In this document: in pieces, positions 1 through 55,326 of the stretch
Layout: each line of letters begins with the position of its first letter
How positions within the stretch are numbered: position 1 is the first letter of the stretch
Made by a program: the position numbers and the translations under genes
From: an uncultured Oscillospiraceae bacterium
Lineage (GTDB): Bacteria > Bacillota > Clostridia > Oscillospirales > Oscillospiraceae
Length of the DNA: 55,326 bases
Direction: 5' to 3'
Assembly: GCA_950097245.1 (NCBI GenBank)
Contig: CATNCS010000010.1
Location: forward strand, 1-55,326
Notes under the pieces: model-generated
Told to the model about the DNA's origin: nothing
Database searches by the model: none
Seen by the model: only the letters and a program-made list of their open reading frames with translations

Positions 1-350
1 CCGCCGACCACAGGCGTACCCGGTTTGTCATGTGCCACTTCGGCAACCCCTTTCTGGAGAGCGCCGCCGCGGTGGTGGAGAAGAACCCCAATGTGGCCGC
101 CGATCTGTCCGGCCTGCTGGAGGGCCGGGTGGACATCGACCGGTACTTTCAGAAGCAGGCGGGCTACGCCGGGCTGCTTGCCACCTGGCTCACCGCTATC
201 GGCCAGTGGGACGATATTATGTACGGCACCGACTGGCCCATCGTCAACCTGGGGGAGTATATCCGATTTGTTCAGCGGCTGGTGCCGGAGCGGTACTGGG
301 AGAAGGTGTTCTTTCAGAACGCCAACCGAATCTATGGGTTGGGGCTGTAG
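1..350 (+). CDS. Amidohydrolase-2 family protein, C-terminal part (5' end outside window)
   Basis: The reading frame is open from the first bases of the window and ends with TAG at 348-350, so only about 115 C-terminal residues are visible. They fit the last strands of an amidohydrolase-2 TIM barrel: a CHFGNP strand with the late-barrel histidine, then a YGTDWP segment with the conserved aspartate that positions the metal-bound water, then a C-terminal helix ending FFQNANRIYGL. Family members hydrolyse or decarboxylate small cyclic or aromatic substrates; the substrate cannot be inferred from this fragment. An ATG at 30-32 is internal to the conserved region and is not the start. Confidence 0.8.
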   Translation, partial: ADHRRTRFVMCHFGNPFLESAAAVVEKNPNVAADLSGLLEGRVDIDRYFQKQAGYAGLLATWLTAIGQWDDIMYGTDWPIVNLGEYIRFVQRLVPERYWEKVFFQNANRIYGLGL

Positions 351-395
351 AAGACAGCGTTTTGATGCGCTGTCCAGAGGAAAGGAGCTCTGACG

Positions 396-791
396 ATGCC
401 GAAATATGCATATCCCGCTGTGTTTCATCCCAATGCCGACGACGGTTCCATTACTGTCGTTGTTCCCGATCTGCCGGGGTGTATTACAGAGGGTAAAAAT
501 CTGGCTGATGCTCTGTTTATGGCGGAGGACGCGGTGGCCATGTGGCTTTGGGCCGCAGAGAATGACAGAGACAGCATTCCTGCCCCTGTTCAGCTGCCCC
601 AGGTAGAGGCCCCTGAGTTTGTCAATTACGTCTGCGCCGATACGGATGAGTACCGGCGCAAGCATGATGCCCGCGCCGTGAAGAAAACGCTGTCTATTCC
701 AAGCTGGCTGAATGCCCAGGCGGAACAGGCTGGCATCAATTTTTCTCAGGTCCTGCAGGAGGGGCTGAAACAGCGGCTTGATGTCCAATAA
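396..791 (+). CDS. HicB-like antitoxin-family protein, no HicA partner
   Basis: A protein of 131 residues. Residues 1-60 match the HicB-like fold (YPAVFHP, then VVVPDLPGC, then ADALFMAEDAVAMWL), a degenerate RNase-H-like domain. Residues 95-131 (KKTLSIPSWLNAQAEQAGINFSQVLQEGL) look like the DNA-binding tail typical of full-length HicB. HicB proteins normally neutralise a small double-stranded-RNA-binding HicA RNase encoded beside them, but the preceding gene is an amidohydrolase and the following 300 bases hold no HicA. The start is supported by AAAGGAG about ten bases upstream. It is probably an orphan regulator. Family assignment is firm, function is not. Confidence 0.85.
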   Translation: MPKYAYPAVFHPNADDGSITVVVPDLPGCITEGKNLADALFMAEDAVAMWLWAAENDRDSIPAPVQLPQVEAPEFVNYVCADTDEYRRKHDARAVKKTLSIPSWLNAQAEQAGINFSQVLQEGLKQRLDVQ

Positions 792-810
792 ACTCCCGTT
801 GTACACAAAA

Positions 811-854
811 CGGACCCCCGGAGCATGGATGCTCCAGGGGTCCGGTTCATTTTT
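811..854. terminator. Bidirectional intrinsic terminator after the hicB-like gene
   Basis: CGGACCCC and GGAGCAT (811-826) pair with ATGCTCC and GGGGTCCG (829-844), interrupted by one C/A mismatch. On the plus strand the hairpin is followed by TTCATTTTTT, on the minus strand by TTTTGTG. It can end the hicB-like transcript and also a short minus-strand transcript arriving from about 919. Confidence 0.8.
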
Positions 855-919
855 TATACCGGCCGGGAGGAGGCCCGACCGGCGCGCAAGAACAAATATG
901 CACAGGCGGTCTTTCGACC
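811..919 (-). ncRNA. Candidate short minus-strand RNA
   Basis: A minus-strand promoter (926-954) would start transcription near 919, and the bidirectional hairpin at 811-844 with a U tract would end it, giving an RNA of about 110 nt. The predicted RNA has a GGTC-GAAA-GACC hairpin near its 5' end and a second GC-rich hairpin (CCGGTCGGG / CCCGGCCGG). No convincing reading frame lies within it and I do not recognise an RNA family. It is an inference from promoter plus terminator only. Confidence 0.4.
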
Positions 920-925
920 AACCTC

Positions 926-954
926 AGTATACCACAGTATCCAAGTTTTGGCAA
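926..954 (-). promoter_or_regulatory. Minus-strand sigma-A-type promoter
   Basis: Read on the minus strand: TTGCCA, a 17-base spacer, TATACT. It points at the short region ending in the bidirectional terminator at 811-854 and at no protein gene, hence the ncRNA candidate. Confidence 0.5.
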
Positions 955-1002
955 GAGGGAAAATCGCACTATTTTGCGGATTAAATTCCATACAGCATGA
1001 TA

Positions 1003-1024
1003 TATGTTAAAAAAAGAACATATT
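1003..1024. promoter_or_regulatory. Inverted repeat, possible operator of the RHH gene
   Basis: ATATGTT and AACATAT flank an 8-base A-rich spacer in the AT-rich leader about 70 bases before the ribbon-helix-helix gene. RHH proteins commonly repress their own promoters by binding such repeats. Autoregulation here is an inference. Confidence 0.3.
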
Positions 1025-1095
1025 TTCTAACATCTATTTTATCATAGCCGCGGTGCTCCGATTATTGTAGAATTTAGTCGAAATGAGGTGGTCCC

Positions 1096-1305
1096 GTGGC
1101 AAACGACGCATTGATTGTGACCGTAAAGCGGCCAAAGGGGGAGGATGGATACCGGACGTTTTCTGTCCGGCTGAAGGAACCGACGGTCAGCCAGATGGAC
1201 GACATCGCCAAGGAGACAGGGCGCAGCCGCAACGAATTGATCGGCCTGTTTTTGGAGTACGCACTGGAGCACTATACCCTGGAGAGGGAGGAGGGCGCTC
1301 CATAG
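1096..1305 (+). CDS. Small ribbon-helix-helix (CopG-like) protein
   Basis: A protein of 69 residues starting at GTG 1096, with GAGGTGG a few bases upstream. Residues 20-60 show an RHH pattern: a short strand (RTFSVRLKEPTV), then a helix (SQMDDIAKETG), a turn (RSRNE) and a second helix (LIGLFLEYALEHYTL). RHH proteins bind DNA as dimers and often act as antitoxins or autoregulators. No toxin gene is adjacent: an ABC-F gene follows after a terminator. The leader carries an inverted repeat at 1003-1024 that could be its operator. The fold is likely, the role unknown. Confidence 0.75.
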   Translation: MANDALIVTVKRPKGEDGYRTFSVRLKEPTVSQMDDIAKETGRSRNELIGLFLEYALEHYTLEREEGAP

Positions 1306-1341
1306 CGGGGACTCCGTCACTTTCCCCAAAAGAAAAGTCGG

Positions 1342-1381
1342 AAAAAAGACGGCGTTTTGCAAAAAAATGCTGTCTTTTTTT
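1342..1381 (+). terminator. Intrinsic terminator after the RHH gene
   Basis: AAAAAAGACGGC (1342-1353) pairs with GCTGTCTTTTTT (1369-1380), one G-U pair included, and the hairpin runs directly into a T tract. Confidence 0.75.
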
Positions 1382-1438
1382 CGCTCCCTGTGGTATGATG
1401 GTCAGCGACAATCTTGAGCCTGGAAAAGGAGAACAACC

Positions 1439-3034
1439 ATGATTACTGTTACCGACCTGAGCCTGAACTACAGCGGCACCCCGCTGTTTTCCCATGTGGA
1501 TTTGCAGTTCCTCCGGGGCAACTGCTACGGCATCATCGGCGCCAACGGCGCCGGCAAGTCCACCTTTTTGAAGATCCTGTCCGGCGAGCTGGACTCCACC
1601 TCCGGCCAGGTGTCCGTCCTGCCCAACATCCGCATGTCGGTGCTGAAGCAGAACCAGAACGCCTACGACGCCTACAACGTGATGGACACCGTCATCATGG
1701 GCAACCAGCGGCTGTACGACATCGGTAAACAGAAGGAGGCCCTCTACGCCAAGGAGGAGATGACCGACGAGGACGGGCTCTTAGCCTGCCAGCTGGAGGA
1801 GGAGTACGCCGAGCTGGGGGGCTGGGAGGCGGAGAGCGACGCCAGCCGCATCCTCCAGGGCCTGGGGGTGGGCACGGAGTACCATTACAACGACATGGCC
1901 ACCCTGGACCCCCGGCTGAAGGTGAAGGTGCTGCTGGCTCAGGCCCTCTTCGGCAGTCCCGACCTGCTGATGATGGACGAGCCCACCAACAACCTGGACA
2001 TCGACGCGGTGAACTGGCTGGAGGATTTCCTGCTGGACTTTGAGGGCACAGTGATTGTGGTGTCCCATGACCGGCACTTCCTCAACACCGTCTGTACCCA
2101 CATTGTGGACATCGACTACGGAAAAATTAAGATGTATGTGGGCAACTACGACTTCTGGTATGAGTCCTCTCAGCTGGTGCAGCAGCTTATCAAGAGTCAG
2201 AACAAGCGCAACGAGGAGAAAATCAAGGAGCTGCAGGACTTTATCTCCCGGTTCTCCGCCAACAAGTCCAAGAGCAAGCAGGCCACCGCCCGGCGCAAGC
2301 TGCTGGACAAGCTGACGGTAGAGGAGATGCCCGCCTCCTCCCGCCGCTACCCCTGGGTGGGCTTCTCCCCCGACCGGGAGGTGGGCAAGGACATCCTCTT
2401 CGTCACCGACGTGTCCAAGACCATCGACGGGGTGAAGGTGCTGGACAAGGTGAGCTTCATTGTGGGCCACGACGAGAAGATCGCCTTTGTGGGGGACAAC
2501 GAGAACGCCCACACCGCCCTGTTTAAGATTCTGGCCGGGGAGCTGGAGCCCGACGAGGGCACCGTCAAATGGGGCCAGACCGCCACCTTCTCCTACTTCC
2601 CCAAGGACAACACCCCCTACTTTGAGGGCTGCGACGACGACCTGGTCCAGTGGCTGCGCCAGTTCTCCCCCGACCCCCAGGAGCAGTACCTCCGGGGCTT
2701 CCTGGGGCGGATGCTCTTCTCCGGGGACGAGGTCCACAAGCCGGTGAAGGTGCTCTCCGGCGGGGAGAAGGTGCGGTGTATGCTGTCCCGGATGATGCTG
2801 TCCGGGGCCAACGTCCTCATGCTGGACCAGCCCACCAACCACCTGGACCTGGAGTCCATCGCCGCTTTGAACAAGGGGCTGGAGGCCGTGAAGTGCAATG
2901 TGCTGGTGGCCTCCCACGACCACCAGCTCATCCAGACCGTGTGCAACCGGGTCTTTGACTTTACCGCCGAGGGCAGGCTCATCGACCGGAAGATGACCTA
3001 CGACGAGTATCTGGCCAGCCAGAAGGAAGCCTGA
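1439..3034 (+). CDS. ABC-F family ATPase (YkpA/YbiT-like), ribosome-associated
   Basis: A soluble twin-ATPase protein of 531 residues with no membrane segments, as expected for ABC-F translation factors, which bind the ribosomal E site. Domain 1 has Walker A GANGAGKS (about 34-41) and Walker B MMDEPTNNLD (about 180). A charged linker with the SANKSKSKQATARRK segment (about 280) leads to domain 2. The best family match by memory is the YkpA/YbiT branch. Three motifs deviate: signature 1 reads LDPRLKVK instead of LSGGQ-like, Walker A2 reads VGDNENAHT without the P-loop lysine, and Walker B2 reads MLDQPTNHLD, with Gln in place of the catalytic Glu. AAAAGGAG precedes the ATG and a terminator follows. 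Confidence 0.93.
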   Translation: MITVTDLSLNYSGTPLFSHVDLQFLRGNCYGIIGANGAGKSTFLKILSGELDSTSGQVSVLPNIRMSVLKQNQNAYDAYNVMDTVIMGNQRLYDIGKQKEALYAKEEMTDEDGLLACQLEEEYAELGGWEAESDASRILQGLGVGTEYHYNDMATLDPRLKVKVLLAQALFGSPDLLMMDEPTNNLDIDAVNWLEDFLLDFEGTVIVVSHDRHFLNTVCTHIVDIDYGKIKMYVGNYDFWYESSQLVQQLIKSQNKRNEEKIKELQDFISRFSANKSKSKQATARRKLLDKLTVEEMPASSRRYPWVGFSPDREVGKDILFVTDVSKTIDGVKVLDKVSFIVGHDEKIAFVGDNENAHTALFKILAGELEPDEGTVKWGQTATFSYFPKDNTPYFEGCDDDLVQWLRQFSPDPQEQYLRGFLGRMLFSGDEVHKPVKVLSGGEKVRCMLSRMMLSGANVLMLDQPTNHLDLESIAALNKGLEAVKCNVLVASHDHQLIQTVCNRVFDFTAEGRLIDRKMTYDEYLASQKEA

Positions 3035-3045
3035 TATCAGATGGG

Positions 3046-3077
3046 AAAAGGGACCGTCCGGGCAGGACGGTCCCTTT
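3046..3077. terminator. Terminator between convergent ABC-F and DtxR-type genes
   Basis: GGGACCGTCC (3050-3059) and GGACGGTCCC (3065-3074) form a perfect 10-bp stem, flanked by AAAA on the left and TTTC on the right, so it can serve both convergent genes. Confidence 0.85.
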
Positions 3078-3088
3078 CAAACTGACAG

Positions 3089-3481
3089 TTAAGCCGGGTC
3101 CGGGGGGATGTCCATCCCGTGCCGGGCGGCGTGCTCCTTGATCTTGGAGTAGGTCTCTTCGCTCAGGTCGTGCTCCATCTTGCAGGCGTCGGCGGCGGCG
3201 ACCGCCTCGCTGACCCCCAGGCGCACCAGAAACCGGGTGAGCAGCTTGTGCCGGCCGTAGATGCGCTGGGCGATCTCCTCCCCCGGGGGGAGCAGGGTGA
3301 TAAAGCCGTCCCCGTCCATCTCGATATAGCCGTTCTCCCGGAACCGCTTCATGGCTACGCTGACGCTGGGCTTGGTCAGCGCCAGCTGGTGGACCACGTC
3401 GATGGAGCGCACCGTCCCCTGCCGTTCCCGTAGGATCAGAATGGCCTCCAGATAATCTTCGGCGGATTCGTAAATATTCAT
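3089..3481 (-). CDS. DtxR/MntR-type metal-dependent transcriptional regulator
   Basis: A protein of 130 residues with an N-terminal winged helix (MNIYESAEDYLEAIL, then recognition-helix region LTKPSVSVAMKRF) and a dimerisation/metal domain (GRHKLLTRFLVRLGV, CKMEHDLSEETYSKI) carrying the H, C, E and H residues expected around the metal site. There is no C-terminal SH3-like/FeoA domain, which fits the short MntR-like branch. Family members repress metal uptake when loaded with manganese or iron. No metal transporter gene lies beside it. It starts at ATG with AAGGAAG upstream and converges with the ABC-F gene. Confidence 0.88.
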   Translation of the reverse strand: MNIYESAEDYLEAILILRERQGTVRSIDVVHQLALTKPSVSVAMKRFRENGYIEMDGDGFITLLPPGEEIAQRIYGRHKLLTRFLVRLGVSEAVAAADACKMEHDLSEETYSKIKEHAARHGMDIPPDPA

Positions 3482-3586
3482 TGAGAAACACTTCCTTTAT
3501 TTTTCCTAGATTATCATAAGCCAACAAAAAAAGCAAGGAAACAAAAAAATTATATTCGGGGCCTCCCTTTTGCCCGGAAAAAGCGC

Positions 3587-3615
3587 TTGCATATTGAAGG
3601 GGAACCGTGTAAAAT
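3587..3615 (+). promoter_or_regulatory. Promoter of the stalk-domain secreted protein gene
   Basis: TTGCAT, 17 bases, TAAAAT, placing the transcript start about 45 bases before the ATG at 3666. Confidence 0.7.
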
Positions 3616-3665
3616 ATAAGGATGGAAAACCCCGTATTTTATCAAAAACAGAAAGCAAACAAACT

Positions 3666-4226
3666 ATGAAACTCAGAAAGCTTCTCAGCACCCTGCTGGC
3701 CGCCGCCCTGGTGTGCGGCCTGGCCTGCACCGCCGCCCTGGCCGACGAGCCGGCGGACACCGCCGCTCCCGCTATCCCCGCCGAGGGCACCGCCATCGCC
3801 TCCACCCAGAACATCACCATCGACGGCAAGGCCGTGGAGTTCGCCGCCTACGCCCTGAAGGACGAGAACGGCAACCTGACCAACTACGTCAAGCTCCGCG
3901 ACATCGCCGTGGCCATCAACGGCACCGACGCCCAGTTTGAGGTGGGCTTCGACGGCTCCATCCTCCTCACCACCAAGACCGCCTACTCCGGCGCCGCCGA
4001 CACCGCCACCCCCTTCTCCGGTGACCACCCCTACAAGGGCGGCGCCCAGACCGTCAAGGTGGACGGCAAGGACGTGAGCATGACCGCTATCACCCTCTAC
4101 GACGAGAACGGCGGCGGCTACAACTACTTCAAGCTCCGCGACCTGGGCGAGGTCCTGGGCTTCGCCGTGGGCTACAGCAACGAGACCGGCATCTCCATCA
4201 CCACCACCGCCCCCGCCGCTGAGTAA
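3666..4226 (+). CDS. Secreted protein with two copper-amine-oxidase-N-like (stalk) repeats
   Basis: A protein of 186 residues from ATG 3666. This start is preferred over an upstream one because it begins a signal peptide (MKLRKLLSTLLAAALVCGLA, cleavage near ALADE). The mature protein has two related units, about residues 45-95 (IDGKAVEFAAY, NYVKLRDIAVAING) and 125-175 (VDGKDVSMTAI, NYFKLRDLGEVLGF). Both follow the pattern of copper amine oxidase N-terminal-like domains, which in Firmicutes are secreted modules of unclear role, often surface-attached. No anchor or enzyme domain is fused, so it is probably secreted as a small stand-alone protein. It sits between its own promoter and terminator. 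Confidence 0.85.
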   Translation: MKLRKLLSTLLAAALVCGLACTAALADEPADTAAPAIPAEGTAIASTQNITIDGKAVEFAAYALKDENGNLTNYVKLRDIAVAINGTDAQFEVGFDGSILLTTKTAYSGAADTATPFSGDHPYKGGAQTVKVDGKDVSMTAITLYDENGGGYNYFKLRDLGEVLGFAVGYSNETGISITTTAPAAE

Positions 4227-4247
4227 CCATCACCGTCAACCCCCATC

Positions 4248-4278
4248 AAAAGGACCGCCGGCACCGGCGGTCCTTTTT
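4248..4278 (+). terminator. Terminator of the stalk-domain gene
   Basis: AAAGGACCGCCGG (4248-4260) pairs with CCGGCGGTCCTTT after a very short loop, followed by a T tract. Confidence 0.9.
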
Positions 4279-4281
4279 CTC

Positions 4282-4310
4282 TTGCGGTTTTGGATATGGT
4301 CCTGTATAAT
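4282..4310 (+). promoter_or_regulatory. Promoter of the first uma2 gene
   Basis: TTGCGG, 17 bases, TATAAT; the start codon is 36 bases downstream of the -10. Confidence 0.75.
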
Positions 4311-4346
4311 AGGGGTATCCTGAAGCTTAGGGAAAGGGGCGTTACC

Positions 4347-4919
4347 ATGAACAGCAATCTGGCATATCAGGATTACCCATCGGAGGAACTGATCGGCGGC
4401 AAATTGGTCGCTATGTCCCCCAGGCCGTCTATCAACCACAATCGGGTCATCGGAAACATTTACCGCATTTTTGCCCACTATCTTAACGGCCGCAAATGTG
4501 AGCCCTTCGCCGACGGGGTGGACCTCTACCTGACGGAGACGGACCGGTTCATTCCGGACATGATGGTGGTGTGTGATCCGGATAAAATCAAGCCGGACGG
4601 CGTCTATGGCCCGCCCGACCTGGTGGTGGAGGTGCTGTCCCCCAGCACGGCGCGGTATGACCGGGGACACAAAAAGGACGTCTACGCCCGGTGCGGCGTC
4701 CGGGAGTACTGGATTGTCAGCCCCGGAGACCGGACGGTGGAGCAGTACCTGTTGGAGGAGGGCCAGCTGGCGCTCCATGAGACCTACGGCCTGGAGCTGG
4801 AGGTCATCCTGAACAAGATGTCGCAGGAGGAGCGGGACGCCATCCCCACGGAGTTCAAATGCAGCCTGTTTGACGACCTGGTCATCCAGATCGCGGATAT
4901 TTTTGAGCGCGTTGTGTAA
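4347..4919 (+). CDS. Uma2-family (PD-(D/E)xK-like) protein
   Basis: A protein of 190 residues. The ATG at 4347 is chosen because GGAAAGGGG lies just before it; an upstream ATG at 4290 overlaps the promoter. The Uma2/DUF820 fold is visible in EELIGGKLVAMSPRPS, in FIPDMMVVCDPDKI with the conserved Asp, in PDLVVEVLSPST with the catalytic-type E-V-L motif, and in KKDVYARCGVREYWIV. Uma2 proteins are restriction-endonuclease-like, extremely common in cyanobacteria and also found in clostridia, with no settled function. A second copy lies at 18426-18998. It has its own promoter and terminator, so it is a monocistron. Confidence 0.88.
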   Translation: MNSNLAYQDYPSEELIGGKLVAMSPRPSINHNRVIGNIYRIFAHYLNGRKCEPFADGVDLYLTETDRFIPDMMVVCDPDKIKPDGVYGPPDLVVEVLSPSTARYDRGHKKDVYARCGVREYWIVSPGDRTVEQYLLEEGQLALHETYGLELEVILNKMSQEERDAIPTEFKCSLFDDLVIQIADIFERVV

Positions 4920-4922
4920 CAG

Positions 4923-4955
4923 AACAACCGGCTCCCAGACGGGAGCCGGTTGTTT
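4923..4955. terminator. Terminator between uma2 and convergent proS
   Basis: AACAACCGGCTCCC and GGGAGCCGGTTGTT form a perfect stem around an AGAC loop, usable from both sides. Confidence 0.9.
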
Positions 4956-4963
4956 CAGCTTTA

Positions 4964-6406
4964 TCAGTATGCCACGCCCCAGAGAATGGAGTGTTTGGCG
5001 GGCCTGCCGCAGCAGACGCAGACATCGGACACCTGCTCCTGCTCCAGGGGCATGCACCGGGAGGTGACCCCGGCCTTCTCCTTCATGGCCAGCTCGCAGT
5101 CCAGAGAGCCGCACCACATGGTCTTGGCAAAGCCGCCCTCGGTCTCCATAAACTCCTTGACCTCCTCCAGGGTCATGCACACCCGGGTGTGGTCCTCCAG
5201 GTTCTTCCTGGCCCGGTCGTACAGGCCCTGGTGGACGGAGTCCAGCAGCTCGCTGACGGTGTCCTCCAGCCGGTCCAGGGGGACAAAGACCTTCTCCCCG
5301 GAGTCCCGGCGGCAGATGCAGCACTGGTTTTTCTCCATGTCCTTGGGGCCGATCTCCACCCGGAGGGGCACCCCCTTCATCTCATACTCCGCGGCCTTCC
5401 AGCCCATGGACTGGTCGCTGTCGTCCATCTTCGCCCGGACGCCCGCCTTTTGCAGCCGGTCCAGCAGGGCGGAGGCGGCAGCGAGGACGCCCTCCTTGTG
5501 CTGGGCCACGGGGATGACCATGGCCTGGATGGGGGCGATGCGGGGGGGCAGCACCAGGCCGTTGTTGTCGCCGTGGGTCATGATGATGCCGCCGATCATC
5601 CGGGTGGACACCCCCCAGCTGGTCTGGTGGGGGTGGTGGAGCTGGTTGTCCTTCCCCGTGAAGGTGATGTCGAAGGCCCTGGCGAAGCCGTCGCCGAAGT
5701 AGTGGCTGGTGCCGCTCTGGAGGGCCTTGTGGTCGTGCATCATGCACTCCACGGTGTAGGTCTCCTCGGCGCCGTTGAACTTCTCCTTGTCCGTCTTGCG
5801 GCCCTTCACCACCGGCATGGCCAGCACGTTCTCCAGAAAGTCGGCGTAGACGTTGAGCATCCGCATGGTCTCCTCCCGGGCCTCCTCCGGGGTGGCGTGC
5901 ATGGTGTGGCCCTCCTGCCACAGGAACTCCCGGTGGCGCAGGAAGGGGCGGGAGGTCTTCTCCCACCGCAGGACGGAGCACCACTGGTTGTACAGCTTGG
6001 GCAGGTCCCGGTGGGAGTGGATGACGTTTTTGTAGTGCTCACAGAACAGGGTCTCACTGGTGGGGCGGATGCAGTACTTCTCCTCCAGCTTCTCGCTGCC
6101 CCCCATGGTCACCCAGGCGCACTCGGGGGCGAAGCCCTCCACGTGGTCCTTCTCCTTCTGGAGCAGGCTCTCGGGGATGAGCATGGGCAGGTACACGTTC
6201 TCGTGGCCCGTCTCCTTGAACTTTTTGTCCAGCTCCGCCTGGATGTTCTCCCAGATGGCGTAGCCGTAGGGGCGGTAGATGAACATGCCCTTGATGGAGG
6301 AGTAGTCGATGAGCTCCGCCTTGGTGCATACGTCGGTGTACCACTGGGCGAAGTCCACCTCCATATCGGTGATCTGCTCCACCTGTTTTTTGTTTTCCTT
6401 GGCCAT
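4964..6406 (-). CDS. proS: Proline--tRNA ligase, archaeal/eukaryotic-type (short form)
   Basis: A protein of 480 residues. It charges tRNA-Pro with proline in the cytoplasm. The order is that of short type-3 ProS: a class II catalytic core with [14 protein letters not shown], the motif 2 segment [15 protein letters not shown] (about 145-160), QEGHTMHA and [16 protein letters not shown], motif 3 near [15 protein letters not shown], then an anticodon-binding domain and a C-terminal cysteine-containing domain ([15 protein letters not shown]) ending in the -AY tail typical of this class. There is no INS editing domain, so alanine mischarging would need trans-editing; a ProX gene lies at 36978-37541. 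Its own promoter is at 6457-6485 and the short leader has no T-box. Confidence 0.97.
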
Positions 6407-6456
6407 ATCGTCTCAGTCCTTTATGTTAAGATGGGAATATATTTGTCAGCTCCTTT

Positions 6457-6485
6457 ATTCTATTGACTTGCGGGAAGAAAGTCAA
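6457..6485 (-). promoter_or_regulatory. Promoter of proS
   Basis: Minus strand: TTGACT, 17 bases, TAGAAT. The -35 lies in one arm of an inverted repeat (TTGACTT / AAGTCAA). Confidence 0.65.
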
Positions 6486-6525
6486 GAGAAAACAGTAAAA
6501 CGGAATCGACTCCCTGTCGTTTCCC

Positions 6526-6554
6526 TTGCTAATTCAGCGGGAATGTGCTATATT
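6526..6554 (+). promoter_or_regulatory. Promoter of niaR
   Basis: TTGCTA, 17 bases, TATATT, 34 bases before the niaR start codon. A NiaR repressor often controls its own promoter, but I could not identify an operator with confidence. Confidence 0.6.
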
Positions 6555-6588
6555 GGTGGCAAGACATTTTCTGACAGGAGGGACCGCC

Positions 6589-7098
6589 ATGGACGCCCAG
6601 CAGCGCAGACAGATGATCGCCAAACGGCTGGAGGAGAGCGCCGCCCCCCTGAGCGCCGCGTCGCTGGCCCGGGAGCTGAACGTGAGCCGGCAGATCATCG
6701 TGGGCGATGTGGCCCTCCTCCGGGCCGGCGGGCTGGACATCACCGCCACCCCCCGGGGCTACCTGCTGCCCCATCCCCCCGCCGGGATCAAGTGTACCCT
6801 TGCCTGCCGCCACCGGGCGGACCAGATGGGGGAGGAGCTCAACGCCATGGTGGACCAGGGGTGCACCGTGCTGGACGTGATTGTGGAGCACCCCATCTAC
6901 GGCCAGCTCACCGGCCCGCTGCGGCTGTCCAGCCGGTATGAGGTGGCCCAGTTTGTGGCCCGGTGCCGCCAGGAGGAGGCCGCCCCCCTGTCTCAGCTTA
7001 CCGAGGGGGTCCACCTGCACACCGTCCTGTGCCCCGACCAGGGGGCGGCGGACCGGGTGCGGGAGGCGCTGGAAAAATTGGATTTTTTGTACCGATGA
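6589..7098 (+). CDS. niaR: NiaR-type transcriptional repressor (HTH_11 plus 3H domain)
   Basis: A protein of 169 residues from ATG 6589 with CAGGAGGG upstream. The N-terminal winged helix is MIAKRLEESAAPLSAASLAR with recognition helix NVSRQIIVGDVALLR. The C-terminal 3H domain shows the family histidines in CRHRADQMG, VEHPIYGQL and GVHLHTV, which bind metal and nicotinate. NiaR represses NAD salvage and niacin transport genes when niacin is available. No niacin transporter or nad gene is in the window, so the targets lie elsewhere. It is followed by a palindromic repeat and then hemW. Confidence 0.9.
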   Translation: MDAQQRRQMIAKRLEESAAPLSAASLARELNVSRQIIVGDVALLRAGGLDITATPRGYLLPHPPAGIKCTLACRHRADQMGEELNAMVDQGCTVLDVIVEHPIYGQLTGPLRLSSRYEVAQFVARCRQEEAAPLSQLTEGVHLHTVLCPDQGAADRVREALEKLDFLYR

Positions 7099-7110
7099 CA
7101 TTTGAGACCT

Positions 7111-7189
7111 GTAGGGGCCGCCGCCTTCGGCGGCCCGCTGCTTGAACGTGTACCGGCTTTGACGGGTCGCCCAGGGGGGCGACCCCTAC
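7111..7189. repeat. Palindromic mosaic repeat, niaR-hemW gap
   Basis: The repeat starts GTAGGGGCCGCC and ends GGGGCGACCCCTAC. Two hairpins (GGGCCGCC/GGCGGCCC and GGTCGCCC/GGGCGACC) lie between inverted outer ends. It is a member of the GTAGGGGCGG family found throughout the window. Confidence 0.75.
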
Positions 7190-7212
7190 TGACAAACTTG
7201 GAGGTCTGCGCC

Positions 7213-8445
7213 ATGCTGGGAAAACAAAAGCCCGCCGGGGAAAAGCTGGGCATCTATATCCACATCCCCTTCTGCCGCAGCAAGTGCGACTACTGCGACT
7301 TCTACTCCCTGGCGGGGCGGGAGGAGCGGATGGACGACTACCAGAGAGCCCTGCTGGCCCACCTGAAGGAGAGCGCCTTCGCGGCCAGGGGCTTTTCGGT
7401 GGATACCGTCTACTTTGGCGGAGGCACCCCCAGCTGCTACGGGGCGAAACGGCTGAAGGAGCTGCTGTCGGCCGTTAAAAAATACTACAAGGTAGAAAAA
7501 GAGGCGGAGATTACCCTGGAGGCCAACCCGGACAGCGTGGACTTTAAATCCCTGAAGGCCCTGCGGAGGGCGGGCTTCAACCGGATCTCCATGGGGCTTC
7601 AGTCCGCCTGCCCGGCCGAGCTGGAGGCGGTCCACCGGCCCCACACCGTGGCCCAGGGGGACGAGGCCGTGGCCGCGGCCCGAAAGGCCGGCTTTGCCAA
7701 CCTGTCCCTGGACCTGATTTACGGCCTGCCCGCTCAGACGGTGTCCAGCTGGCAGAATACGGTGGAGCATGTGCTGACACTGGAGCCGGAGCACCTGTCC
7801 TGCTACGGCCTGAAGGTGGAGGAGGGCACCCCTCTGGCCGCCCGGGTGGCCGCAGGAGAGGAGCGCCTGCTCAGCGACGACGCCCAGGCCACACTCTACC
7901 TGTGGACGGTGAGCCGCCTGGCCCGGGCGGGCTACGGGCAGTATGAGATATCTAACTTTGCCAGGCCGGGCTTTGCCTCCCGGCACAACCTGCGCTACTG
8001 GCTCACCCAGCCCTATATGGGCTTCGGCCCCGGGGCACACTCCGACTTCGGCGGACGGCGGTACTCCTGGGTCCGGGACCTGGAGGGCTACATCAAGGGT
8101 GTGCTGGAGGGGTCTGTCCCCCTGCTGGACAGCCAGGACCTGATCCCCCAGGAGGAGCGGGGCAGCGAGTACCTCATGCTCCGGCTGCGCACCGCCCGGG
8201 GCATCGAGGAGTGGGAGTACCGGGGGAGCTATTTTATGGATTTTGCCCCTATCGAGGCGCGGCTGCGGGAGTTTGCCGCCCAGGGCTGGGCGGAGAAGAC
8301 GGCGGAGGGCCGGTGGCGGCTGACCCCCAAGGGCTTTCTGGTCTCCAACCAGTTGATCGGAGACCTGCTGGAGCGTCAGGAGAAGGTCCGGCTGGACGAG
8401 CTGCTGCCCAAGGTCCAGGCCCGGTATCAGGGGAAAAAGGCGTAG
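7213..8445 (+). CDS. hemW: Radical SAM heme chaperone HemW (coproporphyrinogen oxidase-like)
   Basis: A protein of 410 residues from ATG 7213, with TTGGAGG upstream; upstream in-frame codons belong to the repeat. The radical SAM cluster motif is CRSKCDYC (Cys 21, 25, 28) after IYIHIPF. GGGTPS, EANPD, RISMGLQS and the Y-G-Q-Y-E-I-S-N-F-A segment are HemN/HemW hallmarks, and a HemN C-terminal domain follows. HemW-like proteins lack the extra N-terminal cysteine of true HemN and bind heme rather than decarboxylating coproporphyrinogen. The TAG stop is the TAG of a GTAGGGG repeat. No other heme genes are near. Confidence 0.93.
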   Translation: MLGKQKPAGEKLGIYIHIPFCRSKCDYCDFYSLAGREERMDDYQRALLAHLKESAFAARGFSVDTVYFGGGTPSCYGAKRLKELLSAVKKYYKVEKEAEITLEANPDSVDFKSLKALRRAGFNRISMGLQSACPAELEAVHRPHTVAQGDEAVAAARKAGFANLSLDLIYGLPAQTVSSWQNTVEHVLTLEPEHLSCYGLKVEEGTPLAARVAAGEERLLSDDAQATLYLWTVSRLARAGYGQYEISNFARPGFASRHNLRYWLTQPYMGFGPGAHSDFGGRRYSWVRDLEGYIKGVLEGSVPLLDSQDLIPQEERGSEYLMLRLRTARGIEEWEYRGSYFMDFAPIEARLREFAAQGWAEKTAEGRWRLTPKGFLVSNQLIGDLLERQEKVRLDELLPKVQARYQGKKA

Positions 8446-8515
8446 GGGCGGATATTATCCGCCCCTATACTGTGAGCTGTTTCATAAAAGGCGGGCGGAT
8501 GGTATCCGCCCCTAC
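8442..8515. repeat. Palindromic mosaic repeat overlapping the hemW stop
   Basis: Left hairpin GGGGCGGATATTATCCGCCCC (core ATATTAT), right hairpin GGGCGGATGGTATCCGCCC ending CCTAC, with a 25-base middle. The hemW stop codon lies in the first bases of the element. Confidence 0.85.
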
Positions 8516-8636
8516 ATGTTGGCCGCATAATTTACAGTTAATGACAGGAAAATTCTGAGGATCGGACAGCGGAAGGGAGCTTTTTCCACCGTTGTCCGTC
8601 TTTTTTAACAATTTGTTCACGGGTCCGCAATTTTTG

Positions 8637-8665
8637 TTGCAAGCGGGGTATAATAGTGCTATAAT
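8637..8665 (+). promoter_or_regulatory. Promoter of murA
   Basis: TTGCAA, 17 bases, TATAAT. A second TATAAT at 8649 lacks a well-placed -35. The leader to the TTG start is about 105 bases. Confidence 0.7.
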
Positions 8666-8777
8666 GTATCCGGTTTGGTACGCCCTGCCATTGGCGGAGG
8701 CTGGATCGCTTTTACATATGGCGTCTACGCCGTATATTCTTATAGATTCCAGGACATGGAAAAGAGGGTGCAGGTTT

Positions 8778-10073
8778 TTGACCAAGTATCTGATTCACGG
8801 GGGAAATCCCCTCCACGGAACCATCCATATCAGCGGCGCAAAAAACGCCGCTGTCGCTATCATTCCCGCCGCCCTGCTGGTGGACGGGGTCTGCCGCATT
8901 GAAAATGTCCCCCAGATCAGCGACGTGACGCTGATTCTTCAAATTTTAAGAGAGCTGGGCGCCGACGTGCGCATGATTAACCGCACCACCTTGGAGGTGG
9001 ACTGCTCCCATATCCGCAACCGCCAGGTGCCCTATGAGCTGGCCCGGAGGATCCGCGCCAGCTACTATCTGGTGGGCGCCCTGCTCAGCCGGTTCGGCTG
9101 GGCGGAGGTCCCCCTGCCCGGCGGCTGCGATTTGGGCGGACGGCCGGTGGACCAGCACATCAAGGGCTTTGTGGCCATGGGGGCCGAGGTGGAGGTGCGC
9201 AACGGCCTCATCGACGCCCACGTCCCCAACGGGGCCCGGCTGTCCGGGGGACAGGTGTACCTGGACATCGTCTCGGTAGGGGCCACCATGAACATTATGC
9301 TGGCCGCCACCCTGGCCCAGGGCAGGACGGTCATCGAAAACGCCGCCAAGGAGCCCCACATCGTGGACCTGGCCAACTTCCTCAACTCCATGGGGGCGGA
9401 TATCCGGGGCGCCGGCACCGACGTGATTAAAATTCGGGGGGTGTCCCGCCTGCGGGGGGGCGCCTACTCCATCATCCCCGACCAGATCGAGGCGGGCACC
9501 TATATGGCCGCTGTGGCCGCCGCCGGAGGGGACGTGCTCATCCGGAACGTCATCCCCAAGCACCTGGACTGCATCACCGCCAAGCTGGTGGAGATGGGGG
9601 TGGAGGTGGAGGAGCTGGACGACGCCCTCCGCCTCCGCCGCACCGGGCCCATGGGCCGGGTGAACGTGAAGACCATGCCCTACCCCGGCTTCCCCACCGA
9701 TATGCAGCCCCAGATCGCCGCCGCTTTGTGCGTGGCCCAGGGGACCAGCGTCCTTACCGAGGGGGTGTGGGACAACCGCTACCGCTATGTGGACGAGTTC
9801 CGCCGCATGGGGGCCCGCATCCAGGTGGACGGCAAGGTGGCCGTCATCGAGGGGGTGGACCACCTGACCGGGGCCCCCGTCCACGCCTGCGACCTGCGGG
9901 CCGGGGCCGCTATGGTCATCGCCGGCCTGGCCGCCCAGGGCACCACCGAGATCGACGGCATCCACCACATTGAGCGCGGCTATGAGACCATTGTGGAGAA
10001 GCTGGCCGCGGTGGGGGCCGACATCCGGATCGTCCACCTGCCGGGGGAGGAAGACCAGTCCCAGGTGGGATGA
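8778..10073 (+). CDS. murA: UDP-N-acetylglucosamine 1-carboxyvinyltransferase (MurA)
   Basis: It transfers enolpyruvate from PEP to UDP-GlcNAc, the first committed step of peptidoglycan synthesis, in the cytoplasm. TTG 8778 is chosen because the family begins just before the (I/V)xGGxPLxGxxxISGAKNA segment, seen here at residues 6-24, and GAGGG lies nine bases upstream; ATGs further upstream have no ribosome site. The length is 431 residues, normal for the family. The PEP-binding cysteine is Cys117 in PGGCDLGGRP, with K22/N23 and the RRIRAS segment also present. GFPTDMQPQ and the DNRYRYVDEF region close the second domain. The fosfomycin-target cysteine is intact. It is followed by a palindromic repeat and walJ. 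Confidence 0.95.
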   Translation: MTKYLIHGGNPLHGTIHISGAKNAAVAIIPAALLVDGVCRIENVPQISDVTLILQILRELGADVRMINRTTLEVDCSHIRNRQVPYELARRIRASYYLVGALLSRFGWAEVPLPGGCDLGGRPVDQHIKGFVAMGAEVEVRNGLIDAHVPNGARLSGGQVYLDIVSVGATMNIMLAATLAQGRTVIENAAKEPHIVDLANFLNSMGADIRGAGTDVIKIRGVSRLRGGAYSIIPDQIEAGTYMAAVAAAGGDVLIRNVIPKHLDCITAKLVEMGVEVEELDDALRLRRTGPMGRVNVKTMPYPGFPTDMQPQIAAALCVAQGTSVLTEGVWDNRYRYVDEFRRMGARIQVDGKVAVIEGVDHLTGAPVHACDLRAGAAMVIAGLAAQGTTEIDGIHHIERGYETIVEKLAAVGADIRIVHLPGEEDQSQVG

Positions 10074-10093
10074 ATTGACGATAAATTGATTTT

Positions 10094-10165
10094 GTAGGGG
10101 GCGGCCTCTGTGCCGCCCCATTTTCCTGTTTTGATATTGCCGGGGCGGCGCAGAGGCCGCCCCCT
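10094..10165. repeat. Long palindrome between murA and walJ
   Basis: Two 23-base arms, GGGGGCGGCCTCTGTGCC... (10097-10119) and its near-perfect inverse (10142-10164), surround a 22-base AT-richer loop. This is the GTAGGGG repeat family with a GC-rich core and lacks a U tract. Confidence 0.75.
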
Positions 10166-10185
10166 GCCGATAGAGGAGGGGTCCT

Positions 10186-10998
10186 TTGCTCACCTTTACC
10201 ACCCTTGCCAGCGGCTCCACCGGCAACGCCGCTCTGGTGTCCTGCGGAGACACCCACATCCTGCTGGACGCGGGCATCTCCGCCAAGCGCATCACCGCCG
10301 GCCTGGCAGAGCTGGGGGTGAAGCCCCACCAGCTTTCGGCCATCCTCCTCACCCACGAACACAGCGACCACGTCTCCGGCCTGCGGGTGCTCACCAAAAA
10401 GGCGGGGGCTCCCATCTACGCCACCCGTTCCACCCTCTGGGAGTGGTATAAGCGGAACCGCTGCGACGAGGTGAAAGCCCTGTTTCGGAAACAGGAGGCG
10501 GGCACGGGATTTCAAATCGGTTCGCTGTGGGTGGAGTCCTTCCCCACCCCCCACGACGCGGCGGGCAGCGTAGGGTATTCCATCGCCGGGGAGGGGAAGC
10601 GGGTAGTGCTGTGCACCGACCTGGGGCACGTCACCCAAGAGGTCCGCCAAGCGGTGAAGGGCTGCGATCTGTTGGTGTGTGAGACCAACCACGACGTGGA
10701 CTGGGTCCGCTCCGGGCCCTACCCCTACTACTTAAAGCAGCGCATCCTGGGGGACTGCGGCCACCTGTCCAACGAGGCGGGGGCGGAGCTGGCCGCCTTC
10801 GCGGTGGAGACCGGCGCCCGTTCGGTGATTCTGGCCCACCTGTCCCAGACCAACAACACCCCTGTCCGAGCCTATGACACAGTGGCCCTCCGGCTGCTGT
10901 CCATGGACTGCGACCCGGAGCGGGATATTTCCCTGTCCGTGGCCCCCAGAGATACCGTCGGAATCACCTGGAGCCCCAAGGGGGTATCGGTATGCTGA
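10186..10998 (+). CDS. walJ: WalJ/YycJ-type MBL-fold metallohydrolase
   Basis: A protein of 270 residues from TTG 10186 with GAGGAGGGG upstream. It is a metallo-beta-lactamase fold with the dinuclear metal motif THEHSDH (His57, His59, Asp61, His62), preceded by LASGSTGNAALV and LLDAGISAK, and with later ligands in PTPHDAAGSVGY, LCTDLGH and LAHLSQTNN. The YycJ/WalJ group is often encoded with WalRK and has been linked to coordinating cell division and DNA processing; the substrate is not established. Here it overlaps rlmH by seven bases, a WalJ-RlmH neighbourhood common in Firmicutes. Confidence 0.9.
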   Translation: MLTFTTLASGSTGNAALVSCGDTHILLDAGISAKRITAGLAELGVKPHQLSAILLTHEHSDHVSGLRVLTKKAGAPIYATRSTLWEWYKRNRCDEVKALFRKQEAGTGFQIGSLWVESFPTPHDAAGSVGYSIAGEGKRVVLCTDLGHVTQEVRQAVKGCDLLVCETNHDVDWVRSGPYPYYLKQRILGDCGHLSNEAGAELAAFAVETGARSVILAHLSQTNNTPVRAYDTVALRLLSMDCDPERDISLSVAPRDTVGITWSPKGVSVC

Positions 10999-11474
10999 GC
11001 GTCTACCTCATCTGCGTGGGCAAGCTGAAGGAGAAATTCTACAAGGACGCCTGCGCCGAGTATGTGAAGCGGCTGTCCGCCTACTGCAGGCTGACGGTGG
11101 TGGAGATTCCCGAGGTCAAGCTGCCCCAGAAGCCCACTTTAGGGGAGATTACCGCCGCCCTGGCCAGGGAGGGGGAGGCCATCCGGGCCAAGATTCCCCC
11201 CAGCTCCCGGGTGGCCGCCCTGTGCGTGGAGGGACGGATGCGCTCCAGCGAGGAGATTCCCCAGATGTTCCCTGCCCCGGGCCGCAGCCCGGACAAGCAC
11301 ATGGTCTTTATCATCGGAGGCAGCTACGGCCTGCACCCCTCCATCAAGGCGGAGGCCAACACCCAGCTGTCCATGTCTCCCATGACCTTCCCCCACCACC
11401 TGGCCCGGGTCATGCTGCTGGAGCAGATCTATCGGGCGTTTAAAATCAATGAGGGGTCGGCCTATCATAAATAA
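10992..11474 (+). CDS. rlmH: 23S rRNA (pseudouridine1915-N3)-methyltransferase RlmH
   Basis: A protein of 160 residues, the usual size, starting inside the end of walJ (translational coupling). It is a SPOUT-class methyltransferase that modifies pseudouridine 1915 of helix 69 on the assembled ribosome. The start (MLSVYLICVGKLKEKF), FIIGGSYGLHPSIK with the knotted SAM site, LSMSPMTFPHHLARV and the C-terminal LLEQIYRAFKINEGSAYHK block are all diagnostic. Gene end and C-terminus are intact. Confidence 0.96.
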   Translation: MLSVYLICVGKLKEKFYKDACAEYVKRLSAYCRLTVVEIPEVKLPQKPTLGEITAALAREGEAIRAKIPPSSRVAALCVEGRMRSSEEIPQMFPAPGRSPDKHMVFIIGGSYGLHPSIKAEANTQLSMSPMTFPHHLARVMLLEQIYRAFKINEGSAYHK

Positions 11475-11512
11475 AACGGCCCCGTCTCAAAGAAACGGAG
11501 CCGTCCCACAAC

Positions 11513-11541
11513 TTGACACACCCACAAAAATGTGGTATGCT
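11513..11541 (+). promoter_or_regulatory. Promoter of the orphan antitoxin-like sRNA
   Basis: TTGACA, 17 bases, TATGCT. No protein gene follows; the transcript would end at 11647. Confidence 0.7.
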
Positions 11542-11547
11542 ACAGTT

Positions 11548-11647
11548 GTGTAGGGGAATCGCCCAGCGCTGGCGGTTTGGCCCTGTTAAGCTAGGTTTTT
11601 ATCAAGAGACAGAAACCGTCACCGTGCAGGGTGGCGGTTTCTTTTTT
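11548..11647 (+). ncRNA. Orphan copy of the antisense (antitoxin-like) RNA
   Basis: A predicted RNA of about 100 nt between a TTGACA promoter and a strong terminator: GAAACCGTCACC (11612-11623) pairs with GGTGGCGGTTTC (11630-11641), followed by six T. Its sequence matches the minus-strand RNA at 33176-33271 over most of its length: both begin GTGTAGGG, share GGCGGTTTGGC and AAGCT, and end with the same hairpin. On the opposite strand only the tail of the peptide gene survives (KRNRHPAR and a stop, directly preceded by another stop), so the toxin-like frame has been lost while promoter, RNA and terminator remain. Confidence 0.6.
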
Positions 11648-11663
11648 ACCTTGACTTAAATCA

Positions 11664-11981
11664 TTACCGTCCGTGCCAGCGTTCTTTTTCCGCCTGAAAC
11701 AGGGAGCACGCCTCCAACTGTTGCAGCCGTTGACAGACGGCAATCTCACTGTCCAAAAGCCGCAGCAGGGCTTTCCTGCTGACCGGCTCCAGGAAGTGGT
11801 CCCCCGTCCGACTGCCCTCCTGAATGGTCTCCTCATACCAGCACCTGCCGTCCTCGGTGACAAACCAAACCTGGGACACTACTGGTCCGAAACACAGCTT
11901 TTTGAGAATTACCCGCCGGCCGTTGACAAATTCCCTTTCCGGTAGGCAGTGGAGCCAGTGAGCAACCCAAAAATCCTTCAT
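11664..11981 (-). CDS. Hypothetical protein following the radical SAM gene
   Basis: A protein of 105 residues, family not recognised. It is soluble, with a mixed alpha/beta N-terminal part (HCLPEREFVNGRRVILKKL, then VWFVTEDGRCWYEE) and a helical C-terminus rich in Leu, Gln and Glu (LLRLLDSEIAVCQRLQQLEA). No signal peptide or membrane segment. Its ATG lies two bases after the stop of the radical SAM gene with only a weak GGGGG ribosome site, so translation is probably coupled. It reads into the orphan sRNA region on the opposite strand. Confidence 0.6.
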   Translation of the reverse strand: MKDFWVAHWLHCLPEREFVNGRRVILKKLCFGPVVSQVWFVTEDGRCWYEETIQEGSRTGDHFLEPVSRKALLRLLDSEIAVCQRLQQLEACSLFQAEKERWHGR

Positions 11982-11983
11982 GC

Positions 11984-12862
11984 CTATACCCCCGTCAAGT
12001 CGAAGGGTGGGGTATACTCCTCCCGGGCGGAGGTCCGCTCCTGGGTGAAGCCGGCCAGCCCCAGGTTGACCATGTACTCCTGCGCCGCCCGTATCTCCCC
12101 GGGGCGCAGGCGGCGGTTGAGCTCCGGGCAGGCGGACAGGTCCCCCCAGGGGGTATACTGGCTCATGAGGGAGAAGAGCACCGTCCCCGGCTCGAACGTC
12201 GAGGCCACCCAGTCCATCACCGCCTTGGCCTGGCCCACCTGGCCGGGGAGGATTAAATGCCGTATTATTGTCCCCCTTAATAACAGTCCGTTATCGTCAA
12301 ACCGGCAGGGGCCGGTCTGGCGGACCATCTCCCGGATGGCCGCCTGGGCGATTTCCGGGTAGTCGGGGGCGGCGGAGTACCGGCTGGCAGTCTCCCCGTT
12401 CAGGTACTTCAGGTCGGGGAGGTAGACGCCTACCTTGCCCTCCAGCCCGCGGAGGGTATCCGATTTGTCATATCCCCCGGTGTTGAATACAACAGGTATT
12501 GAAGGACGCCATTCCTTCAGCAGGGCGGCGATGACATGGACATAGTGGGTGGGGTTGACGAAGTTCAGGTTGTGGGCCCCCTGGACGATGAGGTCCTCGC
12601 AGATGGCCCGCAGGCGGTCCGGGGTGACAGTCCGGCCAAAGTCCTGATGGCTGATTTTCTCGTTCTGACAGAAGACGCAGCCCAGGGGACAGCCGGAGAA
12701 GAAGATCGTCCCGGAGCCCCGGGTGCCTGAGATGGGGGGCTCCTCCCAGTGGTGGAGAGCGGCACGGGCCAGGACGGGGGCGGCGGGCATCCGGCAGTAC
12801 CCCGCCCCGGCGGTTTCGGTGCGCTTTGCACCGCAATTTCTGGGGCATAAATTGCAAATCAT
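11984..12862 (-). CDS. Radical SAM protein, PflX-like (activating-enzyme type)
   Basis: A protein of 292 residues. The cluster-binding motif CPLGCVFC follows FFSG, as in pyruvate-formate-lyase activating-enzyme relatives; an extra N-terminal cysteine set (CNLCPRNCG, with a later Cys in GYCRMP) resembles the PflX/COG1313 group. Other conserved blocks are HNLNFVNPTHYVHVI, VFNTGGYDK, YLPDLKYL and GTIIRHLILPG. These enzymes are thought to generate glycyl radicals or modify proteins; the partner is unknown and no glycyl-radical enzyme lies in the window. Downstream of mutY on the same strand, separated by a hairpin. Confidence 0.88.
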   Translation of the reverse strand: MICNLCPRNCGAKRTETAGAGYCRMPAAPVLARAALHHWEEPPISGTRGSGTIFFSGCPLGCVFCQNEKISHQDFGRTVTPDRLRAICEDLIVQGAHNLNFVNPTHYVHVIAALLKEWRPSIPVVFNTGGYDKSDTLRGLEGKVGVYLPDLKYLNGETASRYSAAPDYPEIAQAAIREMVRQTGPCRFDDNGLLLRGTIIRHLILPGQVGQAKAVMDWVASTFEPGTVLFSLMSQYTPWGDLSACPELNRRLRPGEIRAAQEYMVNLGLAGFTQERTSAREEYTPPFDLTGV

Positions 12863-12913
12863 ACCAGTTAGAACCTTTCAATTTGACAGTGGTGACAGGG
12901 AAAGTTCTTTTTG

Positions 12914-12941
12914 GATACTTTTTCTTTCAAGAAAAAGTATC
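12914..12941. terminator. Hairpin at the mutY stop codon
   Basis: GATACTTTTTC and GAAAAAGTATC pair perfectly around a 6-base loop and include the mutY stop codon (12940-12942). No clear U tract follows on the minus strand, so termination may be partial. Confidence 0.55.
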
Positions 12942-13983
12942 AGAAGTGTCCCAGTCGGTCCAGAACCGCCTGCTCAAAGCTCCGGAAGGCGTTGGGGACG
13001 GCGTAGGTATCCCGCAGGGCCGTCCGGTTGGCCCACACCCAGCCCTCGGGCAGGGCAGGGTTGTCTGCCTCCCCGGCCAGGGCGGTCATGTGCCACTCGA
13101 TGTGGGTAAAGATGTGCTTTCCCGTCCCTGCCCGCTCCAGGGGGGCGGACAGCCCCCACCGGGAGAGCCAGTCGGTGCCGTCCGCCGGCTCGTTGGGGTA
13201 CTCCCACAGCCCGGCCAGCAGGCCCCGGTCCGGACGGCGGCGGAGGGCCACGCTGTCCCCGTGGAAGAGGAGGTAGACGGTGCGCTCCTCCACCCGCCGG
13301 GGCCGCTTGGCCCCCTTGACAGGCAGCTCCCCGGTGCGGCCCTCCTGAAAGGCCCGGCAGAGGGCGGCCGCCGGACATTTTTCACACAGCGGCGCGCCGT
13401 TGGGCAGGCAGATGGTGGCCCCCAGCGCCCTCAGCGCCTGGTTGAAGTCCCCGGGGGCGTCCGAGGGGATTACCTCGGCCAGGGCGGCCGTTACCCGCCT
13501 TTTCATGGCGGAGGTGGCGATGTCGCCGCTGTCCCCGGTGATTCGGGCAATCACCCGCAGAACGTTGCCGTCCACTGCGGGGACGGGGAGGCCGAAGGCG
13601 ATGGAGGAAATTGCCCCGGCGGTATAGTCCCCCACCCCGGCCAGAGAGCGGATGCCCTCATAAGTATTTGGAAATACTCCCTTGTGATTGAGCGTGATCT
13701 GTTCTGCCGCTTTTTGAAGGTTTCTGGCCCGGCTGTAGTAGCCCAGCCCCTGCCACAGCTTCATCAGCCGGTCCTGGGGCAGGGCGGCCAGGGCGGCGAC
13801 AGAGGGGGCCGCCTCCAGAAAACGGCGGTAGTAGTCCAGCACTGCCGCTACCCGGGTCTGCTGGAGCATGACCTCAGATATCCACACGTGGTAGGGGGTG
13901 GGGTCGCTGCGCCAGGGGAGCTCCCGGGCGTTTTCCCGATACCAGACCAGCAGCGGGATGGGGAGCTGCTGCAATTTATCCAA
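12940..13983 (-). CDS. mutY: Adenine DNA glycosylase MutY
   Basis: It removes adenine mispaired with 8-oxoguanine. 347 residues from a TTG start (13981-13983) with GAAAGGAG upstream; no ATG fits better. The N-terminal catalytic domain has PWR, VMLQQTRVAAVLDYY with the catalytic Glu region, the helix-hairpin-helix LAGVGDYTAGAI with the catalytic Asp further on (AVDGNVLRV), and an iron-sulphur loop with cysteines spaced C-x7-C-x2-C-x5-C, one residue longer in the first gap than the spacing I know from model MutY. A C-terminal NUDIX-like domain (RRRPDRGLLAGLWEYP, FTHIEWHM) recognises 8-oxoG. Complete. Confidence 0.94.
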   Translation of the reverse strand: MDKLQQLPIPLLVWYRENARELPWRSDPTPYHVWISEVMLQQTRVAAVLDYYRRFLEAAPSVAALAALPQDRLMKLWQGLGYYSRARNLQKAAEQITLNHKGVFPNTYEGIRSLAGVGDYTAGAISSIAFGLPVPAVDGNVLRVIARITGDSGDIATSAMKRRVTAALAEVIPSDAPGDFNQALRALGATICLPNGAPLCEKCPAAALCRAFQEGRTGELPVKGAKRPRRVEERTVYLLFHGDSVALRRRPDRGLLAGLWEYPNEPADGTDWLSRWGLSAPLERAGTGKHIFTHIEWHMTALAGEADNPALPEGWVWANRTALRDTYAVPNAFRSFEQAVLDRLGHF

Positions 13984-14297
13984 AGAAAAGCTCCTTTCAA
14001 TCAGGTCCTTCAGGTAACGATACAGATGATTTCTGCTTGCGTGAAATGATAACTAAAAAAGAATAATAAATATAATGGATTTGGGAATGGCAATTCCCCG
14101 GACGGAGTGGTAAAGTTTTGGACAGAGCAAAGGTTAAAAATTTAACGAGGCGCCGGCTGCCGCTCTTGCCGGCGGACTCAAAAATTTTTGGGCTTTGACT
14201 CCATCATTCCTTTTTCATCCATCCTTCCAGATCACCACACAGGGGCGCCCGCCAGGGCGCCCCTGTGTGGTTTTGTGCGGGGCGGCTCCGTCTGATT
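13984..14297. other. 314-base gap between mutY and the C_GCAxxG gene
   Basis: No supportable gene. It holds the mutY ribosome site (GAAAGGAG near 13990-13999), an AT-rich stretch (14050-14090) where the mutY promoter should lie but where no clean -35/-10 pair was found, a GC hairpin CGCCGGC/GCCGGCG near 14152-14175, and the strong hairpin at 14235-14274. Confidence 0.5.
14235..14274. terminator. Hairpin downstream of the recG-C_GCAxxG operon
   Basis: CCACACAGGGGCGCCC and GGGCGCCCCTGTGTGG form a perfect 16-bp stem with a 4-base loop. T's follow on the plus strand only. It most likely ends the minus-strand operon whose last stop is at 14298. Confidence 0.6.
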
Positions 14298-14669
14298 TTA
14301 TTCGCCCAGGGCCTCCACCGACTCAAAGACCAGGCCGTCGCAGTGCTCCTTCCGGGGGATGCCCGCGTCGTGGGAGGCCTTCAGCAGGGCGGCGCAGTTG
14401 ATATCCCCGTGGTCCTGGCGGAACTTGCGCAGAAAGGCGGCAAGCTCCTCCTGGGGGTGGCCGGTCATCCCCAGCACCATCAGCCCCCCGGTGAGGGCCC
14501 CGCAGGCGGAGCCGCACTGCATCCCGGCGCCGAAGCCCTGCCCCAGGGCATAGGCCTGCTCCTCGGTAAGCCCCATCTCCCGGGCAAAGGTGACCAGGAC
14601 GGACTGGCAGCAGTTGAAGTGTACGTCGGTGCGGGCCCGGAGCTCCCGGGCTTTCTCTAAATGTGTCAT
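14298..14669 (-). CDS. C_GCAxxG_C_C family protein
   Basis: A protein of 123 residues from ATG 14667-14669, preceded by AAGGAG; the more distal in-frame start would overlap recG. It carries the family pattern of cysteines: NCCQSVLVTFARE, then GFGAGMQCGSACGALTGG, then INCAALLK and a C-terminal HCDGLV. Members are small, anaerobe-specific and sometimes fused to or encoded with redox enzymes; they probably bind a metal or cluster. It starts 17 bases after the recG stop and is likely cotranscribed with it. Confidence 0.88.
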   Translation of the reverse strand: MTHLEKARELRARTDVHFNCCQSVLVTFAREMGLTEEQAYALGQGFGAGMQCGSACGALTGGLMVLGMTGHPQEELAAFLRKFRQDHGDINCAALLKASHDAGIPRKEHCDGLVFESVEALGE

Positions 14670-14685
14670 GGTCTTGTTCTCCTTT

Positions 14686-16776
14686 TTAATTAAAAATATC
14701 CGGTGTGTCGGCAAAGAGCCGGCGCACCCGCTCCCACACGGGCCGGTTCTCCGGCCGGGTGAGCCGGGGGTCCTGGTCCAGCAGAGTCCGGGCGGCCTCC
14801 TGGGCCTGGCTGAGCAGGCGCATGTCCCCGGCCAGGTCGGCCAGCTTCATCTGGGGCAGGCCGTGCTGCCGGTTGCCGAAGAAGTCCCCCGGCCCCCGGG
14901 CCTTCAGGTCCTCCTCGGAGATCTTGAAGCCGTCGGTGGTGGAGGCCAGGGTGTGCAGCCGCTCCATGGCCTCCAGGCTGCGGGTGCCGGTGATGAGGAC
15001 GCAGTGGGAGGGGTGCTGTCCCCGCCCCACACGCCCCCGGAGCTGGTGGAGCTGGCTGAGGCCGAAGCGGTCGGCGTTCTCAATGATGATGAGGGAGGCG
15101 TTGGGCACGTCCACCCCCACCTCCACCACCGTCGTGGCCACCAGCACCTGGGTCTGGCCGGAGGAAAAGGCGGACATGGCCGCCTCCTTCTCCCGAGGCT
15201 TCATCTTCCCGTGGAGGATGCCCAGCCGCAGGTCGGGGAAGACCTCCCGCTGGAGCTTGTCCGCGTAGGTCTTCACCGCCTTCAGGTTCAGGGCGGGGGA
15301 CTCCTCCCCGGGGAGGGCGGCGTCCGGGTTCTCCTCCACCGCGGGGCAGATGATGTACACCTGACGGCCCTCGGCCACCTGCTTGCGGACAAAGTTGTAC
15401 ATCCGCTGCCGCTTGTCCTCCCGGACCACGTAGGTGGCGATGGGGGTGCGGCCCGGGGGGAGCTGGTCGATTACCGACACATCCAGGTCGCCGTAGATAA
15501 TCAGGGCCAGGGTCCGGGGGATGGGGGTGGCCGACATGACCAGTACATGGGGGGCGGCGTTCTCCCCGCCCTTGGCGGCCAGGGCGGCCCGCTGGGCCAC
15601 CCCGAAGCGGTGCTGTTCGTCGGCCACGATGAGGGCCAGCCGGCGGAAGGCCACCCCCTCGGAGATGAGGGCGTGGGTGCCCACGATAAAGTCGATGTCC
15701 CCCGCCTCCAGGGCGGACCGGGTCTTCTTCTTCTCCGCCGCCGTCATGGAGCCGGTGAGCAGCCCTACCCGTACCCCGGCGGGGGCAAGCAAAGCGGACA
15801 GGGACTTGTAGTGCTGCTCGGCCAGCACCTCGGTGGGGGCCATGAGGGCCCCCTGACAGCCGGTGCCGGCGCACAGCCAGCCGGCGTAGGCCGCTACAAC
15901 GGTTTTGCCCGAGCCCACGTCCCCCTGGACCAGCCGGTTCATGGGCCTTCCGCCGGCCATGTCGGCGGACACCTCGTCCATCACCCGGCTCTGGGCGCCC
16001 GTGGGGGCGAAGGGGAGAAGGGCCAGAAAGTCCCCCTTGGGCCGGGGCGGGATGGGGAAGCCCTCCCCCTCCCGGCCCCGGCGGCTCTTTAAAAAGTGGA
16101 GGCCCACCGCCAGGTAGAACAGCTCCTCGAAGGCCAGCCGCCGCCGGGCCAGAGCGAGCGCCTTTTCGTCCTCGGGAAAGTGGATGTTTTTGACGGAAAA
16201 TTCCGCCGCCGCCAGGCTGTGGGCCTGGCGGATATGCTGGGGGAGGGTCTCGGGAATCCCCTGGGCGCAGGGCAGGGCCTGCCGCACCAGAGCGGCCAGC
16301 ATGTGGTTGGAGATGCCCGCCGTCAGCCGGTAGACGGGCATGATGCGGCCGGTGAAGGACTGCTTGTCCATCCGCTCGAAAATGGGGTTGACCATGGTCC
16401 GCCGCCGGCCCTGGACCTCCACCGCGCCGTAAAAGATGTACTCCTCCCCCGCCCGGATGGCACGCTCAATGTAGCCCTGGTTGAAGAAGGTGAGGTGGAG
16501 GGCTCCGGTGTGGTCCACCACCTTCACCTGGACCAGCTCCAGCCCCTTCCGGATGCGGGACAGACGGGGGTGCTCCGCCGCCATGGCGGCGACGCACACC
16601 CGCCCCTCAGGGGGGGCCTCCGCTACGGTGTAGATCTTTCGCCGGTCCTCGTAGTCCCGGGGGTACCAGGTGAGGAGATCCCCGGCGGTGGTCAGACCCA
16701 GCTTTTCCAGCTTTTTGGCCCGGGCCTCCCCCACGCCGGGGAAGTCGGTGAGGGGGGTGCCGGGGGTTACGTCCAT
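14686..16776 (-). CDS. recG: ATP-dependent DNA helicase RecG
   Basis: It remodels stalled replication forks and branched DNA. 696 residues, full length. An N-terminal wedge/OB domain (PLTDFPGVGEARAKKL, then TWYPRDYEDR) leads to helicase motifs: GDVGSGKTVVAAYAG (Walker A), APTEVLAEQHY, GTHALI, DEQHRFGVAQR (Walker B, DEQH box), MSATPIPRT, then LHGKMKPREKE, VATTVVEVGVDVPNA, and RGRVGRGQHPSHC (motif VI, arginine finger region). The RecG C-terminal wedge (RGPGDFFGNRQHGLP) is present. Start ATG with AGGAGG upstream; promoter at 16809-16837; cotranscribed with the C_GCAxxG gene. Confidence 0.97.
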   Translation of the reverse strand: MDVTPGTPLTDFPGVGEARAKKLEKLGLTTAGDLLTWYPRDYEDRRKIYTVAEAPPEGRVCVAAMAAEHPRLSRIRKGLELVQVKVVDHTGALHLTFFNQGYIERAIRAGEEYIFYGAVEVQGRRRTMVNPIFERMDKQSFTGRIMPVYRLTAGISNHMLAALVRQALPCAQGIPETLPQHIRQAHSLAAAEFSVKNIHFPEDEKALALARRRLAFEELFYLAVGLHFLKSRRGREGEGFPIPPRPKGDFLALLPFAPTGAQSRVMDEVSADMAGGRPMNRLVQGDVGSGKTVVAAYAGWLCAGTGCQGALMAPTEVLAEQHYKSLSALLAPAGVRVGLLTGSMTAAEKKKTRSALEAGDIDFIVGTHALISEGVAFRRLALIVADEQHRFGVAQRAALAAKGGENAAPHVLVMSATPIPRTLALIIYGDLDVSVIDQLPPGRTPIATYVVREDKRQRMYNFVRKQVAEGRQVYIICPAVEENPDAALPGEESPALNLKAVKTYADKLQREVFPDLRLGILHGKMKPREKEAAMSAFSSGQTQVLVATTVVEVGVDVPNASLIIIENADRFGLSQLHQLRGRVGRGQHPSHCVLITGTRSLEAMERLHTLASTTDGFKISEEDLKARGPGDFFGNRQHGLPQMKLADLAGDMRLLSQAQEAARTLLDQDPRLTRPENRPVWERVRRLFADTPDIFN

Positions 16777-16808
16777 GGGAGAGGCCTCCTTTCGCTGCGG
16801 TTTGCCCT

Positions 16809-16837
16809 ATTTTAACACAGCTTGGCCGGGGAGTAAA
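16809..16837 (-). promoter_or_regulatory. Promoter of recG
   Basis: Minus strand: TTTACT, 17 bases, TAAAAT, about 33 bases before the recG ATG. Confidence 0.6.
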
Positions 16838-16852
16838 GGCGAAGAATGGGGG

Positions 16853-16881
16853 TTGTCATGAGGGGCGGGGGCGGGTATAAT
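16853..16881 (+). promoter_or_regulatory. Promoter of the D-2-hydroxyacid dehydrogenase gene
   Basis: TTGTCA, a G-rich 17-base spacer, TATAAT; diverges from the recG promoter. The transcript would cross two palindromic repeats before the start codon. Confidence 0.7.
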
Positions 16882-16890
16882 TAGAAGAGC

Positions 16891-16949
16891 GGGCGCATAA
16901 TATGCGCCCCTACATTGCCTTGCCTGTAGGGACGGATATTATCCGCCCG
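16891..16949. repeat. Palindromic mosaic repeat in the dehydrogenase leader
   Basis: First hairpin GGGCGCATAATATGCGCCC ending CCTAC, second hairpin beginning GTAGG with GGATATTATCC core. The two cores differ but are each self-complementary. Confidence 0.85.
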
Positions 16950-16971
16950 AAATTTGAAAGGAGCACCGCCC

Positions 16972-17904
16972 ATGTCTGAATACATCCTGAACCTCCTTCC
17001 CCTCCACGAGGGGGAGCGGGAGGAGTTTGAGGCCATCGCCCCCGGGGCCGTCCACGTCTGCGCCGGCCGCCGCACCGTCACCCCGGAACAGCTGGCCCAG
17101 GCCACCGTGATCTTCGGCTGGCCGCGGCCGAAGATGATGAGGGAGGCCGCCCGCCTGAAGTGGTTCCAGACCATGTGGGCGGGTACCGAGGAGTACGCAG
17201 GAATGCTGCCGGAGGGGGTGCTGTTTACCTCCTCCAGCGGGTCCAACAGCCGCAGCGTGGCCGAACACATGCTCACCGGCCTGCTGGCCGTCTGCCGCCG
17301 CCTGCCCCTCTATATGGACAGCCAGCGGGCCCACGTCTGGAAGGACGAAGGCCCCATGAAGACCATCCTGGGCGGCACTGTGCTGGTGCTGGGGGCAGGC
17401 AACGTGGGCTCCACCTTTGCCGGGCTGTGCCAGGGCCTGGGAGCCAGGACCATCGGCCTGAAGCGGACTGTCACCGGTCCCGTTGAGGGCTTTGACCAGG
17501 TGCGCACGATGGATGAGCTGGACAGCCTCCTCCCCCAGGCCGACGTGGTGGCCCTCACCCTGCCCCACTCCCCCCAGACGGTCCGCCTGATGGACGAAGG
17601 CCGCATCGCCCGGATGAAGGACGACGCCGTCCTCATCAGCGCCGGCCGGGGGACCGTGCTGGACCAGGACGCCCTGGTAAAGGCTATGACCGCCGGCAAG
17701 CTGTGGGGCGCCGCCCTGGACGTCACCGACCCGGAGCCCCTCCCCCCGGACAGCCCCCTGTGGAACGTGCCCAACCTGCTCCTTACCCCCCACGTGGCCG
17801 GGGGCATGCGGCTGGAAATCACCCGCCGGAAGTGCGTGGAGATGGCCCAGGAGAACCTGCGGCGGTATCTGGCCGGGGAGAAGCTGGAAAATTTGGTGCG
17901 CTGA
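16972..17904 (+). CDS. D-2-hydroxyacid dehydrogenase (NAD-dependent)
   Basis: A protein of 310 residues from ATG 16972 with GAAAGGAG upstream. It is a D-isomer 2-hydroxyacid dehydrogenase fold: substrate domain (MWAGTEEY in place of the usual loop), Rossmann motif VLVLGAGNVGST (about 135-146), then the catalytic triad in order: Arg in SAGRGTVLDQDAL, Glu in DVTDPEPLP, His in LTPHVAGG. It reduces a 2-oxoacid or oxidises a D-2-hydroxyacid; the exact substrate is undetermined, and the divergent substrate loop argues against assigning SerA or LdhA. It stands alone between repeats. Confidence 0.88.
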   Translation: MSEYILNLLPLHEGEREEFEAIAPGAVHVCAGRRTVTPEQLAQATVIFGWPRPKMMREAARLKWFQTMWAGTEEYAGMLPEGVLFTSSSGSNSRSVAEHMLTGLLAVCRRLPLYMDSQRAHVWKDEGPMKTILGGTVLVLGAGNVGSTFAGLCQGLGARTIGLKRTVTGPVEGFDQVRTMDELDSLLPQADVVALTLPHSPQTVRLMDEGRIARMKDDAVLISAGRGTVLDQDALVKAMTAGKLWGAALDVTDPEPLPPDSPLWNVPNLLLTPHVAGGMRLEITRRKCVEMAQENLRRYLAGEKLENLVR

Positions 17905-17910
17905 TGAAAG

Positions 17911-17934
17911 GAGCGGACGCTTTGGCGTCCGCTC
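17911..17934 (+). terminator. Hairpin after the dehydrogenase gene
   Basis: GAGCGGACGC and GCGTCCGCTC pair perfectly around TTTG six bases after the stop. The following CCAAAAAC is not U-rich, so efficiency is uncertain. Confidence 0.5.
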
Positions 17935-17962
17935 CCAAAAACTTTCGTCCCCCCGCAGGGAC

Positions 17963-18148
17963 AAGGCTCCTTTGGCAAAGGAGCTGGCACGGCCGCAGGC
18001 CGTGACTGAGGATTGTATTTCGCGAAGCGAAATATACGAAGTAAACGAGGTCTCTGCTAACCTCATTTGCTCCGCACATTTTGGCTGCGCCAAAATACAA
18101 TCCTCCGCCCCAGTGTGCGCACTGGGGCACCTCCTTTCAAAAGGAGGC
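17963..18148. repeat. MITE-like palindromic element, copy A
   Basis: About 185 bases made of nested palindromes: AGGCTCCTTTGG/CAAAGGAGCT at the left end, GGCCGCAGGCC, CGCGAAGCG, TTTTGGCTGCGCCAAAA, CCCAGTGTGCGCACTGGG and CTCCTTTCAAAAGGAG at the right end. GAGGATTGTATTT and AAATACAATCCTC are subterminal inverted repeats. The same element lies inverted at 36751-36933 with base differences. No transposase frame is present, as for non-autonomous elements. Confidence 0.75.
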
Positions 18149-18174
18149 TTTTTCTGCTTCACTGTGAAATAATG

Positions 18175-18429
18175 CTAATCCTTCCAATCCCACCAGTTCT
18201 GCTTGTCCGGCGGGCAGCTGCCGTGCTCGGCGTAGTGGACCGCCAGGCGGTAGACGTACAGCACGCACCGGTCCACCTGACAGCCCTGGGACAGGCAGTC
18301 CCGGCGGTACAGCTCCTCCGGGTCCTGCCCCTTCAGGCTGTCCAGGGTGGGACAGCCGATGCGCTCCAGGTGCCGGGCCATGTTGGGCCCCACACCGGGA
18401 ATGGCCTCCAGCTCTGACTTTTTCCTCAT
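18175..18429 (-). CDS. Cdd1-family helix-hairpin-helix protein
   Basis: A protein of 84 residues. Begins MRKKSELEAIPGVGPNMARH, a helix-hairpin-helix (IPGVGP) that suggests nucleic-acid binding, followed by DPEELYRRDCL, VDRCVLYVYRLAVHYAEH and the aromatic tail WWDWKD. This matches the pathogenicity-locus Cdd1 family, common in clostridia, function unknown. Its start overlaps the end of the second uma2 gene by four bases, so it is the last gene of the asnS-uma2-cdd1 operon. Confidence 0.85.
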   Translation of the reverse strand: MRKKSELEAIPGVGPNMARHLERIGCPTLDSLKGQDPEELYRRDCLSQGCQVDRCVLYVYRLAVHYAEHGSCPPDKQNWWDWKD

Positions 18430-18998
18430 GCGGGAAACACTTTGCTCAGCTCGATGAAGCAGCCGTCCAGAACGTTGACCTTGGCCACGTCCTTTGGTCC
18501 ATAGACCTCGTGGAGCTGCAAGCTGCTGCCGTTGAGCAAAAAGACCTGGACTGTCTTTTGCTCCGGGGAGACCACCCAGTACTCCCGGACCCCGGCCCGC
18601 TGGTACAGATTCAGCTTGACCAGCAGGTCGTGCCGGGTGCTGGAGGGGGAGAGGACCTCCAGTGTCAGATCGGGCGCGCCCTTGCAGCCGCGCTCGTCCA
18701 GCTGATCCCGGTTGCAGACAATGGAGATGTCCGGTTGTACCACCGTCTGCACATCCTCCGGCCGGTCGCCCTCCTGTTCAAACAGGCGGACGTCAAAGGG
18801 GGCGGAAATCACACGGCATTTCTTACCCTCCAGATAATTGGCAAGCTGCCTGGACAACTCCATACTGATAAGCTGATGGACCGTTGCCGGGGAAGCCAGC
18901 AGGAACGCCTCCCCGTCGATCAGCTCATACCGCTCGGGCCCCTCCCACAGCAGATAGTCCGCATAGGTATATTGCTCTTTTTTCGCTGGCAGTGCCAT
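18426..18998 (-). CDS. Uma2-family protein, second copy
   Basis: A protein of 190 residues with the same fold as the one at 4347-4919 but only distantly similar. Conserved blocks: YELIDGEAFLLASPA, VVQPDISIVCN, PDLTLEVLSPSSTRHD with the E-V-L active-site-type strand, LNLYQRAGVREYWVV. AAGGAGG precedes the ATG, which lies 12 bases after the asnS stop. The role of Uma2 proteins is unsettled; restriction-type nuclease activity is predicted from the fold, not shown. Confidence 0.87.
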   Translation of the reverse strand: MALPAKKEQYTYADYLLWEGPERYELIDGEAFLLASPATVHQLISMELSRQLANYLEGKKCRVISAPFDVRLFEQEGDRPEDVQTVVQPDISIVCNRDQLDERGCKGAPDLTLEVLSPSSTRHDLLVKLNLYQRAGVREYWVVSPEQKTVQVFLLNGSSLQLHEVYGPKDVAKVNVLDGCFIELSKVFPA

Positions 18999-19010
18999 GC
19001 CGTTTCCTCC

Positions 19011-20405
<1,395 letters not shown>

Positions 20406-20482
20406 ATTGATCCTCTCCAAATCGTGCAAAAATCGTTGGCCGCCGCCGGAATATCGGGCGGGACCGGTGTTCAGACCTGTCT

Positions 20483-20511
20483 ATTATAATGCTTTTTTTC
20501 CTTCCTGACAA
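20483..20511 (-). promoter_or_regulatory. Promoter of asnS operon
   Basis: Minus strand: TTGTCA, 17 bases, TATAAT. Confidence 0.75.
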
Positions 20512-20558
20512 GTATTTGCAGATGGGTTTATTTTAACGGAAAATTACTGCGGTTCGCT

Positions 20559-20587
20559 TTGACAACCTGGGGTTGATGTGGTATACT
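20559..20587 (+). promoter_or_regulatory. Promoter of the phosphorelay operon
   Basis: TTGACA, 17 bases, TATACT, with about 80 bases of leader. Confidence 0.75.
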
Positions 20588-20671
20588 ATAGCCTGAGTGA
20601 TTATCTGTCCCGTTGCGGACAGCGGCAGTTTACCGGCGGCAAAGGGCCTGGCAGACGAAGGAGTGAACAAC

Positions 20672-23230
20672 ATGAGACACAATAAGGTCCGCGGCGCTCT
20701 CAGCAAGTGGAGCAGTTGGCGGATCCTCTGGATATTGGGCCTGTTTGTTGCGGTGGCGGCGGTTGGAATGCTGGTCAGCCAGCAGCTGCTGCTGGACAAC
20801 GCCAGAACCATGGGCAAGAATCTGGTCACCAGCTACTCCAATGACGAAAACAATCAGCTCAGCGAATACGACCGCATCCTGACTATGGCCATGTTCTATA
20901 TGGAGGACATGGACAAGCAGGACGCGGACTCAGAGGAGTTTGAGACGTGGCTGGTGGACTTTTTTGATAAAAGCACCGCCTTAATCAACGCCAACAGCCT
21001 GGATATCTACGCGGTGCTGAACGGACAGGTCATCTCCGTCGACGGGGCCCGGGGCTGGGATTACAGCTATGAGAATCAGGCCTGGTACCGGCAGGCCATG
21101 GAGGCGGAGGGCGAGGTGATCTACACCGACGCCTACGCCAGCGACGTCTATGACGGCCAGATGGTGGTCACCGTTGCCGTCTCCGCCGCCGGAAGCAGCA
21201 ATGCCATCGCCTTTGACGTGCCGCTGGAGCATTTCCGGGCCGACCACACGGTTCAGGACCTGCCGTCGGGCGGCGCCTACTACGTGCTGGACCGCCGGGG
21301 CAGCCTGCTGTATTACAATATCCCCTTCGCGGCGGCGGAGGCGGACGTCCAGGTCTATGTGGAGAGCCTGTTCAACCGGGTGAACCGGGGGGAGCTGGAC
21401 GGAAAGAACAACTCCATTATCGGCATGCAGGGGCTGCAGCGGGGACTGTACTACCAGCGCACCGAAAACGACTGGCTGTGCATCCTCACCGTCCCCTATG
21501 AGACGCTGCTCCAGGGCGTGCAGAACATCCTGGTGTACTACGGCATCGGCCTGGTGCTGTTCCTGGGCATCGCCGTGGTCATATGGCTCCGGGACCGGAA
21601 GCTGAGCCGTACGGCCAAGCGCACCACAGAGACGGTGCAGGTTATGGGCGACATCTACTACGCCTTTTACCGCGTGAACATCCTGACCGGCACCTTTGAG
21701 ATGACAAAGCCCTCCGACTATGTTCGGGAGAGGATGTCCGGCGACACCGGAGACTACAACGAGCTGCTGAAGGTGATCGCCTCCGCCCTGGATGAGTGGA
21801 CCTCAGAGGACTTTATCCAAAACTTTACCCTGGAGAACATCCGGCAGCTGGTGGAGCAGGGCACCCGGGATTTCGGCGGCGAGTTCCTGCGGAAGTTCGG
21901 GGATGAGGAGCGCTGGATCAGCGTGCGGATGCTCACCGATCCGGAGAAGATCCCCAATGAGGTGGTCATCTGCTTCCGGGATGTGGAGAACGAGAAGGAG
22001 GAGCAGCAGCGCCAGGTCCGCCTGCTGAAGGGGGCCCTGTCCGCCGCCGAGCAGAGCGAGAAGTCTCAGCAGCAGTTCTTCTCCGTGATGAGCCACGATA
22101 TGCGCACTCCGCTGAACATCATCATCGGCATGACCGGCCTGGCCCTCCAGCCGGAGTGCAGCCGGGAGAAGATGTGGGACTACCTCAACAAGATCGGCGC
22201 CGCCAGCCAGCAGCTTCTGGCCCTCATCAACGACATTCTGGAGATCTCCCGCCTGGAGCAGGGAAATGTCTCCATGGAGATCAAGCCCTTTGATCTGGTG
22301 GAGATTCTGAATACCTGCCTCTCCGCGTTTCAGGCACAGGCCAGGACCCAGAATAAGACATTCCGGCTGTCTGTGGATGTGAAAAACCGGCTGGTCAAGG
22401 GGGACCCCGCCCGGCTGAGTCAAATTATTAACAACCTGGTCTCCAATTCCATGAAGTTTACCCAGGCCGGCGACAGCCTGACCGTTACGCTGCGGCAGAT
22501 GGACGAGGGCAAACGGAACAACTACCTCTTTGTGGTGGAGGACACGGGAGTCGGCATGTCGGAGGAGTTCCTGCCCAAGCTCTTTGATCCCTATGAGCGG
22601 GAGGTCCGCTTCGGCGCCAAGGATATTATGGGCACCGGTTTGGGCATGCCCATTGTGAAAAACCTGGTGGCCCGCATGGGCGGCCAGATCGCGGTCAGCA
22701 GCAAGCTGGGACAGGGGACCACCTTCTCGGTGACCATCCCCTTTGACGCCAGCGAGGCCCCCCTCCCGCAGGTGGAGCCGGAGCCCGTCCAGGCGCTCAA
22801 TCAGCTGGAGGGACGGCATATCCTGCTGGCGGAGGACAACCTTCTGAATATGGAGATTGCCACCGAGCTGCTGAAGATGCGGGGGGCTCAGGTGACCCCG
22901 GCGGAGGACGGCCGCAGGGCGCTGGAGGCCTTCCGGAGCGCCGCGCCCTTCACCTTCGACGCCGTTCTGATGGATATGCAGATGCCGGAGATGGACGGCT
23001 GCGAGGCCACCCGGGCCATCCGGGCCCTGAACCGGCCGGACGCCGGGACGGTGCCCATCATCGCGCTGACTGCCAACGCCTTTGCGGAAGATATCACCCG
23101 CACCACTCAGGCGGGCATGGACGCCCACCTGGCCAAGCCCATCAACGTGGAACAGTTGTGCGGCACGCTGACCAAGCTGATGTCCCAGAGCGACCGCGTC
23201 CGGGGTAAGACACCGACAAAAGAGGAGTGA
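20672..23230 (+). CDS. Hybrid sensor histidine kinase with receiver domain
   Basis: A protein of 852 residues from ATG 20672 with GAAGGAG upstream. Membrane segment 17-39, an extracellular sensor of Cache type (about 40-285, with AWYRQAMEAEGEVIYTDAY), second membrane segment about 290-312 (ILVYYGIGLVLFLGIAVVIW), a cytoplasmic PAS-like region, HisKA with the phosphoacceptor in MSHDMRTPLN (about His 474), HATPase (INNLVSNSMKF, VEDTGVGMS, GTGLGMPIVKNL), and a C-terminal receiver (ILLAEDN, phosphoacceptor Asp in MDMQMPEMDG about 768, ALTANA, KPI). Phosphate would pass from His to the receiver and then to the HPt protein encoded two genes on. Confidence 0.93.
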   Translation: MRHNKVRGALSKWSSWRILWILGLFVAVAAVGMLVSQQLLLDNARTMGKNLVTSYSNDENNQLSEYDRILTMAMFYMEDMDKQDADSEEFETWLVDFFDKSTALINANSLDIYAVLNGQVISVDGARGWDYSYENQAWYRQAMEAEGEVIYTDAYASDVYDGQMVVTVAVSAAGSSNAIAFDVPLEHFRADHTVQDLPSGGAYYVLDRRGSLLYYNIPFAAAEADVQVYVESLFNRVNRGELDGKNNSIIGMQGLQRGLYYQRTENDWLCILTVPYETLLQGVQNILVYYGIGLVLFLGIAVVIWLRDRKLSRTAKRTTETVQVMGDIYYAFYRVNILTGTFEMTKPSDYVRERMSGDTGDYNELLKVIASALDEWTSEDFIQNFTLENIRQLVEQGTRDFGGEFLRKFGDEERWISVRMLTDPEKIPNEVVICFRDVENEKEEQQRQVRLLKGALSAAEQSEKSQQQFFSVMSHDMRTPLNIIIGMTGLALQPECSREKMWDYLNKIGAASQQLLALINDILEISRLEQGNVSMEIKPFDLVEILNTCLSAFQAQARTQNKTFRLSVDVKNRLVKGDPARLSQIINNLVSNSMKFTQAGDSLTVTLRQMDEGKRNNYLFVVEDTGVGMSEEFLPKLFDPYEREVRFGAKDIMGTGLGMPIVKNLVARMGGQIAVSSKLGQGTTFSVTIPFDASEAPLPQVEPEPVQALNQLEGRHILLAEDNLLNMEIATELLKMRGAQVTPAEDGRRALEAFRSAAPFTFDAVLMDMQMPEMDGCEATRAIRALNRPDAGTVPIIALTANAFAEDITRTTQAGMDAHLAKPINVEQLCGTLTKLMSQSDRVRGKTPTKEE

Positions 23231-23236
23231 ACACTT

Positions 23237-24775
23237 ATGGCCCCCAAGAGAGAACAGCGCTATACCATCCTGGTGGCTGACGACTCGGAGATGAACCGGG
23301 CTATCCTGCGTTCCATGCTGGAGGAGTCCTATCATATTATCGAGGCGGAGGACGGCCTTCAGGCGGTAGCTGCCCTCCAGCAGATGGAACAGGAGATATC
23401 TTTGGTCCTGCTGGATATTGTAATGCCCAATATGGACGGATTTGGCGTGCTGTCAGCCATGAATAAGTACAATTGGATCGACAGCGTGCCCGTTATCATG
23501 ATCTCGGCGGAGAGCACCCACTCCTTTATCGAGCGGGCCTATGACATGGGCGTTACCGACTACATCAGCCGCCCCTTTGACATGATGGTGGTCCGCCGCC
23601 GGGTGATTAACACCATTATGCTCTATGCCAAGCAGCGCCGCCTGGCCAATATGGTAAATGAGCAGATCTATCAGAAGGAAAAGATCAACAACCTGATGAT
23701 CTCCATCCTCAGCCACATTGTGGAGTTCCGCAACGAGGAGAGCGGCCTGCATGTGCTCCACATCCAGACCATGACGGAGATCCTGCTGAAGAGCCTGATG
23801 CGCAAAACCGACAAGTACAAGCTGGACCGGGAGACCATCAACCTCATCAGTAACGCCTCCACCCTCCACGACGTGGGCAAGATCTGCATCCCCAGTGAGA
23901 TTCTCAACAAGCCGGGCCGGTTCACCGACGAGGAGTTTGCCATCATGAAGCAGCACTCCCAGATGGGGGCGGATATGATGAAGGGGGTCCCCTTTCAGGA
24001 CGAGCCGCTGGTGAAGTACGCCTATGAGATCTGCCGCTGGCACCACGAGCGGTACGACGGCCGGGGCTATCCCGACCGGCTGGTGGGGGAGGATATTCCC
24101 ATCTCCGCCCAGGTGGTCTCCCTGGCTGACGTGTATGACGCCCTGACCAGCGTCCGGGTCTATAAGCCGGCCCACTCCCACGAGAAGGCCCTGTCCATGA
24201 TCCTCAACGGCGAGTGCGGCGCGTTCCAGCCCCTGCTGCTGGAGTGCCTGGTGGAGAGCAGCGACATCATCCAGCGGGAGATGGCGGTGGACACCATCAC
24301 CCGGGGGGACCAGCGGGTGATGGAGAACACGGCGGCGGAGCTGGTGCAGTACGAGGACCTGTCCTCCACCGACCGCACCCTGAATATCCTGGAGAGGGAG
24401 CGGACCATCCACAGCTTCTTCAACGCAGTAACCCGGGATATTTTGTTTGAATATACCCAGAACCCCGCTATGCTCACCCTCTCCGCCAGAGGGGCGGAGC
24501 GGCTGGGCCTGGAGAGGACCACGGTGGAGCCCCTCCAGAACCAGCAGATGCAGGAGCTGACCAATCCCAACCAGCTGGCTGAGCTGGCCCGGCTGCTGCA
24601 GAGCACCACCCCCGAGGAGCCGGAGGTGGAGTATGACTGCGAGGCCCGGCTGAACGGCTGCCTGCGGCCGGTCCGCATTGTATGCCGGTCCCTGTGGTCC
24701 GCAGACGAGCCCCCCCAATATACCGGCGCCATTGGCAAGGTGACGGAGCGCAAGGAAAAGGAGGCAGCCCAATGA
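23237..24775 (+). CDS. Response regulator with HD-GYP domain and C-terminal PAS-like region
   Basis: A protein of 512 residues, six bases after the kinase. Receiver 10-130 with VADDS and Asp60 in LLDIVMPNMDG; then HD-GYP with HDVGK (about 211-215), the H-H-E-R-Y-D-G-R-G-Y-P block (about 268-279) and a downstream LADVYDALTS. HD-GYP domains hydrolyse cyclic di-GMP or related dinucleotides; the GYP signature reads GRGYP, so activity is plausible. After about residue 390 a PAS-like segment follows (HSFFNAVTRDILFEYT to YTGAIGKVTERK). Output would be phosphorylation-controlled c-di-GMP turnover. No GGDEF protein is in the window. Confidence 0.92.
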   Translation: MAPKREQRYTILVADDSEMNRAILRSMLEESYHIIEAEDGLQAVAALQQMEQEISLVLLDIVMPNMDGFGVLSAMNKYNWIDSVPVIMISAESTHSFIERAYDMGVTDYISRPFDMMVVRRRVINTIMLYAKQRRLANMVNEQIYQKEKINNLMISILSHIVEFRNEESGLHVLHIQTMTEILLKSLMRKTDKYKLDRETINLISNASTLHDVGKICIPSEILNKPGRFTDEEFAIMKQHSQMGADMMKGVPFQDEPLVKYAYEICRWHHERYDGRGYPDRLVGEDIPISAQVVSLADVYDALTSVRVYKPAHSHEKALSMILNGECGAFQPLLLECLVESSDIIQREMAVDTITRGDQRVMENTAAELVQYEDLSSTDRTLNILERERTIHSFFNAVTRDILFEYTQNPAMLTLSARGAERLGLERTTVEPLQNQQMQELTNPNQLAELARLLQSTTPEEPEVEYDCEARLNGCLRPVRIVCRSLWSADEPPQYTGAIGKVTERKEKEAAQ

Positions 24776-25125
24776 CAATTCAAGAGTGCTATGCCGCCCT
24801 GGAGGGCGACTATCAGGAGGTGCTGGGCCGGCTGTACAGCGAGGCGCTGGTGCGGAAGTTTGTGGGCAAGTTTTTGTCCGACCAGTCCTTCCAGCTGCTG
24901 GAGGGCGCCATGGGGAAAAAGGACTATGAGGAGGCCTTCCGCGCCGCCCATACTCTGAAGGGCGTGACCCAGAACCTCAGCTTTACAAAGCTGTACCAGT
25001 CCAGCCATGAGATTACTGAGGCCCTGCGGATGAAGGAGTACGGCCGGGCACAGGAGCTGTTCCCCAAGGTGGAGGCCGACTACATACAGACAGCCGCCGC
25101 AATTCAGACCTTTCAGAGTACATAA
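24772..25125 (+). CDS. Stand-alone HPt phosphotransfer protein
   Basis: A protein of 117 residues; its ATG overlaps the stop of the HD-GYP gene (ATGA). A four-helix HPt bundle is predicted, with the phosphoacceptor His60 in FRAAHTLKGVTQNL, followed by LYQSSHEITEALR. It would shuttle phosphate between the hybrid kinase receiver and the HD-GYP regulator, completing a His-Asp-His-Asp relay in one operon. Confidence 0.92.
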   Translation: MTIQECYAALEGDYQEVLGRLYSEALVRKFVGKFLSDQSFQLLEGAMGKKDYEEAFRAAHTLKGVTQNLSFTKLYQSSHEITEALRMKEYGRAQELFPKVEADYIQTAAAIQTFQST

Positions 25126-25128
25126 AAA

Positions 25129-25158
25129 CAGCCCGCCTCCAAATCTGGAGGCGGGCTG
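25129..25158. terminator. Terminator between the HPt gene and the convergent SH3b gene
   Basis: CAGCCCGCCTCC and GGAGGCGGGCTG form a perfect 12-bp stem. The U tract (TTTTTATG) is on the minus strand, so it mainly serves the SH3b gene. Confidence 0.85.
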
Positions 25159-25163
25159 CCGCT

Positions 25164-26333
25164 TTATCTGACAGAGACGTAGTCCTTGGATACATAGCCG
25201 ATCTTATCGCCGGAGTAGTTGATCTTGTAGAAGCCGTTCTCCTCACCCAGGATGGTGATGGTGGAGCCGTTCTGGGCGCTGGCCACCTTGTCATAGTCTT
25301 TGCCCGGGCCGGAGCGGATATTCAGGCCCTTCTCGGCGTTGACAATGGTTCCCTTTGTGCCGGAGGTGACCGGACCGCTGCTTCCGCCGCCCGCCGACTT
25401 GGCCTTGCAGGTTACGGAGGTCTGGGCGGATACGTCGCCGCAGGTGGCGGTGATGGTGATTTTAACGTCGGAGGCGCCGGCGTTTGTGTTGGTCACCAGG
25501 CCGGTGGAGTCCACAATGGCGGCGGTGATGTCGCTGCTGGTCCAGACCACGCTCCCCTCCGCCCCCACCGGGAGCAGATTGGCCACCATCTGGAAGGTGC
25601 CGCCGTTGTCCAGGGTGAAGTCGTTGTTGTTCAGGGTGATGGACTGAACGGCGGGGGTCGGGCCGGCGGGAGTGGCGCTGCCGGGGATGGAAGCGGAGCC
25701 GGGCTGGCTGCCGGGCTGACTCTGGGAGGTGGAGCTCTGGCTGGAGCTGGAGGGCTTCTTCCCGCCGAAGATGGGGGCGCCCACAAAGCGGAACACAATA
25801 AACAGGGCGCTGGCGATCAGGGCCAGGGAGATCACCAGTCCGGCGATCTGGATGGGGTTGACGGGCCGGCCGTAGCCGCCGCCCCGGGTGTTGGCCACCC
25901 GCTTGCCTGAGATGCCGCCCCGCCCGGGCCGCTCGTCGCAGAAGGGACAGCGCTTGTAGGTGATGGAGTAGTCCTCGCCGCAGTTTTCACAGCGGATTAC
26001 GTCGGTGCGCTGCCTGCGCTCACCGGAGCTGCGGGGGGCCGCCGGACGGCGCTCGCCGTAGCCGGAGCCGCCGCGGGACTGGGGGGGACGCTCCCCGTAG
26101 CCGGAGCCGCCGCGGGACTGGGGGGGACGCTCCCCGTAGCCGGAGCCGCCGCGGGGAGCGGAGGGGCGTTCGCCGTAGCCGGAGCTGCCGCGCGGGGCGG
26201 CGGGCCGCTCGCCGTAGCCGCCGGCGGGGCGGGCGCTCTGAGGACGTTCACTGTAGCCGCCGGCGGGACGGGGAGAAGCGGGTCTGCGCTCGCCGCTGTC
26301 GCCGCGGGGCGGGGGGGTCAATCTATCTGCCAT
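25164..26333 (-). CDS. Membrane protein: RG-rich repeats, zinc ribbon, TM, BIG2 and SH3b domains
   Basis: A protein of 389 residues from ATG 26331-26333 with TTGGAGGAAAT upstream. Order: an N-terminal Arg/Gly/Pro/Tyr-rich region (about 5-100) with tandem 13-residue units of the type GSGYGERPPQSRG; a zinc ribbon CENCGEDYSITYKRCPFC; a membrane segment (IAGLVISLALIASALFIVF, about 162-180); a Ser/Gln/Pro-rich spacer; a bacterial Ig-like group 2 domain (VVWTSSDITAAIVDSTGLVT); and a C-terminal SH3b domain (GLNIRSGPGKDYDKVASAQ). The basic low-complexity and zinc-ribbon part would face the cytoplasm and the Ig/SH3b part the cell wall. The architecture is clear; the role is unknown. Confidence 0.85.
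   Translation of the reverse strand: MADRLTPPPRGDSGERRPASPRPAGGYSERPQSARPAGGYGERPAAPRGSSGYGERPSAPRGGSGYGERPPQSRGGSGYGERPPQSRGGSGYGERRPAAPRSSGERRQRTDVIRCENCGEDYSITYKRCPFCDERPGRGGISGKRVANTRGGGYGRPVNPIQIAGLVISLALIASALFIVFRFVGAPIFGGKKPSSSSQSSTSQSQPGSQPGSASIPGSATPAGPTPAVQSITLNNNDFTLDNGGTFQMVANLLPVGAEGSVVWTSSDITAAIVDSTGLVTNTNAGASDVKITITATCGDVSAQTSVTCKAKSAGGGSSGPVTSGTKGTIVNAEKGLNIRSGPGKDYDKVASAQNGSTITILGEENGFYKINYSGDKIGYVSKDYVSVR
26048..26275 (-). repeat. In-frame 39-base tandem repeats
   Basis: Imperfect units encoding a G-Y-G-E-R-P core recur about six times in the N-terminal region of the SH3b protein. Two adjacent units (about 26070-26150) are nearly identical at DNA level, which suggests recent unequal exchange or slippage. 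Confidence 0.75.
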
Positions 26334-26381
26334 GGTTATTTCCTCCAAGTTTCGTAAAAGGCTGGTTCAGGGATATTTTCT

Positions 26382-26410
26382 ATTGTACAGGGATTTTGTC
26401 CTCCCGTCAA
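26382..26410 (-). promoter_or_regulatory. Promoter of the zinc-ribbon/SH3b gene
   Basis: Minus strand: TTGACG, 17 bases, TACAAT. Confidence 0.7.
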
Positions 26411-26482
26411 CAAGTTCCGGTCGAAATAATAAAAAATTCACGATTTTATGTCAATCTCAACAGAAGACTATCTATATCTTGT

Positions 26483-26507
26483 GTAGGAGCCGGGGCGTAT
26501 CCCCTAC
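26483..26507. repeat. Single palindromic repeat unit
   Basis: GTAGGAGCCGGGG...CCCCTAC, a short divergent member of the GTAGGGG family, immediately before the AAA+ promoter. Confidence 0.55.
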
Positions 26508-26536
26508 TTGACCTTCCGCCCCCTTTTTACTATAAT
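26508..26536 (+). promoter_or_regulatory. Promoter of the AAA+ ATPase gene
   Basis: TTGACC, 17 bases, TATAAT, 31 bases before the start codon. Confidence 0.75.
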
Positions 26537-26567
26537 GGTGTCACTAATTTTTAGGAGATGTGCCGCC

Positions 26568-28016
26568 ATGTCTACAGCTATGACCGCCAGCGAGGTCCAC
26601 AGGCAGTATGCCGAGGTGGCCGCCGCCTTCCGCAAGCTGATTCCCGATCCCTCCCTGCGGCTGGCCTACGGCCGCCAGGTGGACGGCTACCTCCGCCAGT
26701 ACGCATTGGGGGTGTGGCAGGCGGACAACGCCAGCTCCATCTCCCCCCGGCACGTGGAGTTCTACAACGCCATCTGGACCCCCGGCAACCCGGTGCCCTC
26801 CGCCCTGTACTGGGAGGTGGCCTCCGGCGTGGCCAACTTCGACCTGTTCCAGCCCCCCGCCTTCTTCGCCGACCTGCGGCGGTACGACAGGATGAAGGGC
26901 ACCTCCCTGGCCCGGCACTTCGCCGACGACCTCACCCTGCTGCTGCTCCTCTTCGCTGCGGTGGACGGGGTGGTCAGCGAGAGCGAGGCGGGCTTTGTCA
27001 ACGCCTGCAACGACGTGCTGCTGGAGCTGTGCGACAGGGACGGCCTGCGGTCCGACCGGCCCGCCATCCGGGCCGACCAGTTCACGGCTCCCAAGCCCAG
27101 CACATCCGCCCCTGCCGCCCCCAAACAGGAGGCGGCTCCCGCCGCCAGGAAGGAGGACAGGCCCCCGGAGGAGCCCGAGCCCACCCTGGAGGAGCTGCTG
27201 GAGCAGCTGGACGAGCTGTGCGGCCTGGACAAGGTGAAGAAGGACGTGAAGAGCCTCATCAATCTGGTGAAGGTGCGCAAGCTCCGGGAGGAGGCCGGTT
27301 TGCCTGTCCCGCCCATGTCGCTGCACCTGGTGTTTATGGGCAACCCCGGCACCGGCAAGACCACCGTGGCCCGGCTGCTGGCCAAGATTTACCACGCCGT
27401 GGGGGTGCTGTCCAAGGGCCAGCTGGTGGAGGTGGACCGGTCCGGTCTGGTGGCCGGCTTCGTGGGCCAGACCGCCCTCAAGACCCAGGAGGCCGTCCAG
27501 AAGGCCATCGGCGGGGTGCTGTTCATTGACGAGGCCTACGCCCTGGTCAACGCCGACAACGCCAACGACTTCGGCCACGAGGCCATTGAGGTCATCCTCA
27601 AGAACATGGAGGACCACCGAAAGGACCTCATCGTCATCGTGGCGGGCTACACCGACCGGATGGAACAGTTTATCCACGCCAACCCCGGGCTGGAGTCCCG
27701 GTTTAACAAGTATTTCTTCTTTGAGGACTACGACGGCAAGCAGCTCATGGAAATTTTCCGGTCCATGTGCGAAAAGAACGGCTACACCCTCTCCCAGGAG
27801 GGGGAGCGGTTCATGGAGAAGGACCTGCAAGAGCTCTACGAGGAGCGGGACGAGAACTTTGGCAACGCCCGGGATGTGCGCAACCTCTTTGAGCAGGCGG
27901 TGGCCCGCCAGGCCGACCGGGTGTCTCAGCTGGAGGGGCCCACCAGGGGGCAGCTCATGGAGCTGAGACCGGAGGACCTGGGGGAGGAAGCCCCGGAAAA
28001 GGAGGGTGAGCCGTGA
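26568..28016 (+). CDS. CbxX/SpoVK-type AAA+ ATPase with N-terminal TerB-like region
   Basis: A protein of 482 residues from ATG 26568 with TAGGAGA upstream. Residues 1-190 are helical and include a TerB-like stretch (LLLLLFAAVDGVVSESEAGF). A Pro/Ala/Glu-rich linker precedes the AAA+ module: GLDKVKKDVKSLINLV, Walker A GNPGTGKTTVARLLA (about 258), pore-loop region SGLVAGFVGQT, Walker B GVLFIDEAYAL, sensor 1 VIVAGYTDRM, arginine finger in NPGLESRF, and GNARDVRNLFE near the end. CbxX-like ATPases remodel proteins such as Rubisco; in Firmicutes the relatives SpoVK and others have unclear clients. The stop overlaps the next start. Confidence 0.9.
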   Translation: MSTAMTASEVHRQYAEVAAAFRKLIPDPSLRLAYGRQVDGYLRQYALGVWQADNASSISPRHVEFYNAIWTPGNPVPSALYWEVASGVANFDLFQPPAFFADLRRYDRMKGTSLARHFADDLTLLLLLFAAVDGVVSESEAGFVNACNDVLLELCDRDGLRSDRPAIRADQFTAPKPSTSAPAAPKQEAAPAARKEDRPPEEPEPTLEELLEQLDELCGLDKVKKDVKSLINLVKVRKLREEAGLPVPPMSLHLVFMGNPGTGKTTVARLLAKIYHAVGVLSKGQLVEVDRSGLVAGFVGQTALKTQEAVQKAIGGVLFIDEAYALVNADNANDFGHEAIEVILKNMEDHRKDLIVIVAGYTDRMEQFIHANPGLESRFNKYFFFEDYDGKQLMEIFRSMCEKNGYTLSQEGERFMEKDLQELYEERDENFGNARDVRNLFEQAVARQADRVSQLEGPTRGQLMELRPEDLGEEAPEKEGEP

Positions 28017-28573
28017 TTGACGTCCTGACCTTTGCCAGCCGGGAGGAGTTCCGGAGCTGGCTTACGGAGCACTGCCTGTCGCAGGCCGGGGTCTGGCTGC
28101 TGTTCGGCAAGGCCGGCGGGCCTGAGACTGTCAAGGCGGGAGAGGCACTGGAGGAGGCCCTCTGCTTCGGGTGGATTGACGGGCAGATGCAGAGCATCGA
28201 CGAGAAAAGCTACAAAAAGTATTTTGCCCCACGCAGAGAGAAAAGCAAGTGGTCGGCCAAAAACAAGGCGCTGGTCCGGAGCCTGGAGGAGCGGGGACTG
28301 ATGACCGACTTTGGCCGGAAGAAAATCGAAGAGGCCAGGAAAAACGGCCAGTGGGACGCCCCTGATCCCATGGCGGTCACGGAGGAGCAGATCGCCCAAG
28401 TCGCCGCCCTGCTGGAGGGGCACGAGCCCGCCTGGACGAACTTCCAGGCCATGCCCCTGTCCGTGAAAAAGACCTATACCCGGGCCTGGTTCGACGCGAA
28501 AACGGACGCCGGGCGGGAGAAACGCCTGGCCTGGATGGTGGACCGGCTCAACAGGAATCTGAGGCCGATGTGA
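28013..28573 (+). CDS. YdeI/OmpD-associated family protein
   Basis: A protein of 186 residues starting at GTG 28013 inside the AAA+ stop (GTGA overlap), so it is coupled to it. Conserved blocks: SREEFRSWLTEH, EALCFGWIDGQMQSIDEKSYKKYFAPRREKSKWSAKN written here in parts, and a C-terminal pattern AMPLSVKKTYTRAWFDAKT with RLAWMVDRLNRN. The family has been linked to tolerance to antimicrobial peptides or bacteriocins in some species; the mechanism is not established. It is soluble with no signal peptide. Confidence 0.85.
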   Translation: MIDVLTFASREEFRSWLTEHCLSQAGVWLLFGKAGGPETVKAGEALEEALCFGWIDGQMQSIDEKSYKKYFAPRREKSKWSAKNKALVRSLEERGLMTDFGRKKIEEARKNGQWDAPDPMAVTEEQIAQVAALLEGHEPAWTNFQAMPLSVKKTYTRAWFDAKTDAGREKRLAWMVDRLNRNLRPM

Positions 28574-28601
28574 CAGCTTTCGGCTGGAAGGAGGATGGCC
28601 C

Positions 28602-28739
28602 TTGGAGACCTCTGTGCTCTATAAAATGATTGATGAGATCGACTGGTCTCAGTACGAGACCGCCTACGGTAACGCCGCTCAGGACATCGCCTACTTTGCC
28701 GGGAGTATTGTGGAGTCGCTTCGTCAAAAGGGAGCGTGA
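28602..28739 (+). CDS. Small ORF, probable truncated gene fragment
   Basis: 45 residues from TTG 28602 with GGAAGGAGG upstream. The peptide contains VLYKMIDEIDWSQYETAYGN and FAGSIVESLRQKGA. The IDWSQYETAYGNAA segment resembles the N-terminus of longer clostridial proteins, so this is likely a shortened remnant. Its last 12 codons are repeated almost exactly at 29287-29334 just before the GNAT gene. Translation is plausible but function cannot be assigned. Confidence 0.45.
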   Translation: METSVLYKMIDEIDWSQYETAYGNAAQDIAYFAGSIVESLRQKGA

Positions 28740-28743
28740 GTAA

Positions 28744-29259
28744 ATGGACACTTATTATTCTATTTTGGGGGAAGAGGAGAGCAAACAGATTTGGGACCGC
28801 ATCAATGCGGAGCTTCAGTTTCAGCCCAGCATCCGGGTCAATACGCTGCCCTTTCGGCTCTCGGAACCCTATCTTGTTCTGGACCTGGCCTGCGCTGCGC
28901 AGGAACAGGTAGAAAAGCTGCTGGCGGAGGTCCCCGGCGCTCTGGCCGCCTGCCTGGGGGAGGACGATTGGATTTACGCCCTGGACTGGCATCACAGCTA
29001 CTTCCGCTACGACCCCCGCCTGCCCATCACCGAGCACGGCCATTGGGTGGAGGATGAGCGCTATATGGGCGGGGGCTACGACGCCTATTTTCCCGACTTC
29101 TACCCAGACGGGGACTACTACTTTTTCGTCCAGCGGGACCTGAGATGGGGCTGGCTGGGCCACCCCTGGCGGCGGGAAATCTGGGCCTTTGGCGATCCGC
29201 TTCTTGATGTGCTGTCCCCGACATTGGAGGAGTTGGGTTTTCCGGTTAAAGCAGTATAA
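28744..29259 (+). CDS. DUF2716 family protein
   Basis: A protein of 171 residues, rich in aromatic and acidic residues. Matches DUF2716 through WIYALDWHHSYFRYDP, YFPDFYPDGDYYFFV and the C-terminal WGWLGHPWRREIWAFG block. These are small cytoplasmic proteins found in variable gene-rich regions of Firmicutes and Actinobacteria, without known function. The ATG follows the previous small frame by four bases with a weak GGGAG site. The gene lies between two copies of a duplicated short sequence, which suggests it was inserted or duplicated with it. Confidence 0.8.
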   Translation: MDTYYSILGEEESKQIWDRINAELQFQPSIRVNTLPFRLSEPYLVLDLACAAQEQVEKLLAEVPGALAACLGEDDWIYALDWHHSYFRYDPRLPITEHGHWVEDERYMGGGYDAYFPDFYPDGDYYFFVQRDLRWGWLGHPWRREIWAFGDPLLDVLSPTLEELGFPVKAV

Positions 29260-29263
29260 TTGC

Positions 29264-29283
29264 GTAGGGGCGATATTATCCGC
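29264..29283. repeat. Truncated palindromic repeat
   Basis: GTAGGGGCGATATTATCCGC, the left half of the common element with one G missing; it runs straight into the duplicated fragment at 29285-29334. Confidence 0.6.
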
Positions 29284-29284
29284 T

Positions 29285-29334
29285 GCCGGGAGCATTGTGG
29301 AGTCGCTGGATCAGAAGGCTTTGGAGGAGTAATT
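29285..29334 (+). pseudogene. Duplicated 3' fragment of the small ORF at 28602
   Basis: An in-frame remnant encoding AGSIVESLDQKALEE and a stop, homologous to the last codons of 28602-28739 (AGSIVESLRQKGA). It has no start of its own and provides the ribosome site TTGGAGGAG for the GNAT gene. Confidence 0.55.
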
Positions 29335-29847
29335 ATGATTATCAGGCAGGAAGAAACCAAAGATTACAAGGACGTATATCGTGTGGTCAAATCAGCCTTT
29401 GACAGCGCCGAACACTCCGACGGCAATGAGCAGGACCTGGTAAACGCGCTGCGGAACAGCGGCAGCTTCATCCCCCAACTGTCCTTAGTGGCGGAGCAGG
29501 GCGGAGAAATCCTGGGACATATCCTGTTTACCAAAGTGGACAGTGGCGGCAGCACCCAGCTGGCGCTGGCTCCCCTGTCTGTGATCCCCGGCCGTCAGCG
29601 GCAGGGAATTGGGAAGGCGTTGATTCAAGAGGGGCACAGACGGGCGAGGGAGCTGGGGTATCGCTATTCCGTTGTGCTGGGAAGCGAGACATACTACCCC
29701 AAAATGGGTTATCTGCCGGCGGAACAATACGGAATACAGGCCCCCTTTGACGTGCCGCGTGAGAATTTTATGGCCTGTCAATTAGAAAAGGACGCCCCCC
29801 AAATTTCGGGAGTTGTACAATATGCGAAAGAGTTTGGCATCGGTTAA
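29335..29847 (+). CDS. GNAT family N-acetyltransferase
   Basis: A protein of 170 residues from ATG 29335 with GGAGGAG upstream. GNAT fold: IIRQEETKDYKDVYRVV at the N-terminus, GHILFTKV strand, LAPLSVIPGRQRQGIGKAL with the acetyl-CoA pyrophosphate loop (R-Q-R-Q-G-I-G), then VVLGSETYYPKMGYLPA. This arrangement resembles the YhbS-like subgroup, whose substrates are mostly unknown. It begins a run of three closely spaced genes. Confidence 0.9.
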   Translation: MIIRQEETKDYKDVYRVVKSAFDSAEHSDGNEQDLVNALRNSGSFIPQLSLVAEQGGEILGHILFTKVDSGGSTQLALAPLSVIPGRQRQGIGKALIQEGHRRARELGYRYSVVLGSETYYPKMGYLPAEQYGIQAPFDVPRENFMACQLEKDAPQISGVVQYAKEFGIG

Positions 29848-29881
29848 TATTAAGGACAGCATTGGAGAATAGGAGGAAAAA

Positions 29882-30511
29882 ATGACAGCAGAAATTGACC
29901 CGGTCCAAACCGACCGGGCGGCGGCTTTCGAGCTGTGGATGCGGGCCCCCATGCCCATGGTTACCCTGTTCCAGACGCTGGACGTGACCCGGGCCGTAAA
30001 GATGAGCCACAGGCAGGGCATAAAATTCAACATGCTGATGTGCTGGTGCATTGGACGGGCCGCTTCTCAGACAGAACAGTTCTATCTTCTTCCGGTGGAC
30101 CGGAAGCTGATGCGGTATGACAGTCTGGCTGTCAGCACGGTCGTCGATCTTGGAGACGGGGAGATTAACACCTGCGACGTCCCCTTTTCAGAGGATTTAC
30201 AGAACTTTCAGCGGGACTATCTGGAACTGACCCGGCGGGTGCGGAGCAGCCGCGAGGCCTATGACCTGAGCGGCAGTCATATGGTGATCGGCACCTCCGC
30301 TCTGGTCCCCTACCACATCGACGGGGTGGTCAATATCTACGCCGGAATTTACAACAATCCCTTTGTGATCTGGGGCGGGTACCGGAAAAAACTGCTGAAA
30401 ACCATTCTGCCCGTCTCCTTTCAATTTCACCACACCCAGATGGACGGCCTTCACGCCGCACGGTTTCTGGAGCGGTTACAGCAGGAGATCAAAAACCTGG
30501 ATATCAAATAG
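29882..30511 (+). CDS. CatA-like O-acetyltransferase (chloramphenicol acetyltransferase family)
   Basis: A protein of 209 residues, TAGGAGG just upstream. CAT fold with the catalytic histidine in QFHHTQMDGLHAARFL near the C-terminus, an N-terminal segment with FELW...PMPMVTLFQTLDVT, and IKFNMLMCWCIGRAAS. This is the divergent CatA-like branch common in Clostridia, usually not shown to confer chloramphenicol resistance, so resistance should not be assumed. Trimer formation and acetyl-CoA use are family knowledge. Cotranscribed with GNAT and cupin genes. Confidence 0.87.
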   Translation: MTAEIDPVQTDRAAAFELWMRAPMPMVTLFQTLDVTRAVKMSHRQGIKFNMLMCWCIGRAASQTEQFYLLPVDRKLMRYDSLAVSTVVDLGDGEINTCDVPFSEDLQNFQRDYLELTRRVRSSREAYDLSGSHMVIGTSALVPYHIDGVVNIYAGIYNNPFVIWGGYRKKLLKTILPVSFQFHHTQMDGLHAARFLERLQQEIKNLDIK

Positions 30512-30527
30512 TTTAGGAGGAGAAAAC

Positions 30528-30863
30528 ATGTTGCTGAATTTTGAGCAGATCGAGGAGAAGGTCATCCCCAAGATGCGGGGGGGCGAGGGGGAGATGATCG
30601 CCCGGATGTTCGTCAACGAGGACACCAAGATTATGCGGGGCCGGCTCACCCCCGGCAGCACCATCGGCCTGCACGTCCACGAGACGGACAGCGAGATGAT
30701 CTGTGTCCTGTCCGGTACGGGCAAGGTGCTGTGCGACGGGGAGTATGAGCCCCTGTCCGCCGGGGCGGTCCACTACTGCCCCAGGGGCCACCAGCACAGC
30801 CTGATTAACGACGGGACCGAGGACCTGGAAATTCTGGCCATGATCCCCACCCACGGCGCATGA
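30528..30863 (+). CDS. Cupin domain protein
   Basis: A protein of 111 residues with AGGAGG upstream. Single cupin: motif 1 GSTIGLHVHETDSEMICVLSGTG in parts (two His and a Glu as metal ligands) and motif 2 PLSAGAVHYCPRGHQHSLIN with the last His. Its stop overlaps the mtaB ATG (ATGA), so it is coupled to a tRNA-modification gene without an obvious functional link. Probably a metal-binding sensor or isomerase-like protein; substrate unknown. Confidence 0.88.
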   Translation: MLLNFEQIEEKVIPKMRGGEGEMIARMFVNEDTKIMRGRLTPGSTIGLHVHETDSEMICVLSGTGKVLCDGEYEPLSAGAVHYCPRGHQHSLINDGTEDLEILAMIPTHGA

Positions 30864-32164
30864 GGGTTGCCTTTTACACCCTGGGCTGCAAGGTGAATCA
30901 GTACGAGACCCAGGCCCTGGAGCAGCTGTTCGCCCAGCGGGGCCACGTTCTGGTCCCCTTCGAGGGGGAAGCGGACGCGTACATCGTCAACTCCTGCACC
31001 GTCACGGCGGTGAGCGACAAGAAGTCCCGGCAGACCGTCCGCCAGGCCCGGAAGCGGGCCCCGGGGGCGGTAATTGCCCTGTGCGGCTGCTACCCCCAGA
31101 CCCATCCGGAGGACATGGACGACCTGCCCGTGGACCTGGTGGCGGGCACCGGGGACCGGGCGCGCTTTGTGGAGCTGGTGGAACAGGCCTGGGCGGAGCG
31201 CCAGCCCATCACAGCCCTGGACGACGCCATGAAGCGCCGGGTCTTTGAGCCCCTCCCCGCCGGGGGGCTGGAGGGCCGCACTCGGGCCATGCTCAAGGTG
31301 GAGGACGGGTGCGTCAACTTCTGCACCTACTGCATCATCCCCTATGCCCGGGGGCCGGTGCGCTCCCTGCCCCTCTGTGACGCTGTGGAGCAGGCGAAAA
31401 AATTAGCGGCCGAGGGGTACAAGGAGCTCGTCCTCACCGGCATCGAGATTTCCTCCTGGGGCCACGACTTCCGGGACGGCTCCTCCCTCATCGACCTGGT
31501 GGAGGCCGTCTGCGGGGCCGCCCCCGATTGCCGGGTCCGGCTGGGCTCCCTGGAGCCCCGGACCGTCACAGAGGAGTTCTGTGTCCGGGGGGCGAAATTG
31601 GACAATCTGTGCCCCCACTTCCACCTGTCCATGCAGAGCGGCTGTGACGCCACCCTGAGACGGATGAACCGAAAATATAACACCGCCCGGTTTTATGAGA
31701 GTGTGTCCCTCCTGCGCCGGCACTTCGACGCCCCCGCCGTCACCACCGACATGATTGTGGGCTTTCCCGGGGAGACCGGGGGGGAGTTTGAGCAGTCCCT
31801 GGACTTCATCCGGCAGTGCGCCTTTGCCGCCATGCACATCTTCCCCTACTCCCGCCGCCCCGGCACCCCGGCGGCGGCTATGCCCGGCCAGGTCCTTAAC
31901 GCCGTCAAGGAGGAGCGGGCCCGCCGGGCCGGGGAGATCGCCGCCGGGATGGAGCGGGACTATCTGTCCCGATTTGCGGGGCAGAGGGTGGAGGTCCTCT
32001 TCGAGGAGGAGCGGGACGGCCTGTGGCGGGGCCACACCGCCCGCTACTGCGAGGTGCGGGTGAAGAGCGGAGAAAACCTCCATAACCGGCTGTGCCGGGT
32101 GTCCGTCACCGGTGTGGGAGACGGGTATCTGGAAGGTGAAATATTAAATTTGGAAAACCGGTAG
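30860..32164 (+). CDS. mtaB: tRNA t6A37 methylthiotransferase MtaB
   Basis: It adds a methylthio group to t6A37 in ANN-decoding tRNAs. 434 residues: N-terminal UPF0004 domain with cluster cysteines (FYTLGCKVNQYETQA, NSCTVTAVSD, LCGCYPQ), radical SAM domain with CVNFCTYCIIPYARGP, LTGIEISSWG, SMQSGCDATLRRMNRKY and DMIVGFPGET, then a C-terminal TRAM domain (about 370-434). The GCKVNQYE start and GCDATLRRMNRKYNT distinguish MtaB from MiaB. Complete gene, coupled to the upstream cupin gene. Confidence 0.95.
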   Translation: MRVAFYTLGCKVNQYETQALEQLFAQRGHVLVPFEGEADAYIVNSCTVTAVSDKKSRQTVRQARKRAPGAVIALCGCYPQTHPEDMDDLPVDLVAGTGDRARFVELVEQAWAERQPITALDDAMKRRVFEPLPAGGLEGRTRAMLKVEDGCVNFCTYCIIPYARGPVRSLPLCDAVEQAKKLAAEGYKELVLTGIEISSWGHDFRDGSSLIDLVEAVCGAAPDCRVRLGSLEPRTVTEEFCVRGAKLDNLCPHFHLSMQSGCDATLRRMNRKYNTARFYESVSLLRRHFDAPAVTTDMIVGFPGETGGEFEQSLDFIRQCAFAAMHIFPYSRRPGTPAAAMPGQVLNAVKEERARRAGEIAAGMERDYLSRFAGQRVEVLFEEERDGLWRGHTARYCEVRVKSGENLHNRLCRVSVTGVGDGYLEGEILNLENR

Positions 32165-32199
32165 AATCTGCCTGTTAACAGTGGTATAATATCCCTGTG

Positions 32200-32248
32200 T
32201 ATAGGGGCGGACAGTGTCCGCCCGCAGGCGCGCACTGCGCGCCCCTAC
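32200..32248. repeat. Palindromic mosaic repeat between mtaB and cofE-like gene
   Basis: Left hairpin GGGCGGACAGTGTCCGCCC, right hairpin GGCGCGCACTGCGCGCC ending CCCCTAC. Core sequences differ from other copies but keep self-complementarity. Confidence 0.8.
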
Positions 32249-32283
32249 ATTTTAATGTGTACCAATGAGAGGAGTCCTGCTCC

Positions 32284-32982
32284 ATGAGCGAGAATTACAG
32301 CGCCAACCCCGGCAAGAACCTGGTCCGCACCGTGGACGGCGTGGATTATCTGCGCATCCCTGTGAAAACCCACCTGATTACCAAGGACGACGACATGGTG
32401 GACGTGGTGAACAAGTACCCCAAGGACAAGATGCAGACGGGGGATATCCTGTTTATCTCTGAAAAGGCGGTGGCCTGCACCCAGAGCCGGGCCATTCCCA
32501 TGGAGGACATTAAGCCCCGGAAGCTGGCAATTACCCTGAGCCGCTATGTCACCAAGACCCCCGCCGGCATCGGCCTGGGCATCCCGGAGACCATGGAGAT
32601 GGCCCTTCAGGAGTGCGGCACCCTGCGGATTCTGTTCGCCGCCTTCTGCTCGGTGATTGGAAAGATATTCGGCCAGCGGGGCTGGTTCTACAACGTGGCC
32701 GGGCCAAAGGCCCGGGGGATTGACGGCCCCACCGAGGGCACCATCCCGCCCTACGACCACTACGTGGTCCTCACCCCCGCCGACCCCATGGGGACGGCAA
32801 AGCGCCTGGCACAGGCGCTTGGATACCCCGTCGCCATTGTGGACATCAACGACCTGGGGGCCAATATCCTGGGCTTCTCCGAAAAACAGCCCACCCTGGA
32901 CTGGCTGGCCCGGGCGCTGGGGGACAACCCCCTGGGCCAGGGGGAGGAATCCACCCCCATGGGCATCCTGCGCAAGGCATAA
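32284..32982 (+). CDS. CofE-like F420-0:gamma-glutamyl ligase family protein
   Basis: A protein of 232 residues with GAGAGGAG upstream. It matches the F420_ligase fold through LRIPVKTHLIT, GDILFISEKAVACTQSRAI, GWFYNVAGPKARGIDGPTEGTIPPYDHYVVL in parts, and VAIVDINDLGANILG. CofE adds glutamates to coenzyme F420 in methanogens and actinobacteria. No other F420 gene (cofC, cofD, fbiC) is in the window and gut Firmicutes are not known F420 users, so this clade probably ligates glutamate or a similar amino acid to another acceptor. Family firm, reaction inferred. Confidence 0.85.
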   Translation: MSENYSANPGKNLVRTVDGVDYLRIPVKTHLITKDDDMVDVVNKYPKDKMQTGDILFISEKAVACTQSRAIPMEDIKPRKLAITLSRYVTKTPAGIGLGIPETMEMALQECGTLRILFAAFCSVIGKIFGQRGWFYNVAGPKARGIDGPTEGTIPPYDHYVVLTPADPMGTAKRLAQALGYPVAIVDINDLGANILGFSEKQPTLDWLARALGDNPLGQGEESTPMGILRKA

Positions 32983-32995
32983 CAGCAGAAAATAA

Positions 32996-33024
32996 ATCCC
33001 GCTATGCACTTGGCATAGCGGGAT
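32996..33024. promoter_or_regulatory. Perfect 12-bp inverted repeat overlapping the small-peptide promoter
   Basis: ATCCCGCTATGC and GCATAGCGGGAT around a 5-base loop. The right arm contains the second half of the -35 (TTGGCA, 33010-33015). No U tract follows, so it is either a weak terminator for the cofE-like gene or an operator for the peptide promoter. Confidence 0.55.
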
Positions 33025-33038
33025 AACTGTTGTATAAT
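33010..33038 (+). promoter_or_regulatory. Promoter of the small cationic peptide gene
   Basis: TTGGCA, 17 bases, TATAAT; transcript start near 33045, giving a leader of about 60 nt. Confidence 0.75.
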
Positions 33039-33074
33039 GAAAAACAAGGTGCGCTGGCAAAGCGGCGGCGGTTT

Positions 33075-33103
33075 GGCCACATCCTCCGAAAGGAGGTGAG
33101 GCC
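33075..33103 (+). promoter_or_regulatory. Shine-Dalgarno-sequestering hairpin
   Basis: GGCC, ACAT, CCTCC, a GAAA tetraloop, GGAGG, TGA, GGCC. The full-strength ribosome site AGGAGGTGA (33091-33099) is largely inside the stem. Upstream CGGCGGTTTGGC (33066-33077) is also complementary to 33238-33249 in the 3' region, allowing a long-range 5'-3' pairing. Confidence 0.65.
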
Positions 33104-33105
33104 CA

Positions 33106-33198
33106 ATGCCTATGACGTTTACGTTCACATGCCACTTCCGTGGCTACACAGTGACGTTCCAGGTCAGGGTAAGCGGAAACCGCCACCCGGCACGGTGA
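33106..33198 (+). CDS. Candidate type I toxin-like peptide, 30 residues
   Basis: ATG 33106 to TGA 33198, six bases after AGGAGGTGA. The peptide has alternating Thr and aromatic/aliphatic residues (TFTFTCHF, then YTVTFQVRV) and a basic tail GNRHPAR, so it would make a short cationic beta-strand rather than the helical membrane peptide of known type I toxins. It has a consensus promoter, a sequestered ribosome site and a strongly transcribed convergent RNA over its 3' end, the arrangement of type I toxin-antitoxin loci. The same tail (NRHPAR, stop) survives as a relic opposite the sRNA at 11.6 kb. Toxicity is an inference. Confidence 0.55.
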   Translation: MPMTFTFTCHFRGYTVTFQVRVSGNRHPAR

Positions 33199-33271
33199 CG
33201 GTTTCTGTGCAAAACATAAACCAAAGCTTGATTTAGAGCCAAACCGCCGAAGCTCAGCAGTGCCCTACACA
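33176..33271 (-). ncRNA. Convergent antisense RNA (antitoxin candidate)
   Basis: It starts near 33271 from a TTGACA/TATAAT promoter and would end at the hairpin 33176-33205 (12-bp stem, one wobble), which is shared with the end of the peptide gene. The RNA is fully complementary to the last codons and 3' region of the peptide mRNA. It aligns with the RNA at 11548-11647, which has the same 5' end, the GGCGGTTTGGC block and the same terminal hairpin but a better U tract. The 3' end here is uncertain because no U tract follows the hairpin. Confidence 0.55.
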
Positions 33272-33277
33272 CCTGAG

Positions 33278-33307
33278 ATTATACCATAGCCTTTCCCAGC
33301 CTGTCAA
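33278..33307 (-). promoter_or_regulatory. Consensus promoter of the antisense RNA
   Basis: Minus strand: TTGACA, 18 bases, TATAAT, both hexamers perfect; stronger on paper than the peptide promoter, as expected for an antitoxin RNA. Confidence 0.8.
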
Positions 33308-33367
33308 GGGTGTGGACGGCCCGGGGAGTGTCCTAACGCGCATTTTATCAATTCTGCTTGAGGCCAT

Positions 33368-33445
33368 GTAGGGGCGGATATTATCCGCCCGCTGCTCCAG
33401 AAGTTCCGGCTTTTCCAGAAGTGGGCGGCTGATAGCCGCCCCTAC
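33368..33445. repeat. Palindromic mosaic repeat, complete two-hairpin unit
   Basis: GTAGGGGCGGATATTATCC... on the left and GGGCGGCTGATAGCCGCCCCTAC on the right, separated by a middle hairpin-like CCAGAAG/CCAGAAG region. The outer ten bases are exact inverted repeats. Confidence 0.85.
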
Positions 33446-33475
33446 ATAAAAGCTGCGAAAAGGACACTCCCGACG

Positions 33476-33504
33476 GCCCCGTTTCTCAACCTGAGAAACG
33501 GGGC
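33476..33504. terminator. Hairpin after the xre gene
   Basis: GCCCCGTTTCTCA pairs perfectly with TGAGAAACGGGGC around ACC. TGTTTTTATT follows on the plus strand; the minus-strand xre stop is six bases away. Confidence 0.7.
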
Positions 33505-33509
33505 TGTTT

Positions 33510-33719
33510 TTATTCCTCCACCACGGTGAGAATGTCGGTGAGCTGACAGTCCAGCGCCTCAATAATCCGGCCCAGGTTGTAGCCGTCCAGACGGCAGACC
33601 TTGTTTTTGTAGTAGCTGTCAATGACATGATACTGAATACCAGTACGCTTTGCAAGATTATATCGGCTGATGCCGTTGGTATCCAAATAGTCAGCCAGAC
33701 AAAACCGTACAACCTTCAT
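33510..33719 (-). CDS. Small Xre-family (Cro/C1-type) DNA-binding protein
   Basis: A protein of 69 residues that is essentially one helix-turn-helix domain: RFCLADYLDTNGISRYNLAKRTG then IQYHVIDSYYKNK as recognition region, LDGYNLGRIIEALDCQLTDIL. A protein of this kind is a typical small repressor. It is divergent from the small acidic gene at 33827 across an AT-rich gap that contains repeated GGTATAT sequences, likely its operators. The start is ATG 33717-33719. Confidence 0.88.
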   Translation of the reverse strand: MKVVRFCLADYLDTNGISRYNLAKRTGIQYHVIDSYYKNKVCRLDGYNLGRIIEALDCQLTDILTVVEE

Positions 33720-33826
33720 CGTTATACCCTCTCTTTGGTATATATCATATAAAAGCTATATGGTAATTGAAAAGCAACGCCTTTAGGTATATTCTTAGAT
33801 AGGTATATGCAAATGAGGTGAATATT
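33720..33826. promoter_or_regulatory. AT-rich divergent control region with GGTATAT repeats
   Basis: TTGGTATATATCATATAAAAG, CTATATGGTA, TAGGTATATTC and TAGGTATATGC lie within 107 bases between two divergent small genes. The repeated GGTATAT blocks are candidate binding sites for the Xre protein. Confidence 0.4.
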
Positions 33827-33976
33827 ATGACAGACTATCAAAAACCCTACTATCTTCTCTTCAACGCCATCACGGACGCGCTGGAGGCGCTGGGGCACCT
33901 GGATGTGCCAACCGCCACCCGCCTGCTGGAGGAGGCCCAGATCAAGGCGGAGGAGGTCATTTTGGAGGAGGCATAA
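33827..33976 (+). CDS. Small acidic protein divergent from xre
   Basis: 49 residues from ATG 33827 with GAGGTG upstream. Helical and acidic: KPYYLLFNAITDALEALG then ATRLLEEAQIKAEEVILEEA. Proteins with this helix-rich, Glu-rich pattern are common as small conserved frames in clostridial accessory regions; family not named. It has its own ribosome site and a terminator three bases after its stop, which supports translation. Confidence 0.7.
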   Translation: MTDYQKPYYLLFNAITDALEALGHLDVPTATRLLEEAQIKAEEVILEEA

Positions 33977-33978
33977 AA

Positions 33979-34010
33979 CAGGGCGTGCCCGCCGGCACGC
34001 TCTGTCTCAT
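33979..34010 (+). terminator. Terminator of the small acidic gene
   Basis: CAGGGCGTGCC pairs with GGCACGCTCTG (one wobble) around CGCC, followed by TCTCATTTT. Confidence 0.7.
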
Positions 34011-34044
34011 TTTGAAAAATTTTTGGGAATTTAGAAATTTCCTC

Positions 34045-34073
34045 TTGACTTTGCTGCTTCTTTGCGTTACACT
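34045..34073 (+). promoter_or_regulatory. Promoter of the symporter gene
   Basis: TTGACT, 17 bases, TACACT, 49 bases before the ATG. Confidence 0.65.
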
Positions 34074-34122
34074 TCAACGGTACAAAGCGTCAAAGCAGAC
34101 GCAAAGGAGAGGACTGTTTCCT

Positions 34123-35697
34123 ATGGCAATTAAAATTATCATGCTGCTGGTGTTCTTCGGGGTGATGGTGGGCATCGGGCTCTACTGCCGCAAGAACGCC
34201 ACCGATGTCAACGGCTTTGTGCTGGGCGGGCGCTCCGTGGGCCCCTGGCTCACCGCCTTCGCCTACGGCACCTCCTATTTCTCCGCCGTGGTCTTTGTGG
34301 GCTACGCCGGCCAGTTCGGCTGGAAGTACGGCATCGCCGCCACCTGGGCGGGCATCGGCAACGCGGTGCTGGGCTCTCTGCTGGCCTGGGTGGTGCTGGG
34401 CCGCCGCACCCGGATCATGACCCAGCACCTGGACTCCGCCACCATGCCCGAGTTTTTCGGCAAGCGGTTCGGCTCCACCTCCCTGAAGATCGCCGCCTCG
34501 GTGATTATCTTCATTTTCCTCATCCCCTACACCGCCAGCCTGTATAACGGCCTGTCCCGCCTGTTCGGCATGGCCTTTGACATCGACTACGCGGTGTGCG
34601 TCATCGCTATGGCGATTTTGACCGGCATCTACGTCATCGCCGGCGGCTACATGGCCACCGCCATCAACGATTTCATCCAGGGCATCATCATGCTCTTCGG
34701 CATCTCCGCGGTGATTGTGGCGGTGCTCAACAGCCAGGGCGGCTTTATGATGGCCCTGCAAAAGCTGGGCGAGGTGTCCAACGAGACCGCCGCCGGCCCG
34801 GTGGCCGGGGCCCCCGGCGTCTTCGCCTCCTTCTTCGGCCCCGACCCGGTGAATCTCCTGGGCGTGGTGATCCTCACCTCCCTGGGCACCTGGGGCCTGC
34901 CCCAGATGGTCCAGAAGTTCTACGCCATCAAGAGCGAGAAGTCCATCAACACCGGCACGGTGATTTCCACCCTCTTCGCCATGGTGGTGGCGGGCGGCTG
35001 CTACTTCCTGGGCGGCTTCGGCCGGCTGTTCTCCCCCCAGCTGGACCCCACCGGCAGCGGCACCCCCGCGGGGGGCTTTGACGCAGTGATTCCCACCATG
35101 CTGTCCAACCTGCCGGAGATTCTCATCGCCGTGGTAGTGATTCTGGTGCTGTCCGCCTCCATGTCCACCCTCAGCTCCCTGGTGCTCACCTCCAGCTCCA
35201 CCATGACCCTGGACCTGCTGAAGGGCCACATCATCAAGGAGATGGACGAGAAGAAGCAGGTGTTCATCATGCGGGTGCTCATCGCGGTGTTCATCGCCAT
35301 CTCCGCGGTGCTGGCTATCATCCAGTACCGGTCCAAGGTCACCTTTATCGCCCAGCTCATGGGCGTGTCCTGGGGCGCCCTGGCCGGAGCCTTCCTGGCC
35401 CCCTTCCTCTACGGCCTGTACTGGCGGGGCGCCACCAAAATCGCCTGCTGGGCCAGCTTCATCTTCTCCACCGTGGTCATGCTGGCCGATATCTCCCCCC
35501 TGAAGGCCAGCTTCCCCGCTATCCTGGTCTCCCCCATCAACTGCGGCGCCTTCTGCATGGTGGCCGGGCTGGTCATTGTGCCGGTGGTGTCCCTCTTCAC
35601 CGCCAAGCCCGAAAAGTCCCTGGTGGACGACGCATTCTCCTGCTACGAGGAGAAGGTCACCGTCCGCAAGAGCCAGGCCCTGGGCGACCCTCAGTAA
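34123..35697 (+). CDS. Sodium:solute symporter (SSS family)
   Basis: A protein of 524 residues from ATG 34123 (AAAGGAGAGG upstream; upstream in-frame codons cross the promoter). About 13 hydrophobic segments. SSS hallmarks: the N-terminal FVLGGRSVGPWLTAFAYGTSYFSAVVFVG, G-W-K-Y-G-I-A-A-T-W, the ATMPEFFGKRFGS loop, and the YVIAGGYMATAINDFIQGIIM segment characteristic of PutP/SSS sodium sites. Substrates in this family range from proline to sugars, pantothenate and organic acids; the sequence does not settle it. Membrane protein, monocistronic, with a strong terminator. Confidence 0.92.
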   Translation: MAIKIIMLLVFFGVMVGIGLYCRKNATDVNGFVLGGRSVGPWLTAFAYGTSYFSAVVFVGYAGQFGWKYGIAATWAGIGNAVLGSLLAWVVLGRRTRIMTQHLDSATMPEFFGKRFGSTSLKIAASVIIFIFLIPYTASLYNGLSRLFGMAFDIDYAVCVIAMAILTGIYVIAGGYMATAINDFIQGIIMLFGISAVIVAVLNSQGGFMMALQKLGEVSNETAAGPVAGAPGVFASFFGPDPVNLLGVVILTSLGTWGLPQMVQKFYAIKSEKSINTGTVISTLFAMVVAGGCYFLGGFGRLFSPQLDPTGSGTPAGGFDAVIPTMLSNLPEILIAVVVILVLSASMSTLSSLVLTSSSTMTLDLLKGHIIKEMDEKKQVFIMRVLIAVFIAISAVLAIIQYRSKVTFIAQLMGVSWGALAGAFLAPFLYGLYWRGATKIACWASFIFSTVVMLADISPLKASFPAILVSPINCGAFCMVAGLVIVPVVSLFTAKPEKSLVDDAFSCYEEKVTVRKSQALGDPQ

Positions 35698-35722
35698 AAT
35701 TCCCCTCTTCCTCTTTCAAATT

Positions 35723-35764
35723 GGCGGAGCCTGTGGTATGATACTACAGGCTTCGCCGGTTTTT
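35723..35764 (+). terminator. Terminator of the symporter gene
   Basis: GGCGGAGCCTGTGGTA pairs with TACTACAGGCTTCGCC (two mismatches or wobbles), followed by GGTTTTT. Confidence 0.8.
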
Positions 35765-35766
35765 CT

Positions 35767-35877
35767 GTGGGGCCCGACCACCCGGGCGGGCCATGTTAAA
35801 TGATCTGACCCGCCCAGGTGGTCGGGTCCCACGCTCTGATATTCGGGCGGATGATATCCGCCCCTACATTACATCTC
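35767..35877. repeat. Composite palindromic repeat before the amidohydrolase
   Basis: Outer arms GTGGGGCCCGACCACC and GGTGGTCGGGTCCCAC form a large hairpin, followed by the standard GGGCGGATGATATCCGCCC unit ending CCTAC. Confidence 0.8.
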
Positions 35878-35894
35878 CAGAAAGGAACATCCCC

Positions 35895-36740
35895 ATGATC
35901 TTCGACATCCACACACACACCTTCCCGGACAAGATTGCCGCCCCCACCATCCAGAAGCTCCAGTCCCTGTGCCACACCGTGGCCTTTGCCGACGGCACTG
36001 TGGCGGGGCTGCGGGCCTCTATGGACAAAGCGGGCATTGACGGCTGCCTGGTCCTCCCGGTGGCCACCAGCGCCCGGCAGGTGGTCCACGTCAACGACGC
36101 CTCCGCCCGCATGAACGAACTGGCCCCGGAGACCGGCCTGTGGTCCTTCGGCTGCATGCACCCCGACTTTCCGGACTGGAAGTCCGAGCTGGCCCGGGTG
36201 GCCGAGCTGGGGATGAAGGGGGTCAAGCTCCACCCCGTCTACCAGGGCGTCGACTTTGACGACCCCCGCTATCTGCGCATCCTGGACCGCTGCGGGGAGC
36301 TGGGACTGGTCGTCCTCACCCACGCCGGGCGGGACATCGGCTTTCCGGACCGGGACAACTGTACCCCGGAGATGACCCGCAACGCCCTGCGTCAGGTGGG
36401 CCCTGTCACCCTGATTCTGGCCCACATGGGGGGCTGGCGGGAGTGGGACCGGGTGGAGGAGCTGCTGCCGGACACCGGGGTCTATCTGGACACCGCCTTC
36501 GCCCTGGGCCGCATCGCCCCCCTGGGGGACGGCTACTACGGCCCCTCCGACCTGCCCCTCATGGAGGTGGAGCAGTTTGTCCGCATGGTGCGCAAGTTCC
36601 CCGGCCGGGTCCTCTTCGGCACCGACTCCCCCTGGCGGGACCAGAGGGAGGGGGTTGAACTCATCGAGGCCCTCCCTCTCACCCGGGAGGAAAAGGACGG
36701 CATCCTGGGGGGCTACGCCCGGAAGCTGCTGGGGTTTTAG
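35895..36740 (+). CDS. Amidohydrolase family protein (TIM barrel)
   Basis: A protein of 281 residues from ATG 35895 with AAAGGAA upstream. It begins MIFDIHTHTFPD, the H-x-H metal motif of strand 1. Further blocks are GMKGVKLHPVYQG with the strand-4 lysine/histidine, VLTHAGRDIGF (His), ILAHMGGW (His), and LFGTDSPWRD (catalytic Asp). This is the amidohydrolase-2 pattern, as in the fragment at the window start, and includes decarboxylases and hydrolases of unknown substrate. No neighbouring pathway gene helps. Confidence 0.88.
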   Translation: MIFDIHTHTFPDKIAAPTIQKLQSLCHTVAFADGTVAGLRASMDKAGIDGCLVLPVATSARQVVHVNDASARMNELAPETGLWSFGCMHPDFPDWKSELARVAELGMKGVKLHPVYQGVDFDDPRYLRILDRCGELGLVVLTHAGRDIGFPDRDNCTPEMTRNALRQVGPVTLILAHMGGWREWDRVEELLPDTGVYLDTAFALGRIAPLGDGYYGPSDLPLMEVEQFVRMVRKFPGRVLFGTDSPWRDQREGVELIEALPLTREEKDGILGGYARKLLGF

Positions 36741-36750
36741 AGGCGTAAAC

Positions 36751-36933
36751 AGCCTCCTTTTGAAAGAAGGTGCCCCAGTGCGCACACTGGGGCGGAGGAT
36801 TGTATTTTGGCGCAGCCAAAATGTGCGAAGTAAATACAGTTTTGCAAAACCTCGTTTACTTCGTATGTTTTGCTTCGCAAAACACAATCCTCAGTCAGCC
36901 TTCAGCTGACAGCTCCTTTCCAAAGGAGCCTTT
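36751..36933. repeat. MITE-like palindromic element, copy B (inverted)
   Basis: Reverse-complement relative of copy A (17963-18148): the same order of nested palindromes (CCCAGTGCGCACACTGGG, TTTTGGCGCAGCCAAAA, CCTCGTTTACTTCGTA, GAGGATTGT / ACAATCCTC, GCTCCTTTCCAAAGGAGC). The middle differs: TTTTGCAAAACC and TTTTGCTTCGCAAAAC replace the corresponding hairpins, with compensating changes on both arms. Confidence 0.75.
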
Positions 36934-36977
36934 CCGCTGCGGCGGGATGAGAGTATGAATTATAAAGGAGCGATACC

Positions 36978-37541
36978 ATGTACATCGACCCGAACCGATA
37001 CACAACCCGCCCCACGGACCAGCGTATCCCCCAGGAGCTGGCTATCTACGACCGGCTGGAGGAGCTGAATATCCCCTACGTCCGGGTGGACCACGACCAC
37101 GCAGACACCATTGAGATCTGCCACGAGGTGGAGAAAATTCTGGGCTCCCAGATCTGCAAGAACCTCTTTCTGTGCAACAAGCAGCAGACCGACTTCTACC
37201 TGCTGATGATGCCGGGGGACAAGCCCTTTAAGACCAAGTTCCTCTCCGCCCAGCTGGGCTGCACCCGGCTGTCCTTTGCCGACGGAGGCCATATGGGGGA
37301 CTATCTCCAGACTGTCCCCGGCTCCGTCTCCGCCCTGGAGCTGCTCTTCGACACCGACCGCCGGGTCAAGCTGGTCATCGACCGGGACCTGCTGGCCGAC
37401 GAGTATGTCAGCGGCCACCCGGGCATCTCCACCTCCACCCTGCGGCTCAGGCGGGAGGACCTGCTCAAATTCGTGGAGTCCACCGGCCATTCCCCCATCT
37501 GCATCGACCTGCCCGACCCCAGGGAGGAGGCACAGCAGTGA
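36978..37541 (+). CDS. proX: ProX-type prolyl-tRNA deacylase (YbaK/ProXp family)
   Basis: A protein of 187 residues with AAAGGAG upstream. It is a stand-alone editing domain that deacylates Ala-tRNA-Pro. Family blocks: LEELNIPYVRVDHDHADTIE, GSQICKNLFLCNKQQTDFYLLMMPGDKPFKTK in parts (with the catalytic-type Lys after LC), LGCTRLSFAD, GSVSALELLFD, and GHPGISTSTLRL. Since the ProS at 4964-6406 has no insertion editing domain, this protein would supply the missing trans-editing. The gene lies between copy B and a terminator. Confidence 0.92.
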   Translation: MYIDPNRYTTRPTDQRIPQELAIYDRLEELNIPYVRVDHDHADTIEICHEVEKILGSQICKNLFLCNKQQTDFYLLMMPGDKPFKTKFLSAQLGCTRLSFADGGHMGDYLQTVPGSVSALELLFDTDRRVKLVIDRDLLADEYVSGHPGISTSTLRLRREDLLKFVESTGHSPICIDLPDPREEAQQ

Positions 37542-37589
37542 TAGAACAGCTTCTAACCTGTATGAGGTCCCGGGGGTGGGGCAACCTGT

Positions 37590-37619
37590 GAGGAATCCAA
37601 AACAGGATTCCTCTTTTTT
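37590..37619 (+). terminator. Terminator of proX
   Basis: GAGGAATCC pairs with GGATTCCTC around AAAACA, followed by six T. Confidence 0.9.
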
Positions 37620-37631
37620 ATTCGTTTTGCA

Positions 37632-37660
37632 TTGAAAGCGATTCTTTATTATGGTAAAAT
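37632..37660 (+). promoter_or_regulatory. Promoter of the fumarase genes
   Basis: TTGAAA, 17 bases, TAAAAT; start codon 36 bases downstream. Confidence 0.7.
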
Positions 37661-37696
37661 AAGGCTGAAAAAATTACGGAAAGGAAGTTTTCCGCC

Positions 37697-38536
37697 ATGA
37701 GAACCATTTCCGCCGCTGAAATTACCGAAGCCGTGGCCCGCCTGTGCATCCGGGCCAACACCCTCCTGCCCGAGGACGTGGACCGCGCCCTGGACTGCTG
37801 CCGTCAGTCCGAGCCCTGGGCCCTGGCCCGGGAGACGTTGGCCCTGCTCCAGGACAATCTGGTCCAGGCCCGGGAGCGGGACCTGCCCATCTGTCAGGAC
37901 ACGGGCATGGCCTGTGTCTTTGTGGAGTTGGGCCAGGAGGTCCACATCGATGGAGACTTTGAGGAGGCCATCCACCAGGGGGTCCGCCAGGGGTACACAG
38001 AGGGCTATCTGCGCAAGTCCATCGTGGCCGACCCCCTGCGTCGGGTCAACACAGAGGACAACACCCCGGCCTCTATTACAGTGCGTATTGTTCCTGGAGA
38101 CCAGCTGGCCGTTACTGTGGTGCCCAAGGGCTTCGGGTCGGAGAACATGAGCCGACTGGCGATGTTAAAACCCGCCGACGGGGTGGAGGGCGTGAAGCGG
38201 TTTGTGGTGGACACCGTCCGGCTGGCCGGGCCCAACCCCTGCCCGCCGGTGGTGCTTGGGGTGGGCATCGGGGGCTCCTTCGACAAGGTGGCCGCCCTGG
38301 CCAAGCATGCCCTGCTCCGTCCCCTGAACGAGCCCAACCCCGACCCCTTCTACGAAAATCTGGAGGACGAGCTGCTGAAGGAGGTCAACGCCCTGGGCAT
38401 CGGCCCCCAGGGGTTCGGCGGAAAGATCACCTGCCTGAACGTTGCCATCGAGACCGCCCCCACCCACGTGGCCGGCCTGCCCGTGGCGGTGAACGTGAGC
38501 TGCCACGTGACGAGACGAGCCACAGAGATTTTGTAG
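37697..38536 (+). CDS. Fumarate hydratase, class I, alpha subunit
   Basis: A protein of 279 residues, GGAAAGGAAG upstream. Interconverts fumarate and malate as the iron-sulphur half of a two-subunit class I hydro-lyase. Cluster cysteines are in DLPICQDTGMACVF, GPNPCPPVVLGVGIGGS and GGKITCLNV. KGFGSENMSRLAM and a PTHVAGLPVAVN C-terminus are typical of FumA N-terminal domain/TtdA-like subunits. The TAG stop is provided by a GTAGGGG repeat that begins at 38533. The beta subunit follows after a repeat cluster. Confidence 0.92.
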   Translation: MRTISAAEITEAVARLCIRANTLLPEDVDRALDCCRQSEPWALARETLALLQDNLVQARERDLPICQDTGMACVFVELGQEVHIDGDFEEAIHQGVRQGYTEGYLRKSIVADPLRRVNTEDNTPASITVRIVPGDQLAVTVVPKGFGSENMSRLAMLKPADGVEGVKRFVVDTVRLAGPNPCPPVVLGVGIGGSFDKVAALAKHALLRPLNEPNPDPFYENLEDELLKEVNALGIGPQGFGGKITCLNVAIETAPTHVAGLPVAVNVSCHVTRRATEIL

Positions 38537-38706
38537 GGGCCGGCCTGTGGCCGCCCGCAAGACCTGCGGGTCTCTTATGTAGGGGCGGATATTATCCGCC
38601 CGCAGGAAGCCTTGCCCATAACCGACGGGCGCATAATATGCGCCCCTACACGATCATCCCTGTGACCCGACTGCAAAACCGGCGGGCGGCCGCAGGCCGC
38701 CCCTAC
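38533..38706. repeat. Cluster of palindromic mosaic repeats inside the fumarase operon
   Basis: Four to five hairpins in 174 bases: GGCCGGCCTGTGGCCGCCC, GCAAGACCTGCGGGTC, GTAGGGGCGGATATTATCC..., GGGCGCATAATATGCGCCC ending CCTAC, and GGGCGGCCGCAGGCCGCCC ending CCTAC. It is the densest cluster in the window and separates the two subunit genes. Confidence 0.85.
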
Positions 38707-38727
38707 GAGAAATACGGAGGAATCGCC

Positions 38728-39291
38728 ATGCAATACAGACTGACCACTCCCGTCACCCGGGAGGATTTGGCCCCGCTGAAGGCGGGGGATACCGTGCTGC
38801 TGTCCGGGGTGGTGTATACCGCCCGGGACGCCGCCCACAAGCGGATGATGGAGCTGTTGGACGGAGGGAAGCCCCTGCCCTTCCCGGTGGAGGGCTCCGC
38901 CCTGTACTACGTGGGCCCCACCCCGGAGCGGCCGGGGGAGGTCATCGGCTCCGCCGGGCCCACCACCAGCGGGCGGATGGACGCCTACGCCCCCCGGCTG
39001 CTGGACCTGGGCCAGGCCGTGATGATCGGCAAGGGGGCCCGGAACCAGGCCGTCAAGGAGGCGGTGGTCCGAAACGGCGCGGTCTACCTGGCCGCCCTTG
39101 GCGGCGCGGGGGCCCTGATGGCCGCCAGCGTGAAGAAGCTGGAGATCATCTGCTGGGAGGACCTGGGCTGCGAGGCGGTGCGGCGGCTGGAGGTGGCCGA
39201 TATGCCCCTCACCGTTATCCTGGACCCCCACGGGGGCGACCTGTACCAGAGCGGCCCGGCGGCCTATCTGGCCAGCCTGGAGAAGAAATAG
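38728..39291 (+). CDS. Fumarate hydratase, class I, beta subunit
   Basis: A protein of 187 residues from ATG 38728, CGGAGG upstream (upstream in-frame codons come from the repeat). The FumB-type C-terminal hydro-lyase domain: TPVTREDLAPLKAGDTVLLSG, YTARDAAHKRM, YYVGPTPERPGEVIGSAGPTTSGRMD in parts, GKGARNQAV, and LGGAGALMA. It completes the alpha subunit upstream. Tartrate dehydratase (TtdAB) is the close alternative; the pair is called fumarase because no tartrate genes are nearby. Confidence 0.9.
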   Translation: MQYRLTTPVTREDLAPLKAGDTVLLSGVVYTARDAAHKRMMELLDGGKPLPFPVEGSALYYVGPTPERPGEVIGSAGPTTSGRMDAYAPRLLDLGQAVMIGKGARNQAVKEAVVRNGAVYLAALGGAGALMAASVKKLEIICWEDLGCEAVRRLEVADMPLTVILDPHGGDLYQSGPAAYLASLEKK

Positions 39292-39356
39292 CGGTCCGGT
39301 TTATGGGACAGGACCTGTGATAGAATACACACACTCAACTAGGAAGGAGAACGACT

Positions 39357-40880
39357 ATGAATCAGGAATTTTTAGACCGGCTGGAGCAGTGGAACGAGGA
39401 GGACAAGTATCAGGAGATCATCGACGCCATCGAGGCCCTGCCGGAGGAAGCGCTGAACTTCACCCTCACCAGCGCCCTGGCCCGGGCTTATAACAACCTG
39501 GCCATGGACCTGATGCCGCCGGAGGACCGGCCCCTGTACCAGCGGGCCCTGGACCTGTTGCTGCCCCTGGAGAAGCAGCTGGGGGAGGCGGTGAAAGGGG
39601 ACCCGGATGTGGCCCACACCTGGAATTTCCGAGTTGCCTACGCCTACTACTACCTGAACCAGGAGAGCCAGGCCCTGCCCCACTTCGAGAAGGCCCTGGA
39701 AGCCCGCCCTGGGGACGAGGATACCCTGGAGTTCATCGACCGCTGCCAGCAGTGCCTGGCCCTGCCCCTGTATATGAGACCCTTCCGGGGACGGACCGAG
39801 GAGGGCTGGAGCTCCTTCCTGGCGGGGGAGGGGGAACTGCGGGCCCTGATGGACCAGGAGGACCGGGAGGCGGTGGGTGAAAAACTGGTGGACCGGTGTA
39901 CCGAGCTGCTGGCCCCCGCCTTCGCCGACGTGGCCTTTGAGCTGGGCCACAACGGGGAGAAGTATGAGCTGATTCTGGTCCCCGAGGGGGACCGGACCCG
40001 GCTGTTTCAGCTGGCCTACTTCCAGAAGCGCGCCCCCAAGGAGCTGCTGGACAGGTGGAATATTCTGGTGGGCCGCACCCGGAGCAGCGGCTTCGGCCTG
40101 CGGATGAACGGCCAGGACATCACCCCCGAGGACGTGCAGGTGTGGGCGGAGAAGACTGAGGACAACGGCGTGGGCCTTCGGCTGTACTGCGAAAAGCTGG
40201 CCCCCCTGTGGAAGGAGGACCAGAATCAGGTCTATCACATGATTTACATCCTGCTGGACCAGTCCCTGGGGGAGCTGGCCGCCATGCGGTATGTGGACTA
40301 TCTGGACATTCTGGACGCCCCGGCGGAGGGGGCGGCCATGACCTTGGATAAGCTGGCGGATTTTGTGGCCACGGAGGTGGACCCGGAGGGCTGGCCCCGG
40401 GCCAACGACCCGGAGCTGGCCGGCCAGCGGTACACCGCCTATAAGGGCAAGCCCTCCGAGGCGGAGGACTGGCCCCTGCGGGCCGACGTGTATGTGGGGG
40501 TGACCTGCTGCGTACCCCTGCTCAAGGGCTATTTCCAGGGGGACGACTACTACATGGACCGCCTCCACCGGGACGGGGTGGTACCCGGCTTCTTCTACTA
40601 CCCCCTGGACGGGGTGGATCAAAAGGAGATCCTGGACCTGCGGGACCAGTTGGAGCAGGCCATCGCCGCCCGGTGTGGCGAGGGGATCGTTACCTTCACC
40701 GGCGGGGCCACCGGGGTGAGTTTCGGCTATCTGGACTTCATCGCCTGGGACCTGAGAACCCTGCTGGACGCCGCGGTGGAGGTCTTCGCCGGAGCCCCGG
40801 TGAAGTGGGCCGCCTTCCACACTTTCCGTTATAACGCCAGCGGCATCGGGCTGAAATCGGAGGCCGGCGGGGAGGAGTAA
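39357..40880 (+). CDS. TPR-containing protein of the immunity-like island
   Basis: A protein of 507 residues with AAGGAGAA upstream. N-terminal tetratricopeptide-like helices (MNQEFLDRLEQWNEEDKY, SALARAYNNLA, VAYAYYYLNQESQALPHFEKALEARP). The rest is mixed alpha/beta without a domain I can name. It contains an acidic, aromatic-rich C-terminal half (GYFQGDDYYMDRLHRDG, ATGVSFGYLDFIAWD). Its first 50 residues are paralogous to the protein at 43402. Cytoplasmic, no signal peptide. First gene of a four-gene run with the same polarity. Confidence 0.75.
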   Translation: MNQEFLDRLEQWNEEDKYQEIIDAIEALPEEALNFTLTSALARAYNNLAMDLMPPEDRPLYQRALDLLLPLEKQLGEAVKGDPDVAHTWNFRVAYAYYYLNQESQALPHFEKALEARPGDEDTLEFIDRCQQCLALPLYMRPFRGRTEEGWSSFLAGEGELRALMDQEDREAVGEKLVDRCTELLAPAFADVAFELGHNGEKYELILVPEGDRTRLFQLAYFQKRAPKELLDRWNILVGRTRSSGFGLRMNGQDITPEDVQVWAEKTEDNGVGLRLYCEKLAPLWKEDQNQVYHMIYILLDQSLGELAAMRYVDYLDILDAPAEGAAMTLDKLADFVATEVDPEGWPRANDPELAGQRYTAYKGKPSEAEDWPLRADVYVGVTCCVPLLKGYFQGDDYYMDRLHRDGVVPGFFYYPLDGVDQKEILDLRDQLEQAIAARCGEGIVTFTGGATGVSFGYLDFIAWDLRTLLDAAVEVFAGAPVKWAAFHTFRYNASGIGLKSEAGGEE

Positions 40881-40919
40881 ACCCAACGAGGGAGCCTGAG
40901 AGAACGGGAGGAGAGCGGC

Positions 40920-42182
40920 ATGAGCATCGGGTTGAGCTTTACCGGGAAAATAGACAGCCCCAAGGCGTTGCTGGAGGCGGCGAGCATCCTGGCGGAGGAG
41001 CAGAAGTACCGTCTGGGAGTTGGAGAGACCGGCCTCAAGGTTGTCATGTGTCCCCTGGGGGGTGAGCTGAACATCCTCTGGAGGCCTGAGGAGGACCCCG
41101 CCGGCCCCTGGCTGGTGCGGGGGAGCTGTGTGTCCACCCCCGCTGGGGCGGGGCTGCACCGGGCGGCGGTGGAGCTGCTGGACAGCCTGCCCGTCCAGGC
41201 CCTGGCGGTGGAGGACGAGACGGGCTTCTGCCAGCACCGGGACTTTCAGCGGATGAAGGAGGAGCACTTCTACCCCTGGCTGAAAACTCTGGTGGAGGTC
41301 TGCCGGCAGGAGATGGGGAAGGGCGTATCCGGGATGCAGCTGTGCTGGGACCTGGACCAGTACGCCCCGGAAGATATCCCGGGTACCGTGGTCACCCCGG
41401 TGGGCCGGTTCCGTCTGGCCGAGCTGGCGGAGCTGGAGGAGCGGGGCGGCATCGAGGACCTGGCCGGCCGGTTCTTCCTGTGGAACGGCCGCACCCGGGA
41501 CGCCCGCTTCTACCGCAACCGGGCCATCAACGCCCTGTGGGAGGACTGCTGCTTCGCACCCTCCTCCCGCAGCCCGGAGGACGCCGCCATCAACGCCGCC
41601 ATTCTGGACGACCTGGAGCGCGCCGCCAAGCTGAACCCGGCCCTCCCCCTGCCCCGGAGCGCCTATCTGGAGCTGTGCGCCCTGGCGGAGCGGCCCCCCG
41701 CCCTGCAGCAGGGGCCGGAGCTTCAGGAGGAGTTTGCCCCCGGCTACCGAAAGGGCCCGGTCACCTACGGGGTGGGGGCCCTGCGGCTCACCCTGCCCGG
41801 GGGCTATGTGAGCGGCTGGGAGCCGTGGCGGAACGGTGGCGGCGCTCACCTGTGGAGCGACGGCGCTGGTCCTGTCTGGCGGGTAGTTTCCTATCGGACG
41901 CGGGAGGGAGAGTCCAGCTTTACCGATAATCTGGACGCCCTCCATGGTGTGGAGGGACGGAAACTGAAGGGGGGCGCCCTGCGCTGGGGCTGGAAAGAAA
42001 TCCGGGAGGATGAGGAACGTCTCTATCAGGCGGTGTGCGAGGTTATCGCCGGTCCCGCCCTGTTTCTGCTCACCGCCACCTGCGCCGACCCAGGTGACTT
42101 GGGACAGGTGGCCCAGACCATCGGGCGTATTTCTTTGGGAAATAATGTGGCCCGGAAAGAAACGGTACATACAGAAAAATAG
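40920..42182 (+). CDS. Hypothetical protein of the immunity-like island
   Basis: A protein of 420 residues with GGGAGGAGAG upstream of ATG 40920. No family recognised. Soluble, acidic, with a helical N-terminus (DSPKALLEAASILAEEQKYRLG), a central segment DAAINAAILDDLERAAKLNP, and a late TCADPGDLGQVAQTIGRISLG. Located 39 bases after the TPR gene and 12 bases before the DUF4261 gene, so it is clearly in their operon. Role likely shared with these neighbours, but unproven. Confidence 0.7.
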   Translation: MSIGLSFTGKIDSPKALLEAASILAEEQKYRLGVGETGLKVVMCPLGGELNILWRPEEDPAGPWLVRGSCVSTPAGAGLHRAAVELLDSLPVQALAVEDETGFCQHRDFQRMKEEHFYPWLKTLVEVCRQEMGKGVSGMQLCWDLDQYAPEDIPGTVVTPVGRFRLAELAELEERGGIEDLAGRFFLWNGRTRDARFYRNRAINALWEDCCFAPSSRSPEDAAINAAILDDLERAAKLNPALPLPRSAYLELCALAERPPALQQGPELQEEFAPGYRKGPVTYGVGALRLTLPGGYVSGWEPWRNGGGAHLWSDGAGPVWRVVSYRTREGESSFTDNLDALHGVEGRKLKGGALRWGWKEIREDEERLYQAVCEVIAGPALFLLTATCADPGDLGQVAQTIGRISLGNNVARKETVHTEK

Positions 42183-42194
42183 GAGGAGCGCACA

Positions 42195-43298
42195 ATGACA
42201 AATCAGCAGCAGGCGGCAGTGGCCGCCATGACGGAATGGCTTACCCACCCCCAGGAGCTGGGCAATGCCCCGGCCAAGATCGAGATCGCCGGGGAGTTCG
42301 ACCTCCACGACTGTCACTACTACATCCTCAAGTACAAAAAATCTCTGCTGGGCAAGTGGCTGGTGGGGGTGTGCGGCTTTGAGGACGGGGAGACCCTGGA
42401 GCCCTGCGGCCACACCTTCAGCCAGATGGAGCCCTACGACCCCGCCGATGCCCTGGAGAAGTGCCAGGCCATGGTGGAGATGATCCGCCAGTACTGGATG
42501 GACCGGGCCAGGGAGGAGACGGAACGGCAGGCCTCCGCCGGGCCCTTCTCCGGCTTTGTGCTGCTGTCCACCCCGGAGTGGGACCCGGAGGCCTTCAAGG
42601 CCCAGCTGAAGGCCGACTGGGGCATCGACTACCCCCCGGAGGACGGGGAGCAGGCCGGCGCCAATGATGATAATACGGTGGCGGTCTTCGAGGCCGACGG
42701 GATGACGGTGGCTGTCTCCCTGATGGACTTCCCCGTCCCCGAGGGGGAGGCGGAGTACTGGGCCAACAGCAACTTTATGGACAAGGAGAAGGCGGTGGCT
42801 GCCGCCAAGGCCCACAGGGCCCATGTGCTGGTGGCAATTCTGGACCAGATGAGCCAGGGCCGCACCCGCCGCCAGATGGGGGAGCTGTATGTGAAGCTGG
42901 TGGCCACCCTGCTCAAGGCCCCCAACGCCCTGGGGGTGTACACCAACGGCACCGTCTGGCTGCCCGACTACTTTATCCAGGTCTCAGAGGACCTGAAGGA
43001 GGGCCACCTGCCCCTGCTGGACCTGGTCTTTGTGGGGCTGGTCCGGTATGAGAAGGGGGTCTGCGGCTGGACCAACGGCCTGCGGGCCTTCGGCAGGGAC
43101 GAGCTGGAGATTCGGGACAGCCAGCGGCCCCCCAATGAGGTCCACGAGCTGCTGCTCAACGTGTCGGGCTACATCATCGACCAGGATGTCACCCTCCACG
43201 ACGGGGAGACCCTGGGCTATACCGCCGAGCAGAAGCTCCACATCACCCGGTCCGAGGGGTTCAACGTGGAGGGCATGTCCCTGAAAATCGAGTTCTGA
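42195..43298 (+). CDS. DUF4261 domain protein
   Basis: A protein of 367 residues, TAGGAGGAG upstream. A DUF4261-type region runs from SGFVLLSTPEWDPEAF through VSLMDFPVPEGEAEYWANSNF to AHRAHVLVAIL, and continues to the C-terminus (ELLLNVSGYIIDQDVTLHDGETLG). DUF4261 occurs repeatedly in bacterial toxin-immunity gene arrays. N-terminal 100 residues form a separate unit with KKSLLGKWLVGVCGFEDG. Cytoplasmic. Confidence 0.8.
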   Translation: MTNQQQAAVAAMTEWLTHPQELGNAPAKIEIAGEFDLHDCHYYILKYKKSLLGKWLVGVCGFEDGETLEPCGHTFSQMEPYDPADALEKCQAMVEMIRQYWMDRAREETERQASAGPFSGFVLLSTPEWDPEAFKAQLKADWGIDYPPEDGEQAGANDDNTVAVFEADGMTVAVSLMDFPVPEGEAEYWANSNFMDKEKAVAAAKAHRAHVLVAILDQMSQGRTRRQMGELYVKLVATLLKAPNALGVYTNGTVWLPDYFIQVSEDLKEGHLPLLDLVFVGLVRYEKGVCGWTNGLRAFGRDELEIRDSQRPPNEVHELLLNVSGYIIDQDVTLHDGETLGYTAEQKLHITRSEGFNVEGMSLKIEF

Positions 43299-43302
43299 CC
43301 CC

Positions 43303-43377
43303 GTAGGATCGGATATGATCCGCCCGTATGCTCCGCGCATGGCCCATAAATTGCGGGCGGACAATGTCCGCCCCTAC
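43303..43377. repeat. Palindromic mosaic repeat before the SUFU gene
   Basis: Left hairpin with GATCGGATATGATCCGCCC, right hairpin GGGCGGACAATGTCCGCCC ending CCTAC, with a CCGCGCATGG-type middle. Confidence 0.8.
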
Positions 43378-43401
43378 AAAAGCCGAGAGGGGATTTACAC
43401 G

Positions 43402-44778
43402 ATGAACGACTTTTTATCCCGCCTGGATCAGTGGCACCAGGAGGGCGAGTACCAGAAGATTATCGACTGCCTGGAGGACCTGAGAAGCACCCAAACCCTG
43501 GACTACGACCTCACCTGCCAGCTGGCCCGGGCCTATAACAACATTGCCGACCCGGACCAGGAGGACTGCCAGTCTCAGCTGAAAAAGGCGGAGGAGCTGC
43601 TGCGCTCCGTGGAGGTGGAGGGGACGGACGACCCCCTGTGGCACTACCGGCTGGGCTACTCCCTGTTCTACCAGGACCGGGAGAAGGAGGCCCTGCCCTG
43701 CTTCCAAAAGGCCCTGGAGCTGGACCCGGAGGATGAGGACACCAGGTTTTTCATCCAGGAGTGCGAGACGTACATCGTCGCCCGGGAGTGTAACCCGGAG
43801 ATGTATACCGAGGAGGACTGGAAGGCGGTGGAGGCCCACCTGGAGCGGTATTTCGGTCCCTGCGACAACGTGTTCCACGAGATCGTCTCCCCCGACATCC
43901 ATGTGGACATCTACATCATGAAGCCCATCCCGGAGCGGAACTACTACGTCCTGTCCACTTTCGGCATGGGGGCCCACCGGATGAATGTGCCCGAGGAGCT
44001 GGCCGAGAAGAAGCTGGAGCGGGCGGAGATCATCGTCACCCTGCCCCCGGACTGGAAGGTTGGCAGGGACGAGGAGGAGTGGTACTGGCCCATCCGCTGG
44101 CTGAAGATTCTGGCCCGGCTGCCCATCCAGGAGGGCGGCTGGCTGGGCTGGGGCCACACCGTCGCCAACCCGGACGACGCCCCCTTCGCCGACAACACCA
44201 GGCTGTGCGGCCTGGTCCTCACGGAGCCCCAGGGCTTTGACAGGGACGCGGTGTGCTGCCCCCTCCCCGGCGGGGACGAGGTGAACTTCTACCAGATGAT
44301 TCCCCTCACCTTCGAGGAGATGCAGTTCAAGCTCTACCACAGCGCCCAGGAGCTGCTGGAGCGGTTTGCCCCGGACCAGCTGCGGGTGGTGGATATCCGC
44401 CGGGAGAGCGTCTGCGGCGACCTGCCCCAAAAGCGGTTTGCCATCCCCCGGGAGGAGCTGAAGCAGGTCTATGAGGGGGAGGGCCCCCAGGGCTGCATCG
44501 CCACCGACCGGATTGTGGTGGACGGAGCGCCCGTGGGCTACTGCTGGCGGGAGGAGCCCGACCCCGGGGACGAGGCCTGGGACAGCGGCTGGCGCTTCAC
44601 CGCCGGGGATGAGAGCGGCGCCTATATGGACGACCCGGACCGCTCCGGCATCTACGCCCTGAACACCATCTGCAACTACGACCCGGATGTGATCCCCCTG
44701 CTGGACTCCGAGACCGGCACCGCCTGGAGCCGGGGGGAGGATGGGGTATTCCGCCCGGAGCTGTATGAGGAGGAGTAA
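43402..44778 (+). CDS. TPR, SUFU and DUF2185 (Imm33-like) multidomain protein
   Basis: A protein of 458 residues from ATG 43402. Order: TPR-like helices 1-115 (FLSRLDQWHQEGEYQKII, QLARAYNNIAD, ALPCFQKALELDPEDED); a suppressor-of-fused domain, about 150-310 (VDIYIMKPIPERNYYVLST, RWLKILARLPIQEGGWLG, NTRLCGLVLTEPQGF); and a C-terminal DUF2185 domain (CIATDRIVVDGAPVGYCW, DSGWRFTAGDES, NTICNYDPDVIPLLD). SUFU and DUF2185 are known immunity modules of polymorphic toxin systems. Its N-terminus is paralogous to the protein at 39357. Confidence 0.82.
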   Translation: MNDFLSRLDQWHQEGEYQKIIDCLEDLRSTQTLDYDLTCQLARAYNNIADPDQEDCQSQLKKAEELLRSVEVEGTDDPLWHYRLGYSLFYQDREKEALPCFQKALELDPEDEDTRFFIQECETYIVARECNPEMYTEEDWKAVEAHLERYFGPCDNVFHEIVSPDIHVDIYIMKPIPERNYYVLSTFGMGAHRMNVPEELAEKKLERAEIIVTLPPDWKVGRDEEEWYWPIRWLKILARLPIQEGGWLGWGHTVANPDDAPFADNTRLCGLVLTEPQGFDRDAVCCPLPGGDEVNFYQMIPLTFEEMQFKLYHSAQELLERFAPDQLRVVDIRRESVCGDLPQKRFAIPREELKQVYEGEGPQGCIATDRIVVDGAPVGYCWREEPDPGDEAWDSGWRFTAGDESGAYMDDPDRSGIYALNTICNYDPDVIPLLDSETGTAWSRGEDGVFRPELYEEE

Positions 44779-44810
44779 AAAAAGTCTCCCTTTGCGAAGC
44801 AATGTCATTC

Positions 44811-44849
44811 GGATTAAGGGGCAGGGCTTAGTGCCCTGCCCTTTAATCC
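44811..44849 (+). terminator. Hairpin after the immunity-like island
   Basis: GGATTAAGGGGCAGGGC pairs over 17 bp with GCCCTGCCCTTTAATCC (one wobble). No long U tract follows. Confidence 0.6.
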
Positions 44850-44919
44850 ACCGTTTCCTGTAAAATTCCATTCGGTTATGACAGTTCGCCCGACAAAGCA
44901 GGCAATGCTTTAGACAGGG

Positions 44920-44970
44920 AAAAAGAGCGCCGGGAACTATCCTTGACGACAGTTCCTCTGCGCTCTTTTC
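44920..44970 (-). terminator. Terminator of the broken AlbA-like gene
   Basis: AAAAGAGCGC and GCGCTCTTTT plus inner GGAACT/AGTTCC arms; on the minus strand the stem ends in CTTTTTCCC. Confidence 0.75.
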
Positions 44971-44977
44971 GCTGGAA

Positions 44978-45703
44978 TCAATCTCTTGTTTTTAAGATAT
45001 ACCTTGTTCCTCGGGCGGCACCTGTTTTGACGATCCGCTGCTGCTCCAACAGGATCTTCAAGATTTGATTGGCCGGGAAAGAGGAACACCCCAAAAGCTG
45101 CTCCACCTCTTTGCGGGAGACCGAGCCGCGCTCGGCAAGCAACCGCAAAACTCGTTCCTCCCGGCTCAAGTCAAGATCATCCGCCGGGCTGTTCTCCACG
45201 TTCCGGTTTGGAAGTATTACAACAAAGGAGGCTGGGGCAGGCATAAATTCCGGCCCAACCCTACAGCCGGCATAGCTTTCCAGCATTTTTTGAATCCCAG
45301 TGCCATAGCTTTCGATTAGTTCAAGGCGATAAAAAATGTTGGCAACCACCGTATTACGCGGTTGAGATACGCCACCCTTAATATCCTTGAGTGTCAGACC
45401 TTTCACCAGACCGCCCAAGGATATGAACTCTATCCGATCATCATAAATATTGATAATGATACTGCCTGAGTAGTCGTAGTCCCGATGCACAACAGCATTC
45501 AAAAGCGCTTCACGCAGAGCCTCTTCTGGATAGTCGGTATGGTCGATTCGCCGCAAGCCGTCAAAAGTGGAGCGCAGGTTGTTGTTCAGCGACAAAAAGG
45601 AAAATGTATCATCCAATTGCTTCAAAATGGAACCGGAAAATTCTTTGCGGGTTTTGAACTTACTTTTTCCTGTCCCCTCATAGACAGCACAACGGATGAT
45701 AGT
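44978..45703 (-). pseudogene. 5'-truncated AlbA-type ATP-binding/transcriptional regulator
   Basis: The frame is open for 242 codons but begins directly after a TAG (45704-45706) with no proper start; the first residues (TIIRCAVYEGTGKSKFKTRK) match the middle of AlbA_2-type proteins. Present are the region RKEFSGSILKQLDDTFSF, the HATPase_c_4 block PEEALREALLNAVVHRDYDYSG, GTGIQKML, and a C-terminal winged helix (LLAERGSVSRKEVEQLLGCS). The N-terminal AlbA DNA-binding domain is missing. The sequence is AT-richer than the neighbours. An internal TTG could start a shorter product, so residual expression cannot be excluded. Confidence 0.75.
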
Positions 45704-45792
45704 CTATATTGTGAGCGTAACAGATTTGTGAATTGCTGTTAAGTCCGATTGTTTATATAAATAAATGGCTGGTCCAATCTGGAGGCGTAAAA

Positions 45793-46752
45793 ATGGACAC
45801 TGATTTTTTCAAGGCGTACATTGTGGCCGGTAAAGAGTACCACATATATCTCTATGACTCGGAGGACCCTGACCTGACTGCGATACAGGAGTTTCCGTTT
45901 CCGGATAGTCTGGTATCTATGGCATACTTGAACAAAGCGGCTTATGAGCCGGCTCTGATAAAAATATCTTCCGCCCTGTCCAGACTGTATGAGCGTCAAG
46001 CACAGGGCGCTGCGGATGAGATATCAGAGCTTTTATGTGAGCTTGGCAAAGTACACGTATACTTTGAGTTCCTGCGGGTGGATTGGCAGCGCCGGTTAGC
46101 GCACTCCGCACGGAACGGATATTTGGATATGTGGGACCTGTTCCCTGAAGAAGAGGTTTTCGGTTTAATAGAGGGGATTGCGGTCCGGCAGCAACAGATT
46201 CAAAAACTGTTTGCATCCGTGCTGGATATGGATGCGCCGCCCAAAAAGAATCCGTGTCTGATCACGTTGACGCAGACGGCGAAACCGATAACTGATTTCC
46301 CTTTCCGTGCACTCTCCTTTGATTTTGAACAGACAGAGGATGGAGAATATGTGGAGGTCATGCGTCCGAGCAATTTTTATGACCTGATGGACTACCACCT
46401 GCGGGAGTGCCTCAAGAGAAAAGTGCGGATGCGGGTGTGCAAAAACTGCGGGAAATATTTTGCTGTTATGAAGAACGCCAAGGCGGAGTACTGCAACCAT
46501 CCTTTTGACGAAAAGGGCCGCTCCTGCCGGGAGATTGCGTCCATTATTCAGTGGAATCAAAACCGGGCGGATGATGAAGTATTCAAGGTTTACCGGCGGG
46601 AATACAAAAAGCGTTTCGCCCGAATGAAAGCCGGTACGATGGAGGAGGCCCAGTTTTATCTCTGGAGTAAACAGGCCAGAGAGAAAAAAGCGGAGTGTGA
46701 GGCGGGAAAGATTGCGTTTGAAAAATTTTCGGAGTGGCTGCGTCAGTCATAG
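45793..46752 (+). CDS. DUF6076-like zinc-ribbon protein
   Basis: A protein of 319 residues from ATG 45793 with CTGGAGG upstream. A helical N-terminal half and a C-terminal cysteine motif CKNCGKYFAVMKNAKAEYC followed by C-x-R, likely a zinc-binding element. It resembles the DUF6076 family of clostridial accessory regions, often beside integrated elements. Base composition is lower in GC than most of the window, as in the broken gene next to it, which suggests acquisition. Function unknown. Confidence 0.75.
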   Translation: MDTDFFKAYIVAGKEYHIYLYDSEDPDLTAIQEFPFPDSLVSMAYLNKAAYEPALIKISSALSRLYERQAQGAADEISELLCELGKVHVYFEFLRVDWQRRLAHSARNGYLDMWDLFPEEEVFGLIEGIAVRQQQIQKLFASVLDMDAPPKKNPCLITLTQTAKPITDFPFRALSFDFEQTEDGEYVEVMRPSNFYDLMDYHLRECLKRKVRMRVCKNCGKYFAVMKNAKAEYCNHPFDEKGRSCREIASIIQWNQNRADDEVFKVYRREYKKRFARMKAGTMEEAQFYLWSKQAREKKAECEAGKIAFEKFSEWLRQS

Positions 46753-46789
46753 AGGCAAAAGCAGGTATCATGGGAAAGGGTGCATAGCG

Positions 46790-48636
46790 ATGCGGGACAC
46801 CAACAGACGGCCGACGCTTAAGCGGACCTATTACCGCAGCTTTCTGCTGATGGTTGTGATTCCGCTGGTTCTGGTCTTTGTGTGCGCGGAGGTCGTTGTC
46901 AGCTACATCATCCGAAGCTCCGCCATTGAAACCATCGACGCCTTTCAGGAGAACATCGCCACAGCGTTGAGCGGAGATATCCGGGACAATGCCCTCCAGC
47001 TGTCCCATTTTGTGTATGCCAACGATGGGGAGTTTATCCAGACAGCGGTCCAGGTCCACCAGAGCGATGGGAGCGACTGGTATGAGGCGGATCAGGCTAT
47101 GCAGCGGGCGTTCCGCACCGCTATGGTTCCCTCCCAGGACATTTTGGTGGGCGCTTTCTATATGGACAGGTCAGGCGTGGTATACATGAAAGACGAGGTG
47201 GCGGTTCCTGAGGAGCAGGTCCGGGATACGGACTGGTACCGGCGGGCAGAGGAGCGGCCCAACCGGGTGGCGCTGGGCTGTTACGACACCAGCCGCACCC
47301 GGGTGGTCAGAACCTCCCAGCAGGACCGGCAGATGGTACTGGTGACCGCCATGGCCACCGATGCTGCCACTGACCGGACCGGTCAGGTGGAAGTGGCGGC
47401 CTTCTTTACCGTGTCCTGGGCCGGGGATATCCTGGCCTCCCGGCAGAGGAATGCCGGGCTGGGCCGGAGCGTGATCTTGGACAGGGACGGCCATGTAATC
47501 TTCGGCGACATGGGAGACGACGCCGTCCGGGACTACTTTGAGGACCGCCTGGGCCGTTTTGCGCCCGGGAGCCTCACCCGGCGGCGCCCCTGGCGGCGGA
47601 AGGCGGGGAGCGGGACTACTTCTTCCGCACCAGGGCCATTCCAGATACGGATTGGCTGGTGGTCACCTTTGTGGAGGAGAGCAGCCTGGGCCAGCAGTTT
47701 TATCAGGTGGGCGGGATACTGGCCCTTATTGTTACCGGGCTGATGACTCTGTTCTACTTCTACTCACGCTACTTCCTCAACGCCATCATCGCCCCGGTGC
47801 AGGAGGTGTGCCACGGGATGGAGCGATTGGATCAAAACGATCTGGAGGTCCGGCTGGAGCCAAAAGGCCAGCGGGAGCTCCAGGATCTGATGACCTCCTT
47901 TAATCAGATGGTGCTCAGCATCAAACATATGCTCCGCCTGACCGAGGAGACTTTGGAGAAAAAGCATGAGGCGGAGATCAAGGCCCTCCAGAGCCAGATC
48001 AACCCCCACTTTATCGTCAACACCCTGAATTCCATTCGCTTTATGGCACAGGTGGCCAAATTTGACGGCATCCGCAAGATGGCGGAAGCTTTGGTGAGCA
48101 TTGTCTCCTGCTCCTTCCGCAGCAATGTCAGCTTTTACACGGTGGGAGAGGAGCTGGAGATGCTGAAAACCTATGTCTACCTCATGCGCATCCGCTATTC
48201 CAACAGCTTTGAGGTCAGCTACCACGTCCAGCCCGGCTGCCTGGACTACCTGCTGCCCCGGCTCACCCTCCAGCCGGTGGTGGAGAACTCCATCACCCAC
48301 GGCTTTGAGGAGATGGAGGAGGAGCTGGGACGGGTTGAGGTTACGGTTTATCAGGAGGAGGGCTTTCTCTGCCTGTCCGTGTGGGACAACGGCCGGGGGA
48401 TGAGCCGGGAGGAAATTGAGCTTGTGCGGAGGGGCCGTCCCAGGGCAAAGAATGACAACACCAGCATCGGCCTGGAAAACGTGCAGGCCAGGATCCGCCT
48501 GAATTTTGGCGCCGCCGCCGGGCTGACCCTGGAGAGCGAGCCGGGACAGTACACCCGGGCCACCATCAGGCTGCCCCTGGCGGCCTGTACGAAAAAGGAG
48601 GAGGAGCGCCGTGATTCGGACCCTGATTGTGGATGA
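46790..48636 (+). pseudogene. YesM-like sensor histidine kinase, frameshifted as read
   Basis: A kinase split over two frames. Frame 1 runs from ATG 46790: membrane segment (FLLMVVIPLVLVFVCAEVVV), extracellular Cache-type sensor (FYMDRSGVVYMKDEV, DTDWYRRAEERPN, RSVILDRDGHVIFG). After SLT, near 47577-47579 (CCC before G), the correct sequence continues one base out of frame (AAPLAAEGGERDYFFRTRAI), then second membrane segment, HAMP, and the His_kinase block SQINPHFIVNTLNSIRF with HATPase (NSITHGFEE, GRGMSREE). One missing C would explain everything. Sequencing error and true inactivation cannot be distinguished here. It overlaps the regulator gene by 26 bases. Confidence 0.85.
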
Positions 48637-50110
48637 CGACTCCCTGATCCATGTGACCCTGCGCTCCCTCATCGACTGGGAGAGCTGCGGCTGTACGGTG
48701 GTTCAGGACTGCTCCGGGGGCAGCCAGGCGCTGAGCTACCTGATGGAGCACCCGGTAGACCTGCTTATCACGGATATCAAAATGCCGGGCATGGACGGCC
48801 TGGAGCTGATGCGCCAGCTGCGGCAGAGCGGGTCCATACCAGTGACGGTGGTGCTGTCCGGCTATGATGAGTTCGAGCTGGTGCGGGAGGCTTTCCGTCT
48901 GGGAGCCTATGACTATCTGCTCAAGGGCAACATCAGCCAGACCAGTCTGACCCAGCTGCTGAACGGCCTGCGGGAGAAGGTGTTCCACGCCGGCGGCCCC
49001 AACCCGGCCAGCGCACCGGCGGGGGCGGGGGCGGAGCTGGAGGATGGGGACTACATTCTGGCCCTGTTTGCCGTGGAGGACTTTGCCCAGATTGCCCAGC
49101 GGTTTGGGGACAATCTGCGGGAGCGGCTGGAACGGCCCATGCTGGAGCTGGTCCGCCAGGTCCGCAGAGCCCAGGACCGGGTGACAGTAAGGGCCAGGAC
49201 CCCTTCCCGTTACGAGCTGTATTACCGTGTCCGGAGCCGGAGCGGGGCGCAGGACACGGTGCGCTCCGTGGTCCGGCAGATCCAGGGGCTGTGGCACGAC
49301 CTGATGAGCCTGGACACGGCGGTGGGTATCAGTACCGTCGTCTCCCGGGGGGAGCTGGAGGAGGCCGCCGCCTGCTGTGAAACCCTGTGCAAGCTGTCTG
49401 TCCTCCAGGGGCCGGGAAGCCTGTGCGTCCAGGGCCAGTACGGCGAGCTGGTCCGTGCCTACAACAGCCAGGCACCCGCCTGTGACAGCCTGATCGCCGC
49501 CCTGTGCGGGGAGGATCAGCAGCTCCTGGACCAGGAGCTGGGCCGCTGGTTCAGCGGCCTGAAGCGCCTCGACAACAGGGATCACATCAAGCGGACCCTG
49601 ATTCTGCTGGCCCGGCTGGGAGAGCGGCTGGAGCACTACGGCCTGACCTTCTCCCGGGCGTTTCCAGAGCGGCCGGACTTCCCCGCCCTTCTGCGGGGCT
49701 TTGAATCCAAGCGGGAGCGGGAGATCTGGCTGCGGAACACCCTGCGCCGGGTGCGGGACGCCTGCGACAGCCAGCGCCAGGAGCGCCAGAAGGGGGCCAT
49801 CCAGCGAGCCCAGGAGTTTATGCAGGACAACTTTACCAACCCGGAGCTGATGCTGAAAACGGTGGCCGACTATGTGGGCTTCAGCGAAAAATATTTCAGC
49901 TCCCGCTTTACCCAGGAGTGCGGCTGCACCTTTATCAGCTATCTCAACGACCTGCGTCTCAAACGGGCTCAGGAGCTGCTGGTCCAGACCGACATGAAAA
50001 TCTATGAAATCAGCGATGCGGTGGGCTACAGCAGCGTTGAGCATTTTAACCATATGTTCAAGAAAAAATTGTGCATGAGTCCCAAGGATTTCCGAAAAAG
50101 CAGGGATTAG
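48611..50110 (+). CDS. YesN-like AraC-family response regulator
   Basis: A protein of 499 residues from GTG 48611 (GGAGGAG upstream). Receiver 1-120 with VDDDS and phosphoacceptor Asp in LLITDIKMPGMDG, then VVLSGYDEFE and YDYLLKG; a long central region; and a C-terminal HTH_18 pair of helix-turn-helix motifs (AQEFMQDNFTNPELMLKTVADYVGFSEKYFSS, then MKIYEISDAVGYSSVEHFNHMFKKKL in parts, typical of AraC). It should activate the downstream sugar-uptake genes in response to the YesM-like kinase. Cytoplasmic, intact. Confidence 0.93.
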   Translation: MIRTLIVDDDSLIHVTLRSLIDWESCGCTVVQDCSGGSQALSYLMEHPVDLLITDIKMPGMDGLELMRQLRQSGSIPVTVVLSGYDEFELVREAFRLGAYDYLLKGNISQTSLTQLLNGLREKVFHAGGPNPASAPAGAGAELEDGDYILALFAVEDFAQIAQRFGDNLRERLERPMLELVRQVRRAQDRVTVRARTPSRYELYYRVRSRSGAQDTVRSVVRQIQGLWHDLMSLDTAVGISTVVSRGELEEAAACCETLCKLSVLQGPGSLCVQGQYGELVRAYNSQAPACDSLIAALCGEDQQLLDQELGRWFSGLKRLDNRDHIKRTLILLARLGERLEHYGLTFSRAFPERPDFPALLRGFESKREREIWLRNTLRRVRDACDSQRQERQKGAIQRAQEFMQDNFTNPELMLKTVADYVGFSEKYFSSRFTQECGCTFISYLNDLRLKRAQELLVQTDMKIYEISDAVGYSSVEHFNHMFKKKLCMSPKDFRKSRD

Positions 50111-50235
50111 ACCATACGAAATATCAAGAAATCCAAACCATACTTCATGGCATTTTCGTCCTGCGTTTAGTACAATAATAGTAACATCCGGGAGAGAAAA
50201 CCTGGAAAATGAAGCTTAAATGGGAGGAATATGTT

Positions 50236-51582
50236 ATGAAAAAGCTGTTATCTGCCCTGCTGGCCTCGGCCATGGTGCTGAGCCTTCTCGCCGGCTGCGG
50301 AGGCAAGACCGGCGGCAGCGGCGCCCCCGCCAACGGGTCCAATCCCGGCGGTTCCGGCACTGCCGCCGGCGACCTGAAGGGCGACCTGGTGTTTGCCATC
50401 TGGGACAACAATCTGCTGGAGTATATCGAGGACAACGACATGGTGGGCAAGTTCCAGGAGACCTACCCCAACATCGACATCGAGGTGGAGAAGATCAAGG
50501 ACGACTCCGAGTACTGGAACTCCATGAAGATGCGGGCCAGCGCCAACCAGCTGCCCGACGTGATGTTCAACAAGCCCTTCACCCTGTCCCGGTTCCAGGA
50601 CTATCTGCTGGACCTGAGCGGCACCGAGGCCTGCAAGAACAACACCCTGGCCCAGGGCTACGCCCTGAACGGCAAGGTGCTGGGCATCCCCATGACCGCC
50701 GGCTATGAGTACGTCTACTACTGGAAGGACATGTTCCAGGAGGCGGGCGTTCAGGTGCCCACCACCTGGGAGGAGCTGAAGGACGTGTCCAAGAAGCTCC
50801 AGGACTACTTCGGCGCCAAGGACCCCGACTTTATGGCCATCGCCCTGGGCGCCAAGGATGAGTGGCCCACCTACCCCTACATGGAGTTCATGCCCGCCCT
50901 GGTCAGCGGCAACGGCCAGAACTGGAACGACATGGCCAAGTCCGACGCCCCCTTCGCCTCCGGCACCGACATCAACACCGCCTATCACCGGGTGTATGAC
51001 CTGTTCACCAGCGGCGTGCTGGGCAAAGACCCCCTGGGCATGAGCAAGGACCAGGTGACCAACCTCTTCGCTCAGAAGAAGGCCGCCATCACCGCCCTGG
51101 GCGACTGGGGCCTCCAGGACATCTCCGGCGCCGCCGACAGCACCGACCAGCTGGGCACCTTCTATCTGCCTGTCCGTGAGTCCGCCTCCGAGCCCTTCCG
51201 CTACATTGTCCAGGGCGACAGCTTCATGGGCGTGACCACCCACAGCAAGAACCCCGAGGCCGCCAAGGCCTTTGTGGAGTGGTTCTACTCCGAGGCCTGG
51301 TACCCCGGCTACATCAACTATGTCTCCAGCGCCTCCTCCATGGCCAACTTCCCCAAGGACAAGGACCCCATCCTGGCCGAGGCGGACGCCGCGCAGCCTG
51401 ACGGCGAGATGGTCATGTACGACGGCGGCGGCGACGACTTCACCGCCCTCCAGAACGAGACCACCTTCGACTACAAGAAGCTGGGGGCTCAGATGCTCAC
51501 CAACGGCTTCGACCTGGACGCGGCCCTGGCTGACCTGGACGCCAAGTGGGGCGCCGCCCGCGCCAAGCTGGGCATCCAGTAG
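50236..51582 (+). CDS. Sugar ABC transporter substrate-binding lipoprotein
   Basis: A protein of 448 residues from ATG 50236, GGGAGGAA upstream. Signal peptide with lipobox (MKKLLSALLASAMVLSLLAGC, split here: LSLLAGC is the lipobox), so the mature protein is lipid-anchored to the outer face of the membrane. The extracellular solute-binding family 1 fold shows DLVFAIWDNN, LPDVMFNKPFTLSRFQDYLLDLSG in parts, ALNGKVLGIPMTAGYEYVYYWKDMF and GVQVPTTWEELKD. These are maltose/oligosaccharide-type binding proteins. With the two permeases it forms an importer; the ATPase is not in the window and is probably a shared MsmK-type protein. Confidence 0.93.
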   Translation: MKKLLSALLASAMVLSLLAGCGGKTGGSGAPANGSNPGGSGTAAGDLKGDLVFAIWDNNLLEYIEDNDMVGKFQETYPNIDIEVEKIKDDSEYWNSMKMRASANQLPDVMFNKPFTLSRFQDYLLDLSGTEACKNNTLAQGYALNGKVLGIPMTAGYEYVYYWKDMFQEAGVQVPTTWEELKDVSKKLQDYFGAKDPDFMAIALGAKDEWPTYPYMEFMPALVSGNGQNWNDMAKSDAPFASGTDINTAYHRVYDLFTSGVLGKDPLGMSKDQVTNLFAQKKAAITALGDWGLQDISGAADSTDQLGTFYLPVRESASEPFRYIVQGDSFMGVTTHSKNPEAAKAFVEWFYSEAWYPGYINYVSSASSMANFPKDKDPILAEADAAQPDGEMVMYDGGGDDFTALQNETTFDYKKLGAQMLTNGFDLDAALADLDAKWGAARAKLGIQ

Positions 51583-51652
51583 GGCGCGACGACCCGGCGC
51601 GCCGTATTCAAAAGGCGGCGCGAAAGGGAAAAAACTTGATAGAAAATGAATC

Positions 51653-51689
51653 GAGGCCGCCCAGCGCCTGAGCGGGCGGCCTCCTTTTT
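51653..51689 (+). terminator. Terminator between binding protein and permease genes
   Basis: GAGGCCGCCC pairs with GGGCGGCCTC, followed by CTTTTTG. Lying inside the transporter operon, it likely causes partial termination so the binding protein is made in excess. Confidence 0.75.
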
Positions 51690-51711
51690 GCAAAAAATAG
51701 GAGGGAACGCG

Positions 51712-52605
51712 ATGAATTCCTTAGAGCGGCAGCGAAAACTGTTCATCATATCTTCTCTGGCCATTCCTGTATTCCTGCTGGTGTGCTTTGTGGTCTTTCC
51801 GGCCATAGACCTGTTCCGCATGAGCTTTACCAACTGGGACGGCCTGTCCCCCACCAGTGACTTCATCAAGCTTGACAACTACATCGCCATGTTCCATAAT
51901 CCGGACCTGTGGCAGAGCCTGAAAAATAACGGAGTATACTTCTTCGTCCACCTGTGCATGATCCCGGTGGAGCTGGCCTTCGCGGTGCTGCTCAACAGCA
52001 AGCTGCGGGCGGCCAAGTTCTACAAAACTATGGTATTCCTGCCCTACATCATCAACGGCGTGGCCATCTCCTACGCCTTCTCCTACTTCTTCTCCCCGGT
52101 CAACGGCGCCTTCGACAGCATCCTGGAGACCATCAAGCTGGGGATGCTCAGCGGCCACGGCTGGCTGTCCGACGAGAAGATCATCAACTTCACCCTGGCC
52201 TTCGTCTCCCTGTGGCGGTTTTCCGGCTACCACATCATCCTGTTCATGGCCTCACTCCAGTCGGTGAACCAGGACATCATGGAGGCTGCCCGCATCGACG
52301 GGGCCAACTCCTGGCAGCTCTTCCGCTACATCCAGACCCCCTCCATCGCCCTGATGGTGGACTTTGTCCTCTTTGACAACATCCGGGGGGCCATGCAGGT
52401 CTTCGACATCCCCTTCGTCATGACCCAGGGCGGCCCGGGCTACGCCTCCAGCACCTTTACCCTGTATACCATCAAGACGGCGTTCACCTTCGCCAACTTC
52501 GGCCTGGCCTCCACCATGGCCGTGGCCATCATGATTATCATTATCCTGATCTACATTGTTCAGAATAAGATTATTCACGGATTCATTCTAAAGGAGGGCA
52601 AGTGA
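51712..52605 (+). CDS. Sugar ABC transporter permease (MalF-type)
   Basis: A protein of 297 residues from ATG 51712 with TAGGAGGG upstream. About six hydrophobic helices (LFIISSLAIPVFLLVCFVVF first). The binding-protein-dependent transport motif EAARIDGANSWQLFRYIQTP (about 205-224) contacts the ATPase. Order after the binding protein, and the more extended N-terminus, fit the MalF/UgpA-like partner. The MAMALYSNPF-style N-terminal anchor is not obvious. Membrane, sugar import. Confidence 0.93.
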   Translation: MNSLERQRKLFIISSLAIPVFLLVCFVVFPAIDLFRMSFTNWDGLSPTSDFIKLDNYIAMFHNPDLWQSLKNNGVYFFVHLCMIPVELAFAVLLNSKLRAAKFYKTMVFLPYIINGVAISYAFSYFFSPVNGAFDSILETIKLGMLSGHGWLSDEKIINFTLAFVSLWRFSGYHIILFMASLQSVNQDIMEAARIDGANSWQLFRYIQTPSIALMVDFVLFDNIRGAMQVFDIPFVMTQGGPGYASSTFTLYTIKTAFTFANFGLASTMAVAIMIIIILIYIVQNKIIHGFILKEGK

Positions 52606-52606
52606 T

Positions 52607-53455
52607 ATGCGCACGCTTCAAAAGCCGAGTCCCCGCGCCGTCATGCTTCAGATATTCAAGCAGATCATCTGCATCGGTATGGTCGTCATTGTGATTCTGC
52701 CCATCCTGCTGACGGTGTTTGCCGCCTTCAAGACCCGGGGCGACATGGTCAACACGTCCCCCCTGGCCCTGCCTCCCCAGCCCACGCTGGAGAATTTTAA
52801 GGAGGTGCTTACCGACAAATACCTGCTGATCGGCCTGAAGAACACAGTCCTGATTCTGGTTATCAGTCTTTTCTTCAACATTTTGCTGGGAACCATTACC
52901 GCCTATATTATTGAGCGGTTTGACTTCCGGTTTAAAAACGCGGTGGTGGCGCTGTTCTTTATCGGAATGCTGGTGCCCACCTTCGTCACCGAGATTGCCC
53001 GCTTCAAAATCATCAACGGCCTGGGCTTATACCGGACCATCGGCGCGCCGATACTCATCTATGTGGCCTCCGACTTGATGCAGCTGTATATCTACCGGCA
53101 GTTCCTGTCCAACCTGTCCACCTCCCTGGACGAGAGCGCCCTGCTGGACGGCTGCAACTATTTCCAGCTGTTCACAAAAATCATCTTCCCGCTGCTGGCC
53201 CCAGCCACAGCCACGGTGGCCATTATCAAATCCATTACCATCATCAACGACATGTACATTCCCTATCTGTACATGCCCGGCAACAAGCAAAAGACCCTGA
53301 CCACCTTCCTCATGGACTACTCCAACGCCCAGCAGGGCTCCTGGCAGACTTTGGCGGCAGGTATTGTTATCATCATGCTGCCCACGATTATTATCTATAT
53401 TTTCTTCCAAAAGTACATTCTGGCCGGCGTGGCCGCCGGTGCAGTGAAAGAGTAA
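52607..53455 (+). CDS. Sugar ABC transporter permease (MalG-type)
   Basis: A protein of 282 residues, two bases after the first permease (AAGGAGGG inside the upstream end). Six-helix MalG/UgpE-like permease with the ATPase-contact motif DESALLDGCNYFQLFTKIIFP and PLLAPATATVAI; the EAA-loop glycine is replaced within ESALLDGCN but the overall pattern is kept. Together with the MalF-type permease forms the channel. Confidence 0.93.
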   Translation: MRTLQKPSPRAVMLQIFKQIICIGMVVIVILPILLTVFAAFKTRGDMVNTSPLALPPQPTLENFKEVLTDKYLLIGLKNTVLILVISLFFNILLGTITAYIIERFDFRFKNAVVALFFIGMLVPTFVTEIARFKIINGLGLYRTIGAPILIYVASDLMQLYIYRQFLSNLSTSLDESALLDGCNYFQLFTKIIFPLLAPATATVAIIKSITIINDMYIPYLYMPGNKQKTLTTFLMDYSNAQQGSWQTLAAGIVIIMLPTIIIYIFFQKYILAGVAAGAVKE

Positions 53456-53467
53456 GGAGAGTTCCAT

Positions 53468-55326
53468 ATGCGTGCTGACCTCAACTGGCTGACCAACCCC
53501 ACCGTGTTTCAGGTAAACAGGCTGGATGCCCACTCCGACCATGTGTGCTATGCCTCAGAGGAGGAGGCCGCCCAGGGGCAGACCTCCCTGCGGCAGTCTC
53601 TGGACGGGCTGTGGCGCTTCGCCTGGAGCAAGCGTCCGGCAGACCGCCCCGCGGACTTCTGGCAGGAGGACTTTGACGACTCCGCCTTCGGGACCATCCA
53701 GGTGCCGGGACATATGGAGCTCCAGGGTTTTGGGCAGATCCAGTATATCAACACCCTCTACCCCTGGGACGGGCACACGGAGCTCCGCCCCCCGGAGATC
53801 GACTGGGAGGACTGCCCGGTAGGCAGCTACGTCCGGGAGTTTGACCTGGATGAAGGACTGCTGGGGAAGCAGGTCTGTATCAGTTTCCAGGGGGTGGAGC
53901 AGGCCTTCTATGTCTGGTTGAACGGCCAGTTTGTGGGCTACGCCGAGGACAGCTTTACCCCCTCCGACTTCGACCTGACTCCCTATGTCCGGGAAACCGG
54001 CAACCGGCTGTGTGTGGAGGTGTACAAGCGGTCCAGCGCCGCCTGGATCGAGGACCAGGACTTCTTCCGCTTCTCCGGCATCTTCCGCTCCGTGTTCCTC
54101 TACGCTAAGCCCGCCGTCCACCTGGCGGACCTGTGGCTCCAGGCCGGGCTGGAGGAGGACAACACCACCGGCACCCTGTCCATTCGGCTGCTGCTGGAGG
54201 GGGAGGGGACGGTCCACATGGAACTGACCCACCCCGTGCAGGGCACGCTGTTTGACGGCGGGCTGGAGCTCGCCCCGGAGGGGAAGTACCTCCGCAGCCA
54301 GACTTTCCGCTTTGAGAATGTCCGCCCCTGGGATCACGCACACCCTGAGCTGTACACGGTGGTACTGACCGTCTCTCAGGCAGACGGCACAGTGACGGAG
54401 GCTGTCCCCTATGACATTGGCTTCCGGCGGTTTGAGCTGAAAGGCGGCATCATGCTCCTGAACGGGGAGCGGCTGGTGATTAACGGGGTCAACCGTCACG
54501 AGTGGAACCCGGAGACAGGCCGGGCCATCGGTGTGGATGACATGACCGCCGCCATGGAGACTTTCAAGCGGAACAACATCAACGCCGTGCGCACCTGCCA
54601 CTACCCCAACCAGACCTCCTGGTACCACCTGTGCGACCAGAACGGCATCTATATGATGGACGAGGCCAATTTGGAGAGCCACGGCTCCTGGCAGAAGCTG
54701 GGGCAGGTGGAGCCCTCTTGGAACGTGCCGGGGAGCCTCCCGGAGTGGCGGGACTGCGTACTGGACCGGGCCAAGTCCATGTTTGAACGGGACAAAAACC
54801 ACGTGTCCATCCTGTTTTGGTCCTGCGGCAACGAGTCCTACGCCGGGGAGGACATCTTGGCGATGGCGGACTTCTTCCGGGAGTGCGACCCCAGCCGGCT
54901 GGTTCACTACGAGGGGGTGTTCCACTGCCGGGAGTTTGACCGCATTTCCGACGTGGAGAGCCGGATGTACGCCCCGCCCTGGGAAATTCGGGCGTATTTG
55001 GAGAGCAACCCGGAAAAACCCTTTATCCTGTGTGAGTATATGCACGACATGGGCAACTCCCTGGGGGGCATGGAGAGCTACATCCGCCTGGGGGAGGAGT
55101 TCCCCCAGTATCAGGGGGGCTTTATCTGGGACTACATGGACCAGGCCCTGTGGCGCACCGACTGCAACGGCCGCCGGGTATTGGGCTACGGCGGGGACTT
55201 CGGCGAGCGGCAGACCGACTACGCCTTCAGCGGAAACGGCATCGTCTTTGCGGACGGGACCGAGAAGCCCGCTATGCAGGAGGTGCGGTACTGGTACTCT
55301 GCTCCTGAGGAGCGGGCGCGGTTCGA
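53468..55326 (+). CDS. lacZ: Beta-galactosidase, GH2 LacZ-type (3' end outside window)
   Basis: 619 residues are visible from ATG 53468 (AAGGAGAG upstream), open to the window end. It begins with a GH2 sugar-binding domain (DLNWLTNPTVFQVNRLDAHSD, GYAEDSFTPSDFDLT), then an Ig-like domain and the TIM barrel (NGVNRHEWNPETG, RTCHYPNQTSWYHLCD). The acid/base Glu is in FWSCGNES (about 455) and the nucleophile in ILCEYMHDMGNS (about 522). There is no signal peptide, so it acts in the cytoplasm on galactosides brought in by the upstream transporter. The missing part would be the Bgal small-chain domain. Confidence 0.93.
   Translation, partial: MRADLNWLTNPTVFQVNRLDAHSDHVCYASEEEAAQGQTSLRQSLDGLWRFAWSKRPADRPADFWQEDFDDSAFGTIQVPGHMELQGFGQIQYINTLYPWDGHTELRPPEIDWEDCPVGSYVREFDLDEGLLGKQVCISFQGVEQAFYVWLNGQFVGYAEDSFTPSDFDLTPYVRETGNRLCVEVYKRSSAAWIEDQDFFRFSGIFRSVFLYAKPAVHLADLWLQAGLEEDNTTGTLSIRLLLEGEGTVHMELTHPVQGTLFDGGLELAPEGKYLRSQTFRFENVRPWDHAHPELYTVVLTVSQADGTVTEAVPYDIGFRRFELKGGIMLLNGERLVINGVNRHEWNPETGRAIGVDDMTAAMETFKRNNINAVRTCHYPNQTSWYHLCDQNGIYMMDEANLESHGSWQKLGQVEPSWNVPGSLPEWRDCVLDRAKSMFERDKNHVSILFWSCGNESYAGEDILAMADFFRECDPSRLVHYEGVFHCREFDRISDVESRMYAPPWEIRAYLESNPEKPFILCEYMHDMGNSLGGMESYIRLGEEFPQYQGGFIWDYMDQALWRTDCNGRRVLGYGGDFGERQTDYAFSGNGIVFADGTEKPAMQEVRYWYSAPEERARF

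Follow-up and report, generated by a model that had tools for sequence, protein, structure and literature searches.

The question raised by this locus is whether a 30-codon gene from an uncultured Oscillospiraceae bacterium, whose product does not resemble the usual hydrophobic toxins, nevertheless belongs to a type I toxin-antitoxin-like system. A reading made from the DNA letters alone (the sequence-only reading) had proposed such a locus and had suggested that the peptide family may be undescribed. Our analysis of the window, i.e. the whole stretch of 55,326 nucleotides, and of related genomes supports the type I-like reading through the joint conservation of its elements, purifying selection on the peptide frame and the presence of toxin-like peptides in apparently the same RNA frame. 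We put at about 0.7 the probability that the locus is a type I toxin-antitoxin-like cassette whose payload is a beta-strand peptide, for which we infer transcription, antisense action, a membrane target and toxicity.

Layout of the locus and its two promoters

The five elements of the proposal (peptide gene, two promoters, Shine-Dalgarno (SD) hairpin and 5′/3′ complementarity) are all present in the sequence, among the following features.

33010..33038, plus strand: sense promoter TTGGCA-17-TATAAT, matching 11 of 12 consensus positions
33046..33078, plus strand: 5′ arm of the long-range stem, made of an outer part, an A-rich bulge and an inner part, GGCGGTTTGGCC
33083..33096, plus strand: SD-holding hairpin CCTCC-GAAA-GGAGG
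33106..33198, plus strand: peptide gene of 30 codons, MPMTFTFTCHFRGYTVTFQVRVSGNRHPAR, then stop
33173-33195, plus strand: tail read into the hairpin, part of the peptide gene and missing from many relatives
33175..33206, no strand assigned: tail hairpin AAACCGCCACC...GGTGACGGTTT, from covariation and alignment
33238..33265, plus strand: 3′ arm of the long-range stem, whose complement is the predicted beginning of the antisense RNA
33278..33307, minus strand: antisense promoter TTGACA-18-TATAAT with an extended −10 (TG before the −10), matching 12 of 12 positions
32996..33024, minus strand: terminator-like hairpin of the antisense RNA, 12 pairs followed by TTATTTT (consensus match only)
33472..33508, plus strand: nearest downstream sense-strand terminator-like hairpin, 17 pairs, candidate end of the sense transcript
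11513..11647, plus strand: orphan antisense half with no peptide (E 2.4e-18 with R1, a model of the antisense half)

As the sequence-only reading had described, a TTGGCA-N17-TATAAT promoter precedes the 30-codon gene, and the SD sequence is held in a GAAA-capped hairpin. The 5′ arm begins directly after the predicted transcription start (about 33045). The 12-base complementarity between the two ends of the locus, also pointed out in that reading, is indeed found between GGCGGTTTGGC at 33067 and GCCAAACCGCC at 33238, and forms the inner portion of a longer, interrupted stem. The hexamers of the convergent promoter are perfect, as claimed, and an antisense RNA overlapping the peptide mRNA is predicted from it; the stated coverage of the 3′ end may be too short, because a terminator-like site at 33024-32996 would let this RNA cover the whole mRNA. 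The same terminator-like hairpin overlaps the −35 element of the sense promoter, and therefore the two transcription units may interfere directly.

A scan of 2.5 kb gave eight promoter-like sites, compared with 1.5 (sd 1.1) in shuffles, and the sense and antisense promoters are the best-scoring of the eight. Across related loci, the antisense promoter matches at least 10 of 12 positions in 42/44 loci of the genus and 49/51 loci of the family (91/95 in total), compared with 9/880 and 9/1020 shuffles (about 1%), respectively, and with 3/44 and 9/51 loci when the opposite strand of the same stretch is scored. The sense promoter reaches this level in 35/44 genus and 34/54 family loci (2/880 and 7/1080 shuffles), the forward promoter being poor in about a third of loci. 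Judged by consensus, the antisense promoter is the stronger of the two convergent promoters.

Around the locus, the motif TAGGGGCGG occurs at five places on the plus strand and six on the minus strand (including 32202, 33369 and 33436), and bounds GC-rich inverted repeats around 32202 and 33369-33444, one such repeat sitting between the locus and the downstream sense terminator. No Rfam family reached its gathering score in the window; the best two matches in the locus (E 0.068 and 0.96) fell far under their gathering scores and are at chance level. A search for tRNA and tmRNA genes found none.

Downstream of the locus and convergent with it, the gene for a 69-residue HTH protein (33510-33719, minus strand) matches PHROG 4583, a transcriptional repressor (E 8.4e-5), and an HTH gene is also found beside a copy of the locus in Vescimonas fastidiosa. 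We considered this gene as a third component and rejected it: a focal-like HTH gene adjoins 9 of 88 locus sequences, all from the genus and apparently representing one site. Other HTH matches are present in three more locus sequences, two upstream and one weak (wider family).

Relatives of the locus and conservation of its peptide

Beyond what the sequence-only reading had noticed, related loci are present in the same genome, including the orphan half at 11513-11647 in the window. This half carries a near-consensus promoter, with TTGACA at 11513 and TATGCT at 11536, the conserved 5′ segment and a hairpin followed by six T, and might act in trans. A second intact peptide copy of the same genome (G000:C13:18999; locus L009, C13:18600-19500) keeps the sense promoter and the SD hairpin and has lost its antisense half immediately downstream of the stop codon. 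Furthermore, a deleted copy lies at C13:22260-22443 and a remnant at C1:85499.

Within the genus, DNA matches were obtained in 25 and peptide profile matches in 26 of 64 genomes, with tandem copies in some, and the alignment of 31 copies revealed that the entire layout is conserved. A subtype-pattern search recovered nine loci in records of Lawsonibacter, Colidextribacter and Pseudoflavonifractor. The peptide profile matched 71/300 genomes of the family (40/106 genera), 18/345 of the order sample and 2/391 of the class sample, these last two being the window's own genome and one weak match. Among the R1 matches listed (to E 1.3e-5), the antisense half adjoins at least 85 of 88 genus peptide matches, a count that compares 88 of 95 peptide places (seven with E above 0.001 were left out) with 150 listed R1 places. 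Besides the copy at C13:18999, two genus peptide matches have no antisense half among the R1 matches listed, and one may be missed.

The peptide frame, the predicted stem and hairpins and the putative antisense promoter are conserved together in relatives. The sequence-only reading had tied its proposal to such joint conservation, which is indeed seen for the peptide frame, the SD hairpin and the antisense promoter. Since the elements recur together in related loci, their arrangement is more than chance.

For the focal-type peptide, no phage record was found, and the plasmid collection held one named record with copies, a Vescimonas fastidiosa replicon; in the one named record of this species checked, the best match falls at a place with no annotated feature. 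With no phage record and a single plasmid-collection record, a phage or plasmid origin was rejected. Among viral contigs, 22 stretches fit a pattern drawn from one subtype only, and none was confirmed.

The peptides of this family roughly follow the pattern M-P-x-T-x-T-F-H-x-x-G-Y-T-V-T-I-x-V-K. Many Lawsonibacter-type copies end at KVK or IKR, directly before the hairpin, and in other copies the reading continues into the hairpin to give NRHSAK, NRHPAR or similar tails. Because copies either stop before the hairpin or read through it, the GNRHPAR tail of the focal peptide is the hairpin read as codons. Of the features that had been used to describe the peptide, the alternation of Thr with hydrophobic residues stands, but the tail is not defining, as it is absent from many copies.

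For the 14 core codons, pN/pS amounts to 0.34 in 44 genus loci and 0.42 in 52 family loci (three of 55 loci, which have no core pattern, were left out), versus 1.41 and 1.70 in the only other frame for which enough loci were readable, all in sets collected with peptide patterns and therefore biased toward amino-acid conservation. The third positions of these codons are the most variable, and in almost every locus listed the SD matches at least 5 of 7 positions. The peptide frame is judged to be under purifying selection.

No family reached threshold for the focal peptide in Pfam, NCBIfam, PADLOC or PHROGs, and in Pfam none was found even at E 10, in line with the suggestion of an undescribed family. 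One relative, the only one of four peptides searched to do so, matches YrzI (PF09501) weakly over 12 residues (E 0.041, 14.5 bits versus a cut-off of 23); this is a lead, not a relationship. In a review (PMC8309996), membrane-associated type I toxins are described as alpha-helical and hydrophobic. No hydrophobic alpha-helical transmembrane segment is present in the focal peptide, which is amphipathic and cationic (net charge +4). Its maximum 15-residue hydropathy of 0.33 agrees with the earlier remark that it is unlike the hydrophobic single-helix toxins; this maximum ranges from 0.33 to 1.45 in six focal-type peptides, versus 1.9-3.2 in the hydrophobic payloads described below. Because Thr alternates with hydrophobic residues, the focal peptide would be expected to form an amphipathic beta-hairpin or strand.

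The RNA frame and the other peptides that it holds

The predicted sense RNA (33045-33262) adopts one closed fold with z = −4.8, and 0/200 shuffles are as low; the focal antisense RNA, extended to the terminator-like hairpin at 33024-32996, gives z = −6.2. Cognate 5′ and 3′ arms pair with −40.3 kcal/mol versus −29.9 kcal/mol for non-cognate arms (means of 98 loci), and 0/5000 permutations reach this level, in a control that is generous as the loci are related. Mispairs in the arms were analysed in 92 of 99 loci, the rest being too short or below score 22. On the sense strand, G-U outnumbers A-C by 94:56 in 42 genus loci and by 139:34 in 50 family loci; counted by locus, G-U is favoured in 57 and A-C in 21, with 14 ties. 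This preference for sense-strand G-U over A-C suggests that selection acts on the mRNA. Where the arms have extra bases, these are mostly found in the 5′ arm (79 of 92 loci vs 8).

Covariation was assessed in 32 of the 99 loci, selected so as to be diverse and to have arms that can be aligned; 12 loci, weak or truncated, were excluded by name. In these 32 loci, both sides have changed at 25 of the 44 pairs that make up the modelled structure as a whole, and 0/500 shuffles reach any of five measures. Support is good for the outer stem and for the tail hairpin, the latter with both-sided changes at 6 of 12 pairs. In the leader hairpin, whose covariance had been proposed as a check, the SD-holding helix is paired in 79.9% of cells, and both-sided changes are found at 2 of 7 pairs, the weakest covariation of the three structures. 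Hiding of the ribosome-binding site, which is common but not universal in type I systems, is predicted here from the SD hairpin and the 5′-3′ stem, both conserved. In the tail hairpin, a C-A mismatch kept on the sense strand corresponds to a G-U pair on the antisense strand, and the hairpin therefore looks built for the antisense RNA; alternatively, the stop codon could fix this mismatch.

The model R1 was built from antisense halves taken from 38 loci, each of which has the focal peptide type. It matches 37 of 64 genus genomes, and 65 of the 150 genus matches listed have no focal-type peptide match. We inspected 61 genus loci, i.e. 59 of these 65 places and two from the window's own genome: 46 hold a hydrophobic peptide, 13 have no callable peptide under the ORF rule used, and two are ambiguous. 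The stop codon of the hydrophobic peptide opens the hairpin or closely precedes it in the 46 loci (e.g. MVTYSELFQYSLVIIGIIGLFIAANKKK and MGNGRWTKVLRFVVCVIITALLLILTAPNAC). One R1 place of each kind is found in the window's own genome, at C1:56360 and C1:66836, and there too the frame occurs with a hydrophobic single-helix payload.

Hydrophobic peptides were likewise found in 14 of 20 family loci, one further locus being doubtful and five having none; these loci were picked from genomes with no focal-type peptide match and are not a census. Two of the 14 passed the Pfam cut-off of 23.3 bits for Hol_Tox (L274 with 34.6 bits and L270 with 30.2 bits). Among 30 loci of the order and class, 18 peptides are hydrophobic (six outside the order), two are weaker, four are of NRHS type, and six loci have none. 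In 57 of these hydrophobic loci, selected by peptide beginnings and thus not a census, the arms pair cognately (0/5000 permutations) and the antisense promoter matches at least 10 of 12 positions in 57/57. The R1 frame was counted in 51/150 family, 40/147 order-sample and 29/148 class-sample genomes, figures in which the weakest matches lie near the E 0.01 limit, the E-values are rough and some matches were counted unread.

One hydrophobic payload was searched in plasmid and phage records, with no plasmid record and one phage record at E 0.3. In L160, L165, L170, L174 and similar loci, whose peptides end in KKK, a C-run in the leader could pair with an upstream G-run or with the SD, and these leaders may possibly be a two-state switch. 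In other Clostridia, four loci (L296, L279, L283 and L297, all outside the family and some outside the order) have short hydrophobic peptides of different sequence in apparently the same frame, and are possibly further payload types.

Because what seems to be the same frame elsewhere holds hydrophobic, type I toxin-like peptides, the focal peptide sits in an apparent toxin slot. We give even odds to a broader interpretation, namely a Clostridia-wide type I toxin-antitoxin superfamily whose defining feature would be its RNA frame rather than its toxin, with a slot in which payloads can be exchanged and which has a beta-strand payload at the focal locus. The frame would consist of a strong antisense promoter, a stop-codon hairpin, a 5′-3′ stem and a hidden SD, and among the payloads there would be at least two types of hydrophobic helix, one Hol_Tox-like and ending KKK, the other ending NAC, TAC or similar.

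Possible mechanism, alternatives and known systems

In the mechanism that we propose, the sense mRNA would start near 33045, and its full-length form would be translationally quiet because the 5′ arm pairs with the 3′ arm and the SD sits in a local hairpin. The stronger convergent promoter would give rise to an antisense RNA that begins opposite the 3′ arm of the mRNA, folds into a hairpin of its own at the stop codon and can extend across both the ORF and the SD; its pairing with the mRNA would block translation or make the duplex accessible to RNase III. If the antisense supply dropped, or if the 3′ end of the mRNA were trimmed, the short cationic peptide would be made and would act at the membrane as an amphipathic beta-hairpin or strand.

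Copies in tandem, a patchy distribution and the decay of some copies are observed here, as is usual for type I-like loci. Several findings speak against a toxin: the copy at C13:18999 keeps an intact peptide, the SD hairpin and the promoter with no antisense half, two more genus peptide matches have no antisense half among those listed, and the focal peptide is devoid of the hydrophobic helix usual for type I toxins. If the peptide were a strong toxin, such unguarded copies would not be expected to persist. Given the unguarded copies and the weak forward promoters, the peptide may be mild, conditional or no toxin.

The last of these cases would correspond to a conserved non-toxin peptide (a small regulator, a leader or a signalling peptide), with the same antisense control determining how much of it is made. 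Its unlikeness to known hydrophobic type I toxins and the persistence of the copy that has lost its antisense half fit such a peptide; no conserved operon partner needing a leader peptide was seen, the HTH gene adjoining 9/88 locus sequences at seemingly one site. We nevertheless consider this explanation unlikely, as the same RNA frame holds several hydrophobic peptide types, some of them Hol_Tox, and as the patchy distribution, the copies in tandem and the antisense halves left as orphans are reminiscent of toxin-antitoxin turnover.

It is quite improbable that the locus is a MITE-like mobile repeat, with the arms as terminal inverted repeats and the ORF and promoters as passengers. Many copies per genome, inverted arms and varied sites would suit such an element, but the two conserved promoters are located outside the arms, the frame appears to be under purifying selection, and a DNA repeat needs neither arm mispairs biased to sense-strand G-U nor extra bases placed mainly in the 5′ arm. 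Very improbable, too, is a functional small RNA of the antisense strand, opposite an incidental ORF. The antisense promoter is the putatively stronger one, the tail hairpin pairs better on this strand, orphan copies keep this half alone and the focal antisense RNA folds well (z = −6.2); yet the ORF has a pN/pS of 0.34-0.42 versus 1.41-1.70 in the other readable frame, the SD is kept in nearly all loci listed, and other ORFs occupy the same slot. A chance arrangement of consensus-like sites, to which the weakness of consensus matches as evidence might have pointed, has a negligible probability and is refuted by conservation, covariation and promoter statistics.

The type I toxin-antitoxin-like cassette, which we prefer, can be compared with known systems. 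In AapA/IsoA of Helicobacter and in hok/sok, a long-distance 5′-3′ interaction of the mRNA, a hairpin-held SD, a cis antisense RNA and several chromosomal copies are described (PMC6733600); according to this source, the long-distance interaction makes the full-length mRNA inert, the 3′ end itself masks the SD in AapA/IsoA and hok, and 3′ trimming activates the mRNA. The focal locus has a predicted 5′-3′ long-distance interaction as well (0/5000 permutations; 0/500 shuffles), and differs in that its SD sits in its own local hairpin with the stem upstream of the SD, its antisense RNA is predicted to start opposite the mRNA 3′ arm, and the peptides differ. By likeness to AapA/IsoA and hok, we infer that 3′ trimming might also take place at the focal locus. 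The type I modules of Clostridioides difficile (CD2517.1-RCd8 and others), as presented in PMC6563280, have converging and overlapping toxin and antitoxin genes, a layout shared by the focal locus; their toxins are hydrophobic with charged C-termini, whereas the focal peptide is not hydrophobic.

Hol_Tox (PF16935), the Pfam family of putative holin-like toxins, comes close to the focal locus through the two family genomes in which a Hol_Tox peptide sits in the R1 frame; the focal peptide differs from it, having no Pfam match and being amphipathic and cationic, while Hol_Tox is hydrophobic. Converging and overlapping toxin and antitoxin genes are also found in TxpA/RatA and BsrG/SR4 of Bacillus subtilis. 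We know of no long-range 5′-3′ stem in the convergent modules of C. difficile or B. subtilis comparable to that of the focal locus. In Fst/par of pAD1, the toxin mRNA and the antitoxin RNA are convergent and pair through direct repeats and a shared terminator; the arms of the focal locus, at 33067 and 33238, are inverted and not direct repeats. In the extracts of the open-licence PMC literature consulted, no description of the peptide family or of the shared frame is apparent.

If the type I-like reading is true, an amphipathic, cationic beta-strand peptide would be, to our knowledge, the first type I toxin with that architecture, and would extend the range of chemistry known among such toxins. 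Copies that have lost the antisense half and antisense halves with no peptide are natural tests of which half is tolerated alone. Moreover, type I loci would become findable through their regulatory RNA rather than through their very short, fast-changing peptides.
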